A stretch of DNA of 36,636 nucleotides from a virus. The DNA is taken from positions 1-36,636 of the IMG/VR virus record IMGVR_UViG_3300025767_000060. One strand, written 5' to 3'. The notes beneath the pieces were generated by a model. That model was not told the DNA's origin and made no database searches. It saw only the letters and a program-made list of their open reading frames with translations. Each line of letters starts with the position of its first letter. Positions within the stretch are counted from its first letter, which is position 1. This document shows positions 1-36,636 of this stretch, piece after piece. The translations under genes and the position numbers were made by a program.

Positions 1-8
1 ATCTAACC

Positions 9-36
9 TTTATACGCTAAAAAAGGGGGTTGTAAA
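9..36 (-). promoter_or_regulatory. Early-type promoter with -35 in terminator loop
   Basis: On the minus strand the -35 TTTACA (31-36) and -10 TATAAA (9-14) are 16 bases apart. The -35 box overlaps the loop and inner stem of the hairpin at 19-47. It would drive a gene beyond the left edge of the window. Confidence 0.6.
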
Positions 37-47
37 CCCCCTTTTTT
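19..47 (-). terminator. Rho-independent terminator
   Basis: A 13-bp perfect stem (A6G5TT pairing with AAC5T6) closes a 3-base loop, and on the minus strand a run of six T follows the G+C part. It lies just downstream of the stop codon at 56. The arms are symmetrical, so it could also act on the plus strand. Confidence 0.85.
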
Positions 48-55
48 CATTTTAT

Positions 56-451
56 TTAAATTTTTTGGAGATATTGGTAGCGGATGTTATTCCAGATTTT
101 GAGAAGTTGTTGTTTGAGTTTTTGGTCGCGGTTAGTGATAAAGGGGTTGAAAGGCATATCGTCTGATCGGTATTCGGGGTTGGTATAGTTTGGGTTTTGG
201 TTAATGTAGATTTCAAACATCGCGGAGTAGAGTTTATAGTCAAGTTTTTGATTTTGGGTGAATTGTAAACGGACGTGTTTTTTAGGTTTGATGTAAGTAA
301 TAAGCGGGTCTGTTGCGCGGTGAACAGATAGAATTTTGAAAGATAGATCGTATTTTTTGATGATGTTGGTAAGAGTTTGAGGATCGAAAGAAATTGGAAT
401 ATGAGTGATGTAAGAAAGGGATTTAGTAGATTTTTTGAGTAGGTTAGTCAT
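56..451 (-). CDS. Hypothetical protein, 131 aa
   Basis: I do not recognise this family. The start at 451 (MTNLLKK) is chosen over an upstream in-frame ATG at 478 because GGAG lies seven bases before it, and because the promoter -10 at 478-483 would leave the longer form without a leader. The protein is rich in Lys, Tyr, Asn and Ile, with a basic N-terminus, and has no signal peptide or membrane segment. It stands alone between its own promoter and a strong terminator, as T4-like early genes often do. Confidence 0.75.
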   Translation of the reverse strand: MTNLLKKSTKSLSYITHIPISFDPQTLTNIIKKYDLSFKILSVHRATDPLITYIKPKKHVRLQFTQNQKLDYKLYSAMFEIYINQNPNYTNPEYRSDDMPFNPFITNRDQKLKQQLLKIWNNIRYQYLQKI

Positions 452-477
452 GATGTATCTCCGTTTCATATACATCA

Positions 478-506
478 TTTATACGAACTAAATTATGTTC
501 TGTAAA
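478..506 (-). promoter_or_regulatory. Early-type promoter
   Basis: The -35 TTTACA (501-506) and -10 TATAAA (478-483) are 17 bases apart. The element overlaps the 3' end of the small membrane-protein gene and reads into the gene starting at 451. Confidence 0.7.
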
Positions 507-681
507 CTCTTTTTTTGACTGAATAAGCAATATTAGCAAGGAATACTACTTGAATTAAAATCAAATATTCATCTAAAGCAGTTGGTCCTATAGTACCTCT
601 GCCGCCGAATGATTCTAAACCAGCAGCGAGAGGTACTAAAAGGATATAAGCTAAAAATGGTATAGTAAGATATCGTATCAT
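493..681 (-). CDS. Small membrane protein, 62 aa
   Basis: Family not recognised. There are two hydrophobic segments, roughly residues 3-21 and 39-54, separated by a Gly-rich polar stretch, and the C-terminus is basic (KKRVYRT). This suggests a two-pass inner-membrane protein with cytoplasmic ends. Its start overlaps the stop of the preceding gene as ATGA, so it is translationally coupled and probably made early with the two genes upstream. Confidence 0.7.
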   Translation of the reverse strand: MIRYLTIPFLAYILLVPLAAGLESFGGRGTIGPTALDEYLILIQVVFLANIAYSVKKRVYRT

Positions 682-905
682 ACGCCAAGAATTCTTGCTA
701 CTTCATGTTTGTTATCGTTTGGAAGTGCTTTGCCAGACATAATATGCTCTACAATTTGTTCAAAGTAAAATGCAGCATCTCCATGGCCATTTTCATCCAA
801 GACAGCAGCACAATCTCTAAAGAACATCTTGAGCTTCATATCTGCCATGCCATCACCAAGAGCTGCTCGGTGAGATTTACCTGTACGCTGATTCATTCCA
901 ACCAT
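678..905 (-). CDS. Hypothetical protein, 72-75 aa
   Basis: Family not recognised; soluble, with Asp/Glu- and His-containing helices. Either ATG 905 or ATG 896 can be the start. The AAGGA around 907-911 abuts the first but is well placed for the second, so 896 (MNQRTGK) may be the true start. It overlaps the end of the 61-aa gene upstream and couples by ATGA to the membrane protein downstream, forming a three-gene unit behind the promoter at 1072-1100. Confidence 0.7.
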   Translation of the reverse strand: MVGMNQRTGKSHRAALGDGMADMKLKMFFRDCAAVLDENGHGDAAFYFEQIVEHIMSGKALPNDNKHEVARILGV

Positions 906-1062
906 TCCTTTCTAGCATATTCAAAAAGCTTTTGAATTGATCTTCGTTAAGCTCTAGTTTCTTACCAGGAATAGTTCCATTTGAATATTCCTGAACTCGT
1001 CCGCCGTACATATGTGTCGATACATAGTAGACGTGATCTTGATTTGGGTGTGTATATTTCAT
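877..1062 (-). CDS. Hypothetical protein, 61 aa
   Basis: Family not recognised. A small soluble protein beginning MKYTHPNQ, with a likely C-terminal helix (LNEDQFKSFLNMLERNGW). It is the first gene of a three-gene unit. The best promoter ends only about 10 bases before its ATG, so its transcript would be nearly leaderless unless another start or promoter is used; only a weak GGA precedes the ATG. Confidence 0.65.
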   Translation of the reverse strand: MKYTHPNQDHVYYVSTHMYGGRVQEYSNGTIPGKKLELNEDQFKSFLNMLERNGWNESAYR

Positions 1063-1071
1063 AATATATCC

Positions 1072-1100
1072 ATAGTATCATAAAGGAGGGGAGCTGTAAA
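1072..1100 (-). promoter_or_regulatory. Early-type promoter with -35 in hairpin loop
   Basis: The -35 TTTACA (1095-1100) and -10 TACTAT (1072-1077) are 17 bases apart. The -35 box lies in the loop of the hairpin at 1086-1108. Confidence 0.65.
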
Positions 1101-1108
1101 CTCCCCTC
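1086..1108 (-). terminator. Hairpin, probable terminator of the DUF932 gene
   Basis: An 8-bp perfect G+C-rich stem (GAGGGGAG and its complement) closes a 7-base loop, seven bases after the stop codon at 1115. The T-run after it on the minus strand is short (CCTTTA), so termination may be partial. Confidence 0.65.
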
Positions 1109-1114
1109 TAAGTT

Positions 1115-2089
1115 TTAAGCCGCTAGAGCGTATTCTACAGCTTTTTCTGCAGCTTTGATTTTGCGGAGTTGGTTAGACCCAAACCACTGGCTATGAAGGC
1201 GGTTATCAGCATTACGACCTTGAAGGTGATCAGTCACGTATGTAACTGAGTTAAATGCCTGCCACCATGAACCCTCGGCAAACTCTGCACCTGGCTGTGT
1301 TTCAAGAACTTCAAAGGCTTGCTTAGCAACACGAGAAATATTATCTTGAGTAATACCATCTTTTTGCTTGTCTTGACCAGACGTAAGTGGGAAGACTTCG
1401 TTGTAGTAACCCATAAGAGACTCTACAGTGAAACGTTTTTGCCCGAGGAACTGAGCCATTTCTTTGTACTTAGCAAATTTCTCGTGAGCAATACCCATAG
1501 TAGCCTTGACAGTATCAGCATCAAACGCAGTGCGGTGACCAACTTTTACAGCACGTTGTGCTTGTGAGTTAAGAGCAAATGTCAGAGTATTGTTGCATAC
1601 TACTCGAATTGGCGTAAAACGGATATCGATTGACTTGCCATAAACGTGTGGATTGCTAAAAAGCATATATGAGTCAACTTGATCTCCACCAAAGAGGTCA
1701 AATGATTCTTTTACTTTAGCAAGAGCCCAAACATAGTTACCGCCTTTAAGCGATCCTGCGGTATGCATTTCCATATCACCCGCAAGAACGTACTCATTGA
1801 AAAATTCAAAAGCTTGTTCATTCTGTACAGGATGCCAGTCTTTACCTACATTTGTAAGGATTTTACCATCAGACTCACGTACAAGAGACTTTTGACCAGT
1901 TAGAACGTTATCACCTTTGTAACGAATAAAGGACTCAACCTCTTCTACACGCCAATCGACGCCGGCCTTTTGCATCATTTGCTGTGGAGTGAGGTCGTTA
2001 GAAACCTTTGTACCAAGACCATGCCAAGGCAGATCGCCTGCATATGCCATTTGAGCTTCGCCGTTTACAATTTCAAGTTCGTGTGCCAT
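1115..2089 (-). CDS. DUF932 / phage-plasmid-like protein (TIGR03299 type)
   Basis: A 324-residue protein that opens like the DUF932 family found in many phages and plasmids (MAHELEIVNGEAQMAY, then GDLPWHGLGTKV). Other recognisable stretches are a mid-protein segment around RFTPIRVVCNNTL and a C-terminal segment with SWWQAFNSVTYVTDH. The biochemical function of the family is not established, although it is often placed near replication or defence genes. GGAG lies seven bases before the ATG. It is monocistronic, with its own promoter and a downstream hairpin. Confidence 0.85.
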   Translation of the reverse strand: MAHELEIVNGEAQMAYAGDLPWHGLGTKVSNDLTPQQMMQKAGVDWRVEEVESFIRYKGDNVLTGQKSLVRESDGKILTNVGKDWHPVQNEQAFEFFNEYVLAGDMEMHTAGSLKGGNYVWALAKVKESFDLFGGDQVDSYMLFSNPHVYGKSIDIRFTPIRVVCNNTLTFALNSQAQRAVKVGHRTAFDADTVKATMGIAHEKFAKYKEMAQFLGQKRFTVESLMGYYNEVFPLTSGQDKQKDGITQDNISRVAKQAFEVLETQPGAEFAEGSWWQAFNSVTYVTDHLQGRNADNRLHSQWFGSNQLRKIKAAEKAVEYALAA

Positions 2090-2116
2090 GATATATTCTC
2101 CATTGTTGATATGAAT

Positions 2117-2145
2117 ATACTATCACTAGTGGAAATACTTGTAAA
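2117..2145 (-). promoter_or_regulatory. Early-type promoter of the DUF932 gene
   Basis: The -35 TTTACA (2140-2145) and -10 TAGTAT (2117-2122) are 17 bases apart, giving a leader of about 20 bases before the ATG at 2089. Confidence 0.75.
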
Positions 2146-2149
2146 CAGC

Positions 2150-2992
2150 TTATTTGATTTTAAATGAAATATTTTGTTCTTTTTCACGATCATCCAGTTC
2201 ATATACTGAACGATATTGATTATTTGCATCAATAACAGATTTAAGAACGCTCAACAAATCTTCATTTGAATTTTCATATAGTGCATTTGTATCTTTAGGG
2301 AAGCAACTTCCACCAAAACCCTTTTTACCATCAAATCCTGGAACCGTCATATGAGAATGTCCGATCCTAGTATCACTTCCTATAACGTTTGATACAATAT
2401 TATATCGGCCACCGTTCGATTCGACATAATCTTTATATTGATTAAACCATACTACTTTAGATGCAAGGAAGCTGTTAATCCCATACTTTACCATAGAGGC
2501 TTCTCCGGCCTTCATATGATGCATAGGTGCTGGATTGCAATTGCTATTATATTTGTAAAATGTTTTAAGTCGCTTTGTGTATTCATATCGACCGCCAAAC
2601 ACGTGAAATGCAGGGTTAATAAAATTATCAAAAGCATTACGCTCTGTTAAAAATTCTGGGTTATACACGAAGCGCTTATATCGAGTAAATTCTTCAGCCA
2701 GATCGGGTGTAATAGTCGATTTAATTACTACCATACCACTTGGAAATTGTTCAAGCTTTAGAATTACTTCCCTAATGATGTTGGCATCAATCCCGCCGGA
2801 ATCATTTCCCATTGGGGTAGGCACACATACAAAAGTAACATCTGGGACATATGCTTCCAAATCATCCATATCGTGAAAGCCTTTATAAGGATCCACGATC
2901 ATAATATCGTTAGATGTATTTTTAAACCCAAACTCTACAGCTTTACCTACAAAACCATAACCAATAATGGCAATCTTAGTTAGCTTATTCAT
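2150..2992 (-). CDS. Nucleotide-sugar (UDP-glucose/GDP-mannose) dehydrogenase, short form
   Basis: These NAD-dependent enzymes oxidise UDP-glucose or related sugars to uronic acids. Visible here are a Rossmann motif GYGFVGKA (residues 11-18), IVDP at the end of the second strand, STITPD (about 92-97), NPEFLTE (111-117), KYGINSFLASK (169-179) and the catalytic cysteine in GGSCFPKD (Cys230). At 280 residues it lacks the C-terminal substrate-binding domain of the usual 390-450-residue enzymes. It may be active in reduced form, may bind a partner, or may have changed substrate. Its ATG overlaps the stop of the 44-aa gene as TAATG. Confidence 0.85.
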   Translation of the reverse strand: MNKLTKIAIIGYGFVGKAVEFGFKNTSNDIMIVDPYKGFHDMDDLEAYVPDVTFVCVPTPMGNDSGGIDANIIREVILKLEQFPSGMVVIKSTITPDLAEEFTRYKRFVYNPEFLTERNAFDNFINPAFHVFGGRYEYTKRLKTFYKYNSNCNPAPMHHMKAGEASMVKYGINSFLASKVVWFNQYKDYVESNGGRYNIVSNVIGSDTRIGHSHMTVPGFDGKKGFGGSCFPKDTNALYENSNEDLLSVLKSVIDANNQYRSVYELDDREKEQNISFKIK

Positions 2993-3126
2993 TAATGTTT
3001 GCCTTCGCTAAAATTACTTACAAGTCTGTCACCGGATACAGCTCGACGTTTTACTTCATTAACCGAAATTCCATGTTTTTTAGCAACAGATTCATAAATC
3101 CATTCGATAGCGTCTTTAGTTGTCAT
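2992..3126 (-). CDS. Small protein, 44 aa, upstream of sugar dehydrogenase
   Basis: Translation begins MTTKDAIEWIYESVAKKHG and ends FSEGKH. It is soluble, predicted helical, and unrecognised. Support comes from a promoter about 30 bases upstream, a weak GGA before the ATG, and the TAATG overlap with the dehydrogenase. The composition (an acidic helix followed by a KRRAVSGDR basic stretch) looks like a real protein rather than a leader peptide. Confidence 0.65.
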   Translation of the reverse strand: MTTKDAIEWIYESVAKKHGISVNEVKRRAVSGDRLVSNFSEGKH

Positions 3127-3158
3127 AACTATTCCAATCAGTTCAATCATGTTTTTAC

Positions 3159-3187
3159 ATCATAACATATTCTTTACGATACGTAAA
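3159..3187 (-). promoter_or_regulatory. Early-type promoter of the 44-aa/dehydrogenase pair
   Basis: The -35 TTTACG (3182-3187) and -10 TATGAT (3159-3164) are 17 bases apart. It sits immediately after the sulfotransferase stop codon at 3195, with no clear terminator between, so read-through from the upstream operon is possible. Confidence 0.7.
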
Positions 3188-3194
3188 CATCTTA

Positions 3195-4205
3195 TTATCT
3201 TAGAGCATCTGTATTTCTACTCATTTCTGCAAATTCTCCCCAAGCTTTAAATGCCTGAATTACTTCAAGGGAAAACCAATCTTCTACATTTAAACTAATA
3301 TCATCTTCTGAAGTTTCTTCAAGCGCAGAATATAAGTTGTCAGACATATAGGTCTGACCAGGCGTTAATAACGCATCTACTGATTTTGCATCTTCAATAT
3401 ATACCGGATCTGAAGCAATCTTCACGGCTATTTGTTTCGGAATTTGAAAATTAACCGGGTTGTCAACCACTACGTGCTTTTTCACAACTTCTTCTAAACT
3501 ATATCCATCATCTCTAAGTTCATCAAAGTTTCGATTTTTAAATTGTGCATGCATAAATTTAACTACGGATAAGTGCTGGGCTGATAGCGCTACATTAACC
3601 TTATCATTATTTAAAATTTTATAATTATTCCCCACACACAGATATAAAAAATCTTCCACGGCATCACCATTATGAAGGGCAGAAGATATAAGGGGTCTAG
3701 TAGTAATATTTAAATCCTGGGTGTTATACTCGATTATACTATCCGAATATAGTGGCAACTTCCAATTATATGAATGATAGTACGAATTAAAATCGCTTCG
3801 AACTTCTCCTATTTTAACCATTTCAACGTATAGAGATTTCCAATATTCAAGCGCTGGTCTTAAATATCTTACAACTTTTACATTTTCAGCTATTTCAGTA
3901 AAATACTTTTTTATATGCTCATCTAAAATATTAGGCTGTATCCTAGAATAGTGCGCTGATGAAAGAACTACCTTAGGTTTATTTGATTTTAAAATTTGTT
4001 CTTTTAAATCAGCCATAGCTTCATCTTCATAATCAGTACCAATAGACTTTGCATAAAAGTTGTGATTATGCATGACAAATGAATTTTTGTGGGCTTTTGG
4101 GTAAAATAATTCTTCGGCAATAATATTATTTTTGTGAAAAGCCATTTGAATCGCAGTCGATCCGGCTTTATGATTGCCAATATGTATAATTATTTCCTTT
4201 TTCAT
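3195..4205 (-). CDS. Sulfotransferase-like protein
   Basis: Sulfotransferases move a sulfo group from PAPS to a sugar, lipid or peptide hydroxyl or amine. Residues 5-19 hold the 5'-phosphosulfate-binding P-loop (HIGNHKAGSTAIQ; Lys13, Ser16, Thr17), followed after about 70 residues by VVLSSAHYSR, which suits the 3'-phosphate-binding region of bacterial and phage sulfotransferases. The 336-residue length fits the family. The acceptor cannot be inferred. It is the last gene of the seven-gene operon, coupled by ATGA to the 2OG-Fe oxygenase. Confidence 0.75.
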   Translation of the reverse strand: MKKEIIIHIGNHKAGSTAIQMAFHKNNIIAEELFYPKAHKNSFVMHNHNFYAKSIGTDYEDEAMADLKEQILKSNKPKVVLSSAHYSRIQPNILDEHIKKYFTEIAENVKVVRYLRPALEYWKSLYVEMVKIGEVRSDFNSYYHSYNWKLPLYSDSIIEYNTQDLNITTRPLISSALHNGDAVEDFLYLCVGNNYKILNNDKVNVALSAQHLSVVKFMHAQFKNRNFDELRDDGYSLEEVVKKHVVVDNPVNFQIPKQIAVKIASDPVYIEDAKSVDALLTPGQTYMSDNLYSALEETSEDDISLNVEDWFSLEVIQAFKAWGEFAEMSRNTDALR

Positions 4206-4873
4206 TGATTTTCCAAAATAGAATTATTCAAAAGGTTATCGAAATGAAATCCTATGATTGCTGTTCGTCTAGTAATATTCCCGCTCACAACTCGGTGATT
4301 CCAACCAGTATTGATAAACCAAACTTCGCCGGGTTGCATCTGTAGACTTTTAACGCCTTCTTTGTCTTTAAATTCAAAGATTGAATCGTTGTTATTAAGG
4401 CAAATCTGTGCTCTGCAAATAACGCTAGTATCGGCGTCAATATGCCAATTTAACTCATGATCACCTTTCATCTCGCTTAGTCTGAAGCGGTATGTTTTAT
4501 CAAATAACTGATCTAATGCAGGTCTAGTGTATCGCAAAATGTTATATGGATCAGGGTCCCATGTATCGTAAGCATATTCATCAACATCCGTATCAAAACT
4601 GGCATTTTTTTTCTGTAAGAGTATTTGACGGTAGCTTGAGCCGACGTTAAAAACTTCTTCATAATTGCAGTTTTGGCTAATTCCGTAGTTATCTCCACCA
4701 ATATCATTTTTAATATTAGTATCAAGAATGTAATTTAGTTCATCAACAACTTTAGATGATACCTGACCAATCTTACAAAAAGTTTTAAGTTTATTTCTAC
4801 GAGGACCAGTGCCACCAACCCTAGTTCTTTTAGTTTGTTCAATTAGACACTTTTCTGCCATCTGTCTTTCCAT
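4202..4873 (-). CDS. 2-oxoglutarate/Fe(II) oxygenase, Asp/Asn-hydroxylase-like
   Basis: A double-stranded beta-helix oxygenase is indicated by the metal triad His144-x-Asp146 (LNWHIDADT) and His193 (GWNHRVVSG), with Arg202/203 placed to bind 2-oxoglutarate and PGEVWFINTG between them. This is the aspartyl/asparaginyl beta-hydroxylase pattern, which hydroxylates proteins or small molecules. A second in-frame ATG at 4861 has a better placed GGA and may be the true start. It overlaps both neighbours in the metabolic operon, so it probably acts in the same pathway. A second, unrelated-looking enzyme of this class lies at 28815-29354. Confidence 0.75.
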   Translation of the reverse strand: MERQMAEKCLIEQTKRTRVGGTGPRRNKLKTFCKIGQVSSKVVDELNYILDTNIKNDIGGDNYGISQNCNYEEVFNVGSSYRQILLQKKNASFDTDVDEYAYDTWDPDPYNILRYTRPALDQLFDKTYRFRLSEMKGDHELNWHIDADTSVICRAQICLNNNDSIFEFKDKEGVKSLQMQPGEVWFINTGWNHRVVSGNITRRTAIIGFHFDNLLNNSILENQ

Positions 4874-5451
4874 TCTTTAATAGTTATCTCTTTTAAGTTT
4901 GGTTTCTCACCATTATATATTACACTTTGCCAACAATCTTTTCCATAATCCTGGTCACAGGTAAGCATCATATTAGGGGCCAAAGCCCAATCAAGATGAG
5001 TCCTATACTTCATCTTAACAGAAAATCGCTCTATAGCAGGTCGCCGTGATATACTTTGCATAGAAACAAAGGCAGAATTATAACCTTTAATATAATCCAA
5101 CTGATATGGTAACAATCTCATAGTTGGGCTGTGGAAAGTATCTACTTTAGGGTTTGTAAATCTCCTATAGTCTCTGTAGATATATGTTCTAGTGAGCAAT
5201 CTATAACAGCCATCATAGTATTTCTGAATTGTAGAAAATGCTACCGGTCTATCACCGTCAAAAAGAAAAAACCATTCTTCATAATCAAAGAATGTATCAG
5301 GAAGAATGTCAAACCATTCTATATTACGCTTATCATAAAGTTTATTTTCTTTACCAAGTCTTATTAATTCATTTCGAAAGTTTTCATATCCGTATTCTTC
5401 AAGTGTTAAGACTTTTTGATTAATCGTATAAACCACGATGCTGGATCCCAT
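4843..5451 (-). CDS. Putative acyltransferase-like protein (GNAT fold suspected)
   Basis: About 200 residues with no motif I can name firmly. A stretch reading FLFDGDRPVAFSTIQKY followed by RLLTRTYIYRDYRR resembles the central beta strands and acyl-CoA region of GNAT enzymes, and the operon context favours a transferase. The annotated ATG overlaps the desaturase gene by 46 bases; a GTG at 5436 would shorten this. Trp and Tyr are abundant. The acyltransferase label is tentative; an unknown phage-specific enzyme is equally possible. Confidence 0.45.
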   Translation of the reverse strand: MGSSIVVYTINQKVLTLEEYGYENFRNELIRLGKENKLYDKRNIEWFDILPDTFFDYEEWFFLFDGDRPVAFSTIQKYYDGCYRLLTRTYIYRDYRRFTNPKVDTFHSPTMRLLPYQLDYIKGYNSAFVSMQSISRRPAIERFSVKMKYRTHLDWALAPNMMLTCDQDYGKDCWQSVIYNGEKPNLKEITIKEWKDRWQKSV

Positions 5452-6041
5452 TCATACCACTTTTTCCCAATCTGCCAATCCATGGGCTTTTCATGATGAT
5501 TAGCGTGCCATCCTTCACCGCCGGTTAAAATGTTAGCTATCCAAGAATTGGAGACATTTTCATGACGGTGGCACAATGTATTTAGTAGACCAAATCCGAT
5601 ATAACCATATATCATTGGTGATATAATGAGTATTATATACCATTCAATAGGTAAAAGTAACCCCATAAAAAGGGTCGAAAGTCTAATTTCTTTATGATGT
5701 TTATGAAACCACATAACGCGTTTGTTTTTAAGTAAGTCAGTCACGTGTCTTGGGCGAATTGCAGGCACTTTAAATGTAGAAGTTAATACTCTCCAAACAG
5801 GCTGGTGCTTAGGCGAATGCGGATCTTTTTCGGTATCTGAGTGATTATGGTGCATTCTATGAACTCCAACCCAACCAAGGACCGATCCGGAGCCTGACAA
5901 TGGGCCTAATATAAGTACCAGATATTCATACCAGACGTGAGCTTTAAATGATTTGTGCGAAAAATATCTGTGGTATCCTGCGGAAATTACGACTGAAGAT
6001 AAAAAGAACCACCAGATAAAACTATATAAAACATAAATCAA
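5406..6041 (-). CDS. Fatty acid (acyl-CoA type) desaturase
   Basis: Membrane di-iron desaturases introduce a double bond into fatty acyl chains. All three histidine boxes are present: HRYFSH (residues 24-29), HRMHH (61-65) and HANHH (179-183), with the family phrases AGYHRYFSHKSF, GVHRMHHNHSDTEKDPHSP and GGEGWHANHH. Hydrophobic segments flank them (about 1-20, 38-57, 125-152). At 211 residues it is shorter than the usual 250-320 but keeps the catalytic core. It would act in the host inner membrane using host electron donors. Start and stop overlap its neighbours in the operon. Confidence 0.9.
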   Translation of the reverse strand: MIYVLYSFIWWFFLSSVVISAGYHRYFSHKSFKAHVWYEYLVLILGPLSGSGSVLGWVGVHRMHHNHSDTEKDPHSPKHQPVWRVLTSTFKVPAIRPRHVTDLLKNKRVMWFHKHHKEIRLSTLFMGLLLPIEWYIILIISPMIYGYIGFGLLNTLCHRHENVSNSWIANILTGGEGWHANHHEKPMDWQIGKKWYEWDPASWFIRLIKKS

Positions 6042-6859
6042 ATGTAAAGTTCCTTATATTTGTTTATAAATTCTTGAGCGAATATTTCTTGACCTAATTT
6101 ATTAGGATGTTTATCTTTATCAGATATAAAACAGTTTTCTTTATGATCATATCTCAAAATATCTAAAAAATATCCATTTAATAGTGGCCAAAATGGCCAA
6201 CCTATAATGCTATTTTTAGTTTTTTCTATTTGATCAAACATGGGATTGTCCATAAAGTATTGTATGGTTTGGCTTTTATCAATATAAGCTGCCGGGTTTA
6301 ATCTACCTTCTTTTTGCATTTCATCAAGAACCCAAAAACTAAAAAATGTAAGGCCTTGGCCCATTATAAGTTTTATATTACGAGCCTTGCAAATATCTAT
6401 GATTGCTATCATTCTAGATAACTGACTTTCTATCATATTTTTATAAACATCTTTATTGAAATTTTTGTTATTCCAAAATTTTTTGTTTATTTCGCCGATT
6501 CCAATATCATCCATCCAAGAGGTAATTTTAGAATTATTGCCATAATCATTATAAACTTCCATCAAAGCGTTAAAATCAAATGTATAAAAAGATTCCCTAT
6601 CTGCGCCGCTCCACAAAATAGCAATAGTATCAATTTTATCTCCATGACTAGCTATCCCTTTAATAACTTCCCTGAAAATAAAATCAGAACTAGCGCCGGA
6701 TTTTCCTAGATTGACACACTCTAAGTTTAATTCATTAGCCATAAGTTCAGGCCACATTGGCCAACCTGACCGTCCAACGTCTGGTAATGAGTCATCGCTG
6801 GATCTAAAGTTTTTATCTGTGTATGAACAGCCGGCAGCTAATAAAATCTTTTTACTCAT
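6038..6859 (-). CDS. SGNH/GDSL-like hydrolase, paralogue 2
   Basis: The N-terminus (KILLAAGCSYTD) has the block I serine, followed by NLGKSGASSDFI (block II Gly), AILWSGADRES (block III region) and a C-terminal DKHPNKLGQEI that supplies the Asp-x-x-His pair. SGNH enzymes are esterases or O-acyltransfer partners acting on lipids or acetylated sugars. It is a clear tandem duplicate of the next gene upstream: both share WPMWPELMANEL, a mid-protein WMDDIGIG/WMDDIGVG motif and the same ending. The two genes overlap by ATGA. Confidence 0.75.
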   Translation of the reverse strand: MSKKILLAAGCSYTDKNFRSSDDSLPDVGRSGWPMWPELMANELNLECVNLGKSGASSDFIFREVIKGIASHGDKIDTIAILWSGADRESFYTFDFNALMEVYNDYGNNSKITSWMDDIGIGEINKKFWNNKNFNKDVYKNMIESQLSRMIAIIDICKARNIKLIMGQGLTFFSFWVLDEMQKEGRLNPAAYIDKSQTIQYFMDNPMFDQIEKTKNSIIGWPFWPLLNGYFLDILRYDHKENCFISDKDKHPNKLGQEIFAQEFINKYKELYI

Positions 6860-7665
6860 TTATAAATTTCTCGATATCTTTTAGTAAATTCATTAGCTAT
6901 CATTTTTTGACCAAGTTTATTAGGATGTCTATCAAGGGCAGAAATATAATATTCTTCTTTATCGTGTCTTATATCATCAAATGAATACCCGCCGATTTCT
7001 TTCATTATCGGCCAACCAATAAAATGTTTTTTTCTTCTGCTAACCTCAGTAAATATTGGATTATTTGTTAAAATGTTAACTACTTCTGAAGGCGGTATTG
7101 CACACTTGACTGGCAACTGTTTATTTTGAACCATTTGATTTATTGCAAAATAATCAAAATATACTAAACCGCCAAACATAACAAATTTTATATTACGGTT
7201 TTCACATATTTCCATAATAGCAAACATTTTTTTAATAGGATTCTGAATCATGGTTCTATACGTATCGGTACGCATAAAATGTGTGTTATTGAAATATTTT
7301 TGGCTTACTCGTCCAACCCCAATATCATCCATCCATGGAAATGGATCAAAACCGCCGGCGAGGCAATCGGTGTTACACTCTACAATAGGATTAAGAGTGA
7401 AATTAAAAAATGGAAGTCTATCAGAAGTAGACCACAGAATGGCTACAGTGTCTACTCTATTACCGTATGTAGCTAACCCTTCTAGAATTGTATCTAGTAT
7501 ATAATCAGCGCCGGCGCCAGATCGACCTTTATTTACACACTGTAAACCCAGCTCATTAGCCATAAGCTCTGGCCACATTGGCCAATCAGGTTCTACGTTA
7601 GGATCACATGATTTATATTTTCCGTCAGTATAAGAACAACCTGAAGCTAAAAGTATCTTTTTCAT
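6856..7665 (-). CDS. SGNH/GDSL-like hydrolase, paralogue 1
   Basis: Same architecture as its tandem copy: KKILLASGCSYTDG with Ser11 as candidate nucleophile, NKGRSGAGADYI, AILWSTSDR, and DRHPNKLGQKM near the C-terminus for the Asp/His pair. Block III lacks the usual GxND Asn, so the oxyanion hole must be built differently. The ATG overlaps the carbamoyltransferase stop codon as TGATG. Two diverged copies kept side by side suggest two related substrates or a heterodimer. Confidence 0.75.
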   Translation of the reverse strand: MKKILLASGCSYTDGKYKSCDPNVEPDWPMWPELMANELGLQCVNKGRSGAGADYILDTILEGLATYGNRVDTVAILWSTSDRLPFFNFTLNPIVECNTDCLAGGFDPFPWMDDIGVGRVSQKYFNNTHFMRTDTYRTMIQNPIKKMFAIMEICENRNIKFVMFGGLVYFDYFAINQMVQNKQLPVKCAIPPSEVVNILTNNPIFTEVSRRKKHFIGWPIMKEIGGYSFDDIRHDKEEYYISALDRHPNKLGQKMIANEFTKRYREIYK

Positions 7666-9029
7666 CAGTAAAATACCTTAACATTATACTTTGTTTGAAA
7701 CATTACAGCGTCTGATTCATTGTTTACCATTGGCATCCCTTTGATATTTAGACTTGTATTTAGCAGCATAGGAACACCAGTCAATTCATAGAACTCTTCA
7801 AGAATAGGACGAAGTACAGATCCGCAACTATTCTTTACAACCTGAACCCTTGCACTGCCATCAACGTGAGTAACTGAACTATAGTCATGCTTTGCTTGTG
7901 CTACAAACTGCATATATTCGTTCATCGGTCCTTCGAAATATTCAGAAGCAAATTCTTCCAAGATTGCAGGTGCAAAGGGGCGAAAGAGTTGCCGTTGTTT
8001 AATCTGGTTAACAGTATCCTTGATATCTCGTCTAGGGTCAGCAAGCAAGCTACGATTGCCAAGGGCACGAGGGCCAAACTCACTACGACCGTTTGCAACA
8101 CCGCAATAAGAATTATCAACAATATACTGAGCAACTTTTTTAGGGTTGATATTACGTTCAATATTGTATCCAAGATACGGATCCTTCCATTTTAATTTAC
8201 GTCCATATGCCAACGCTGCAGCACCAAGTGATGAACCCGCATCACCCGGGTTTGGCATAATCCAAATGTTCTTATCTTTAATCTTACTGTTAGCTGCACA
8301 ATTGAGTGCACATCCACCCATATATACTAGGTTCGGATGAGTGCAATAGTTATCAATAATCTTAAGTAATTCTTTTTCAAACGTAGCTTGGGCTGATGCG
8401 GCTAAGTCTTCGTTCTTTGCATTTGGCAAATAGTCGCCAATACCTTTATGATTGTTACGATGTAGCAGTTCAGACATATCATAGATAGGTTCACCATAAG
8501 CAGCCATACCCATAAGAATATATTCGTCTTCATTAGGTTTTAATCCGACACGCTGTGTCACTGCAGAGTAAAATAGGCCGAGAGAGTACGGATACTTCCA
8601 GCTTTTGATCTTTCTCATCTGCGCGTGATTATAATGATCCGTCCAAGCTTCCCATACAGAAATTGTATCCCATTCTCCAATGGAATCAATAACTAATACA
8701 TTAGCTTTATCAAACGGAGATGTATGGAATCCAGCTGCAGCATGTGACTGATGGTGATAGAATGTTTTCTTTTTACACATATCAAAGCACCAATCACACT
8801 TATATGATTTTATGGCTTCTTGCCCAAATAGAACTCTTCGAGTATTCTTAAGCCAATTCTTTTCATAATATGCGTATAAATCATGATCAAAATACTGATC
8901 AGGATGAATATTAGGATCATTCTTAATTTTAGAATACCGCTCAGAATGACCAGCATAAAGAATTTCACCTTTATCCACTAATGCAACACCTGCATCATGG
9001 AAACCTTCACTCACACCCAAAATTCTCAT
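7665..9029 (-). CDS. Carbamoyltransferase (NodU/CmcH/TobZ family)
   Basis: The family transfers a carbamoyl group from carbamoyl phosphate, via carbamoyl-adenylate, to hydroxyls on sugars or antibiotics. The N-terminal Kae1-like domain shows MRILGVSEGFHDAGVALV, the metal-binding YHHQSHAAAGF, VLVIDSIGEWDT, MGGCALNCAANS and GDAGSSLGAA. The C-terminal domain shows GRSEFGPRALGNRSLLADP, FRPFAPAILEE and LNTSLNIKGMPMV. At 454 residues it is shorter than typical members (about 540-600). The ATG at 9029 is preferred over 9047 because it matches the family N-terminus and follows GGGTGG. It is the first gene of the seven-gene operon. Confidence 0.93.
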   Translation of the reverse strand: MRILGVSEGFHDAGVALVDKGEILYAGHSERYSKIKNDPNIHPDQYFDHDLYAYYEKNWLKNTRRVLFGQEAIKSYKCDWCFDMCKKKTFYHHQSHAAAGFHTSPFDKANVLVIDSIGEWDTISVWEAWTDHYNHAQMRKIKSWKYPYSLGLFYSAVTQRVGLKPNEDEYILMGMAAYGEPIYDMSELLHRNNHKGIGDYLPNAKNEDLAASAQATFEKELLKIIDNYCTHPNLVYMGGCALNCAANSKIKDKNIWIMPNPGDAGSSLGAAALAYGRKLKWKDPYLGYNIERNINPKKVAQYIVDNSYCGVANGRSEFGPRALGNRSLLADPRRDIKDTVNQIKQRQLFRPFAPAILEEFASEYFEGPMNEYMQFVAQAKHDYSSVTHVDGSARVQVVKNSCGSVLRPILEEFYELTGVPMLLNTSLNIKGMPMVNNESDAVMFQTKYNVKVFY

Positions 9030-9062
9030 AGTATACCACCCATCCATAAAAGATACTTTTAT

Positions 9063-9090
9063 ATTATACCACTATATACCCGTTTGTAAA
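9063..9090 (-). promoter_or_regulatory. Promoter of the seven-gene metabolic operon
   Basis: The -35 TTTACA (9085-9090) and a perfect -10 TATAAT (9063-9068) are 16 bases apart. It lies just after the stop codon of the coiled-coil gene and reads into the carbamoyltransferase. Confidence 0.75.
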
Positions 9091-9093
9091 CAG

Positions 9094-9648
9094 TTAATTG
9101 TTCAATGGGTTATCTAATGCTTCTTGTAAGACTTCTTTTATGTCTTTATCAAGTTGTCTCATATCAGTATCTATACGGGTTTCTGTCTCACGCATGGTAT
9201 CACGAACATCTTTTTCTGACTCTCTAATAGTCTTTTCTACTTCTCGTATAGATGACGTCACATCCTTTTGCACTTGATTCATTTCAGTGCGAATACCTTC
9301 AAGAGTTTCTTCAATATTATCCTGAGCATCTTTGACACGATTTTCCGATTTGGCTACTTTATCTTCCATTCGATCTACTGCCTGCTCAAGCTTAAGTAAA
9401 TCAGCACGTAAGCCATCTTTAATATCGCGAGTATAGTCAATTGCTCCGTCAAGCTTTGTCTGCACTAATACATTTTCTGCTTTGATTTCGTCTATGTCAA
9501 TGTTCTGAATTACTTCTTTCATGTCCATATAATCTTTATAGAATTCAAAACCACCCCACAAAGCACCACCGGCAGTAGACAGCGCCGTTAGTACGACCGC
9601 CATCTTACCACCACGAAAAGTCATTCCTCCAAATTCAAATTCTGCCAT
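9094..9648 (-). CDS. Membrane-anchored coiled-coil protein
   Basis: One N-terminal hydrophobic segment (about residues 15-37, MAVVLTALSTAGGALWGG) is followed by about 140 residues of heptad-like, strongly charged helix (repeats of the type RxxExxIRExExDVRDTM). This predicts an inner-membrane-anchored long coiled coil. AAGGAAAGAGC precedes the ATG, nearly the same leader as the gene upstream, suggesting co-expression. Function unknown; a spanin or a structural tether are possibilities I cannot separate. Confidence 0.75.
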   Translation of the reverse strand: MAEFEFGGMTFRGGKMAVVLTALSTAGGALWGGFEFYKDYMDMKEVIQNIDIDEIKAENVLVQTKLDGAIDYTRDIKDGLRADLLKLEQAVDRMEDKVAKSENRVKDAQDNIEETLEGIRTEMNQVQKDVTSSIREVEKTIRESEKDVRDTMRETETRIDTDMRQLDKDIKEVLQEALDNPLNN

Positions 9649-9657
9649 GCTCTTTCC

Positions 9658-10020
9658 TTACTTTTTAGGTGCAGTAGGTTTTGAAGCGGAGTTTTTAGCA
9701 TATGCTTGTGAACCAAAGAATGCGGCAACAATGCCAGCAACAGATACAAAGTATGTTGCGGCCATATTTCCTAAAATCTTACCAGCTTCATCTAAACCGA
9801 CTAATAATGCCAATACAACTGCAAATGGATATAAAAGTAATCCACCTAGTGCAAACCAGGTCATATTTCTTTGGGCATCGCGCATAGCATCTGCGTCTTC
9901 AAGTTCTTTTCGTTTGAACTCGAGGTACATTGCTTCTTCCTCGGCGGACACATGGCCGTCGCCGTTGGTATCAGCGGGATGAAAATGTTGTGGTTCTTTT
10001 TTAATTTCTTCTTCGGCCAT
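9658..10020 (-). CDS. Two-pass membrane protein with EF-hand
   Basis: Residues 17-28 read DTNGDGHVSAEE, a canonical EF-hand calcium loop (Asp1, Asn3, Asp5, His7, Glu12). A charged helix follows, then two membrane spans (about 50-70 and 86-104) and a basic C-terminus. One EF-hand on a phage membrane protein is unusual; it could sense calcium or be structural. A good AAGGAAAGAC ribosome site precedes the ATG. It pairs with the coiled-coil membrane protein downstream, separated by 9 bases. Confidence 0.75.
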   Translation of the reverse strand: MAEEEIKKEPQHFHPADTNGDGHVSAEEEAMYLEFKRKELEDADAMRDAQRNMTWFALGGLLLYPFAVVLALLVGLDEAGKILGNMAATYFVSVAGIVAAFFGSQAYAKNSASKPTAPKK

Positions 10021-10076
10021 TGTCTTTCCTTATATAAGTTATTCATAAAGTAAGTCAATGCCCAAAGGCTTAATTA

Positions 10077-10463
10077 TCAATTTTCAAATTGTAATTCTCT
10101 AAGTTGTTTTAACTCTGCTTCGAGTTTTAAAACTTCGAGTTGTTTCTTTTTTAGTTCTAATTCGTATAGCCTATTACAATCAATTCGGCTCTTAACTCTT
10201 TTGCCAAGAGGTATAACAATCCTGGCATAGACTCCAACATCACCCGGCGTATTACTCCCAAAGCCTCCGCCTTGTTCAACCGTACCAGTCACGCCAAATT
10301 CCATATTAGTCGCTGACCCAATAGCATTTGAGCAATCAAGTTCTCCGGCCCTAAACTTATCAGATTGATAGTTTTGAGGCATTGAAGGTAAGCCTAAACT
10401 TATAGAACTTGAATCACTGTATGCACTTGTTGCCATTAACATAAAAATAATAAAATATCTCAC
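10077..10463 (-). CDS. Exported protein with C-terminal coiled coil, GTG start
   Basis: A Sec-type signal sequence (YFIIFMLMATSAYS) leads into a Gly/Ser-rich domain with VEQGGGFGSNTPGDVGVYARIVIPLG and two cysteines (CSN and IDCNR) that could pair in the periplasm. A Lys/Glu/Leu helix (ELELKKKQLEVLKLEAEL) ends the protein. The start is GTG at 10463, with GAGG seven bases upstream. It is the last of five consecutive exported proteins and probably contributes to the same envelope structure. Family not recognised. Confidence 0.75.
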   Translation of the reverse strand: MRYFIIFMLMATSAYSDSSSISLGLPSMPQNYQSDKFRAGELDCSNAIGSATNMEFGVTGTVEQGGGFGSNTPGDVGVYARIVIPLGKRVKSRIDCNRLYELELKKKQLEVLKLEAELKQLRELQFEN

Positions 10464-10472
10464 ATTTTTGCC

Positions 10473-10844
10473 TCACTTTATTTTCGAACATATCTTAGAA
10501 GATACTCCTGTAGTTCGAACATTGTCCTTTTCTAATTTAGATAAGGTGCAAATATAGGTAGCATCATCTAAATCACTATTGCGGATATAAACCTCAAAGG
10601 TCTTTTTTTCTAAATATTCTAACTTTATAATCTTTTCTTCTGAAGCAAATGGAATTGGCTCCCATTCACTCGTAAACACACCAATTTCATAATACCTAAC
10701 ATCATCTCGTCTATTAAATATTTTCATATTTGTCACTGAAACGCCGGTTATATACGACGGTTTCATAGTAGGATAAGCTGGAACCATCTCATGAGCATTT
10801 GCTGCACCAGACAGCCCCAACAATATCCCTATCACATACTTCAT
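10473..10844 (-). CDS. Exported protein with Ig-like/fimbrial-chaperone-like domain
   Basis: The signal peptide (KYVIGILLGLSGAANA) is followed by about 100 residues of alternating beta-strand pattern (ITGVSVTNMKIFNRRDD, YYEIGVFTSEWEPIPF, KTFEVYIRNSD) and a likely disulphide pair (YICTL and SKICSK). The strand pattern resembles the N-terminal domain of periplasmic pilus chaperones, but this is fold-level inference only. It begins two bases after the pilin-like gene, so it is coupled to it. Confidence 0.6.
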   Translation of the reverse strand: MKYVIGILLGLSGAANAHEMVPAYPTMKPSYITGVSVTNMKIFNRRDDVRYYEIGVFTSEWEPIPFASEEKIIKLEYLEKKTFEVYIRNSDLDDATYICTLSKLEKDNVRTTGVSSKICSKIK

Positions 10845-10845
10845 A

Positions 10846-11343
10846 TTACTTTGCGATACATTCGGCTTCTACGATAGCAGTATAGTTACCGCCTGGAAGA
10901 GCCTGATTATATCCGTATTCGGCAGAGGATTCAATAGTGAACCACGTGCTACCGGCAATTGTCATATCGTATTCAGTTGTGCTATCGTATACGACTTTAT
11001 TTGTTTCATATGCCGACATTAATGGATCTGTAACTTCGTCTACCGCAATAGTACCAGTCCAGTTAACAACATCATTCAAAGTTGGTGATGATGAGAATGA
11101 TGTCGGGTACGAGATTTTTGCAATATAGCTATCAGCTAAAGAAACGTCGTAGCGAATACGAGGAACAACGCCGCCATCTGCAGATGCAGTGCTTAGTTTG
11201 TCGGCAGTAGGGTTGCCATATACGCCCTGAGTTTCAGTGTGAACAGAACATTTAGACTGAACTGTACCCGTAATATTAACATTTGCAAAGCTTGCAGATG
11301 CTAATAGCGAAAACGCCACTGTAAGTGTTTTTGTGTTGAACAT
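10846..11343 (-). CDS. Exported pilin-like/beta-rich protein
   Basis: The signal peptide MFNTKTLTVAFSLLASASFA is followed by a beta-rich Thr/Ser domain (VNITGTVQSKCSVHTETQGVYG) with one early and one late cysteine (KCSV and AECIAK), the pairing typical of small fimbrial-type subunits. The ATG at 11343 is chosen because CGGAGAAC lies seven bases upstream; the longer frame from 11376 has no ribosome site and would mask the signal peptide. It is followed immediately by the chaperone-like gene, an order reminiscent of pilus operons. Confidence 0.65.
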   Translation of the reverse strand: MFNTKTLTVAFSLLASASFANVNITGTVQSKCSVHTETQGVYGNPTADKLSTASADGGVVPRIRYDVSLADSYIAKISYPTSFSSSPTLNDVVNWTGTIAVDEVTDPLMSAYETNKVVYDSTTEYDMTIAGSTWFTIESSAEYGYNQALPGGNYTAIVEAECIAK

Positions 11344-11368
11344 TTTAGTTCTCCGATTGTTTATCTTA

Positions 11369-12262
11369 TTAATCATATTGTAAACGAACCATATCCCTAT
11401 GCAATTGTTGACTTGCCAAATTGCTCAATGCTTTTCTGTTGTCGGGAATATCTTTATCCTCAAATGATAAAGAATCTTCGTATATTCCACCATTTATAGT
11501 AACGGTGTAATATGTTTGTATCTGAGAAGTACCAGATAATTGTTTTAATGCGTATGCCTGTTGATCTGCATTGCCAATAGATTCAGCTGCTCCAGTAATG
11601 GCTAGTAAGTCAGACAAAGAGACTTCTTCCTCTTTTTCCTCTTCTTCTAATTCAACCTCAGCAACTTCAACTTCCTTTATTTCAGTATCGGCGTTTTCTT
11701 CTAAGTATTTTTGCACTAACTCATCGTAATATGGGTCATCATATTCAATAGTATTAAAAAATCCATTATCTAACAAATACGCATACATTGAATCAAAATA
11801 TCCATCACAGCTTGGATCTAATAAAGGATTGTAACATGTATCAAATTTATATGTGTATGATATATTAGAATCGCTAATCGTACCATCACCATTCACAAAT
11901 ATTTCCCCAGGTCCCCATCTATTACCTGGAATGTTAGTAATCATCGGATCAAATCCAACTTTAGTATTTCCAGGTAATTGATCCCAACTATCGCTTCTCT
12001 CGTATACATAACCACCATTTATTGCGTCTTCATTACGAATAACAACAGTGGCATCAGTAGATGGATCTTTCGTTATAGTATAACGATGAAATACACCACT
12101 AACCTCTATACCAGCCTCGGGCGGTAATATATCAGCCATATTCCAAGTGTAACCATTGCCAGTAGCATTATTGGTTTGTCCGGTTATGACTTCAGAGTAG
12201 CAATAAGAGTAAGAGACCACCAACACCAGCGGCGCCTTTAAGAGTGCTTTTATCATCTTCAT
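11369..12262 (-). CDS. Exported acidic protein
   Basis: An N-terminal hydrophobic signal (ALLKAPLVLVVSYSYCYS) is followed by about 160 residues with FHRYTITKDPSTDATVVIR and GPGEIFVNGDGT. Then comes a very acidic stretch (about 195-215, repeated EVEVAEVELEEEEKEEE) and a C-terminal Ala/Gln-rich helix region. Family not recognised. The signal-peptide region overlaps the upstream gene by 71 bases in another frame, so that DNA codes twice. It is likely secreted with its neighbours. Confidence 0.7.
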   Translation of the reverse strand: MKMIKALLKAPLVLVVSYSYCYSEVITGQTNNATGNGYTWNMADILPPEAGIEVSGVFHRYTITKDPSTDATVVIRNEDAINGGYVYERSDSWDQLPGNTKVGFDPMITNIPGNRWGPGEIFVNGDGTISDSNISYTYKFDTCYNPLLDPSCDGYFDSMYAYLLDNGFFNTIEYDDPYYDELVQKYLEENADTEIKEVEVAEVELEEEEKEEEVSLSDLLAITGAAESIGNADQQAYALKQLSGTSQIQTYYTVTINGGIYEDSLSFEDKDIPDNRKALSNLASQQLHRDMVRLQYD

Positions 12263-12749
12263 CCATATCTTTCAGAATAGTGCTTCGTTTTACATTTGAT
12301 GGTTGTTTACCTTCATCTAGTTTCCAAGCTTCCTTAGCAGCATCACCTATCATTCCGTCATATGGGCAGGGTGTTCCGGCATCCATCATAGCATCAAAAA
12401 TTCTAGAATCTTGACACATAACAGATACAGCAGCAACTTTCATGCCCATGTCATATAAAGTTTTTGCATTTTTGAGTCGTTCACAATTCATATCACGAAC
12501 TGTTTTACCAGCAGAGATACCTAAAATTTGTGTTTGAACAGCACCAGAAACGCCAATCGTACATGTATCACTATTCGATGTATTGATCGAAGGTGAAATT
12601 GCTGATGGTGGTGGAGTCTTAACTGTTGTAGTCGAAGTTGAATTCGAATTAACAGTACTATCGGTTGTGGATTCAGTAACAATTGGTTCAGCAACTGCTA
12701 AAGAGTAAGCAAGAATCAATGGCACTGCAATTAGTAATTTTTTAAACAT
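12192..12749 (-). CDS. Exported protein with C-terminal poly-Leu tail
   Basis: The signal peptide (KLLIAVPLILAYSLAVA) is followed by a Ser/Thr-rich low-complexity linker, then a domain with DTCTIGVSGAVQTQ, CERLKNAKTLYDMGM, VMCQDSRIFDAMM and CPYDGMIGD. That gives four cysteines suited to periplasmic disulphides. The protein ends GAAGVGG and seven leucines. It is the first of the five exported genes and starts 30 bases downstream of an exact late-promoter motif. Similar Cys-containing exported proteins occur in marine T4-like phages as far as I recall; function unknown. Confidence 0.75.
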   Translation of the reverse strand: MFKKLLIAVPLILAYSLAVAEPIVTESTTDSTVNSNSTSTTTVKTPPPSAISPSINTSNSDTCTIGVSGAVQTQILGISAGKTVRDMNCERLKNAKTLYDMGMKVAAVSVMCQDSRIFDAMMDAGTPCPYDGMIGDAAKEAWKLDEGKQPSNVKRSTILKDMDEDDKSTLKGAAGVGGLLLLLLL

Positions 12750-12778
12750 AGCATAGTCCTATAATATAATAACATTCC

Positions 12779-12786
12779 TATTTATA
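12779..12786 (-). promoter_or_regulatory. T4-type late promoter
   Basis: An exact TATAAATA on the minus strand, the sequence recognised by the T4 gp55 late sigma. It begins three bases after the T-run of the terminator at 12791-12817 and lies 30 bases before the ATG at 12749. It implies late expression of the exported module. Confidence 0.7.
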
Positions 12787-12787
12787 C

Positions 12788-12817
12788 AAAAAAAGAGCGC
12801 CACAAGGACGCTCTTTT
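12788..12817 (-). terminator. Rho-independent terminator after outer-membrane protein gene
   Basis: A 9-bp perfect stem (AAAAGAGCG with CGCTCTTTT), a 9-base loop, and a further run of T on the minus strand. It ends transcription of the gene at 12861-13208. A second, weaker hairpin lies between it and the stop codon (around 12822-12842). Confidence 0.85.
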
Positions 12818-12860
12818 AATTCGGATGGCGTATAGCCTATCCCCGTGCCAAAGGCAGTTA

Positions 12861-13208
12861 TTAGAAGTTAAAGCCAACGCCAACTGTTGCTGTGTCGTAT
12901 TTAAAGTCTTTGTCTGCAACAACAGAACCGTAAACAGATACGTTTGATGTTACGCCGTATGTCGCTTTTGCTGAAACGCCAGTAAAGTCAAGTGATGCGC
13001 TTGAGCCAGCAAAATCTGCTGAGGCATGCATTTTTGGCTCAACAAGGAAACCAGCCATAGAAAGCTCTGGACCGAATTCGATTGCAGTTGTTTCAGCTTC
13101 GATATCATATTCAACATCGCCGGCAAAGCCAAGGTTAGCAAGGTCAGCTGCGAATGCAGAAGTTGTAAGAGCGAATGTTGCGGCTGTTGCCAAGAGAATA
13201 TTTTTCAT
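12861..13208 (-). CDS. Outer-membrane beta-barrel-like protein
   Basis: A clear signal peptide (KNILLATAATFALTTSAFAA) is followed by about 95 residues of alternating strand pattern (ASLDFTGVSAKATYG, VSVYGSVVADKDF) ending in VGFNF. The C-terminal Phe is the usual outer-membrane barrel assembly signal. At 115 residues it is too short for a classic 8-stranded barrel, so it may form a small or oligomeric barrel or mimic one. AGGACTAAACA precedes the ATG. It may alter the infected cell's surface, for instance to block superinfection; that role is inference. Confidence 0.7.
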   Translation of the reverse strand: MKNILLATAATFALTTSAFAADLANLGFAGDVEYDIEAETTAIEFGPELSMAGFLVEPKMHASADFAGSSASLDFTGVSAKATYGVTSNVSVYGSVVADKDFKYDTATVGVGFNF

Positions 13209-13240
13209 TGTTTAGTCCTATAAAGTTAAAAAGTTGTTTT

Positions 13241-13263
13241 AGTTGTGGTAGGTCCGTTCTGTT
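13241..13263 (-). repeat. Partial copy of the tmRNA 3' segment
   Basis: These 23 bases match 13988-14010, the end of the tmRNA coding piece, at 19 positions; the four differences are all transitions. The copy lies in the leader of the outer-membrane protein gene. Together the two copies flank the alternative oxidase gene and the 30-codon ORF. Confidence 0.65.
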
Positions 13264-13297
13264 AACATGGTGGAACCTTGTACCAAAGCTTTCAGAA

Positions 13298-13891
13298 TTA
13301 TTCTAATTCATCAGCCATACCGTGATTAACATCTGCGTGACCCTGTTCATCGTTGCGAACAGCAATTACTACATCACGCAGTGTCGAATTTTTGTTTAAC
13401 TCGTAGTAATCAATAGCAATCTGAGGCGCTTGTATATTTTCTGTGCGCCCTGCATCGATCTCTTCGAGATATTGAGTGTAACTTATGACTGCTTGATCCT
13501 CGAAGTATCCAACCATTCTATGCGCAGTCTTTGGAAAGAAAACATACAGAATAAAATAGAAGTGCCAAAACACAAATTGAGCAAATAGAATAATTAAACG
13601 TTCGAACCAATTTGGTTTAGCGATCTCAATAAAGATCATTAGGTGCATACGCTCATTCTCTGCTTCGTCTAGAAGTGTTTTAATCCAGCCTCTATCATCT
13701 GGTTGCATCTTTCTTAGGCTGCGCAAGTGTTGCCACATACCAGCAACCATACCAGGTACACCTGCAACAGTTTCTAACACAACTGCTCTGTGTCCGTATC
13801 GTTTAGCAAAGAATGTGTCAGCAAACAAGCGAAACGACATAGTTAACCCGTAAGCTACTTTGTCAGAAAATGTTCCAGGAGTTACATGCAT
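13298..13891 (-). CDS. aox: Alternative oxidase (di-iron ubiquinol oxidase)
   Basis: AOX oxidises ubiquinol and reduces oxygen to water without pumping protons. All ligand motifs are present: LETVAGVPGMV (Glu40), DEAENERMH (Glu80, His83), YLEEI (Glu143/144) and NDEQGHADVNH (Glu182, His185). Hydrophobic helices at about 96-120 give interfacial membrane binding. The 197-residue length matches a bacterial core enzyme without the plant-type N-terminal extension. Its start overlaps a 30-codon ORF, and it lies between the tmRNA and an outer-membrane protein. Cyanophages carry the related PTOX; this copy sits in a genome stretch with no photosynthesis gene. The assignment is firm. Confidence 0.93.
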   Translation of the reverse strand: MHVTPGTFSDKVAYGLTMSFRLFADTFFAKRYGHRAVVLETVAGVPGMVAGMWQHLRSLRKMQPDDRGWIKTLLDEAENERMHLMIFIEIAKPNWFERLIILFAQFVFWHFYFILYVFFPKTAHRMVGYFEDQAVISYTQYLEEIDAGRTENIQAPQIAIDYYELNKNSTLRDVVIAVRNDEQGHADVNHGMADELE

Positions 13892-13974
13892 AAATCTTCA
13901 TATCGCGTTGTGTGCTGACGATGCGTGCATAGCACTTGCTTTGTCGTAAAAATCTGCTTAAGGCGTTTAATCAT
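13882..13974 (-). CDS. 30-codon ORF upstream of alternative oxidase
   Basis: It starts ATG ATT AAA CGC with AAGGA seven bases upstream, encodes a basic peptide (MIKRLKQIFTTKQVL, then His/Thr-rich) and stops inside the first codons of the oxidase gene. This overlap suggests translational coupling: the oxidase ATG has no ribosome site of its own. It lies just after the tmRNA 3' end. It may be only a leader peptide. Confidence 0.5.
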   Translation of the reverse strand: MIKRLKQIFTTKQVLCTHRQHTTRYEDLCM

Positions 13975-13987
13975 TATATGTCCTTCA

Positions 13988-14010
13988 AGTTATAGTAAGC
14001 CCGTTCTGTT
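13988..14010 (-). repeat. tmRNA 3'-segment copy paired with 13241-13263
   Basis: The conserved 3' end of the coding piece (containing ACAGAACGG) is repeated imperfectly about 750 bases downstream, on the far side of the alternative oxidase gene. Confidence 0.65.
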
Positions 14011-14037
14011 TCTAGGTGGTGCTCATACCCACCAGCA

Positions 14038-14082
14038 TTATGCCGCTAGGGCGTAACCTGTAGGTGCGAAATTTTCATTTGC
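14038..14082 (-). other. ssrA: tmRNA tag reading frame
   Basis: The resume codon GCA at 14082 begins the tag ANENFAPTGYALAA, ended by TAA at 14038. The ALAA end is the classic ClpXP/ClpAP degradation signal, and ANENF is close to the ANDNF or ANDEN starts of bacterial tags. The tag is a phage-specific variant of an alphaproteobacterial-type tag. Confidence 0.9.
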
Positions 14083-14163
14083 ATTTAGTTTAATTGACCA
14101 ATAACGCAGTCATCCGGTAAACTCCACTTCATCTTCACACCTGTCGATCCTATTTCGACCCCA

Positions 14164-14247
14164 TCAAAAAAACACTGCGTTTATCATAAATCCTATTAAA
14201 ACTCCTACCAGAATATAGTAGAATTTATTAAAGATCAGATCATACAT
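14164..14247 (-). CDS. 27-codon hydrophobic ORF inside the tmRNA intervening segment
   Basis: ATG 14247 is preceded by AAGGG at a suitable spacing. The peptide begins MYDLIFNKFYYILVG and continues LIGFMINAVFF, a single membrane span. The stop codon ends one base before the mature 5' end of the coding piece (14162). If translated it would use a segment that is normally discarded. Short and unverified. Confidence 0.35.
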   Translation of the reverse strand: MYDLIFNKFYYILVGVLIGFMINAVFF

Positions 14248-14329
14248 AATAATGCCCTTTTGGTGGAGTCGCTGGGTACCGCCCCCAGGTCCAGAATGTG
14301 TCCACGTTGCTTCAACGTTTACAAGTTAT

Positions 14330-14358
14330 ATATTAACATAAGAGGCAGATTAAGTAAA
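14330..14358 (-). promoter_or_regulatory. Promoter of the tmRNA gene
   Basis: The -35 TTTACT (14353-14358) and -10 TAATAT (14330-14335) are 17 bases apart. Transcription would start near 14323, a few bases before the acceptor piece. Confidence 0.7.
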
Positions 14359-14394
14359 CCACTATGTTATAGTTTTAATACTGTGACTTTATAA

Positions 14395-14598
14395 TCACTT
14401 TTTACGAAGCTTTGCTTTGATGTCTTCGAGTCCAGGTTTGACGGCCGGTTTGGATTCCGGTACAGCTTCAGTGGGTTTCTTATCCCATCCATGGCTGCTT
14501 TTAATAGCGGAGATTCTTTTCCGTATGTTGTCGGTCTTCTCATAGATGGCTTCCACCTCTTTGTTGCGCTGATCCATCATATTCTTGTGGTCGCTCAT
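14395..14598 (-). CDS. Hypothetical charged protein, 67 aa
   Basis: Family not recognised. A helical N-terminal half (DHKNMMDQRNKEVEAIYEK), a central SSHGWDKKP, a Pro/Lys-rich linker and a basic end (LEDIKAKLRKK). The ATG at 14598 avoids overlap with the kinase gene; the frame stays open to an ATG at 14643, which would add 15 residues and overlap it by 35 bases. Neither has a strong ribosome site. It lies between the P-loop kinase and the tmRNA promoter. Confidence 0.6.
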   Translation of the reverse strand: MSDHKNMMDQRNKEVEAIYEKTDNIRKRISAIKSSHGWDKKPTEAVPESKPAVKPGLEDIKAKLRKK

Positions 14599-14608
14599 AC
14601 GCAACCAA

Positions 14609-15154
14609 TCAACAGGCTTTCCAAGGACGCATTGTATATTCATGATCTATTCTATCAAACTGATAAGCTAGTGTGTAATACAAAGTATCAATGGCCTGAT
14701 ACAACTGTTCTAGAGTACCATTATTATCAATAACGTAGTCAGTCATCCATGGTTCTAGACTCATAGATGATTTATCTTCAGGCGGAAGGTGGTCTGAGCG
14801 ATCTACCCAAATAGCACAATCGATCAAGCCAGCATTCTTGATACCATGGAATTCACGTTTATTGCGAAGACCTGCATAGATGTCAGAAATCTCAAAGATC
14901 TCACGGCCAATGGTAGCAGGATCATCTTTACAACGTGCAGCAATAAGATCATACCATTCTGATCTATGATTACCACGATCTTCAAAACATTCTTCTACCG
15001 TCTTATAGCCATAAAGTGGAGCCAATACTGGAAATACTGTATGTTCTGCATTATGCATACTTGAAGATGCAAACTGCAATCCATATTTAGATTCAAAATA
15101 TTCAGCAACAGTGTCTTTACCGTGACGTGCATGGCCGACAATCAATAGTTTCAT
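14609..15154 (-). CDS. P-loop nucleotide kinase (dNMP kinase-like)
   Basis: A Walker A loop GHARHGKDT (residues 7-15) opens an adenylate-kinase-type fold. Later motifs include ASSSMHNAE, ECFEDRGNHRSEWY (lid and substrate region) and AIWVDRSDHLPPE, and a VIDNNGTLEQL end matches the common phage dNMP kinase-like family. Relatives in hypermodifying phages phosphorylate 5-hydroxymethyl-dU in DNA, so this may be the kinase for the cassette at 20339-24290. It could equally be a plain dNMP kinase like T4 gp1. It ends just before the 67-aa gene and begins two bases after the SleB-like gene. Confidence 0.75.
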   Translation of the reverse strand: MKLLIVGHARHGKDTVAEYFESKYGLQFASSSMHNAEHTVFPVLAPLYGYKTVEECFEDRGNHRSEWYDLIAARCKDDPATIGREIFEISDIYAGLRNKREFHGIKNAGLIDCAIWVDRSDHLPPEDKSSMSLEPWMTDYVIDNNGTLEQLYQAIDTLYYTLAYQFDRIDHEYTMRPWKAC

Positions 15155-15156
15155 TA

Positions 15157-15624
15157 TTAGTCTTTCTTATAAAAAATGTGAGCGCCAATTTTAGTTACTT
15201 CAGTATAAGCATTTGCCCACGAAGGATTTACGTAGTCAGCGTGGTAAAACACTGCGCCGAGTGCAAAATCGTCTTCTTGATCTTTATATACCCTTTCAGC
15301 AATATCTTTGGCAATTTCCCACTGCTCTATTTCTTTTGGAGTGTGGTCTTTAATTGTATGAGTCCAGCTAAATTGCTTACGCTGATATACTACTTTACAT
15401 ACGTCATTTGGCCAGCTTTTATGCTCAACACGGTTCATAGTAACCTGAGCAACTGCGATCTGGCCGGCTATTGGCTCACCACGTGCTTCGTGGTAGATGT
15501 TAAGCGCAAGGCAGGTTTTATCCTTTCCTGCCTTGGCCTTTGCTGCGTCTGATGTACAGCCTATAATAAAACCAGCTACTATAGCTATTGTCATCATAAA
15601 TGATAGTGTATTAGTGATTTTCAT
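15157..15624 (-). CDS. SleB-like cell-wall hydrolase, lipoprotein
   Basis: A signal with a lipobox (AGFIIGC, Cys23) precedes a Hydrolase_2/SleB domain: CLALNIYHEARGE (catalytic Glu46), GQIAVAQVTMNRV, WPNDVCKVVYQ, RKQFSW and VFYHADYVNPSWA. The family cleaves peptidoglycan glycan strands and is often the lysin of alphaproteobacterial and marine phages. The lipid anchor predicts attachment to the outer or inner membrane facing the wall, suggesting lysis or envelope remodelling. It has its own promoter, and GAGGCAGAACA precedes the ATG. Confidence 0.85.
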   Translation of the reverse strand: MKITNTLSFMMTIAIVAGFIIGCTSDAAKAKAGKDKTCLALNIYHEARGEPIAGQIAVAQVTMNRVEHKSWPNDVCKVVYQRKQFSWTHTIKDHTPKEIEQWEIAKDIAERVYKDQEDDFALGAVFYHADYVNPSWANAYTEVTKIGAHIFYKKD

Positions 15625-15651
15625 TGTTCTGCCTCATTAATTATTACAACT

Positions 15652-15680
15652 GTTATACCATATATGAAAAGGAGTGTAAA
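15652..15680 (-). promoter_or_regulatory. Early-type promoter of the SleB-like gene
   Basis: The -35 TTTACA (15675-15680) and -10 TATAAC (15652-15657) are 17 bases apart, giving a leader of about 20 bases. Confidence 0.7.
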
Positions 15681-15693
15681 CAACTATTTTCGC

Positions 15694-15903
15694 TTAATCT
15701 AGTTTTTTTATGCCAAGTGCCCAGTTCTCTGCAGCATCCTCGACATACCGCAAAGATTTGTTATGGAAATCCTCTGTAAAAAACTTTTTACCGTTATCAT
15801 CAAAGTACTCGATATAGATCATTTCTTCTTTTAAATCCATATGGACTTCACAATGACCTCGGCCAGGAGGATCGGCATAATACGTTGAGATTTTTCTATT
15901 CAT
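15694..15903 (-). CDS. Hypothetical protein, 69 aa
   Basis: Family not recognised. A small, probably beta-alpha protein (CEVHMDLKEEMIYIEYFDD, then KSLRYVEDAAENWALG). The ATG at 15903 overlaps the ThyX stop by eight bases, and an in-frame TTG three codons earlier is less likely to be used. It is probably co-transcribed with thyX. Confidence 0.65.
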   Translation of the reverse strand: MNRKISTYYADPPGRGHCEVHMDLKEEMIYIEYFDDNGKKFFTEDFHNKSLRYVEDAAENWALGIKKLD

Positions 15904-16588
15904 CTTGTACAAATTCCTCTACCATCGGAAAGATCTTAGCGATTGCCTTAGCAACTTCACGTGCAACTTCAATGTGTTCTTGTTGTGTGCCATTAGCAGA
16001 ACGCAATTCAATATAATGAACCCAAGAGCGAAGAGTACCATTCATATAGACTTTACTTACAGTATTGCCTTCAGGAAGAACACACCGAGCTTGTTCCTTT
16101 GCAATGCCATTCATAATTGCCCATTGATACGCAAGTTTAGCTTCATGAATAATCTGGGTTTGTTTCATTGCCCAAGCTTTTTGCAATTCAAGATCGTCAC
16201 TTTCAATACTATTCTGACGATTCTTTGGATCTTGCATCCGTGCTTCTCTTAGAACAAAGGAAACATCAAGGTCGTTAGGATCGGCGTAGCGCTGGCTAAA
16301 TTCCTGAAAGTAGAAGCTTCTGTGTCGGAGGATCTGGCGGGCGATGTCCCTCGTCGTGTCGATGCCGATTGTGGCGTTGCACATTTCAAGGGGTGACCAG
16401 TGCTTGTGCTTGACGAGATATCGGACGAGCTTTTCTCCAGTTTCTGAGTTGAACTGGTTAGCTGGGTTAGATACTCGGGCACAGTAGGCAATAAGCTCAA
16501 GTGCGTCATTGAAGTGCTCCTTAAATTCTTCTGATGGTGCGGGTTGCACCACCAGAAAGGCATTCGCTTTTGAATACTGATATGACAT
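15896..16588 (-). CDS. thyX: Flavin-dependent thymidylate synthase ThyX
   Basis: ThyX makes dTMP from dUMP with methylene-tetrahydrofolate, FAD and NADPH. The signature RHRSFYFQEFSQRY (residues 88-101) matches RHRxxSxxxxSxRY, and HKHWSPLEM and the C-terminal LRSWVHYIELRSANGTQQEH complete the fold. The 230-residue length is normal. Because dTMP is supplied here, the second thymidylate-synthase-fold enzyme at 23213-23887 is free for another reaction. The start overlaps the preceding stop as TAATG. Confidence 0.95.
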   Translation of the reverse strand: MSYQYSKANAFLVVQPAPSEEFKEHFNDALELIAYCARVSNPANQFNSETGEKLVRYLVKHKHWSPLEMCNATIGIDTTRDIARQILRHRSFYFQEFSQRYADPNDLDVSFVLREARMQDPKNRQNSIESDDLELQKAWAMKQTQIIHEAKLAYQWAIMNGIAKEQARCVLPEGNTVSKVYMNGTLRSWVHYIELRSANGTQQEHIEVAREVAKAIAKIFPMVEEFVQDE

Positions 16589-16866
16589 TATCGACCCATT
16601 GCCATAAGAGGATTGACCATACCCTTTTCAGGATTTTGATTATACTTCACGTAATCCTTACCACTAATCTTATAGGTGATAAATTGGCGATTGGTTTCTT
16701 CCTTATTAGGGTTTTCCATCGTGATTTTTACGTTCTTGCCTTTAGCAAGCGCGTTCAATTTACGGATCATCTTGTCTGCGTTTGTCATGCCTTGACTGCC
16801 ATATCCAATGGATGAACGACGCTCACCCTTTGATACGTTGCCGGTGCTATGTCTTTTCTTTCCCAT
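16588..16866 (-). CDS. Hypothetical basic protein, 92 aa
   Basis: Family not named, though proteins of this sort accompany gp41 and thyX in marine T4-like phages as far as I recall. It has a very basic Gly/Ser/Arg N-terminus (KKRHSTGNVSKGERRSS) and a compact domain with KNVKITMENPN and RQFITYKISGKDYVKY. A nucleic-acid-binding role is plausible but unproven. It is preceded by a ribosome site in the 9-base gap after the helicase gene and overlaps thyX by TAATG. Confidence 0.7.
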   Translation of the reverse strand: MGKKRHSTGNVSKGERRSSIGYGSQGMTNADKMIRKLNALAKGKNVKITMENPNKEETNRQFITYKISGKDYVKYNQNPEKGMVNPLMAMGR

Positions 16867-16875
16867 AATATTCTC

Positions 16876-18252
16876 CTAGAATTTAAAGTCTTCAAATTTT
16901 TTCTGATCTTCACCCTGATTGGTTCGATCAAACATTGGTGTGTCGTTCATTAAGTTTTGGCTAGTATCATCAGCATCAAACAATCTCATCTTAGATCTAT
17001 CAATACCAACAACAAAGCGTTTATTTTTATTTGGATCGTTGTATCTATTCTTCAATTGTTTGACCATAATCTGTCCTTGTGCATCTAACTCTTCGCTAGA
17101 TACCAAAGCAAACATTAGGTCTGCGGTAGCGGGTAGTCCAAAAGACTCGGACGTATCTTCAAGCCCAGGATCCGAACTAGAATAACCAGTGCGAGTCGTT
17201 TGCGTTGCAGAGACGATCGGTAGGTCAAATTCGACAGCGAGGCCACGTAGTTCTTCAGCAATGGCTTTAATGTATGCATAGCTGTTTACTGATCCTCCCA
17301 TTTTCATTCTTGCTGATGCACAGATATTAAGATAATCTACAAAGATAATATCTGGGACAAAGGCTTTTTTAAGTTTCAATTCATTTAACAATGCTCTGAA
17401 GTGATTAGCATTAGCCGAACCGGTTGGATACTCTTTAACAATAAGTTTACCATTAGTTTTAGTCTTAAGACTGTTTACACGATCTTTAAACATCTGCTCA
17501 TCCATACTATCAATTTGTTCGATAGGAATGTCAAGCAAGTTGGCGTCGATACGTTCAGCTACACGTTCTTCACTCATCTCCATGGATATATATAGAACAT
17601 TTCTGCCTTCATTCAAGGCTGCAGCTGCAACATGGCACATAAACAGAGACTTACCTACTCCAGTGCCGGCAAGAGCAATGTTCAGTGATTTATTAGCAAG
17701 GCCACCTTTAGTAATTAGATTGAAATATTCAATATCAAATGGGATCTTTTCTTCCTGTGAATGATAAAATTCATATCGCTCATTAACATTCTCAAGATAG
17801 TCGTGGCCGATGTTCGTATCAAATGTAACCGCCAAAGCTTTTTGTAGGATATCAGGCAAAGCATTTTTTGTGAGGGTCTTATGCTTACCATCAATAATGC
17901 TAATAGACTCCATAACAGCATTGAATAGTGCCCGATCTTGGCACCATTTCTCTGTTTTATTATAAAGCCATTCATCATCAATATCTTCAATCTTAAAGAT
18001 TTCTGGGATGATTTCTACTGCATGACGATAGTGCTCATCAGACATAGTTTGATTATCATCAAGTTCAATCTTAAATGCTTCAGCTGTAGGCAGTTTATTA
18101 TACTTGGCAACAAACTTGGCTACTTCACGAAATAGTTGTTGATATACTCCTTCAAAATATTCGGGTTGGATGAAAGGGAGTACACGCCTCATATACTCCT
18201 CATTCACCAATAGATTACGCAGAACAGTCTGTTCGATATTAGCGGTAATCAA
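16876..18252 (-). CDS. 41: Replicative DNA helicase gp41 (DnaB-like)
   Basis: The hexameric 5'-3' helicase of the T4-type replisome. The N-terminal region (EEYMRRVLPFIQPEYFEG) aligns with T4 gp41. The RecA-like domain has Walker A GTGVGKS (about residue 194), VLYISMEMSEE, Walker B IIFVDYLN, and SATQTTRTG as the sensor. The 458-residue length matches T4 (475). The start is TTG at 18252, with AAGGAT six bases upstream; the next ATG would remove the conserved N-terminus. It follows uvsX and the 106-aa gene, as in many marine relatives. Confidence 0.93.
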   Translation of the reverse strand: MITANIEQTVLRNLLVNEEYMRRVLPFIQPEYFEGVYQQLFREVAKFVAKYNKLPTAEAFKIELDDNQTMSDEHYRHAVEIIPEIFKIEDIDDEWLYNKTEKWCQDRALFNAVMESISIIDGKHKTLTKNALPDILQKALAVTFDTNIGHDYLENVNERYEFYHSQEEKIPFDIEYFNLITKGGLANKSLNIALAGTGVGKSLFMCHVAAAALNEGRNVLYISMEMSEERVAERIDANLLDIPIEQIDSMDEQMFKDRVNSLKTKTNGKLIVKEYPTGSANANHFRALLNELKLKKAFVPDIIFVDYLNICASARMKMGGSVNSYAYIKAIAEELRGLAVEFDLPIVSATQTTRTGYSSSDPGLEDTSESFGLPATADLMFALVSSEELDAQGQIMVKQLKNRYNDPNKNKRFVVGIDRSKMRLFDADDTSQNLMNDTPMFDRTNQGEDQKKFEDFKF

Positions 18253-18255
18253 GGT

Positions 18256-18576
18256 TTATCCTTTTGTTTTTGATTGATTTTTATTTTCTAGAGTGGCCGC
18301 AGCATTCTCTAATACTGAAGATAATATCATACTTGCGTACTCTTGTAAATCAGTATTTGAATCGCTCAATTCACCATCAGGGGATGATACAACATCAAAG
18401 TTAAATGTCATATATTCTTCATCATCCGACACCTTAAGTTCGCCAAACTTAAGGACAGTTTCAGTAAAGTTTCCTGATAGAATACGAATATCCCAATTCT
18501 CACCTTCTGACGGAACTAGCTCGTAGTCCACGTTTTCAGCAGGAAGTGATTTTCCTTCTAAATCAAACGTGTTCAT
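18256..18576 (-). CDS. Hypothetical acidic protein, 106 aa
   Basis: No known motif. Acidic, Ser/Asp/Glu-rich with beta pattern (NWDIRILSGNF, YMTFNFDVVSS), a C-terminal helix and a basic end (NKNQSKTKG). It lies between uvsX and gp41 and overlaps the UvsX stop by ATGA, so it is probably made together with the recombination and replication proteins and may modulate one of them. Confidence 0.7.
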   Translation of the reverse strand: MNTFDLEGKSLPAENVDYELVPSEGENWDIRILSGNFTETVLKFGELKVSDDEEYMTFNFDVVSSPDGELSDSNTDLQEYASMILSSVLENAAATLENKNQSKTKG

Positions 18577-19631
18577 TGTTCTTCCTCCAACACAATTGCA
18601 TCCATATCAACAAGAGACTCATGTCCAATTTGATATTGTTTTTTCAAAAATTCTTTAAAGTCGGTGTTTTCAAAGATAGGTTTCCAGAATTCTTCTGTTA
18701 GTGTATCCTTCGCGCGATACTTAGGATCCACCAATTCGCCTGTTTCTTGATCTACACGGCAGAACCATCCATTCGACGGTTTAGCAGCATAGTTACCCGC
18801 GAGAGCAACATCAAGAAGACCTGACCATTTCTCTACGCCACCTTCCCATGATACCGAAATAGGGATCTTGGATTTTTCTTTAACAAAGCGAGACTTCTCA
18901 ACATTGATAACAAAGTGATAACCTTTGATCTCAGTACCAACTTTATCTTGTTGACGACCAAGAATCCAGATATTATCTGCAGAGTAATAAATCCCAGTGC
19001 CACCAGATACAATAGCTTTAGGAAACAGCCCAATTTCTTGATATGTATGGTTAATAGCCAACATAGGAATATTCTTCATAGCAAGATATGGTGTTGCCAT
19101 ACGGAACAAACCTTTCAATGCTTTGGCTCGTGACATATCTGCTACTGACTTTTCATTCAGAGCATCTTCCATTTCTTTCTTCGATGCAAGGTTACCAATA
19201 GAGTCAATGACAACAATTACATTATCCTTGCGATCAAGTTGCTCGAGCTGGCCAATAAGATCGAACTTAAGTTCTTCAACATTCATAATAGGAGTATGAA
19301 GAACCCGAGAAGGATCAATACCAAACTGCTTGAAGTATGACTGAGGAGAACCAAATTCTGAGTCATAAAATAGAATCACTGCATCATCGTATTTCTTTAG
19401 ATATGCACCTGCCATAAGAAGAGCAAATGAAGTCTTAAAGTGCTTTGAAGGGCCAGCGAGAACAGTAAGTCCAGGAGTAAGACCTCCATCTGGATCACCT
19501 GATAGTGCAACGTTCACCATCGGAACGTCAGTTTGCACCATATCCTTTTCATTAAAGAACTTTGACTCAGACAACACTTCAGTCGTCTTAAGCTTAGAGT
19601 TCTTTTTCAATCTGTCCATAATTGAAGACAT
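18573..19631 (-). CDS. uvsX: UvsX recombinase (RecA-like)
   Basis: Strand-exchange protein for recombination-dependent replication. The core holds Walker A GPSKHFKTS (about residue 58), ILFYDSEFG, Walker B NVIVVIDSIGN, and AINHTYQEIG plus SGGTGIYYSADNIWI as DNA-binding loops. At 352 residues it is slightly shorter than T4 UvsX (391). ATG 19631 is chosen because it overlaps the dCMP deaminase stop as TAATG; the frame extends upstream to 19646. Confidence 0.94.
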   Translation of the reverse strand: MSSIMDRLKKNSKLKTTEVLSESKFFNEKDMVQTDVPMVNVALSGDPDGGLTPGLTVLAGPSKHFKTSFALLMAGAYLKKYDDAVILFYDSEFGSPQSYFKQFGIDPSRVLHTPIMNVEELKFDLIGQLEQLDRKDNVIVVIDSIGNLASKKEMEDALNEKSVADMSRAKALKGLFRMATPYLAMKNIPMLAINHTYQEIGLFPKAIVSGGTGIYYSADNIWILGRQQDKVGTEIKGYHFVINVEKSRFVKEKSKIPISVSWEGGVEKWSGLLDVALAGNYAAKPSNGWFCRVDQETGELVDPKYRAKDTLTEEFWKPIFENTDFKEFLKKQYQIGHESLVDMDAIVLEEEQ

Positions 19632-20068
19632 TAAATAAATTCCCATTCGATATTTGTTTCATTAAACAGATCCATAGACATTTTCCATGAGTCAGCCCAA
19701 CGTGGATCATCAGGATTACCTTGCATGACTACACGTTTTATTCCAGTTTGAATTAAACCAAGTGCACACTTGTTGCAGCAAGGCAATCCCGATACGTACA
19801 TTGTAGCACCATCAAGTGATACTCCATTATATGTAGCATTGTAAATAGCATTCATTTCTGCATGAACGATTAATTCATATTTAAGTTCACGATTATTATA
19901 GCGATAATCAGCATCATCTATACCACGAGGAAAGCCATTATAACCAGTGCATAAGACTTGGCCCTTATCGCTAACCGCCACTGCACCTACCTGAGTTGAT
20001 GGATCTTTAGACCAGGAACTAACCTGCTGTGCCATCTTAATATAGCGAAGATCCCATTTGCGAGACAT
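19631..20068 (-). CDS. cd: dCMP deaminase
   Basis: Converts dCMP to dUMP, feeding ThyX. The zinc site is His69-Ala-Glu71 (VHAEMNAIYNA) with Cys98 and Cys101 in LPCCNKCALG; PSTQVGAVAV and YNGFPRGIDD are family hallmarks. The 145 residues give the compact form (T4 193). It is first in the promoter-proximal position of the unit leading to uvsX and gp41. If the enzyme at 23213 uses dCMP, the two compete for the same substrate. Confidence 0.94.
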   Translation of the reverse strand: MSRKWDLRYIKMAQQVSSWSKDPSTQVGAVAVSDKGQVLCTGYNGFPRGIDDADYRYNNRELKYELIVHAEMNAIYNATYNGVSLDGATMYVSGLPCCNKCALGLIQTGIKRVVMQGNPDDPRWADSWKMSMDLFNETNIEWEFI

Positions 20069-20095
20069 ATCTTTTCCTAATGTTGTGAATGATTA

Positions 20096-20124
20096 ATTAT
20101 AGCAAAGTTATCCGCCAATGTAAA
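20096..20124 (-). promoter_or_regulatory. Early-type promoter of dCMP deaminase-uvsX-gp41
   Basis: The -35 TTTACA (20119-20124) and a perfect -10 TATAAT (20096-20101) are 17 bases apart. The -35 box overlaps the last codons of the 75-aa gene. Confidence 0.75.
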
Positions 20125-20335
20125 CATCCATTTCTGGACGATACCAAACTTTTTGATTGTGAATACGACCGAGCAAGTTATAAATTTCTGCTGTCTCTTC
20201 CGACAGTTCTAGGATCTTTTTAGCAGTACTAGGAGTTTGGCACAGTCCTGATAGTTCAGCAAGACGAGTATATAGTGCCTTCTCAATATGTGAGATATCA
20301 TTTACAGTAAGAGTGAAGTTTGTATTAGGTTTCAT
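20108..20335 (-). CDS. Hypothetical helical protein, 75 aa
   Basis: Family not recognised. Largely helical (NDISHIEKALYTRLAEL, TAKKILELSEETAEIYNLLG), soluble, ending VYIGG. It starts three bases after the pyrophosphorylase-like gene, with GGATAAAAT as ribosome site. It may be a small subunit or regulator for the modification cassette, but only position supports this. Confidence 0.65.
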   Translation of the reverse strand: MKPNTNFTLTVNDISHIEKALYTRLAELSGLCQTPSTAKKILELSEETAEIYNLLGRIHNQKVWYRPEMDVYIGG

Positions 20336-20338
20336 ATT

Positions 20339-21358
20339 TTATCCAAACATAGTTTCAAGTGGTGATTTTTCAGCCGGCTGACCCTGCCGTTGTTCCCAAC
20401 CAGCGGACCATCCAGAATTATTAGTTATATCGGCAGGAACATGGTCAAATGTAGAATCGCTACGTGGAACATAGTTTTGTCCAAAGCGAACAAAGTCGCA
20501 CATAACGTCTTCGTTATCCCTCGGAGCTCCTCCCATTCTTTCACATAGCACGTCCATCATTTCATCCGTGCTATATCCCTTAGAAAGTTTCTTCATACAA
20601 CGAATAGCATTATTACCAAAATATCCATGCGACATATCATCAACTAAGTCTTTGTGATAGTCACCCAAGTCATATGAAAAGGCGGCGTATACGAAGTTAA
20701 ATCGTTTATGTCCTACTTGGACATTATACTCGTTAAGAAAGTCAACTACTTCTTTATGTGTTTTCTTCTCACCTTTACCTAACCAGTCCATAAAACGATC
20801 TAGCAGCGGTTCAAGTTCATTTACCATAAAGTCAAGACATGTTACACCTTTACGTGGCGATGGTGGTTGGTTTCCAATGGATGTGAATAGTGGTTTACCC
20901 ATTGACTTTACATAAGCCATATGCTCTTGCATGTCTTTAATATCACGAAGACTTCCCCAATGCTGAATAGCATTATTGCGGTACCCATGGTCACGCGTGA
21001 AAGAAGCACCTGATCCAGTAATACGATGGCACAAGTAAACATAAAACCAAGTTTTTGTATCCCATCGTGCGGTATCATACGAGTCAATGATTTGTCTACG
21101 ATCGTCTGATTGATGATGCCACTTAGGTGTCATTGTCATAAACTTAAGATCCTGAAGGACATTTGAAAACCCAGCGGCATTACGAGTGTAACAATCGTAG
21201 ATATCAATCTTTTGCATTAATGGATCATTGACAGCTTTATCTGCTTCTTTACCAGTATACGCCACCTTTCCCCAGTTACAATTATCTTGAAGCCATTTGG
21301 CTCTTGGGTAATAGTAATTAGACAGTACGTCTAAAGCCTCTTCATTAAGCCACTTCAT
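20339..21358 (-). CDS. Alpha-glutamyl/putrescinyl-thymine pyrophosphorylase-like protein
   Basis: A 339-residue, mainly helical protein. Its central segment YVYLCHRITGSGASFTRDHGYRNNAI (about 127-152) and the later RFNFVYAAFSYDLGDY plus HGYFGNNAIRCMKKL look to me like the helix-hairpin-helix-related aGPT-Pplase group. These proteins displace the pyrophosphate from an activated hydroxymethyl base in DNA with an amino acid or amine. I recognise the pattern from memory rather than by search; an uncharacterised relative is possible. It overlaps the PLP enzyme gene by 14 bases and belongs to the same operon. Confidence 0.5.
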   Translation of the reverse strand: MKWLNEEALDVLSNYYYPRAKWLQDNCNWGKVAYTGKEADKAVNDPLMQKIDIYDCYTRNAAGFSNVLQDLKFMTMTPKWHHQSDDRRQIIDSYDTARWDTKTWFYVYLCHRITGSGASFTRDHGYRNNAIQHWGSLRDIKDMQEHMAYVKSMGKPLFTSIGNQPPSPRKGVTCLDFMVNELEPLLDRFMDWLGKGEKKTHKEVVDFLNEYNVQVGHKRFNFVYAAFSYDLGDYHKDLVDDMSHGYFGNNAIRCMKKLSKGYSTDEMMDVLCERMGGAPRDNEDVMCDFVRFGQNYVPRSDSTFDHVPADITNNSGWSAGWEQRQGQPAEKSPLETMFG

Positions 21359-22244
21359 TCTTAGGCCACTCCCTATAAGACTTTGTTTCTTTAATGATAT
21401 CTAAGTTTTGTAAAACGGGTTCTTTACCAACATTCCAAAATAGAATGTCTTTACCTGAATTCTTTGGAATATACTTCCACACCTTACCATCATATGTATC
21501 AATGTTTGGGAAGGGTGGCAGGTTATTAGCTTTCTCAGATGTAGTGAATGGGAGTGGTTCAGAAATTGCTTCTGCGATTCCAAGCTCACCTGCCTTCATG
21601 TTACGTGATACACATACCGACGTAAACTTGGCATTAGGCCATGCAATTTGGAGTGATCGTGTGAGAACTCCAGTTGAAGTTGCAACATATACTTCATCAG
21701 GCGCTTTAATCTTCGAAGCACTCTTCACCATACCAGCAGTTACTAACTCGTGTTTAAGACCCAATGGAACAAAGAAAGCATTGGAATGTTCGTCTGCCCA
21801 TTTCTTCGCAATAAGATTCAAGTTAGGCATTGCTGCAATGCGATGGAAACTTACTTCAGCTCCTCGTTCAATACAACAAGCCTGATGAACTGAGATCTGC
21901 TTTGACGATGGCATAAAGAGTTTTACTTTTTTATTATGATGCTTTGCAACATCAAGAATAGAAACTCCAGCAAGACCTGTACGTGGCTGCACATACACAA
22001 TAGTATCGATTTCTTCAGGCAAAGATGAAATTAGGCAATCACCGCCACGTACTTTAGATCCAGTAAGATAATCATCACGGACAACACGAATGCCTTCATG
22101 CTCTACAATTTTAGGAGTGCCATAAGGATCTTCCCAGTCACCTGCTAGATCAAGGTAATACTCTTTAGTTTCCTCTAGCGAACTCCATGGGAATGGCCGA
22201 AGGTCTTTATTGATACCATCAATAACGTGATTATTATGCGCCAA
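21345..22244 (-). CDS. PLP-dependent enzyme, fold type II (ACC deaminase/D-cysteine desulfhydrase-like)
   Basis: The phrase RVVRDDYLTGSKVRGGD with Lys64 matches the REDxxxGGNKxRK region that holds the PLP lysine in the tryptophan-synthase-beta superfamily. Later VYVQPRTGLAGVSILDVAKHHNKKV and VATSTGVLTRSLQIAWP fit substrate and phosphate loops. Related PLP enzymes act in thymidine hypermodification in phages ViI and M6. I start it at TTG 22244 (299 aa): GGAG lies nine bases upstream and the overlap with the previous gene drops to 11 bases. An ATG at 22403 would overlap by 170 bases with no family support. Confidence 0.7.
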   Translation of the reverse strand: MAHNNHVIDGINKDLRPFPWSSLEETKEYYLDLAGDWEDPYGTPKIVEHEGIRVVRDDYLTGSKVRGGDCLISSLPEEIDTIVYVQPRTGLAGVSILDVAKHHNKKVKLFMPSSKQISVHQACCIERGAEVSFHRIAAMPNLNLIAKKWADEHSNAFFVPLGLKHELVTAGMVKSASKIKAPDEVYVATSTGVLTRSLQIAWPNAKFTSVCVSRNMKAGELGIAEAISEPLPFTTSEKANNLPPFPNIDTYDGKVWKYIPKNSGKDILFWNVGKEPVLQNLDIIKETKSYREWPKNEVA

Positions 22245-23211
22245 AAGCGTTTTCTCCAAAATCGTTTCTACGATAGAATGGTGGTGCAATGTGGAAGCTA
22301 CCACCAAATTCCATGTAGGTTGTTGCGTATTTCTCTGGATCCATTGTATACCAGAACTCAGGTGGTTGTACAACACTAACTTTGTTGTTATGAAGTTCCT
22401 CAATGAAATTGGAAGTCAATGCTTTACGCTCTTCCAATGATCCAAAGAATGGAGTCTTCTTATAATAACCGGTTTTAGGAACACGACGACCTTCAAACTC
22501 TACAGGAACCGGTGCGGCAAAACTCACCTTACAGTTATATAGCGATTCTAATTCTTTACCCTGACGGACGTATTCACCAATAAATTCTTTTAGATTAATA
22601 TCATGACGAAGCAAGTGATGGCGAATATCAATAGATCCAAGCGATAGCGTAATTTCACCAAATGGTGTCATACCACGGAACATATTTTTAAGGCCTTCTT
22701 TCAAAGCTCCATGTAGAGTTTTACCATCATTGCGCAGAACATGATCATACGCACGACTGAAAGAAATTGAGTGTGAATCGCCAAGAGTAATGCCAGTCAA
22801 TAGGGGATTTGTATCTTGTTGCTTTAGAGAGGGAATAGAAGCAATTCTAGCCGAGACAGCATCACACCATTCTTCAGTAATACCTTCATATGTAGTTTTA
22901 GCAGTAAGTCGCTTCTTCAATTGAGCTCCATAATCAGGCATGTCATGATCAAGTGATACTACATGCTTACAGGCCAAGACCAGATTAATACGATCATAAA
23001 CTGATTTATCGGCGCCACCAAACAAATTCAGTGTGCCACCAAAGTTGGCGCCGTGATCGATGTAAACTGTATCAAACTGTCGGATCTGTGACGAACACTT
23101 ATGGTCAATAGCAGCGCCAAGTTGGTGGCTCCATACTTTAGACCAACCCAAAGTATGCGACTTAGGATTGACCGGAATGTTTGAAATTGGATTTGTGATT
23201 ACGCTTGTCAT
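22234..23211 (-). CDS. SGNH-hydrolase-like protein with extra N-terminal domain
   Basis: Residues 143-149 read LGDSHSI, a block I GDS motif with candidate nucleophile Ser146. SLGSIDIRHHL (about 190-200) suits block III, and GGSFHIAPP (His307) suits the catalytic His near the end. The first 130 residues (VYIDHGANFGGTLNLFGG, then CKHVVSLDHDMPDYG) form a domain I cannot place. It sits between the hydroxymethylase and PLP genes with 1-2-base spacing, so it probably works in the modification cassette, for instance on an acylated intermediate. It differs clearly from the tandem SGNH pair at 6038-7665. Confidence 0.6.
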   Translation of the reverse strand: MTSVITNPISNIPVNPKSHTLGWSKVWSHQLGAAIDHKCSSQIRQFDTVYIDHGANFGGTLNLFGGADKSVYDRINLVLACKHVVSLDHDMPDYGAQLKKRLTAKTTYEGITEEWCDAVSARIASIPSLKQQDTNPLLTGITLGDSHSISFSRAYDHVLRNDGKTLHGALKEGLKNMFRGMTPFGEITLSLGSIDIRHHLLRHDINLKEFIGEYVRQGKELESLYNCKVSFAAPVPVEFEGRRVPKTGYYKKTPFFGSLEERKALTSNFIEELHNNKVSVVQPPEFWYTMDPEKYATTYMEFGGSFHIAPPFYRRNDFGENAFGA

Positions 23212-23212
23212 A

Positions 23213-23887
23213 TTAGTTCACCAAATTAAAGTGCTTTTCGTATACGTGCAAGTTCATTACTTGCCAATACAAATCACCCATTTCAAGCTTAGGTGTCATG
23301 CCACGGAATACAAGAGCATTAATCATATTGCTCATAAGATACTTTGCCCATGCATAGTCATTCTTATAACCAAAGACTACATCATTGCTGCGCATCTGGG
23401 ATACCATATGGAGTTTACTGTCACGGATATAGAATGTCTGAGCATTGGTACAGATAAAGTCATTCTTTCCATTTTCATTATACTCTACCCAAATTGATGG
23501 GCGATTATAAATCATTTGAGCACGACGAGAATCTGGATTTGATACTAGTTCATCTGCGGCATTCTGAAACTGGCGAAAGTACTTTTCAGAGAATAGTAGG
23601 TGACCATAGTTTGAATTGATTTCGCCATTATGGTTAGCCGAATATTTCCATGCGGCAGGTGGCTGTTTGTCTTTATGAATGTCGTTAATATTTGTTGACA
23701 TTGATTCATACCATGCAATCTCTGCATCAATATATTCCTGAGATGGAACACCGAAGATGGATGGTTCATCAGCAATAAACGATGCGCCTAGCATCTCAAT
23801 AGTCTTAGCACCAGTTTTATCAATCGTATATCGTTGCGCTGCCAGTTCGTCAAAGAAGTGGTCACGAATATCAGTCACTTTTAGCAT
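23213..23887 (-). CDS. Thymidylate-synthase-fold dNMP hydroxymethylase, probably dCMP type
   Basis: The TS superfamily is shown by NSNYGHLL, the phosphate-binding Arg pair in PDSRRAQM (121-122), the catalytic cysteine in DFICTNAQTF (Cys146), QMRSNDVVFGYKNDYAW (166-180) and LHVYEKH (214-219). At the position of the E. coli TS uracil-reading Asn177 this protein has Asp (Asp177), the change seen in T4 dCMP hydroxymethylase gp42. Most likely it makes 5-hydroxymethyl-dCMP; 5-hydroxymethyl-dUMP or plain methylation cannot be excluded. At 224 residues it is close to gp42 (246). ThyX elsewhere supplies dTMP. Confidence 0.8.
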   Translation of the reverse strand: MLKVTDIRDHFFDELAAQRYTIDKTGAKTIEMLGASFIADEPSIFGVPSQEYIDAEIAWYESMSTNINDIHKDKQPPAAWKYSANHNGEINSNYGHLLFSEKYFRQFQNAADELVSNPDSRRAQMIYNRPSIWVEYNENGKNDFICTNAQTFYIRDSKLHMVSQMRSNDVVFGYKNDYAWAKYLMSNMINALVFRGMTPKLEMGDLYWQVMNLHVYEKHFNLVN

Positions 23888-24290
23888 TATCAGCTACTCT
23901 CTTTCTAAGTCCAGATGATGAAAATCTATGGTTCCGTTTGTTGAAGTGGAACTCAATACCTATTTTACGACAAATATCTTTGCCTGTAAACTCTTTTTCT
24001 TTATATTCTTCTCCTAGAATACGAATGTTAATTGGATACATTTCTAGAATATCTAGGAGATCTTGTTCAGAATTATATACTACAATCTCATCAACATATT
24101 TCACTGCCGATAGTTGTGCGTATCTTTCTACAATAGTCTGAACGGGTTTATTCTTATCAGGTCTATCATAACTTGGATCGATTTGTAAACCGCAAATAAG
24201 ATAATCGCATTGAGACTTGGCTTCGCGCAACATCATAATATGCCCGGCGTGAAGCAAGTCAAATGTGCTACAAGTAAATCCAACTTTCAT
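23871..24290 (-). CDS. Cytidylyltransferase-like nucleotidyltransferase (TagD/RfaE type)
   Basis: The N-terminus MKVGFTCSTFDLLHAGHIMML contains the HxGH motif (HAGH) of the nucleotidyltransferase alpha/beta-phosphodiesterase superfamily, and RFSSSGLRKRV near the C-terminus matches the ISSTxIR motif. Members activate glycerol-3-phosphate, heptose phosphates or similar with CTP or ATP. The ATG at 24290 is chosen because AGGATAAAC precedes it and the N-terminus fits the family; the frame extends to 24344. It overlaps the hydroxymethylase gene by 17 bases and may provide an activated group for the modification. Confidence 0.85.
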   Translation of the reverse strand: MKVGFTCSTFDLLHAGHIMMLREAKSQCDYLICGLQIDPSYDRPDKNKPVQTIVERYAQLSAVKYVDEIVVYNSEQDLLDILEMYPINIRILGEEYKEKEFTGKDICRKIGIEFHFNKRNHRFSSSGLRKRVADNAKSD

Positions 24291-24297
24291 GTTTATC

Positions 24298-24408
24298 CTA
24301 TTTTTTACGTCTACGTTTTTTATTAACTGTTCGACGAACATCAAAAACTATTTTAAATCGTGGTAGAATTTCAATTCTAAACCAGCCTAGTCTAAAGTTA
24401 AGTCTCAT
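24298..24408 (-). CDS. Small basic protein, 36 aa
   Basis: Begins MRLNFRLGWFRIEILPR and ends KKRRRKK. It is strongly cationic and could bind nucleic acid or be a ribosome-associated peptide. The start overlaps the previous stop by ATGA, and the stop lies seven bases before the nucleotidyltransferase ATG, filling the gap in the operon exactly. Confidence 0.6.
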   Translation of the reverse strand: MRLNFRLGWFRIEILPRFKIVFDVRRTVNKKRRRKK

Positions 24409-24524
24409 TTTTTTCCACTTGCTTTATATTTGATCGGATTAAGAGCCTTTGCTTTTTTCTTTAAGCTTTTGTTTTCACGAATTGCACCAGATTTAGTTTT
24501 TACTAGTCTAGATTGTTTTGCCAT
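24405..24524 (-). CDS. Small basic protein, 39 aa
   Basis: Begins MAKQSRLVKTKSGAIREN and ends KYKASGKK; very Lys-rich. It starts one base after the stop of the 109-aa gene and overlaps the 36-aa gene by ATGA, so it fits the operon phase. Family not recognised. Confidence 0.6.
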   Translation of the reverse strand: MAKQSRLVKTKSGAIRENKSLKKKAKALNPIKYKASGKK

Positions 24525-24525
24525 G

Positions 24526-24855
24526 TCACACATTTCCATTCAATTTAATTAGATTGCGAACCCATTCGATTTTAGCCTCACGAGTCCATCCACTCAAATA
24601 ATCGTTATCACGATCAAAGAATGTTAGCATTTCATCCTCATCGCACTCATATGTGTCAACAATTTGTTCGCCAAGATGATTCTGAGAAAATTCATTACAC
24701 TCTTCCATAACAACAGTATCCATAGCCCAGTCGGCAAGGTCTTTGTCTGTCGCCTTTACATCAGTATTCATCTTACGTAGATCATCTTTATGCATCACAA
24801 ACCGATGATGAAATGTTGAAATTGTTGTCACTACCACATAATCTTTATTTTTCAT
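24526..24855 (-). CDS. Hypothetical acidic protein, 109 aa
   Basis: Family not recognised. A Val/Thr-rich N-terminal strand (DYVVVTTISTFHHRFVMH) followed by acidic helices (TDKDLADWAMDTVVMEE, CDEDEMLTFFDRD) and an amphipathic end (AKIEWVRNLIKLNGN). It lies two bases after the primase-like gene, with AAGG before the ATG. Confidence 0.7.
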   Translation of the reverse strand: MKNKDYVVVTTISTFHHRFVMHKDDLRKMNTDVKATDKDLADWAMDTVVMEECNEFSQNHLGEQIVDTYECDEDEMLTFFDRDNDYLSGWTREAKIEWVRNLIKLNGNV

Positions 24856-24857
24856 TT

Positions 24858-25817
24858 TTATACCTTTTTATAAGCATATTCCAAGGCTCTGTCAGCCTCG
24901 ATCTCAATAGGACGGTTTTCATACCAACCACCATTTTCCATATCAAATTGCTTACATAGTTCAGCGATTTGAGAAGCTTGAATAGGATATTCCTTATCAA
25001 TTGCTCTAGCCGATATTGCTACCATGATTTGATACATCTTATGATACCAACCAGTTTCGGTAATAGTAGAATATTCAGCAGCAAGCTTCTTAGGCCAAAA
25101 CGGGCAATCATGATAACTTGACCAAACAATGTTGGTATTTTGCATCATCGACTTACGGTGATTGACTACTTGCTCTACGAGTTCAGGAGGTAGTCGATCG
25201 AGAAACGTGTTACCACTCTTAGCCCTATCTACGTAGGGGTATTTAGCAAGTAAAGAAGATACCCGTAGTGGCTCATTACCGCCACTAAAAATAAAATTAT
25301 AAGCATCAGCATACGCCGCAGGGATGTAATACATTCTGCTGAGGTCTTTACATTGTTTATCTCCTGCATCGTCCAAGTGAGATTGCAGTGCGAACCAGAA
25401 ATGTTTGATTTCGTCCACCGCCACATGGCGATCAAGTTCGAATACGAGTCTGAACTTCGGTTTATCAGGACGCGAGCTTGCAGTAGAATAACAAACAAAC
25501 CGCCAGTTAGAAACCCGTGAATTAACATATTCATTTAGGTCTCCAGCAATCTCAATGTCATCAACATCAACAGCACACCAACCTGCCCAAGCAGTAACGT
25601 TTTTGTTGGCTCGAGTAGTATCTGGTTTATATATAGCCGGCGAAAATAATTCAGCATCTACCTTTCCTTTCTTAGGTTGCTTAGATAATTCATATAGGAG
25701 TTTCTCTAGCTCGTCAAAGCTAGAGAAATCCATGCGCCGATGCGTTTTGTTATCATAGGCATATCTTTGTTGTTCTTCCCACCAGCGTGGTGGTTTAAAC
25801 AGCGTTAGGGATATCAC
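24858..25817 (-). CDS. Primase-polymerase (AEP)-like protein
   Basis: The archaeo-eukaryotic primase fold is suggested by WCAVDVDDIE (motif I, hhhDhD), YSTASSRPDKPKFRLVFELDR (motif II region) and CKDLSRMYYIPAAY (motif III region), the usual trio in phage PrimPol and primase-helicase proteins. About 110 helical residues follow. No helicase domain is fused; gp41 is separate. It may prime replication in place of, or beside, a gp61-type primase, which I do not see in this window. The start is GTG 25817 with AAGGAT upstream, overlapping the MazG gene by 23 bases. Confidence 0.65.
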   Translation of the reverse strand: MISLTLFKPPRWWEEQQRYAYDNKTHRRMDFSSFDELEKLLYELSKQPKKGKVDAELFSPAIYKPDTTRANKNVTAWAGWCAVDVDDIEIAGDLNEYVNSRVSNWRFVCYSTASSRPDKPKFRLVFELDRHVAVDEIKHFWFALQSHLDDAGDKQCKDLSRMYYIPAAYADAYNFIFSGGNEPLRVSSLLAKYPYVDRAKSGNTFLDRLPPELVEQVVNHRKSMMQNTNIVWSSYHDCPFWPKKLAAEYSTITETGWYHKMYQIMVAISARAIDKEYPIQASQIAELCKQFDMENGGWYENRPIEIEADRALEYAYKKV

Positions 25818-26208
25818 CGTGATTATCCTTATGTGTTGGTGGTGTCCATCCAGATGGCTTAAGAAGATCTGGAAGCCCGAATGGGTTTGGTCGACCAGGC
25901 TTTACACCAGGCGATTTTGCCATATTCGCTTCGTATACACGATCCCATGCTTTATTAGGATCTACGCCGAATACGTCTAGTGTTCCAATCGCAAAGACGC
26001 AAAGGTCAATCAGACCATCAACCACTTCTTCAGCATCACAGCCAAAGAGCGATGCATCAATGGTTTCATTCATTTCTTCCATACACATACTCAGACGGAA
26101 GCGTAGATACTTCTGCATAAGTTCTTTATCGTGTTTATTCTTTTCCATCCAATCAGTAACACCAAACTTGTGGTGCATCATGCGGATATCATTAGGCCAG
26201 TCGCTCAT
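25795..26208 (-). CDS. mazG: MazG-like nucleotide pyrophosphohydrolase
   Basis: All-alpha NTP pyrophosphatases remove pyrophosphate from NTPs, dNTPs or alarmones. The metal-binding EEMNE (about residues 44-48) and EVVDGLIDLCVFAIGTLDVFG with DPNKAWDRVYEANMAK match the MazG/HisE core. A Pro-rich tail follows. MazG is common in marine phages. ATG 26208 has GGAG six bases upstream and is preferred to an in-frame TTG at 26220. Confidence 0.85.
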   Translation of the reverse strand: MSDWPNDIRMMHHKFGVTDWMEKNKHDKELMQKYLRFRLSMCMEEMNETIDASLFGCDAEEVVDGLIDLCVFAIGTLDVFGVDPNKAWDRVYEANMAKSPGVKPGRPNPFGLPDLLKPSGWTPPTHKDNHGDIPNAV

Positions 26209-26234
26209 ATTATACTCCAATTGTTGACTTCATT

Positions 26235-26263
26235 ATTATACTTCATATCGACGTATTTGTAAA
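26235..26263 (-). promoter_or_regulatory. Early-type promoter of the MazG-modification unit
   Basis: The -35 TTTACA (26258-26263) and a perfect -10 TATAAT (26235-26240) are 17 bases apart, between gp43 and mazG. No other promoter was found before 20124, so it may drive the whole cassette down to 20108. Confidence 0.75.
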
Positions 26264-26269
26264 CAGACG

Positions 26270-28774
26270 TTATCCGAAGATATCGTCCATTGTGATTTTT
26301 TCTTCAGCACTCCAGCCAATAGCATCTAGAATTGGCTCAAGTGGATCTAGGAATGTTTTCTGAAACTGAAGGTCATAGTTAACATGCTTATGTAGCTTCA
26401 ATTCTTCAGGCAGATACTCTGGAAATGCAATGACATTCTCTTTGACTGGATTAGGCATCTTAAGATAACAGAATTTTACTTTCTCACCGGCCTTAATAGT
26501 TTCATATGTTGAAGACAAACCATTCATCTTTAGATGGTGATTATATAGCAAGCTCCCACGTACGTGAATGGGCGTACCCTTTGCATAAACGGTTTTGCGC
26601 CGTTCCCATTTCTTAAGATCACTCACTCCACGAGGGAAGGCAACTTTCTCGGGAGGAAGCTGTTTAAAGTCTTTCTTAAACTTTGCAATAAAGTCTTGAG
26701 TACCATGACGATCGCCAGTAAGCATCATCTTAAACGCCGCCTTAAACTTGTCACGGACAACCTCAGGAGTAGAAGACTTGATGGCTTCAATGCCCATAAT
26801 CTTCATCTTAGGCTCTGCATATTGCACACCTTCAGAGTTATGAACATTGAGAATATATCGTTTCTTAGCAGTCCAAATACCACGGTCAGCAATAACCTCA
26901 CGGGCCATAACCATACGTTTGTCAAATGCATTCATGTGATCATATAAGTTGTCATATGATTTCTCTAGCAATGGGATGAAATGTTCTTCACAAATCTTAT
27001 CAAGTGCTTTAACCGGATCTTCAGGCTTAAGCTTTTTAATCAACGCGCCGAAGTTAACATAAACCGAGTCAGTATCAATAGCAATAACATAATCACGGTC
27101 GTTAGTCTGAAGAATACGGTTCATCTCAGCGTTGATAGCACGTTCCGCCCATTGGATAGTAAGCTGACCTGATAACGTAATGCCTTCTGCCATACGCATA
27201 TCAAAGTAACGGAAATACTTATTACCCAAAGCTCCATACAAAGAGTTAAGAAGAATTTTAATAGCCATCTGACGGTTTTCAAGCTGGTTAATTTGCCGTT
27301 CAAGTTCTACTGTTTTATTCTTCTGATACTCTTGTTCACGTGCAAGCATTTCTTTCTTGACAGCCGTACGTTCACTATAGTAATCGACAATAAGCTTAGG
27401 CAAGAAACCTTGTTTGTCTTTACGGTATGATGAACCATTGATAGCAACAGCAACATTCATATCCATGGCACGAGGATCAACTGGAGTGTTCATATAATGC
27501 TCAACGCCTTCTTGGAAACGACCTTCCATAGATGTGACCAAAGTCTCGGGTGACATATTATATTGAACAATCAAGTTAGGATACAGCGAGTTAAGGTCAA
27601 ATGATACGACCCAATCGTGTGCTCCAACATGAGGTTCTTTCACGTATCCGCCTGGATAGGGATTCTTAACCTTTGGATCATTAGGTGGAACTGCGATCTT
27701 AGATTTACTCAACTCACGGTAAATGATTGAGTCCCAGATTGCGGTGGTTCCCATAGTGTCTTGATAGTTAACACCTCCACGATATGCCATAGTCATAGCG
27801 AGTGTAATAAGATCCATCTTTTCATCAATACGTTCCACGAGCATAACGTCTTTGATGTTATAATCGATATAGAGCTGATAGTTTTCTTTATAAAGGTTTT
27901 GTAGGTTACCATATTCTTCATACGAAAGCTTGCGTTCGCCAAGAACTACGTATGCAATATGATCAAGTTTATATGACTCTTGAGCGCCGTATGAATAACC
28001 AAACTTCTTAAACAGCTCGATGTAGTCCATCTGAGTAATGCCTTTAATATCAAAAGCACACTGTGGTGAACCATTTACGGTAATTTCTTGGCGGTCTACC
28101 ATATTCCATGGAGAGAAAGCTTTTACTGCTTCTTCAGCTCCGAGGCGGGCAATACGATTTAAGATATAAGGAACATCGAAGAACCTGATATTCCAGCCCG
28201 TAATAATGTCTGGGTAATTGCCTTTCCAGAACTTGATATACATCGCAAGCATTTCTACTTCGCTTTTACCACGATGCTCTTGGACAATCACGTCTTTCAG
28301 GATAGATTTATCTTTATCCCAGTCACCGAAGTGGAAAACATGATATACGGCAGACTTACTTGACTTATGTGTAATAGCTGTAATAGGATGTGCCGCTTCA
28401 TCGGGGAGAGGAAAGCCATCTTCGGAATGCACTTCGATATCAATATTAGCAACATTGACCATTGAGCGGTCAAATTTAATATCACCTGGAAATTTATCGG
28501 TAATAAACTGATGGATGAAATTAGACGTGCCATATACTTCAGCATTATCAATTTCTTCATAGCGCTTACAAAAATCACGCGCTTCTGACATAGAGTCAAA
28601 CTTGACAGGGGCAACTGGCCGGCCTTGTAGGGTTTTCCAGCCAGTGTCTATCTGCGACGTGACATACATTGTGGGTTTGAATTTGTATCGGTGTTCAACA
28701 GCAGTGCCGTTGTCGGTGTATCCACGATATAGGATACTATTCCCATAACGGGAAACGTTTGTGTAAAAGCTCAT
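26270..28774 (-). CDS. 43: DNA polymerase gp43 (family B)
   Basis: The replicative polymerase with proofreading. Exonuclease motifs are [11 protein letters not shown] (about residue 110), [13 protein letters not shown] and [12 protein letters not shown] (about 305). Polymerase motifs are [10 protein letters not shown] (about 389), [19 protein letters not shown] (about 501) and [10 protein letters not shown] (about 565). The C-terminus ends in TMDDIFG, a plausible clamp-binding tail like that of T4. The gene is intact at 834 residues (T4 898), with no intron. GGAGG precedes the ATG. Downstream of regA, as in T4, but separated from it by about 2.3 kb of small genes. Confidence 0.97.
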
Positions 28775-28814
28775 ACTACCTCCATAATCTAAAATATAAT
28801 ATCACAATTTGAGG

Positions 28815-29354
28815 TTATCGTACACCCCTTATAACAGCAACAAGATGGTATCTATCTTCATTAGATGCATTAAATGCAGTGTGCATTTTCGATGTGTCAG
28901 TCATATACCATTGATTTTGTTTCAAATGCTTTACTTCATCATCAATTACCATAAAACAGCCTTCTTGTGTTTTGATTGGGAAATGTATTCGTTTTCCATA
29001 ATCGGTATGCCACGATAGACACGTTTGAGGATTTGACCTCATAATCCTAACTCTTCCTAAAGAATATTTTTTGGAAAGTGCATCGTATACTTTTTCAAAT
29101 GAAGTGTTTCTAAATATACTACATAATTCAGTAAAATCTCTCTCATGTAGTATCTTTTCTTTTTTACTTTTAATCAAATATCCTTCGCCTGAAACGTCCC
29201 AGTCCCATTTCATACTTCCGACGCCAATCTGACAATCATCATCGTGATCGACCGGATAATTTAAACATACATTATTGTATTCGCATATAGACTTTAGTTC
29301 TTCAAGTAAGTTTTCATACACAGGAAGATCATATAATTCCTCAAAGTTTACCAT
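28815..29354 (-). CDS. 2-oxoglutarate/Fe(II) oxygenase, Asp/Asn-hydroxylase-like
   Basis: A compact (179 aa) oxygenase of the same broad class as the one at 4202-4873 but not a close copy. The triad is His116-x-Asp118 (LSWHTDYG) and His158 (TSKMHTAFN), with Arg168 for 2-oxoglutarate. The N-terminal 100 residues are specific to it. Sitting directly upstream of gp43, it may hydroxylate a host or phage protein. Its ATG overlaps the stop of the 78-aa gene by 14 bases, so the two are coupled. Confidence 0.7.
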   Translation of the reverse strand: MVNFEELYDLPVYENLLEELKSICEYNNVCLNYPVDHDDDCQIGVGSMKWDWDVSGEGYLIKSKKEKILHERDFTELCSIFRNTSFEKVYDALSKKYSLGRVRIMRSNPQTCLSWHTDYGKRIHFPIKTQEGCFMVIDDEVKHLKQNQWYMTDTSKMHTAFNASNEDRYHLVAVIRGVR

Positions 29355-29577
29355 TATTAAAATATCTCTTCATGTCGTTGTGCCTCTCAACAATATTCAT
29401 GAGTTCTTCTTGAGCTGCTACTGCTGTATCAAACTCGAAGCCGTCATTAACGTGATTAATGATTGTCCAGAATTGTTCTTTATCCATTGAAGTCATGCAA
29501 TATATTGACATTGCCGCCATCATGAAATCAAATTCGGTTAGGTCGCCATAAAGATCGTCTTCATTATCTTTAGCCAT
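29341..29577 (-). CDS. Hypothetical acidic protein, 78 aa
   Basis: Family not recognised. An acidic N-terminus (DNEDDLYGDLTEFDF) is followed by helices (MMAAMSIYCMTSM, AAQEELMNIVERHN). Its ribosome site (GGAGG) is part of the stem of the hairpin at 29581-29610, so translation may depend on that hairpin opening. It is coupled to the 2OG-Fe oxygenase downstream. Confidence 0.7.
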   Translation of the reverse strand: MAKDNEDDLYGDLTEFDFMMAAMSIYCMTSMDKEQFWTIINHVNDGFEFDTAVAAQEELMNIVERHNDMKRYFNNGKL

Positions 29578-29580
29578 AAA

Positions 29581-29610
29581 AAATACCTCCGCATTGCTAC
29601 AGAGGTATTT
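29581..29610 (-). promoter_or_regulatory. Hairpin sequestering a ribosome binding site
   Basis: A 9-bp perfect stem (AAATACCTC with GAGGTATTT) and a 12-base loop, followed by TTT on the minus strand. GGAGG (29586-29590) is mostly within the stem, eight bases before the ATG at 29577. The element can act as a weak terminator for the gene ending at 29623, as a translational switch, or both. Confidence 0.65.
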
Positions 29611-29622
29611 ATTATATTTTAC

Positions 29623-29856
29623 TTAATCTTTTGTAGAAACGAATGAATACATTTCTTTGGCTTTTGCCATTAGATCTTCCGTGGAATACATCTTATAAGC
29701 TTCTTTTAGCTTATCTTCAATGTCCGTACGAGCTTTGTTTCCTTCAGCAACCATGTTCTCATAGAACTGGATGTTCATATGATATTGCTGATCCAAATAT
29801 TCTTTGGCTAGTTGTAGCATATCTGCACGGATTTCGAATGGATTCTTATTACTCAT
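29623..29856 (-). CDS. Small helical protein, 77 aa
   Basis: Almost wholly helical and Met/Lys/Glu-rich (ADMLQLAKEYLDQQYHMN, TEDLMAKAKEMYSF). It pairs with the 69-aa gene upstream by ATGA overlap. Composition resembles phasin-like or structural helper proteins, but I cannot name a family. Both genes follow the promoter at 30087-30115. Confidence 0.65.
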   Translation of the reverse strand: MSNKNPFEIRADMLQLAKEYLDQQYHMNIQFYENMVAEGNKARTDIEDKLKEAYKMYSTEDLMAKAKEMYSFVSTKD

Positions 29857-30062
29857 TTTGTCACCTTTGCCATAGCTTCACCCACTGCATTCGCAAAATC
29901 TGTAGTTGATTTTGCAGCAAGTTTAGTGAATTCAGTTTGAGATTTGATAAAATCATTAAGAGGCTTGCTCATTGCCTCATCTTTAACCCAAGTATCTACA
30001 AAGATTTTCTTTGCATTTTGAATCATGTCGATAAACATGTTTGTCATATAATCGTTATTCAT
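29853..30062 (-). CDS. Small helical, phasin-like protein, 69 aa
   Basis: An amphipathic helical protein (FIDMIQNAKKIFVDTWV, then DFIKSQTEFTKLAAKSTTDFANAVGEAMAKV). The FxxxxTxF-type pattern and Ala-rich tail recall phasins that coat lipid or polyester surfaces; this is resemblance only. CAGGAGAACTAAA is a strong ribosome site. It is the first gene behind its promoter. Confidence 0.65.
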   Translation of the reverse strand: MNNDYMTNMFIDMIQNAKKIFVDTWVKDEAMSKPLNDFIKSQTEFTKLAAKSTTDFANAVGEAMAKVTK

Positions 30063-30086
30063 TTTAGTTCTCCTGTGTGTGATGTC

Positions 30087-30115
30087 ATTATAAAATGAAA
30101 AGGGGATTATGTAAC
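30087..30115 (-). promoter_or_regulatory. Early-type promoter with -35 at terminator loop
   Basis: The -35 GTTACA (30110-30115) and a perfect -10 TATAAT (30087-30092) are 17 bases apart. The -35 box forms part of the loop of the terminator hairpin at 30098-30123. Confidence 0.65.
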
Positions 30116-30123
30116 CCCCTTTT
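30098..30123 (-). terminator. Rho-independent terminator after the 59-aa gene
   Basis: An 8-bp stem (AAAAGGGG with CCCCTTTT), a 10-base loop, and TTTTCATTTT following on the minus strand, three bases after the stop codon at 30127. Confidence 0.75.
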
Positions 30124-30126
30124 ACA

Positions 30127-30306
30127 TTATTTTTTTGCCTTTAGAGCTGTTAACGTCAAAGCACAATTTCTAGCTTCTTCGTGGTAACCTAGACGATGAA
30201 GTTCTTCAACTGCTCTGGCATATCCGATGATTTCAAAGGTTCTAAACAGAGCCTTTCCGAAATTACCGAATGGGTTCACAACGTAATTCATAGCTAATGC
30301 AGTCAT
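30127..30306 (-). CDS. Small protein, 59 aa, host-like
   Basis: Begins MTALAMNYVVNPFGNFG and contains GYARAVEELHRLGYHEEARN, then a basic end. The ARAxxELxRLGYHEEA pattern looks like small alphaproteobacterial proteins often found near DUF1127 proteins, and here the next gene upstream is a DUF1127 protein one base away. A terminator follows directly. Confidence 0.7.
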   Translation of the reverse strand: MTALAMNYVVNPFGNFGKALFRTFEIIGYARAVEELHRLGYHEEARNCALTLTALKAKK

Positions 30307-30307
30307 A

Positions 30308-30541
30308 TTATACCCAACCTTTTAGATTTTTGTTGGTCATGCTATGAACTGTATCATAGATTTCACCTCTGGTAAGACCTATGTCATTTAGCTCACGATC
30401 AGTAAGAGCACGGAGCTCTTTGATAGCTTGATTGATTTCACGATGTGTTTGGTACTTAGATTTTAAGTTACCAATGAGGGTCAGCAACTCGCTGACCGGA
30501 TTCAGTAAGTAGTTCTGGATTGTTAGTATTGTGTGTGTCAT
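30308..30541 (-). CDS. DUF1127 protein
   Basis: The C-terminal half carries AIKELRALTDRELNDIGLTRGEI, the hallmark of DUF1127, a short Arg-rich family abundant in alphaproteobacteria and linked there to RNA turnover and phosphate or stress physiology. The ATG at 30541 has GAGG six bases upstream. The N-terminal half overlaps the Hsp20 gene by 74 bases in another frame, a long overlap. Probably acquired from a host. Confidence 0.8.
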   Translation of the reverse strand: MTHTILTIQNYLLNPVSELLTLIGNLKSKYQTHREINQAIKELRALTDRELNDIGLTRGEIYDTVHSMTNKNLKGWV

Positions 30542-30971
30542 TTGAGACCTCGTTGTTTCCAATTGAAATTTTACGAGGACGCTGATTTTCTGGGACTACA
30601 TACTTCAACTCAATTGCTAGTATGCCGTCTTGAATATCTGCTCCGTGCACTTGCACGTGTTCAGACAATCTAAAGGTGCGTTTGAATTTCTTCGTAGAAA
30701 TACCACGATGAATATACTCGCGACCTTTTGAAACATGATCACCTGTTACGGTAAGGGTTCTATCATGTAGCTCAATATCGATACCATCTTTACTGAAACC
30801 AGCTACTGCAAGTTCAATTAGATAATCCGATTCACCCGTTTTAAGGATGTTATGAGGAGGATAGTTATCGTAGGCATGCTTTGTAACGTGATCAAGTTCT
30901 TTAAAGAGGTGATCAAATCCTACAAAGGCTGCAGGTGGAAATGAAGTTGTGTTGATTCGTCTGCTTGTCAT
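30468..30971 (-). CDS. hsp20: Small heat-shock protein Hsp20/IbpA type
   Basis: The alpha-crystallin domain spans about residues 40-130: SDYLIELAVAGFSKDGIDIELHDRTLTVTGDH, HRGISTKKFKRTFRLSEHV, and DGILAIELKYVVPENQRPRKISI with a C-terminal IxI-like anchor. These ATP-independent chaperones hold unfolding proteins and are common in marine T4-like phages. ATG 30971 follows AAAAAGGAG, better than the in-frame TTG at 30989. Its tail codons overlap the DUF1127 gene. Confidence 0.93.
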   Translation of the reverse strand: MTSRRINTTSFPPAAFVGFDHLFKELDHVTKHAYDNYPPHNILKTGESDYLIELAVAGFSKDGIDIELHDRTLTVTGDHVSKGREYIHRGISTKKFKRTFRLSEHVQVHGADIQDGILAIELKYVVPENQRPRKISIGNNEVSNDTHNTNNPELLTESGQRVADPHW

Positions 30972-31030
30972 TGTGTTCTCCTTTTTCAAGCAAGAATATT
31001 AAGAGCCGGATTGTTCCGCACTCAAGTGTA

Positions 31031-31097
31031 TTTATCCTAAAAGGTAAAAAATAAGCTATACCATTACGGAATACCTGATATTACATTTTAGGATAAA
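31031..31097. repeat. 12-bp perfect inverted repeat between regA and hsp20
   Basis: TTTATCCTAAAA (31031-31042) and its exact complement TTTTAGGATAAA (31086-31097) flank 43 bases. The right arm touches the RegA stop codon. On the minus strand the distal arm continues as GGATAAATAC, one base from the late-promoter motif. It could be a terminator, an operator, or an RNA-processing stem that separates regA from hsp20 transcripts. Confidence 0.6.
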
Positions 31098-31098
31098 A

Positions 31099-31470
31099 TT
31101 ATTTGTTACCGATGTTATATTTCGGGCAGAGTTCCCATTGCTCTTTTTCTTTGAATGGGATAATTTTAATTTGGCGAAGAGGCGCCAATTGTAATGTATC
31201 ACCCTTTTTAGCAAACTGAATTAGCCCCCAGTCACTTAAAAGCATAGCAATACTATTTCTACGTTGGATATCATTTACTTCAAGATTTGATTTTTTACCA
31301 TCGAGAAGAAATAACTCTTTAAAATGCACAATAAAATACCTACCCTGCTTATGCAAGATATGGCAAGACTGATACAATTTCTTATCTTTACGGGATGCTA
31401 CACCAATTCGCGTTAGTGTTTCTCTAACTTTTAGGAAGTCATCGGGTTCATTCAATGTAACTTCAAGCAT
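31099..31470 (-). CDS. regA: RegA translational repressor
   Basis: Binds ribosome sites of early mRNAs and blocks initiation. The sequence MLEVTLNEPDDFLKVRETLTRIG, then LYQSCHILHKQGRYFIVHFKELF, RRNSIAMLLSDWGLI and CPKYNIGNK matches T4 RegA along its length. Starting at ATG 31470 gives 123 residues against 122 in T4. A GTG at 31512 would add 14 residues and overlap gp62. The ATG has only a weak GGAC, which suits a gene that represses itself. Between gp62 and gp43, as in T4. Confidence 0.93.
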   Translation of the reverse strand: MLEVTLNEPDDFLKVRETLTRIGVASRKDKKLYQSCHILHKQGRYFIVHFKELFLLDGKKSNLEVNDIQRRNSIAMLLSDWGLIQFAKKGDTLQLAPLRQIKIIPFKEKEQWELCPKYNIGNK

Positions 31471-31492
31471 GTCAGATGGTGTCCATTGGACA

Positions 31493-31876
31493 TTATTTTC
31501 TTGTTCTACCACCTTTGTTCACCTTTTCTCTCAAATTCATTATTTGGTCGGATGAGAGAAGGGGCAAAACTTGGCGGGCTTTTTCATTACTATAGCCATA
31601 ATATTCTTTTACCACTTCAACATCATTAACCAATTCAGGTTTATTCCATTTAGAAAAGCGCTTTCGCTTTCTAACAATATTTATGAGAAAATGGTATTGT
31701 AGTTTTTTATCCAAACTAGCGTGTTTATTCATCTCATTGGCCATCAATATAGTATCATTGAAGTATGAAAGTGAACGATTTACTGTAAAAGGAATATATG
31801 CCTTTTCTGCCAAATCATCTATCATTAAATCTTGTTTAGTGGTATTAATAGAGTTCACATATTCAAATGGGTTCAT
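31493..31876 (-). CDS. 62: Clamp loader small subunit gp62
   Basis: Partner of gp44 in the 4:1 loader that opens gp45. The identification rests on MNPFEYVNSINTTKQDLM, the helical FLINIVRKRKRFSKW and KEYYGYSNEKARQVLPLLS, and on the position immediately before regA. At 127 residues it is shorter than T4 gp62 (187). It overlaps the PLP-transferase gene upstream by ATGA, so clamp-loader stoichiometry is tied to that inserted pair. Confidence 0.85.
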   Translation of the reverse strand: MNPFEYVNSINTTKQDLMIDDLAEKAYIPFTVNRSLSYFNDTILMANEMNKHASLDKKLQYHFLINIVRKRKRFSKWNKPELVNDVEVVKEYYGYSNEKARQVLPLLSSDQIMNLREKVNKGGRTRK

Positions 31877-32646
31877 AATATATCCATCATTTTAGAAATG
31901 CAAAGTCTGTTTACATCTCCGCGTTTAAATTCATCGTATTTGTTTAGATAATCCAGCCCAAATATAACAGTATTTGAGCTGACTAATCCCATCTTAACAC
32001 ATATTTGCTCCTGTGTAAATCTGTATTTTTCGTACATATCATCAGGGCCATACTTATCTATTAGATCATAGTGAAACATTGCTGTTGCGGTAAGTGGGTA
32101 CTGCCAATCAGCATAAACTGCCACAGGATAATCATCAATTGTATATAGAAGACCTACGCGTTGCCAACCAGTTCCAAATGTCTTTGAAAGAGAAAAACAA
32201 ACACTATGGATGTTCTTATATTGGCTAAAATTGAAATCGATATTTCCACATATACCAAAGAAAGCACAATCGATAAAGATAGGAATGCCTAGTTTATCAG
32301 CTTCCGCAATTCTATGATGAGAGCCATTACCATCGCCAGAAAATGGGTGACTAATAATAATCACATCTGCTTCAGAAAGATTATGTGTTACCCTATCAGG
32401 AAATACCTTTTCATGATACCCGTATTCACCATTAAATACCCCAATTTTGTTATAAAGAGAATATGTTTGATTAAATGCGTCTGTGATACCAGAAACAATA
32501 TAGCTATATTTTGGTAGCCCATTAACATTTTGTTTAGAGCTATTAATCCAATGGTCTAGCTTATAGTTAAATTTTTCATACAAGGCGGCATCATAATCTC
32601 CATGAAATTCAATAGGTCTAGCTGCGCCTGTAATAGGATTAATCAT
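31873..32646 (-). CDS. PLP-dependent aminotransferase-like protein (fold type I), reduced
   Basis: The motif pair IPIFIDCAFFG (Asp126, pyridine-nitrogen contact) and CFSLSKTFGTGWQRVG (Lys155, Schiff-base lysine) is that of class I/II aminotransferases, with ADVIIISHPFSGDGNG before it for the PxNPTG-like loop. At 257 residues it is far shorter than typical enzymes (about 400) and lacks most of the small C-terminal domain. The substrate is unknown. ATGA overlaps couple it to the kinase-fold gene upstream and to gp62 downstream. Confidence 0.7.
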   Translation of the reverse strand: MINPITGAARPIEFHGDYDAALYEKFNYKLDHWINSSKQNVNGLPKYSYIVSGITDAFNQTYSLYNKIGVFNGEYGYHEKVFPDRVTHNLSEADVIIISHPFSGDGNGSHHRIAEADKLGIPIFIDCAFFGICGNIDFNFSQYKNIHSVCFSLSKTFGTGWQRVGLLYTIDDYPVAVYADWQYPLTATAMFHYDLIDKYGPDDMYEKYRFTQEQICVKMGLVSSNTVIFGLDYLNKYDEFKRGDVNRLCISKMMDIL

Positions 32647-33188
32647 AAAAGCTCTTTCAACTTAGGTGATATAGTTGGACTAATCTTAGACAGCCATAAA
32701 TCTATTTCTCGGAGAGCATATGGCATTAGATCATCGCTACGCTTTCTCATATATTTAAAATCAAACATAATAACTTTGCCATCTCTTTTAGTCATATTCG
32801 ATAAAGATCCATTCAATTTATAAACATCAATCTCTTTAAAATATTTATAAATCTCTATTACCTGATATTCAATATCTGGAATATCTTCATATCCCTGAGT
32901 AAGCAGATCTGGCCCATAATATTCTTGAATGACATATTTCTCATCAACATGTATTTCAATAAGTTTTGGGACCCAAGGGATTTCATTAAGTTGAATTAAA
33001 CCAGCTACCTCATTTTTCCATTTATCTTCTATATATTCTTCAGAAAATTCAGATGGTTTGCCGGATGAGGTGATTCCTCCTACCTTAAAGTACCTCTTAA
33101 TAAGTGTCTTATCTTCGTTTAAATAAACAGATGCAATCTTACCTAAATTAATATGATTTGGATAGGGTGTAAATGGTATCCATTTCAT
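32643..33188 (-). CDS. Protein-kinase-fold small protein (phosphotransferase-like)
   Basis: The pattern VYLNEDKTLIKRYFK (candidate ATP-binding Lys), VPKLIEIHVDEKYVIQEYY (hinge), LNGSLSNMTKRDGKVIMFDFKYM (a catalytic loop with Asn and a DFG-like Asp) fits the kinase-like fold used by aminoglycoside, choline and lipopolysaccharide-core kinases. The catalytic-loop Asp is not obvious (LNGSLSNM), so it may be inactive or use another residue. At 181 residues it is minimal. It is coupled to glutaredoxin upstream and the PLP protein downstream. Confidence 0.55.
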   Translation of the reverse strand: MKWIPFTPYPNHINLGKIASVYLNEDKTLIKRYFKVGGITSSGKPSEFSEEYIEDKWKNEVAGLIQLNEIPWVPKLIEIHVDEKYVIQEYYGPDLLTQGYEDIPDIEYQVIEIYKYFKEIDVYKLNGSLSNMTKRDGKVIMFDFKYMRKRSDDLMPYALREIDLWLSKISPTISPKLKELL

Positions 33189-33457
33189 TCTATACCACTA
33201 TCAATAGAAGGCCACATGACACGCTCAATTCTATCTTCAAGTTTCTGTTTAGTAAGAGACGTTGACTCGCCTTTCTGAACATCAACAGTATCAAAATAAA
33301 GTTGAGGTACAGTCTTATGACCCTGTTTTTTAAACCATTCCATAGCAGTATCACTATTAGAAATGTTAACCTCTTGATAAGACATTCCCCACTTCTCAAG
33401 GTTTTTCTTTAGATTCTTACAGTAAAAGCATTGATCTTTGGTATAAATTGTTAGCAT
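33185..33457 (-). CDS. grx: Glutaredoxin
   Basis: The redox site Cys10-Phe-Tyr-Cys13 (DQCFYCKNLKK), the cis-Pro loop KTVPQLYFD and a C-terminal helix define glutaredoxin. It reduces disulphides, classically phage ribonucleotide reductase, whose genes lie outside this window. At 90 residues it is normal length. AGGAGATAAT is a strong ribosome site. It is the first gene of the insert between the exonuclease and gp62. Confidence 0.93.
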   Translation of the reverse strand: MLTIYTKDQCFYCKNLKKNLEKWGMSYQEVNISNSDTAMEWFKKQGHKTVPQLYFDTVDVQKGESTSLTKQKLEDRIERVMWPSIDSGIE

Positions 33458-33465
33458 ATTATCTC

Positions 33466-34056
33466 CTAGAATGATGTTACTGCGTCTACCAGAATTTGAA
33501 GACGCATAGTGTCCATAGCAATATCATGACGAGGATCGTGAGCAATAAAGTGTTCAGCCAAATCCTCTGGAACAAAGTTGTTTTTTATATCGCCAGTAAT
33601 AGCGAGGCCTTCGATGTAGCTGATCGTATCACGAACATCCCACCAAGCGTATGGCTCTGGATTGCCAGTTGCTTTCATAAGAGAAGTCATAAACACCGGA
33701 TCAAATGTATTTCGGCGTGTATATGTTAGCCCGGGATAATCCGGCATATTCTCTTTATAAAACGAATAAAGTTCAGAGATAGGTCGGTCAAGTGATGGAT
33801 TAGGAGCAATAGCCTTTTGAGCTTCTTTACTTTGTTTACCCCACCATTCGACCGTCTCTTTACAGATCGTACGTCCATAATTTTTAACCTGATCTACAAC
33901 ATCAAACTTCATAAACTTGGCATTATCAACCAGCTCGTTATATGTATACGGATTTGATGTAAAACGTTTAGGATCGAAGTTAAGCATAGCAAAAGAAACT
34001 ACTACGCCGTTAACGGGATCCTGTGACATGGTCTCAAAGTCATAGATTGTATTCAT
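33466..34056 (-). CDS. dexA: DEDDh 3'-5' exonuclease (DexA-like)
   Basis: The RNase H-fold exonuclease residues are visible: IYDFETM (Asp, Glu of ExoI), NTFDPVFM (ExoII Asp), and AHDPRHDIAMD (ExoIII His and Asp). The protein has 196 residues (T4 DexA 227). Related bacterial enzymes of the Rv2179c group act on RNA, so DNA or RNA 3' ends are both possible substrates. Its start overlaps the gp44 stop by ATGA. Confidence 0.8.
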   Translation of the reverse strand: MNTIYDFETMSQDPVNGVVVSFAMLNFDPKRFTSNPYTYNELVDNAKFMKFDVVDQVKNYGRTICKETVEWWGKQSKEAQKAIAPNPSLDRPISELYSFYKENMPDYPGLTYTRRNTFDPVFMTSLMKATGNPEPYAWWDVRDTISYIEGLAITGDIKNNFVPEDLAEHFIAHDPRHDIAMDTMRLQILVDAVTSF

Positions 34057-34991
34057 TGGATTTGTACCTCAGACATAATTTCGGTCATACAAGCCACAAG
34101 ATTGAGTTCATGGTCTGCAACGAATGCTGCTTTATACTGATAGTCAGCAAGGATAAGAACGATTTGTGGAATGCTAGCAGGGGCAACTTTATCGTAAATG
34201 CGATCATATACGCCACGGATAATAGCTGACGTATCAAGATCCATGTTGTTCACAATCCACTGACGCATCTTTTTAAAGTCTTTGGCTTTAATGTGAGCAA
34301 AGAGTTCATCGAATTGACCTTGAGTTCCAGCCATAGCCGTAGCAATATTAAGTTCACCACCATTGCTATTACGTTGGATTTCATTAATAACGCGACGCCA
34401 GTCTGGAGTGTATTTCATAATGACTTCTGCAAGATCTTTATCCTGATATGTAACGTTCTCAGTATCAAGAATAGTTTGAAGACGCTTCATCATCTGAGCA
34501 GCTAATGGTGCTGTATCCTTTTTGCTCGTGTTGAATTCGTATACACCACAACGTGAATGAAGTGGTTCAATAATACGGTTCTTAAAGTTACAAGTGAGGA
34601 TAAAGCGACAGTTATCAGAGAATTGCTCAATAAAACCACGCAACGCAGGTTGTGTGGACTGAGCATTCATATAGTCAGCTTCGTCTAGAATAACAACTTT
34701 ATATCCACCGCCAAAGCTGACAGTAGAAGCAAACTGTTTAATTTTACCACGAAGCGTATCAATGTTACCTTCTTCAGATCCATTGATTACGATATAGTCA
34801 AGACCCAACTCGTTACACAAAGCCTTAGCTGCCGTGGTCTTGCCTAATCCAGCAGTACCGGTGAAAAGCATATTCTGCAATTCACCGGTATCTACCATAT
34901 TCTGAAGTGTCTTCTTAAGTGCCGTAGGCAGAATAGTTTCAGAGATTGTTTTTGGGCGGTATTTCTCTACCCATAGAAAGTCTTTAGACAT
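34053..34991 (-). CDS. 44: Clamp loader ATPase subunit gp44
   Basis: AAA+ ATPase that loads gp45. Walker A is GTAGLGKTTAAKAL (about residues 44-57), Walker B VVILDEADYMN, sensor I CNFKNRI, and the SRC box LHSRCGVYEF with its trans-acting arginine. The 312-residue length matches T4 (319). It has its own promoter and TTGGAGTTATT ahead of the ATG. In T4 gp62 follows directly; here four genes intervene. Confidence 0.96.
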   Translation of the reverse strand: MSKDFLWVEKYRPKTISETILPTALKKTLQNMVDTGELQNMLFTGTAGLGKTTAAKALCNELGLDYIVINGSEEGNIDTLRGKIKQFASTVSFGGGYKVVILDEADYMNAQSTQPALRGFIEQFSDNCRFILTCNFKNRIIEPLHSRCGVYEFNTSKKDTAPLAAQMMKRLQTILDTENVTYQDKDLAEVIMKYTPDWRRVINEIQRNSNGGELNIATAMAGTQGQFDELFAHIKAKDFKKMRQWIVNNMDLDTSAIIRGVYDRIYDKVAPASIPQIVLILADYQYKAAFVADHELNLVACMTEIMSEVQIQ

Positions 34992-35016
34992 AATAACTCC
35001 AATTCAAGGTTTGTTC

Positions 35017-35045
35017 ATTATAATATATTAGGAGTATAATGTAAA
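35017..35045 (-). promoter_or_regulatory. Early-type promoter of gp44
   Basis: The -35 TTTACA (35040-35045) and a perfect -10 TATAAT (35017-35022) are 17 bases apart, giving a leader of about 20 bases before the ATG at 34991. Confidence 0.75.
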
Positions 35046-35237
35046 CTATTCTTCCTGTGCTGCAGCCTCTTGAGCGGCGGCTTCTGACATAGCAATGAGT
35101 TGAACACATTGGTCACGGAGCTGGCCGATTGTAGTAAGTTCTTCACCGCGGAATCCACCACGTTGTACAACAGTATCAATAACTGCCATTGTGCTACGTG
35201 CTACGCGCGCTGAGATTTCAATAATTTGTTTGTCCAT
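35046..35237 (-). CDS. Small helical protein between gp45 and gp44, 63 aa
   Basis: Helical, soluble, ending in an Ala/Gln/Glu repeat (AAAQEAAAQEE). Family not named, though a small gene at this place is a feature of several marine T4-like phages as I recall. Its GGAG ribosome site lies in the last codons of gp45, so the two are coupled. It might be a clamp-associated factor comparable in position to T4 rpbA, without visible sequence similarity. Confidence 0.7.
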   Translation of the reverse strand: MDKQIIEISARVARSTMAVIDTVVQRGGFRGEELTTIGQLRDQCVQLIAMSEAAAQEAAAQEE

Positions 35238-35238
35238 T

Positions 35239-35928
35239 TTAGGCTCCGTAAGTTGAGGATTTTTCTAGTGCAATCCAGTAAGTAATATCTTGCTCAGTAT
35301 GAGTAAAGCGAGACATGAGTTTTGATGAAAGTCCGACCTTATATGTGCCGGGAATGATTTTTAGGTTTGGGATACCAAATACCAATGAGAAGTTTTCATG
35401 CTCATATGTTCCAGCGATATCAAGGCTGAATGTATTTGATGTTGGATTTTCTGGGTCAAACACGGTAAGAACCAATGATCCATTAGCAGCGGTAACTGAC
35501 ACAAGAGAATGCCCAAGAGCTGATGCTGCACGTTTGATTTTGTTTAGTGTATCCTGATCAAACTCAAACTCTACTTGGAAACTATCCATTTCCATAGCTT
35601 TATCTAGCATAGTGCCGTTAGGCGATGTGAGCATATCAGTATCAGTGAAGAAGTATTTAATCTTTGAACGACCAGTTGAGTCAGAGATAACTGCAAACTT
35701 TTCTTCAAATTTAACTTGAGGTTCGTCGACAAGTGAAAGAACACCCAAGAATTCATTCAAGTCGTATACGCCAAATGTGGATGGGAATTCGGCGTCAACA
35801 GAAGCAGCAGATAGAATATTACGTGCTTCAGAGATGGTGCAGATACGTGAACCTGCATTGAAAACGATGTTGGAATTAATACCAGCATAGTTCTTAAGGA
35901 TTTGTGTGGTTGAGTCAGATAGTTTCAT
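35239..35928 (-). CDS. 45: Sliding clamp gp45
   Basis: Processivity clamp, also the mobile activator of late transcription in T4. The 229 residues match T4 (228). Identification rests on the N-terminal MKLSDSTTQILKNYAGINSNI, GSRICTISEARNI, FGVYDLNEFLGVLSL and C-terminal YWIALEKSSTYGA, and on gene order gp46-gp45-gp44. Its presence and a TATAAATA motif elsewhere fit a T4-type late switch. Confidence 0.96.
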   Translation of the reverse strand: MKLSDSTTQILKNYAGINSNIVFNAGSRICTISEARNILSAASVDAEFPSTFGVYDLNEFLGVLSLVDEPQVKFEEKFAVISDSTGRSKIKYFFTDTDMLTSPNGTMLDKAMEMDSFQVEFEFDQDTLNKIKRAASALGHSLVSVTAANGSLVLTVFDPENPTSNTFSLDIAGTYEHENFSLVFGIPNLKIIPGTYKVGLSSKLMSRFTHTEQDITYWIALEKSSTYGA

Positions 35929-35957
35929 AATGTCTCGCTTTCATTTCGCATTTGTAT

Positions 35958-35986
35958 ATTGTACATAATATTAAGCAGATTGTAAA
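35958..35986 (-). promoter_or_regulatory. Early-type promoter of gp45
   Basis: The -35 TTTACA (35981-35986) and -10 TACAAT (35958-35963) are 17 bases apart. It lies in the gap between gp46 and gp45. Confidence 0.75.
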
Positions 35987-36636
35987 CTAAAATCTTTCAT
36001 CTTTGAAAAGTTTTTATCTTTGTAGAATTCAATCTTGTTTTTGAATTTGCCTTCAAGAATTTCGCCTTTATGGCTGATAACAAACACGTTAGTATCATCA
36101 CCTAGAGTATAAAGGATTTTCATAAGGTTATCAACGCCATCATGATCAAGAGATGAATCAAACGTTTCATCAAGAACCAAAAGATTAGTCGCAACGCTAT
36201 TTTTCATCTTAGCAATTTGACGCCACGTGAATAGAAGCGCCAAGTCAATGCGCTGCTTCTCACCCTCAGAGAATGAGTCATATGAAAACGCATCGCGGTG
36301 ACGTGAACGAATAGTCTCTTTAAACTCTTCATCCAAGTTAAAGTGTACAAAGAAGTCAAGGATTTGTAAATACTGATTAACAAGGTTATTGATAATAGGA
36401 ATATACTGTTTAATAACTTTAGTTTTAATGCCAGTATCTTTTAGCATCTCTCCCATAACAGCGTTATATGACATTTCTTCATTTAGGATAAGCCTGTTTT
36501 CCATCAAAGCGTTTTGCTCAGATTTCATCTCAGACAATTCTTCATTAGCTCTACCAAGATCACCTTCACGGGCGGTCAATCTACTAATGTCAGTATTCAA
36601 CGAAGAAATACTACTATGAAGTCTATTGATAGTCTG
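35971..36636 (-). CDS. 46: Recombination nuclease subunit gp46 (SbcC/Rad50-like), C-terminal part
   Basis: The frame is open to the right edge of the window, so the 5' part of the gene lies outside. The visible 221 residues start in coiled coil (DISRLTAREGDLGRANEEL) and contain the ABC-ATPase signature FSEGEKQRIDLAL, Walker B LLVLDETFDSSLD and the H-loop VFVISHKGE. With gp47 it resects DNA ends for recombination-dependent replication. The stop at 35971 overlaps the gp45 promoter. Confidence 0.94.
   Translation of the reverse strand, partial: QTINRLHSSISSLNTDISRLTAREGDLGRANEELSEMKSEQNALMENRLILNEEMSYNAVMGEMLKDTGIKTKVIKQYIPIINNLVNQYLQILDFFVHFNLDEEFKETIRSRHRDAFSYDSFSEGEKQRIDLALLFTWRQIAKMKNSVATNLLVLDETFDSSLDHDGVDNLMKILYTLGDDTNVFVISHKGEILEGKFKNKIEFYKDKNFSKMKDFSLQSA

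Follow-up and report, generated by a model that had tools for sequence, protein, structure and literature searches.

Two-piece tmRNAs encoded by phages have been described before. The report on the Methylophilales phage Melnitz (PMC9004378) describes the two-piece tmRNA of that phage and gives a count of 53 two-piece tmRNAs for phage genomes, with 50 classed as marine or aquatic. The novelty that the original prediction implied for a permuted tmRNA in a phage is unwarranted because of this count. Melnitz (MZ577097; locus L531 in our collection) resembles the phage studied here in being marine and T4-like and in combining an alphaproteobacterial-type permuted tmRNA with an intervening sequence (IVS) that bears an ORF. 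The ORF is our own reading of the sequence: in an IVS of 142 nt, an unannotated KYL-type frame runs into the coding piece. An ORF in the Melnitz IVS is not mentioned in the portion of PMC9004378 available, and the Melnitz minigene belongs to a different family from the one described below. Directly 3' of the Melnitz tmRNA lies a glutamine riboswitch (L531 3107-3155), whereas cmscan found none in our sequence; another such riboswitch was seen near the tmRNA of L330 (3514-3567). A survey of 97,179 tmRNA sequences (PMC11915505), whose database contains 11,946 permuted ones, mentions in its accessible text a single tRNA gene and a single repeat located within an IVS. The permuted tmRNA of GCA-2688965, with tRNA-Ala in its IVS, is similar to our locus in that a second gene is placed within the IVS, but the insert is a gene for an RNA; the case stands alone and is called unique there, and the same accessible text leaves protein genes in the IVS unmentioned. 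It also treats intron-containing tmRNAs with homing endonuclease ORFs, which share with our locus a protein frame nested in a removed tmRNA segment; there, however, the segment is a group I intron in the T loop. In the literature searched, which lay mostly outside subscription papers, protein genes were nowhere described within a permuted tmRNA spacer.

The window, by which we mean the whole stretch of viral DNA analysed (IMG/VR record IMGVR_UViG_3300025767_000060, 36,636 nt), has the T4-like gene content that had been proposed for it, with a gp43 polymerase, a gp41-type (DnaB-like) helicase, UvsX and a gp45 sliding clamp. By polymerase, phage C48C1 is the closest of the named records (55%). 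The tmRNA gene lies on the minus strand between an 82-aa ORF (14643-14395) and the gene of an alternative oxidase (13891-13298; PF01786, E 6e-81), which follows it directly. Relatives of this oxidase were found in 229 candidate stretches in IMG/VR and in one named record, again phage C48C1 (57%). Elsewhere in the window, both kinds of thymidylate synthase are apparently present on the minus strand (15896-16588 and 23213-23887), as ThyX (PF02511) and a thymidylate synthase PHROG match. Also on the minus strand are two adjacent similar genes of 273 and 269 aa, both starting ...KKILLA.GCSYTD... and apparently a tandem duplication (6038-7665), a Nol-like carbamoyltransferase (7665-9047; phrog_1601, E 4e-89) and an ORF in which the motifs HRYFSHKSF and HRMHHNHSD, recognized by eye, suggest a putative fatty acid desaturase (5406-6041).

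The tmRNA gene itself is intact, of the permuted alphaproteobacterial type, and extends over approximately 13994-14322. The Rfam family alpha_tmRNA (RF01849), whose search had been proposed as the principal check, matched at 14398-13994 with 112.4 bits against a cut-off of 50 (E 4.2e-30), and tmRNA_permuted (RF04321) at 14322-14038 with 113.5 bits against a cut-off of 47 (E 1.3e-21; cmscan, minus strand for both). ARAGORN called a permuted tmRNA at 13947-14355 with the tag ANENFAPTGYALAA. The window shares with both Rfam families the gene order, acceptor stem, T arm, P2 and tag frame; it differs in being phage-encoded and in its 98-nt IVS with a conserved ORF, whereas relatives in one marine alphaproteobacteria family mostly have 11-23 nt. 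The acceptor piece is located 5' of the coding piece. The 7-bp acceptor stem, GGGGTCG/CGACTCC, contains the G3-U wobble that is used by alanyl-tRNA synthetase, and the ACCA end is encoded. The T arm is intact, an outer P2 helix is formed between GUAAAC and GUUUAC, and the tag runs in frame from a GCA resume codon to a stop, with a hydrophobic end. The anatomy anticipated by the original prediction could thus be located in full on the minus strand, and its two-piece character is borne out in the permuted layout of acceptor and coding pieces; the two mature pieces themselves would arise by cuts at the CCA and at the GGGG, as we infer from the sequence. A group I intron with a homing endonuclease was ruled out, as cmscan gave no Intron_gpI match in the window and the T loop is uninterrupted. 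Coordinates of all features are collected in Table 1.

Table 1. Features of the permuted tmRNA locus in the window
Feature	Position	Strand	Basis
Weak sigma70-like promoter, TTTACT-N17-TAATAT	14330..14358	-	8/12 consensus bases
Acceptor piece: P2 5' strand (14317-14322), T arm, acceptor 3' strand (14265-14271), CCA end	14261..14322	-	cmscan, coordinates, covariation
IVS, 98 nt, between CCA and GGGG, predicted absent from mature tmRNA	14163..14260	-	
IVS closing helix, 5' strand (AAAGGGCAT)	14252..14260	-	fixed-register pairing, covariation, fold
Shine-Dalgarno-like AAGGG, 8 nt ahead of ATG, within IVS helix	14255..14259	-	
Minigene, 27-aa hydrophobic ORF MYDLIFNKFYYILVGVLIGFMINAVFF	14164..14247	-	L452 homologue
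IVS closing helix, 3' strand	14167..14175	-	fold, fixed-register pairing
Coding piece: acceptor-stem GGGG 5' end to RF01849 match end	13994..14162	-	cmscan
P2 3' strand GUUUAC	14117..14122	-	coordinates
Tag reading frame ANENFAPTGYALAA and stop	14038..14082	-	ARAGORN, coordinates
30-aa ORF just 3' of tmRNA, family HRxHTxxYEDLCM	13882..13974	-	family inside IVS in other phages

A promoter had been placed just upstream of the gene. A candidate is indeed in position, and both of its hexamers are unchanged in the near-identical locus L112; it is weaker than claimed, with 8 of 12 consensus bases, and is absent from the list of the consensus promoter scan. In about 76% of related phage tmRNAs the equivalent position is occupied by TATAAAT. 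A late-promoter reading of this motif, common at the tmRNA start, was considered but set aside: several phage tmRNAs have, as read by eye, a −35-like TTGAC 17 nt upstream of it, and the window has TAATAT.

Phage permuted tmRNAs were gathered from IMG/VR with DNA patterns, which partly fixed acceptor pairs 1-4, 6 and 7 as well as the G3-U and CCA letters, and the weight therefore rests on the free pairs. Acceptor pair 5 occurs as GC in 157, TA in 68, CG in 22 and AT in 7 of 259 distinct loci and covaries together with T-stem pairs 1-3 at 99-100% pairing; at T-stem pairs 1 and 2 each of the four Watson-Crick combinations occurs, with 100% pairing. G3-U70 is present in 259/259 loci, its letters being partly fixed by the search patterns. 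The compensatory changes sought across related phages are accordingly found in acceptor pair 5 and T-stem pairs 1-3, with P2 lying outside the count. All tmRNA stems are intact in the 38 of these loci that bear an ORF in the IVS, which rules out a broken tmRNA with an inserted gene.

Of the functions first proposed for this RNA, rescue of ribosomes after host shut-off and redirection of proteins through an altered tag are both conjectural. Among 104 distinct phage tags, LAA is found at the end of 79 and IAA at the end of 11; the tag of the window ends in ...ALAA. Host tags from a genome scan resemble the phage tags; the proposed comparison with hosts holds for this set rather than for SAR11, Roseobacter and SAR116 by name. 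The end is ordinary and alike in hosts and therefore nothing suggests an altered destination, so that from its sequence the tag looks like a normal degron tag and not a redirected one. A phage RNA consisting of the tmRNA-like domain only (DS6A type) is reported, in the accessible text of PMC4131195 and PMC11915505, to inhibit host tmRNA, and by analogy the phage tmRNA might be a decoy that inhibits host trans-translation instead of working. We consider this very improbable here, as a decoy would have no need of the tag frame, resume codon, stop and normal ALAA end that are kept in the window, nor of the LAA or IAA ends of most tags. No SmpB gene was found in the window.

The IVS had been described as an intervening loop, a reading that missed a conserved small protein gene inside it. 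AAAGGG follows immediately 3' of the CCA, an ATG lies 13 nt into the IVS, and the TGA of the frame ends one base short of the coding piece. The product, MYDLIFNKFYYILVGVLIGFMINAVFF, consists mostly of a single hydrophobic segment (GRAVY 1.57). One homologue of this ORF was found, in another viral contig (L452), the flanks of which do not align with the window; its IVS is also 98 nt long and carries MYDLIFNKFYYVLLGILIGFTINAVFF. Synonymous changes between the two ORFs numbered 9.0 (15.8 sites) and nonsynonymous changes 4.0 (65.2 sites), giving a dN/dS of about 0.06; when the same changes were placed at random, about 3% of trials had a count of amino-acid changes this low. As a single pair, this is modest sequence evidence for codon-level purifying selection on the window ORF; it becomes strong because the pattern is general across phages. 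A tblastn search of named phages with the 27-aa product and with a 29-aa minigene product gave no match, as expected for queries so short.

To quantify such frames, an IVS was scored as bearing an ORF when an ATG occurred no more than 40 nt from the CCA, with a ribosome-binding site before it and a frame of at least 18 codons. In an unselected sample, composed of viral tmRNAs picked regardless of their IVS, 9 of 79 distinct IVSs had such an ORF, compared with a mean of 0.57 and a maximum of 3 in 60 runs of dinucleotide shuffling; about 89% of the phage IVSs in this sample are without one. With targeted scans added, 91 of 287 distinct IVSs qualified versus 4.0 in shuffles, a count that is inflated by the targeting. 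The 91 ORFs form 29 similarity groups, of which approximately 25 unrelated families were kept: a GDSDEE-type group, with a pN/pS of 0.59, was not taken as coding and was left out, and we regard as doubtful those frames whose stop is distant from the coding piece. Among the larger families, pN/pS is 0.22 for MDEV (66 pairs), 0.27 for KYLG, 0.34 for MEIIW and 0.09 for MYYVM; the minigene pair L113/L431 shows no constraint (1.03). Several families have a transmembrane-like segment. The stops are found at fixed places: some precede the coding piece, by 1 or about 12 nt, and others lie 13 nt inside it.

Five minigene families were found both within an IVS and as free ORFs outside the tmRNA. One is inside the IVS in L111, L421 and L435 and just upstream of the tmRNA in L226, L256, L134, L275 and cultured Melnitz, the annotation of which lists it as gene 85. 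A second is inside in L102 and L425 and outside in L422 and L008, and the families of L439 and L417 likewise occur in both situations. The fifth, the YEDLCM family, is inside the IVS in L227, L247 and L438 and is represented in the window by the 30-aa ORF directly 3' of the tmRNA. The end of this ORF overlaps the start of the oxidase gene; the loci with the family inside the IVS are without an oxidase gene. Seven loci (L112, L461, L456, L450, L445, L427 and L021) have acceptor pieces 100% and coding pieces 95-97% identical to those of the window, and these near-identical cores hold a different minigene of 156 nt, MKQYSKEYLEFELKHTKELVELHHNTRDEELRLQILEVRKTLERIFLMGSK... In the five for which a full alignment was made, the upstream flank is 90% identical and the tag is the same as in the window; in those that include downstream sequence, the oxidase gene is passed over by the alignment. 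In further phages linked to the oxidase (L348, L338 and L357), the IVS is purely structured, with AGATACA.../...TGTATCT closing it. At the level of sequence, minigenes are thus exchanged like cassettes between near-identical tmRNA cores.

Taking these observations into consideration, we put the probability that the IVS holds a real, translated minigene within a tmRNA of the working type at roughly 85%, an estimate made from sequence, in which tmRNA anatomy, ORF and ribosome-binding site, purifying selection, recurrent unrelated minigenes, exchange and a covarying helix can all be seen. Chance ORFs as such were ruled out by the shuffles together with the codon tests. The related reading in which the tmRNA is real, the frame of the window accidental in AT-rich DNA and the spacer only structured RNA for processing appears unlikely. 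The ORF is short, many phage IVSs and nearly all host IVSs are without one, and the IVS helix is kept irrespective of it; yet shuffles yield far fewer ORFs, synonymous changes are favoured in the pair formed by the window and L452 and in most families, free genes outside the tmRNA include homologues, and different ORFs are found in near-identical cores.

The ends of the IVS are paired in a fixed register, base +i with base −(i+4), over ten pairs. In ORF-bearing IVSs 94% of cells are paired, with many pair types, as compared to 70% when the ends are swapped between loci. The helix is an extension of the acceptor stem and is conserved whether or not the IVS bears an ORF. IVSs of the AAGGA class have their ribosome-binding site within this helix, and the site of the window has a predicted unpaired probability of about 0.01. 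Because helix, ribosome-binding site and end of the ORF overlap, one DNA serves for the helix, the binding site and the last codons; the predicted burial of the binding site means that translation should be hindered unless the helix is opened. This geometry also fits a regulatory leader as the main role, in which the IVS helix would be opened by translating ribosomes and precursor processing thereby held back or promoted; tmRNA output would then track free ribosomes and the peptide would be minor. The position of the ribosome-binding site and the last codons in the closing helix and the fixed places of the stops are in its favour. The peptides are, however, conserved within families and wholly different between them, and some families exist as free genes elsewhere, neither of which a mere leader needs. 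We regard this role as improbable, if less so than an accidental frame, and it is compatible with a translated minigene.

The same DNA pattern, run on 84,980 prokaryote genomes, found 69 places, three of which have a frame in the IVS (L492, L469 and L516). The frame of L492 (PALK01000009.1), a contig in a Rickettsiales bin, is the same as that of the phage contig L425, the two contigs are equally long (29,883), and L492 is probably a misbinned phage contig. L469 and L516 are chromosomal tmRNAs. In the marine alphaproteobacteria family mentioned above, the IVS is 11-23 nt long in 11 of 14 genomes; in the remaining three (L469, L516 and L546) it measures 184 nt, has phage-like ends and contains a 49-codon frame, which in L546 is interrupted by an in-frame stop. 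These three, chromosomal or of the same cellular family, rule out that IVS ORFs are strictly phage-specific, and they suggest transfer of the frame from phage to host.

The IVS of the T4-like phage permuted tmRNA would, in the reading we prefer, be an exchangeable slot for small protein genes. A single transcript would comprise acceptor piece, minigene and coding piece, and the paired ends of the IVS would put the minigene in the loop of a long hairpin with the ribosome-binding site in its stem. Cleavage at CCA and GGGG would produce a two-piece tmRNA, which together with host SmpB and alanyl-tRNA synthetase could sustain ribosome rescue during infection. The minigene, with either the precursor or the released IVS as its message, would be translated into a 27-aa single-pass membrane microprotein that probably acts on the host. 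Joint transcription with the tmRNA and tolerance of any insert that leaves the closing helix intact are the probable reasons for the persistence of the slot. More tentatively, maturation of the tmRNA may also make a messenger: tRNA-processing enzymes might free the hairpin as a self-contained mini-mRNA, so that one transcript would give rescue RNA and microprotein. Phages would reload the slot through recombination, and a few bacterial chromosomes (L469, L516 and L546) would have acquired it as well.

The spacers of permuted tmRNAs have so far been regarded as waste. If small protein genes are routine in them, a gene for a ribosome-rescue RNA would also be a small-protein locus, one that annotation pipelines skip, and the IVS ORFs, about 25 families here, would constitute a reservoir of unannotated phage microproteins. 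The question of why phages keep a tmRNA of their own, whether for rescue, as an expressed carrier or for both, becomes testable, and given the minigene that we read in Melnitz it is testable now in a cultured phage.
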